DNA from: Burkholderiales bacterium
GTDB lineage: Bacteria; Pseudomonadota; Gammaproteobacteria; Burkholderiales; Burkholderiaceae
Assembly (NCBI GenBank): GCA_947447845.1
Contig: CANFNO010000236.1
Coordinates: 1 to 5,476, forward strand
Reading direction: 5' to 3'
DNA: 5,476 nucleotides
The first letter of the stretch is position 1. Each line of letters starts with the position of its first letter. Under the pieces are notes generated by a model. It saw only the letters and a list, made by a program, of their open reading frames with translations. It ran no database searches and was not told the origin of the DNA. Shown piece by piece: positions 1 through 5,476 of this stretch. A program made the position numbers and the translations under genes.

Positions 1-115
1 GGGCACCCGTCAGGGACATCTTTTCGCGCAGAAAGTGAATCAGCAACGTGCGCGGCTCCACCGCCTCTTCCACGCTCTTGCCATTGAGGGTCATGGCGAC
101 CATTTTTTTGCTCAT
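1..115 (-). CDS. coxS: CO dehydrogenase small [2Fe-2S] subunit, N-terminal part (cut by window edge)
   Basis: This is the small iron-sulfur subunit of aerobic CO dehydrogenase, which passes electrons from the Mo/Cu site on CoxL to FAD on CoxM. Only the first 38 codons are in the window. The peptide begins [13 protein letters not shown], continues through [14 protein letters not shown] and ends at LTGA. That is the start of the plant-type ferredoxin domain of the xanthine oxidase family, just before the first cluster cysteines, which lie outside. The ATG at 113-115 was chosen because the family starts at this point. The Shine-Dalgarno is weak (a GAGA about 7 nt upstream), which fits translation following coxM, whose stop is 34 bp upstream. 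CoxS is about 160 residues in characterised enzymes. Other small subunits of this superfamily start similarly, but the adjacent coxM makes a CODH assignment by far the best. Confidence 0.9.
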
Positions 116-149
116 GGGTGTGTCTCGGTTTTTTTAAGTGGTTGGGGGC

Positions 150-1013
150 TTAGCTGCAACGTGCGGCAGCAGCGGAGATGGCGCGCTTGGTCATTTCGGC
201 GGCCATGGCGGTTTTGTATTCAGCGTCACCGCGCAAGTCTTCTGCGGGATCGCAGATGGCGCGCACGGCTTGGGCTGCGGCTTCCAGTGAGGCTGCGTTG
301 ATGGGCTGGCCGATCAGCGCGGCCTCGGCATCGCGGGCGCGCAGTGCGGTGGGCGCGACATTGGTCAGGCCGATGCTGGCGTGGGTCACCACATCGCCCG
401 ACATACGCAACACCACGGCGGCACCGGCGGTGGCCCAGTCGCCAGTCTTGCGCTTGAGCTTCTGGTAGGCGCTGCCAGTGCCGGCGGCAAAGGGCGCGAT
501 CAGGATGGCGGTGAGGATTTCGTCTTCGGCCAGCGCCGTCATGTAGGTGCCGTGGAAGAAGTCCACCGCCTTAACCTGGCGCTCGCCCTTCGGGCCTTGC
601 AGCACAAAGGTGGCGTCCAGCGCCATGGCAATGGCGGGGTGGTCGTTGCCGGGGTCGCCGTGCGCAATGTCGCCACCAATGGTGCCGCGGTTGCGCACTT
701 GGGGATCGGCGATCAGCTTGGCCGCTTCACCCAACAGCGGCAGTTTTTCTTTCAGCAAGGCTGAGTCAATCAGTTCGCTTTCGCTGGTCATGGCGCCAAT
801 GCGGATAACACCGCCTTGTTCGCTGATACCGCGCAGTTCGGGAATGCGGTTGATGTCGATGAGCGCACCGGGTGCGGCAAAGCGTAGCTTCATCATGGGC
901 AGCAGGCTGTGGCCGCCGGCCAGCAACTTGGCTTCATCACCAAGGGATGAAAGCAGCGAAATGGCTTCAGTAACCGAGCGCGGCGCGTGGTAATCAAATG
1001 CGGGTGGAATCAC
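150..1013 (-). CDS. coxM: CO dehydrogenase medium (FAD-binding) subunit
   Basis: This is the FAD subunit of aerobic molybdenum-copper CO dehydrogenase (CO + H2O to CO2 + 2 e- + 2 H+); it takes electrons from CoxS and delivers them to the respiratory chain. The 287-residue length matches known CoxM (about 288). The two FAD pyrophosphate motifs sit at the expected places: AGGHS at 32-36 and TIGGD at 111-115, followed by HGDPGNDHPA. KLKRKTGDWATAG, near residue 190, is a CoxM/CutM hallmark in the middle to C-terminal part. The whole sequence strongly recalls CutM of Hydrogenophaga. The start is GTG at 1011-1013, with AAGGAGA at 1018-1024 about 4-5 nt upstream. An in-frame TAA just above rules out a longer product, and the next in-frame ATG would remove the first FAD motif. 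It is first in a coxM-coxS order, downstream of rcoM. Confidence 0.96.
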   Translation of the reverse strand: MIPPAFDYHAPRSVTEAISLLSSLGDEAKLLAGGHSLLPMMKLRFAAPGALIDINRIPELRGISEQGGVIRIGAMTSESELIDSALLKEKLPLLGEAAKLIADPQVRNRGTIGGDIAHGDPGNDHPAIAMALDATFVLQGPKGERQVKAVDFFHGTYMTALAEDEILTAILIAPFAAGTGSAYQKLKRKTGDWATAGAAVVLRMSGDVVTHASIGLTNVAPTALRARDAEAALIGQPINAASLEAAAQAVRAICDPAEDLRGDAEYKTAMAAEMTKRAISAAAARCS

Positions 1014-1017
1014 TTTG

Positions 1018-1024
1018 TCTCCTT
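1018..1024 (-). promoter_or_regulatory. Strong ribosome binding site for the GTG start of coxM
   Basis: The minus strand reads AAGGAGA, then CAAA, then GTG. This near-consensus Shine-Dalgarno settles the GTG at 1011-1013 as the start codon. An in-frame TAA a few codons further upstream closes the frame. Confidence 0.85.
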
Positions 1025-1026
1025 TT

Positions 1027-1041
1027 TATGGGGTCCCCATA
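1027..1041. repeat. Perfect 15-bp palindrome in the coxM leader
   Basis: TATGGGG and CCCCATA form perfect 7-bp arms around a single central base. The element lies between the proposed coxM -10 (1057-1062) and the Shine-Dalgarno (1018-1024), so it would be in the 5' untranslated region. A one-base loop cannot close as a normal RNA hairpin, so a DNA operator for a dimeric protein is the likelier reading. No known operator was recognised and the function is unknown. Confidence 0.5.
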
Positions 1042-1056
1042 GGCGATGGGTGGCTC

Positions 1057-1062
1057 ACTTTA
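1057..1062 (-). promoter_or_regulatory. Candidate -10 element of the coxM promoter
   Basis: The minus strand reads TAAAGT (4 of 6 with TATAAT), about 44 bp before the coxM start codon. No good -35 hexamer lies 17 bp upstream, as expected for an activator-dependent promoter. The third repeat of the array at 1093-1139 would be centred near -42 to -43 relative to the implied start, the usual place for an activator touching RNA polymerase. A similar hexamer (TACAGT) sits at nearly the same offset from the second array. It is inferred from sequence only. Confidence 0.45.
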
Positions 1063-1092
1063 TCGAGGCCAAAAAAAAGCGGGGCGCCTATC

Positions 1093-1139
1093 CAATCAAC
1101 GGTCATTGCGGCGCATGAACAACCGGTTGGATGCACGAA
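1093..1139 (-). promoter_or_regulatory. Triplet direct-repeat array upstream of coxM, candidate RcoM operator
   Basis: Reading toward coxM, three 7-bp cores are spaced exactly 20 bp: TTCGTGC (1133-1139), TTCATGC (1113-1119) and TTGATTG (1093-1099). The third sits in ACCGTTGAT (1095-1103), which fits the published LytTR consensus as I recall it ([TA][AC][CA]GTTN[AG][TG]). RcoM of Burkholderia xenovorans is reported to bind triplets of direct repeats about 21 bp apart; the regular spacing, the LytTR-like core and the adjacent rcoM gene argue for the same here. The third copy is the weakest match. A chance TTCATGC also occurs inside rcoM, so the spacing is the evidence, not the single core. Confidence 0.6.
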
Positions 1140-1150
1140 GCAGACGCGAC

Positions 1151-1957
1151 TCAGACTTTGGCCAGCGTCGTATCGCTCAAGCCCAGATGCTCCATCAGCC
1201 GCGCCGCACTGGAGCGCGCGACCGGTATCTCGACCGGTGTGGAGCCCATCATGCGCAGGGTGATGCGCCCGTCATCACGCACGATTTCATCGACCTGGCT
1301 GAGGTTGACGATGTAGCTGCGGTGCACCCGGAAAAACAGGTTTGGGTCGAGCCGGGTTTCCAGATCGCCAATGGTGATATTGCAAAACTGCCCGCCCTGT
1401 GCGTTGTGCACCCAGGTGTAGTGCCCCTCGGAGCGGATGAAGGACACTCCGAACACATCCACCAGCAACACGCGGTTTTGTTTGATGGTAGGAATCTTGC
1501 GCAACTGCCGTTTGGGCGCGGGCTGCTGGCTGCTGGCAACTGCGGGTTCGGCGTCTTTGCTCACCACGTCGGTGATGTCATAGAAGACCAGCGTGTAGCC
1601 GTTGGTCTGCCCTTGCATGTCGGCGATCTTGGAGACCTTGATCAGCAGTACGCGCTCGGGAATGTTGATCATCATGGCCATGGGCGGGGCGTTGTTCACC
1701 GGGCACTCGGCCTGGCCCAGCAGGAACTTGACTTTGGCCTTGGCCGCCTCCGGATGGAAGTCGGTGACGATTTTTCCAAAAGGCATTTTGTCCTGCACCG
1801 GCAGGCTGCGCCGCGCGTAATCGTTCATGCCGGTGACGTGCAATTGCACATCCAGATGCACCACCCCCACATCAAAACGCTCTAGTAGATAAAGCCAGGA
1901 ATTCGGATTGGATGCGCCGGAAGGGCCCGCTCCGCCAACGTGCTTGCAGGATGTCAT
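1151..1957 (-). CDS. rcoM: RcoM-type CO-sensing transcriptional regulator (PAS-heme + LytTR)
   Basis: This is a single-component regulator, expected to be cytoplasmic, that binds CO at a heme in its N-terminal PAS domain and then activates CO-oxidation genes. The 268 residues divide into a PAS domain (about 21-131: FDVGVVHLD near the start, closing strand YTLVFYDITDV), a polar Ala/Pro/Gln linker (133-150) and a LytTR DNA-binding domain (about 155-260, with FFRVHRSYIVNLSQV at 208-222 and IPVARSSAARL at 244-254). It has no transmembrane segment, unlike the LytTR proteins CoxC and CoxH. In RcoM the reported heme ligands are His74, Cys94 and Met104. The counterparts here look like His68, Cys85 and Met95; the Cys-to-Met distance of 10 is kept. 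The ATG at 1955-1957 follows purine-rich GAGACGAGAC. It lies upstream of coxM on the same strand, 137 bp away, and divergent from the membrane protein operon. Heme binding is inferred. Confidence 0.88.
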   Translation of the reverse strand: MTSCKHVGGAGPSGASNPNSWLYLLERFDVGVVHLDVQLHVTGMNDYARRSLPVQDKMPFGKIVTDFHPEAAKAKVKFLLGQAECPVNNAPPMAMMINIPERVLLIKVSKIADMQGQTNGYTLVFYDITDVVSKDAEPAVASSQQPAPKRQLRKIPTIKQNRVLLVDVFGVSFIRSEGHYTWVHNAQGGQFCNITIGDLETRLDPNLFFRVHRSYIVNLSQVDEIVRDDGRITLRMMGSTPVEIPVARSSAARLMEHLGLSDTTLAKV

Positions 1958-2010
1958 GTCTCGTCTCTTTATGTTTTAGAAATCGGATTAAAGCGTGCCC
2001 GACGCCATCG

Positions 2011-2057
2011 CTCATGCCGGGCCACGGTTACTCATGCGCGGTGTAAGCATTTCGTTC
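2011..2057 (+). promoter_or_regulatory. Second triplet direct-repeat array, candidate RcoM operator for the divergent operon
   Basis: The three cores are CTCATGC (2011-2017), CTCATGC (2031-2037) and TTCGTTC (2051-2057), each 20 bp apart and reading toward the plus-strand membrane protein gene. The middle copy, within 2025-2039, matches the middle copy upstream of coxM (1111-1125, minus strand) at 13 of 15 positions. Core orientation, spacing and the offset to a -10-like hexamer all repeat the coxM arrangement. The array also lies 54-100 bp upstream of the rcoM start codon on the opposite strand, so it could affect rcoM itself. RcoM as the bound protein is inferred from the neighbouring gene and from the reported triplet architecture. 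Confidence 0.6.
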
Positions 2058-2086
2058 AGCGGGCTGCAAAAAATGTCAATTCCGAA

Positions 2087-2092
2087 TACAGT
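2087..2092 (+). promoter_or_regulatory. Candidate -10 element of the membrane protein-xdhC promoter
   Basis: TACAGT (4 of 6 with TATAAT) begins 33 bp after the centre of the third direct repeat; in the coxM promoter TAAAGT begins 34 bp after its third repeat. There is no recognisable -35 hexamer. It implies a transcription start near 2099 and a leader of roughly 85-90 nt if translation begins at 2186. It is inferred by comparing the two promoters. Confidence 0.4.
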
Positions 2093-2133
2093 GCGATCCC
2101 TTCAATTGGTGTGATATCCAACAAGCGCCGGAG

Positions 2134-2160
2134 GCATCGGGTTAACCCTTGTGCCGATGC
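2134..2160 (+). other. Hairpin in the leader of the membrane protein gene
   Basis: GCATCGG (2134-2140) pairs perfectly with CCGATGC (2154-2160) around a 13-base loop. A 10-bp palindrome, GGGTTAACCC (2139-2148), overlaps its left arm. A good Shine-Dalgarno-like GGAGG (2130-2134) sits at the foot of the stem but has no in-frame start codon at normal distance. There is no T-run after it, so it is not a typical intrinsic terminator. It may be an RNA structure affecting translation, or chance. Confidence 0.35.
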
Positions 2161-2185
2161 AAATCAACATAACGAGCACAAACAG

Positions 2186-2881
2186 GTGGCCATCCTCAAC
2201 ACACAAACGAATTGGCTGGCACGCGGCATCGGGTCTTCCTCTTTCACGCCCGCCTTGCTCATCAGTCTGGTGGGTGGGGCCTTGTGGTTTGCCGATCGGC
2301 AGTCTCCGCTGGTCACGGTGGATGCCGTGTGGCCAGTCATATTGCTTTCTCTTTTTGCAGTGGCAGCGGGCTGCGCCGCGCTGAGTTGGGTGCGACCTCA
2401 GCGCGTCGGACTGTCGCCGCCCCATGTCATGTTGTCGCTGGGATTTGGCGGCATGCTGTTGGGCCTGTTGGCAGACTGGCTGCATGCGGGCCCGGCACAA
2501 CTAGGCAGCCTGTGCCAGCAAGCCGCAACACTCACATTTCGCGAAAGTTTTTCCCTGCATCTGCGCTACTTGCCGGGCATGCACGTCGGCATGTTGTTGG
2601 GCGGCCTACTGGCCATCCCCAGTCTGCGCATGCTGCGTTCGCATTGCGGGCGATATCTGTGCTCGCTGCTCACACAAAACCTCTTGTGTTCGGGCTGGAT
2701 GCTGGTGGGCATGACCCTGGGCGCGGTCTGGATGGTGCGGTTGCAGATCGCGCTGGACGCGCCTTCTTTAACCGGCATGCTGGGCGGCATGTTTGTCGGC
2801 ATGACCTGGGGAATGGTGGGCAGCGTGGCGCTGTACCGGCAGTTTTTTGCGCTGCGCAACCGGACGGCAAAAGGTACCTGA
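2186..2881 (+). CDS. Integral membrane protein of unknown function, Gly-Met-rich, about six helices
   Basis: I do not recognise this family. From GTG 2186 the product is 231 residues, with hydrophobic segments near 22-36, 47-69, 81-99, 130-147, 166-184 and 196-216, and a basic tail. Each of the last four carries a G-M-[LT]-[LW]-G pentapeptide (89-93, 135-139, 175-179, 205-209), a GxxxG-type packing motif with Met second. There are 12 internal Met, five Cys and a PGMHVGM stretch at 130-136. The open frame runs back to 1940, but the upstream part is polar, overlaps rcoM antisense and lies before the proposed promoter. GTG 2111 is the alternative start, and neither has a good Shine-Dalgarno. It lies 12 bp before xdhC, probably in one operon, behind a repeat array like that of coxM, which suggests a role in CO oxidation. 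Cofactor, copper or CO handling would be speculation. Confidence 0.75.
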   Translation: MAILNTQTNWLARGIGSSSFTPALLISLVGGALWFADRQSPLVTVDAVWPVILLSLFAVAAGCAALSWVRPQRVGLSPPHVMLSLGFGGMLLGLLADWLHAGPAQLGSLCQQAATLTFRESFSLHLRYLPGMHVGMLLGGLLAIPSLRMLRSHCGRYLCSLLTQNLLCSGWMLVGMTLGAVWMVRLQIALDAPSLTGMLGGMFVGMTWGMVGSVALYRQFFALRNRTAKGT

Positions 2882-2893
2882 ACGGAAGACACA

Positions 2894-4012
2894 ATGGAAA
2901 ACCTCGATGGAATGGTGCTGCGCACCTTGCGTAATTGGCGGGCCGACTCCCGCCCTGCACTGCTGGCGACCGTGGTGCGAACCTGGGGCTCATCGCCGCG
3001 CCCGGTAGGCTCGATCATGGCCTTGTGTGCCGATGGCTCGGTGGTGGGTTCGGTGTCCGGTGGCTGCATCGAGGACGACCTGATCCACCGCTTTACCCAG
3101 GCCTATGCGCAGCCCCACGCGGCGGCGTCGGACGAGCCACAGCAACTTCCCGAAGGGCCACCGCGCTTGCTAACCTATGGTGTGAGCGCCGATGAGGCCC
3201 ATCGTTTTGGGCTGCCCTGCGGCGGCACGCTGGAACTGTTGCTGGAGTTTGACCCGGCGGTGGACGCACTGGACACGCTGCTGGCCTGGCTGGACCAGGG
3301 CTTGCTGGTGGAGCGCAGCGTGGCGCTTGACACGGGGGCCGCCACAGTGCGGCTGTGCAGCCAGCCCTCGGATTTGAAACTGAGCGCCAACACCCTGACC
3401 AATGTGTTCGGGCCGGAATACCGCCTGCTCATCATTGGCGCCGGGCAGATGAGTGAATACCTGGCCACCATGGCGCAGTTCAACGGCTTTGCGGTCACCG
3501 TGTGCGACCCGCGCGAGGAGTACCGCGCCAGTTGGTCAGTACCCGGCGTGCAGGTGCTGCAGGACATGCCGGACGACACCATGGCCCTGTTCAAGCCGGA
3601 CCGCCGCAGCGCCGTGGTGGCACTGACGCACGACCCCAAGCTGGATGATCTGGCTTTGCTGGAAGCCATTCACAGTGAAGCCTTTTATATCGGCGCGATT
3701 GGTTCGCGGCGCAACAACCTGGCGCGCAGTGCCCGCATGATGGAGCACTTTGGTGCCAGCGCCGCCGATCTGGCCAAGCTGCGCGGGCCCATCGGCATTT
3801 ACATCGGCAGCAAGACGCCGCCTGAAATCGCGGTCAGCATCATGGCCGAACTGCTGGCAGTAAAAAACGGTGTCAACCTGCCTCGGGACATCCAGGTAGG
3901 ACCGGCCAAAGATGATTTGGCCGTGCAGGAAAACCACGCCGACGCGCTGGCCTGCGGCATCGGCATGGCTTCCATTGGACAGATTTACAGCAGCGAGTCG
4001 GCGGGCACGTAG
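2894..4012 (+). CDS. XdhC/CoxI-family molybdoenzyme maturation protein
   Basis: XdhC-family proteins hold the molybdenum cofactor and help sulfurate and insert it into xanthine dehydrogenase-type enzymes. CoxF and CoxI of CO dehydrogenase clusters belong to this family, and CoxF has been linked to completing the Mo-S-Cu site. The 372-residue protein has the N-terminal XdhC/CoxI domain (RTWGSSPRPVGSIMA at 29-43, SGGCIEDDL at 55-63, LPCGGTLELLLE at 107-118) and a C-terminal Rossmann-like XdhC domain (GAGQMSEYLA at 182-191, LTHDPKLDD at 244-252, YIGAIGSRRN at 265-274, then GPIGIYIGSKTPPEIAVSI). The full two-domain form looks intact. The ATG at 2894 has GGAAGA at 2884-2889 and lies 12 bp after the membrane protein stop. 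Serving the nearby CODH is inferred from context; a xanthine dehydrogenase elsewhere could also be its client, so I give no cox letter. Confidence 0.92.
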   Translation: MENLDGMVLRTLRNWRADSRPALLATVVRTWGSSPRPVGSIMALCADGSVVGSVSGGCIEDDLIHRFTQAYAQPHAAASDEPQQLPEGPPRLLTYGVSADEAHRFGLPCGGTLELLLEFDPAVDALDTLLAWLDQGLLVERSVALDTGAATVRLCSQPSDLKLSANTLTNVFGPEYRLLIIGAGQMSEYLATMAQFNGFAVTVCDPREEYRASWSVPGVQVLQDMPDDTMALFKPDRRSAVVALTHDPKLDDLALLEAIHSEAFYIGAIGSRRNNLARSARMMEHFGASAADLAKLRGPIGIYIGSKTPPEIAVSIMAELLAVKNGVNLPRDIQVGPAKDDLAVQENHADALACGIGMASIGQIYSSESAGT

Positions 4013-5097
4013 GTCTTGCCCAGGGCCAGGGCCACGGCTTCGTAAGTGACCTTGCCTTCGGCGACGTTCAGGCCGTTTTTCAGGTGCACATTGTCTTTGA
4101 GCGCTTGCTTCCAACCCTTGTTGGCCAGCGTAACAGCGTGGCCGATGGTGGCGTTGTTCAGCGCAAAGGTTGAGGTGCGGGCCACGGCGCCAGGCATGTT
4201 GGCCACGCAGTAATGAATCACACCGTCGACCACAAAAGTGGGCTCGGCGTGGGTGGTGGCGTGCGAGGTCTCGAAGCAGCCACCCTGGTCAATCGCCACG
4301 TCCACCAGCACGGCACCCTTTTTCATCTTGCCAATCATGGCGCGGGTCACCAGCTTGGGTGCCGCAGCACCGGGAATCAGCACACCGCCGATGACCAGAT
4401 CGGCGTCCAGCACAGCTTCTTCGACGGTTTGCACATTGGAGTAGACGGTGTGGATGCGGTTGCCAAAAATCAGGTCGAGTTGGCGCAGGCGCTCAATGCT
4501 CTTGTCGAGCACCGTGACCCTGGCCCCCATGCCCACGGCCATTTGCAGCGCGTGCGTTCCCACGACACCAGCACCCAGAATCACGCAGTGGGCAGCGGGC
4601 ACGCCAGGCACACCGCCCAGCAACACGCCCATGCCGCCCTTGGATTTTTCCAGGTGCGCGGCACCGGCTTGCACCGACATGCGGCCGGCCACTTCGCTCA
4701 TGGGGGCCAACAAAGGCAAGCCGCCGCCAGGGCCGGTAATGGTTTCGTAGGCGATGCAAATAGCACCCGACTTGATCAGCGCTTCGGTCTGCTCGGGGTC
4801 CGGAGCCAGGTGCAGGTAGGTGTACAGAATCTGGCCGGGGCGCAACATGGCGCATTCCTGCGGCTGCGGCTCTTTGACCTTGACGATCATTTCTGACGCT
4901 GCGAAGACTTCGGCAGCGGTGGCGGCCAGAGTGGCACCAGCGGCCAGGTATTGCTCATCGGACAGGCCGATTTCGGCACCGGCACCCGTCTGCACCAGGA
5001 CGGAGTGGCCGTTTGATGTCAACTCGCGCACGCTAGCCGGGGTGAGGCCGACGCGGTATTCGTTGTTTTTGATTTCCTTGGGTAGTCCGATGCGCAT
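3985..5097 (-). CDS. ald: Alanine dehydrogenase
   Basis: This is a cytosolic NAD-dependent enzyme that interconverts L-alanine and pyruvate plus ammonium, in alanine catabolism or nitrogen assimilation. The 370 residues match the usual length. The known active-site residues fall at their standard numbers: Arg15 (YRVGLTP), Lys75 (KVKEP), His96 (YLHLA) and Asp270 (DVAIDQGG). The NAD-binding Rossmann motif GAGVVG is at 175-180, with the acidic Asp198 ending the next strand. The ATG at 5095-5097 has AGGAG at 5104-5108, 6 nt upstream. The gene runs tail-to-tail into xdhC and overlaps it by 28 bp. A methyltransferase lies upstream on the same strand across a 152-bp gap, so ald probably has its own promoter. 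No lrp/asnC-type regulator is in view. No link to CO metabolism is visible. Confidence 0.97.
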   Translation of the reverse strand: MRIGLPKEIKNNEYRVGLTPASVRELTSNGHSVLVQTGAGAEIGLSDEQYLAAGATLAATAAEVFAASEMIVKVKEPQPQECAMLRPGQILYTYLHLAPDPEQTEALIKSGAICIAYETITGPGGGLPLLAPMSEVAGRMSVQAGAAHLEKSKGGMGVLLGGVPGVPAAHCVILGAGVVGTHALQMAVGMGARVTVLDKSIERLRQLDLIFGNRIHTVYSNVQTVEEAVLDADLVIGGVLIPGAAAPKLVTRAMIGKMKKGAVLVDVAIDQGGCFETSHATTHAEPTFVVDGVIHYCVANMPGAVARTSTFALNNATIGHAVTLANKGWKQALKDNVHLKNGLNVAEGKVTYEAVALALGKTYVPADSLL

Positions 5098-5249
5098 GCT
5101 GTGCTCCTGAGTGGTTTGTTAGAAGAGCGCAGTGTGCACGGCGACTTGTCACTTGCAAACAGGGATTATTGGTTTTGACTACACAGTAGCGGCGCTAATA
5201 CTGTGCGCGCCTTGACCGGACTTTGTACCGCCATCGGGTGGCGTGCGGC
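5098..5249 (-). promoter_or_regulatory. Upstream region of ald, with an inverted repeat
   Basis: This 152-bp gap separates ald from the methyltransferase stop. It carries the ald Shine-Dalgarno (AGGAG, 5104-5108) and a perfect 7-bp inverted repeat, CACAGTA at 5182-5188 and TACTGTG at 5199-5205, around 10 bases. Neither strand has a T-run after the repeat, so it is more likely an operator than a terminator for the methyltransferase. An AATAAT just downstream of the repeat on the minus strand could be a -10, but I found no matching -35. The promoter is presumed, not located. Confidence 0.4.
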
Positions 5250-5476
5250 TTACTTTTTGGTCGCCGTAATCATCTGAAAATTACTGAAGAAGTAGGTGTT
5301 GCGCACCACTGTCCACTCGCCAATCGTCTGCAGGTAGGCAACCGGATCTTCCTTGTCCCACAAGGCCAGGCCGTAGGGCTCGAAGACCTTGAAATACAGC
5401 CAACTGAAAGCGCGCAACACGGCGATGCGCGGGCGATGAAACTCACCAATATAGAGCTTGCCGCCGGATTTCAGTA
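5250..5476 (-). CDS. Probable class I SAM-dependent methyltransferase, C-terminal part (cut by window edge)
   Basis: Only the last 74 codons are present, ending in TAA at 5250-5252; the start lies beyond the right edge. The visible peptide begins LKSGGKLYIGEFHRP, resembling the LKPGG(R/K)L-(x)-I-x-E-x-x-R-P strand and turn late in class I (UbiE/type 11-like) methyltransferase domains. The tail VVRNTYFFSNFQMITATKK resembles the last beta hairpin of that fold, where the final strand reads like QMITATK. The SAM-binding GxGxG motif would lie outside, so cofactor binding cannot be checked and the substrate is unknown. It is on the same strand as ald but 152 bp from it, so shared transcription is doubtful. 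Confidence 0.7.
   Translation of the reverse strand, partial: LKSGGKLYIGEFHRPRIAVLRAFSWLYFKVFEPYGLALWDKEDPVAYLQTIGEWTVVRNTYFFSNFQMITATKK

Follow-up and report, generated by a model that had tools for sequence, protein, structure and literature searches.

Paired outward-facing triplet arrays flanking rcoM: predicted RcoM operators at two candidate CO-controlled promoters in Comamonadaceae and relatives

Which genes are controlled by two sets of regularly spaced short repeats that lie on either side of a gene for an RcoM-type regulator, and which protein would bind them? The question is raised by a stretch of 5,476 nucleotides from a Burkholderiales bacterium (contig CANFNO010000236.1), here called the window at its full length, in which rcoM lies between coxM and a divergently oriented membrane protein gene. 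A first-pass annotation had suggested that these repeats form matching triplet arrays of one CO-controlled regulon with two promoters. The best explanation of the data as a whole, in which we place considerable confidence, is that both arrays are predicted RcoM operators for two CO-controlled promoters.

Genes, regulator and repeats of the window

The features on which the analysis is based are:

150..1013, minus strand: coxM, FAD subunit of aerobic CO dehydrogenase (287 aa; Pfam FAD_binding_5 and CO_deh_flav_C)
1057..1062, minus strand: -10-like hexamer TAAAGT of the predicted coxM promoter
1093..1099, minus strand: coxM array site 3, TTGATTG, divergent third repeat
1113..1119, minus strand: coxM array site 2, TTCATGC
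1133..1139, minus strand: coxM array site 1, TTCGTGC
1151..1957, minus strand: rcoM, PAS and LytTR regulator (268 aa; Pfam LytTR, 1e-19, and PAS_10, 4.1e-5)
2011..2017, plus strand: divergent array site 1, CTCATGC
2031..2037, plus strand: divergent array site 2, CTCATGC
2051..2057, plus strand: divergent array site 3, TTCGTTC, divergent third repeat
2087..2092, plus strand: -10-like hexamer TACAGT of the predicted divergent promoter
2186..2881, plus strand: membrane protein gene, predicted RcoM target (231 aa; start taken as GTG 2186)
2894..4012, plus strand: CoxI-like XdhC family protein, downstream of the membrane protein gene (372 aa; Pfam XdhC_C and XdhC_CoxI)
3985..5097, minus strand: alanine dehydrogenase

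The regulator carries, in a single protein, the N-terminal PAS domain (residues 24-129) and the C-terminal LytTR domain (residues 162-258) by which RcoM proteins are recognised. Its H68, C85 and M93/M95/M96 align with the same motif in relatives: among 72 rows the His motif is present in all, the Cys motif reads CPV or CPA in 71 and CPI in the remaining one, and the strict Met pattern occurs in 63, each of the other nine retaining a Met there. We take the His and Met of the PAS domain to be the haem ligands and the Cys to be the ligand of the oxidised form; judged against these relatives, none of which goes by the name RcoM, the window protein possesses the predicted haem-ligating His, Cys and Met. 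The coxM product is 63% identical to the coxM-position protein of Paraburkholderia aromaticivorans. At the far end of the window, the CoxI-like and alanine dehydrogenase genes overlap tail to tail by 28 bases (3985-4012), and alanine dehydrogenase occurs in the available flanks of only four of 70 loci (L001, L002, L003 and L005). These 70 loci, the rcoM relatives used throughout, were taken from genome contigs, mostly of Comamonadaceae and other Burkholderiales; the best 33 of the 70 are from metagenome-assembled genomes throughout, and the nearest, L001, is 93% identical to the window rcoM.

On recomputation, the two triplet arrays are confirmed as real, the coordinates, letters and 20/20 steps given for both in the first-pass annotation being correct. 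Checked by eye, its further readings hold as well: T occupies core positions 2 and 5 in all six cores, the middle copies of the two arrays are identical at 13 of 15 bases, and the -10-like hexamer follows the last core centre at +34 (TAAAGT) or +33 (TACAGT). Published RcoM1 operators consist of three direct repeats TTCNNGCA with 12-13 bp spacers, situated upstream of the -35 element (PMC11347149); the triplet spacing of about 21 bp given in the first-pass annotation was therefore right in kind, since 12-13 bp between 8-bp repeats amounts to 20-21 bp.

How far such a pattern may arise by chance depends on the model with which it is sought. The published motif TTCNNGCA, as given in that paper (PMC11347149), was used as a flat motif at steps of 20-21 (maximum 18 letters) on the window and on 300 dinucleotide shuffles of it. 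The coxM array scores 14/18 in the 20/21 register and 13 in the 20/20 register, and the divergent array 13/18, tied with an unrelated plus-strand triplet at 705. Since 97 of the 300 shuffles score at least 14 somewhere, the window alone is no proof of the arrays, and the expectation that shuffled sequences would not yield equal periodic matches failed for the flat motif. It was upheld with held-out position profiles, trained on the intergenic regions of 65 rcoM loci of less than 83.5% identity, with the window and its five nearest relatives (L001-L005) left out, the published core as seed, contributors scoring above 8 bits and thresholds of our own setting. With these profiles the coxM array of the window scores 27.8 and the divergent array 24.4, values reached by none of 500 window shuffles (maxima 21.3 and 11.7, respectively) and lying above the maxima in 280 rcoM-coding pieces (-0.01 and 6.69). 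Both arrays were recovered in all six held-out rows (the window and L001-L005); profile scores outside L001-L005 are partly built in, because those loci were training candidates. The best opposite-strand triplet in the window is in each case the other array, the coxM model on the plus strand pointing to 2011 and the divergent model on the minus strand to 1139. The cross-scores themselves (-2.8 for the coxM array under the divergent model and 2.6 for the divergent array under the coxM model) are ordinary by comparison with shuffles, whose maxima average -3.4 and -3.1 (SD about 4). The two arrays of the window thus differ from each other, above all at site 3.

Conservation, third repeat and promoter geometry

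The cores with 20-21 bp periodicity are kept in orthologous intergenic regions, as the first-pass annotation had proposed to check. The coxM array was scored in 66 of the 70 loci. The other four are L053, where the search region cut off site 1, which adjoins the rcoM stop (the array was present on a later scan), L054, where the contig ends with 342 bases left, and L069 and L070, which have coxM on the opposite side of rcoM. Over 67 rows including the window, the steps are 20/21 in 42, 20/20 in 16 (the window among them), 21/21 in eight and 21/20 in one. The divergent array is present in the window and in all 51 loci with the membrane protein gene beside rcoM, with 20/20 steps in 50 of these 52 arrays; the counts exclude a match in L070, which lies without the membrane protein gene. 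The membrane protein had no match at 19 of the 70 loci. In two of these, L029 and L030, the sequence ahead of the rcoM match amounts to no more than 124 and 249 bases. The upstream flanks of the remaining 17 score 14.4 at best, a value found in L070, which has coxM on this flank; the 9.4 of L046 and the 10.1 of L050 come from some 2.6 kb away.

Conservation is concentrated in the cores. In three array sets (42, 16 and 49 distinct sequences) the core columns hold 1.90, 1.77 and 1.72 bits, against 0.75, 0.84 and 0.93 bits in the spacers, and in each set this difference was equalled in none of 10000 column permutations. Sliding the frame by one base leaves the divergent set about equal (1.76 vs 1.72), and larger slides are lower. 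Three further observations concern the coxM side in relatives. In L001 and L005 the array lies 606 and 430 bp from the rcoM stop, displaced by 400-600 bp of extra, partly repetitive and mutually similar DNA. In L036, L037 and L041 a further TTCATGC stands 20-21 bp before site 1, which suggests a fourth repeat in some Polaromonas coxM arrays. In L079, whose regulator is an RcoM relative of about 40% identity, two flat-motif triplets of 14/18 each lie between rcoM and coxM, perhaps as two operators for one promoter region.

The individual sites differ in how they relate to the published motif. Site 1 of the coxM array reads TTCGTGC in 59 of 67 arrays, including the window, and G at position 6 is almost always kept in sites 1 and 2, which in the window read TTC or CTC-NN-GC. 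Site 3 (TTGATTG in the window's coxM array, TTCGTTC in its divergent array) misfits TTCNNGCA and yet is itself conserved: TTGATTG is found in 40/67 coxM arrays, TTCGTTC in 37/52 divergent arrays, and T at position 6 in 61/67 and 52/52, respectively. A G at this position of coxM site 3 occurs in L062-L066 and L068 (n = 6), whose RcoM proteins are 57-61% identical to that of the window; in L061, of the same group, site 3 reads TTTCGTG in the chosen register. Five of these seven have TTCGTGC as third core, and six have 21/21 steps. As far as these sequences go, the third site in the window's clade falls outside the published three-repeat consensus.

Downstream of site 3 the geometry is nearly fixed. 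In the coxM arrays the best TANAGT-like hexamer begins 37 (n = 58), 38 (n = 8) or 35 (n = 1) bases after the start of site 3, ties having been broken toward offset 37; it is an exact TANAGT in 43/67, and one of the 58 rows at offset 37 matches in only two of five letters. All 52 divergent arrays have a -10-like hexamer 36-38 bases after the start of site 3, exact in 50. About 30 bp separate the end of site 3 from the predicted -10 hexamer, and the expected -35 begins about 14 bp after the start of site 3, with no good one seen by eye in the window. The arrays are thus placed upstream of the -35 position of their target promoters, as expected of RcoM operators, these promoters being predicted. 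By analogy, the layout would be that of an activator just upstream of -35, as with RcoM1, and unlike that of CoxC (PMC11347149).

Short elements also occur in both leaders. Between the predicted divergent -10 and the membrane protein gene lies GGGTTAACCC (window 2139-2148, plus strand), which is GGGTTTACCC-like in relatives; at least eight of the nine letters of GGGTTNACCC occur in 45/52 leaders, a count made without shuffle control. On the coxM side, a perfect palindrome, TATGGGGTCCCCATA, occupies 1027-1041 of the leader, immediately before the ribosome-binding site, and other short inverted repeats were seen by eye near the equivalent place in several relatives.

The membrane protein gene and the extent of the regulon

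The 231-aa membrane protein has no match in Pfam and none in a PDB sequence search. It has 447 homologues at E 0.001 or better, is called solely hypothetical protein where named, and its near-copy P0001 has a helical structure model (pLDDT 81.7). Its sequence is rich in invariant Met, His and Cys motifs (PGMHxGM, CSxWMxxGM and MLGxMFxGMTWGM); C63, H80, M82, M90, C110, H125, M132, H133, M136, C154, C159, C168, M172, M176, M198, M202, M206 and M210 are invariant as judged from the 26 of 120 sequences listed, and the P. aromaticivorans homologue retains most of the second-half residues, except C154 and C159. No sequence similarity to CoxH/MHYT proteins was seen: hhalign against the Afipia MHYT protein that precedes CoxI gave 0.5% probability over 8 columns. 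The protein encoded downstream, at 2894-4012, has the XdhC_CoxI and XdhC_C domains and the cox-cluster place of a CoxI; of the XdhC proteins in the Afipia cox cluster, it is 28% identical (1e-32) to the second, which we take to be in the CoxI position, and it matches CoxF-position proteins more weakly (2e-5 and 3e-12).

The place of the membrane protein gene in other genomes links it to cox clusters. On plasmid pBN2 of P. aromaticivorans (NZ_CP022992.1), a rcoM-type gene is divergent from ompW-coxM-S-L, and coxL is followed by genes for SRPBCC, MoxR, CoxE-type VWA, XdhC with YHS, nucleotidyltransferase, a 228-aa hypothetical protein and XdhC. The 228-aa protein is 40% identical to the window membrane protein over 116 residues (E 1e-19), and the last XdhC is 46% identical to the window CoxI-like protein. 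A search with the membrane protein alone matched six of 399 family genomes, five of which have rcoM and the array and duplicate loci already in the rcoM set. The sixth, G561 (locus L086), has a homologue of 40% identity and no RcoM match in its available stretch; there the homologue directly follows a CoxE-type VWA gene and an XdhC-YHS protein, in the order seen in the Paraburkholderia cluster.

Fourteen genomes have an rcoM locus without the divergent array. Seven of them contain a membrane-protein match; in the other seven, including L051 of the Ramlibacter group, this match is absent. In all seven with the distal gene (mostly Ramlibacter) the order is collinear, rcoM-array-coxM-S-L-G-D-E-mocA-membrane protein gene, the latter being last among the genes searched for. 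The second array is absent from these seven collinear stretches, the sole triplet above 8 being the coxM array or overlapping it, and no CoxI-like gene was found there after the membrane protein gene. A distal membrane protein gene goes with one array, and a membrane protein gene across rcoM with two. The CoxI-like gene directly follows the membrane protein gene at 33 of the 51 loci (among the remaining 18, four break off within about 310 bases), so that the gene always paired with the divergent array is that of the membrane protein and not coxI. In a quick RcoM tree labelled by the position of the membrane protein gene, the arrangement changes once (SH-aLRT 82), and none of 500 label shuffles gave as few changes. 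Rooted with P. aromaticivorans, L069 and L070, the divergent unit appears to be derived, in a tree that warns of long branches; since arrangement and array arose once on it, the 51 co-occurrences are non-independent.

The extent of the regulon was approached with a strict pattern, YTCRTGC-N13-YTCRTGC, scanned in 19 genomes chosen from rcoM loci and hits, a pattern that misses weaker or 21-bp arrays elsewhere in the genomes. It gave 37 matches, 30 at the rcoM locus and seven elsewhere, against six in the reversed control; in one genome (G344) the two-core pattern is absent at the rcoM locus. With 30 of 37 matches at the locus and the off-locus number near that of the control, the distribution fits the proposal of one regulon with two promoters. 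That proposal is supported overall, with RcoM binding and CO control as predicted parts of it.

Having its own array in the window's clade and a distal cox-cluster place elsewhere, the membrane protein is a predicted RcoM target. We know of no explanation of how copper is delivered to CO dehydrogenase. A conserved protein with invariant Met, His and Cys residues, with its own predicted RcoM array across rcoM, and with CoxE-type VWA and XdhC-YHS neighbours in L086 may have a metal role, perhaps for copper; we consider it rather unlikely that the Mo-Cu centre of CO dehydrogenase receives its copper through this protein.

Alternative readings and known systems

According to the explanation that we prefer, both arrays would be operators recognised by the LytTR domain of the RcoM whose gene lies between them. 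CO on the PAS-haem domain would lead to cooperative binding of RcoM to each triplet, and the bound protein would switch on a promoter that has a TANAGT -10 but lacks a good -35. With the first -10 base set at -12, site 3 would lie at about -49 to -43, and sites 2 and 1 would start at -69 and -89. Taking transcription units from gene order, the coxM-side array would drive coxM and the cox genes behind it; the targets of the divergent array would be the membrane protein gene and, at loci that have it there, the CoxI-like gene. In clusters where the membrane protein gene is distal behind coxMSL it presumably shares their mRNA; after its probable move across rcoM, its own array would keep it under the same CO control.

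The divergent array starts 53 bp upstream of the rcoM start codon and, at 50 of 51 loci, lies 27-59 bp from the equivalent of the window's first RcoM residue, and it might therefore serve autoregulation, blocking or boosting the rcoM promoter, instead of the membrane protein gene. We consider this unlikely, as the repeats point away from rcoM with the -10-like hexamer 36-38 bp past the site 3 start, toward the membrane protein gene, in 52/52 arrays, the array of L060 is 348 bp from rcoM (its membrane-protein match starting 658 bp from the rcoM match), and the seven genomes with the membrane protein gene behind coxMSL keep rcoM without a divergent array; a single array can nevertheless act both ways. 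Somewhat less probable still is that RcoM represses both promoters until CO binds. The model for this would be CoxC of Afipia, a LytTR regulator that likewise acts through three direct repeats at a cox promoter; its operator overlaps the -35, whereas site 3 here lies upstream of the -35 position, as with the activating RcoM1 (PMC11347149).

That another LytTR regulator, or some other protein, binds the arrays strikes us as quite improbable. The array core is a general LytTR-like motif, and three genomes (G002, G003 and G004) hold additional weak matches to the LytTR region of RcoM; against this, G001 has both arrays with one match to the RcoM query and no further LytTR-like match, and the two-core matches cluster at the rcoM locus. 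The notion that the repeats arose by chance, or were inherited as background within intergenic DNA that changes slowly, can draw on the flat-motif control, which in the window is at chance level. It is nearly dismissed by the direct test in which spacer columns have diverged and core columns have not, and by the held-out profile scores of both arrays.

Activating RcoM operators at both promoters thus remain the preferred reading. What is new is a second, divergent promoter, predicted to serve an uncharacterised gene whose place in some other genomes is within the cox cluster. For a clade of Comamonadaceae and relatives the locus provides a candidate CO regulon with two promoters, compact and defined by its sequence, together with dozens of natural operator variants for testing how RcoM reads its triplets, and it makes a conserved membrane protein a predicted part of the CO dehydrogenase system, for which a maturation or metal-supply role is directly testable.

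For RcoM-1 of Paraburkholderia xenovorans LB400, Kerby and Roberts reportedly footprinted two regions (2012, J Bacteriol 194:5803). The triplet form, the spacing and the place upstream of the cox-promoter -35 described for the LB400 operators are shared with the window; the third repeat of the window's clade differs by lacking G at position 6 at both promoters, and the window has two outward-facing arrays flanking rcoM, the second of them before a membrane protein gene. The pBN2 cluster of P. aromaticivorans shares the rcoM-type gene, coxMSL, accessory genes and a membrane protein homologue directly before an XdhC (CoxI-like) gene, but there the membrane protein and CoxI-like genes are distal in the cox cluster and the rcoM-type gene is divergent from ompW-coxMSL. 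CoxC of Afipia carboxidovorans OM5 is described as a membrane-bound, CO-responsive MHYT repressor with three LytTR direct repeats at PcoxB that overlap the -35 (PMC11347149). Three LytTR direct repeats at a cox promoter are thus common to both systems, whereas the window regulator is a PAS-LytTR protein and its sites lie upstream of -35, without overlapping that box. Because their architecture matches that of the published RcoM operators (PMC11347149), the most plausible reading of the sites is as RcoM operators of the known triplet type, with a variant third repeat and a paired, outward-facing arrangement.
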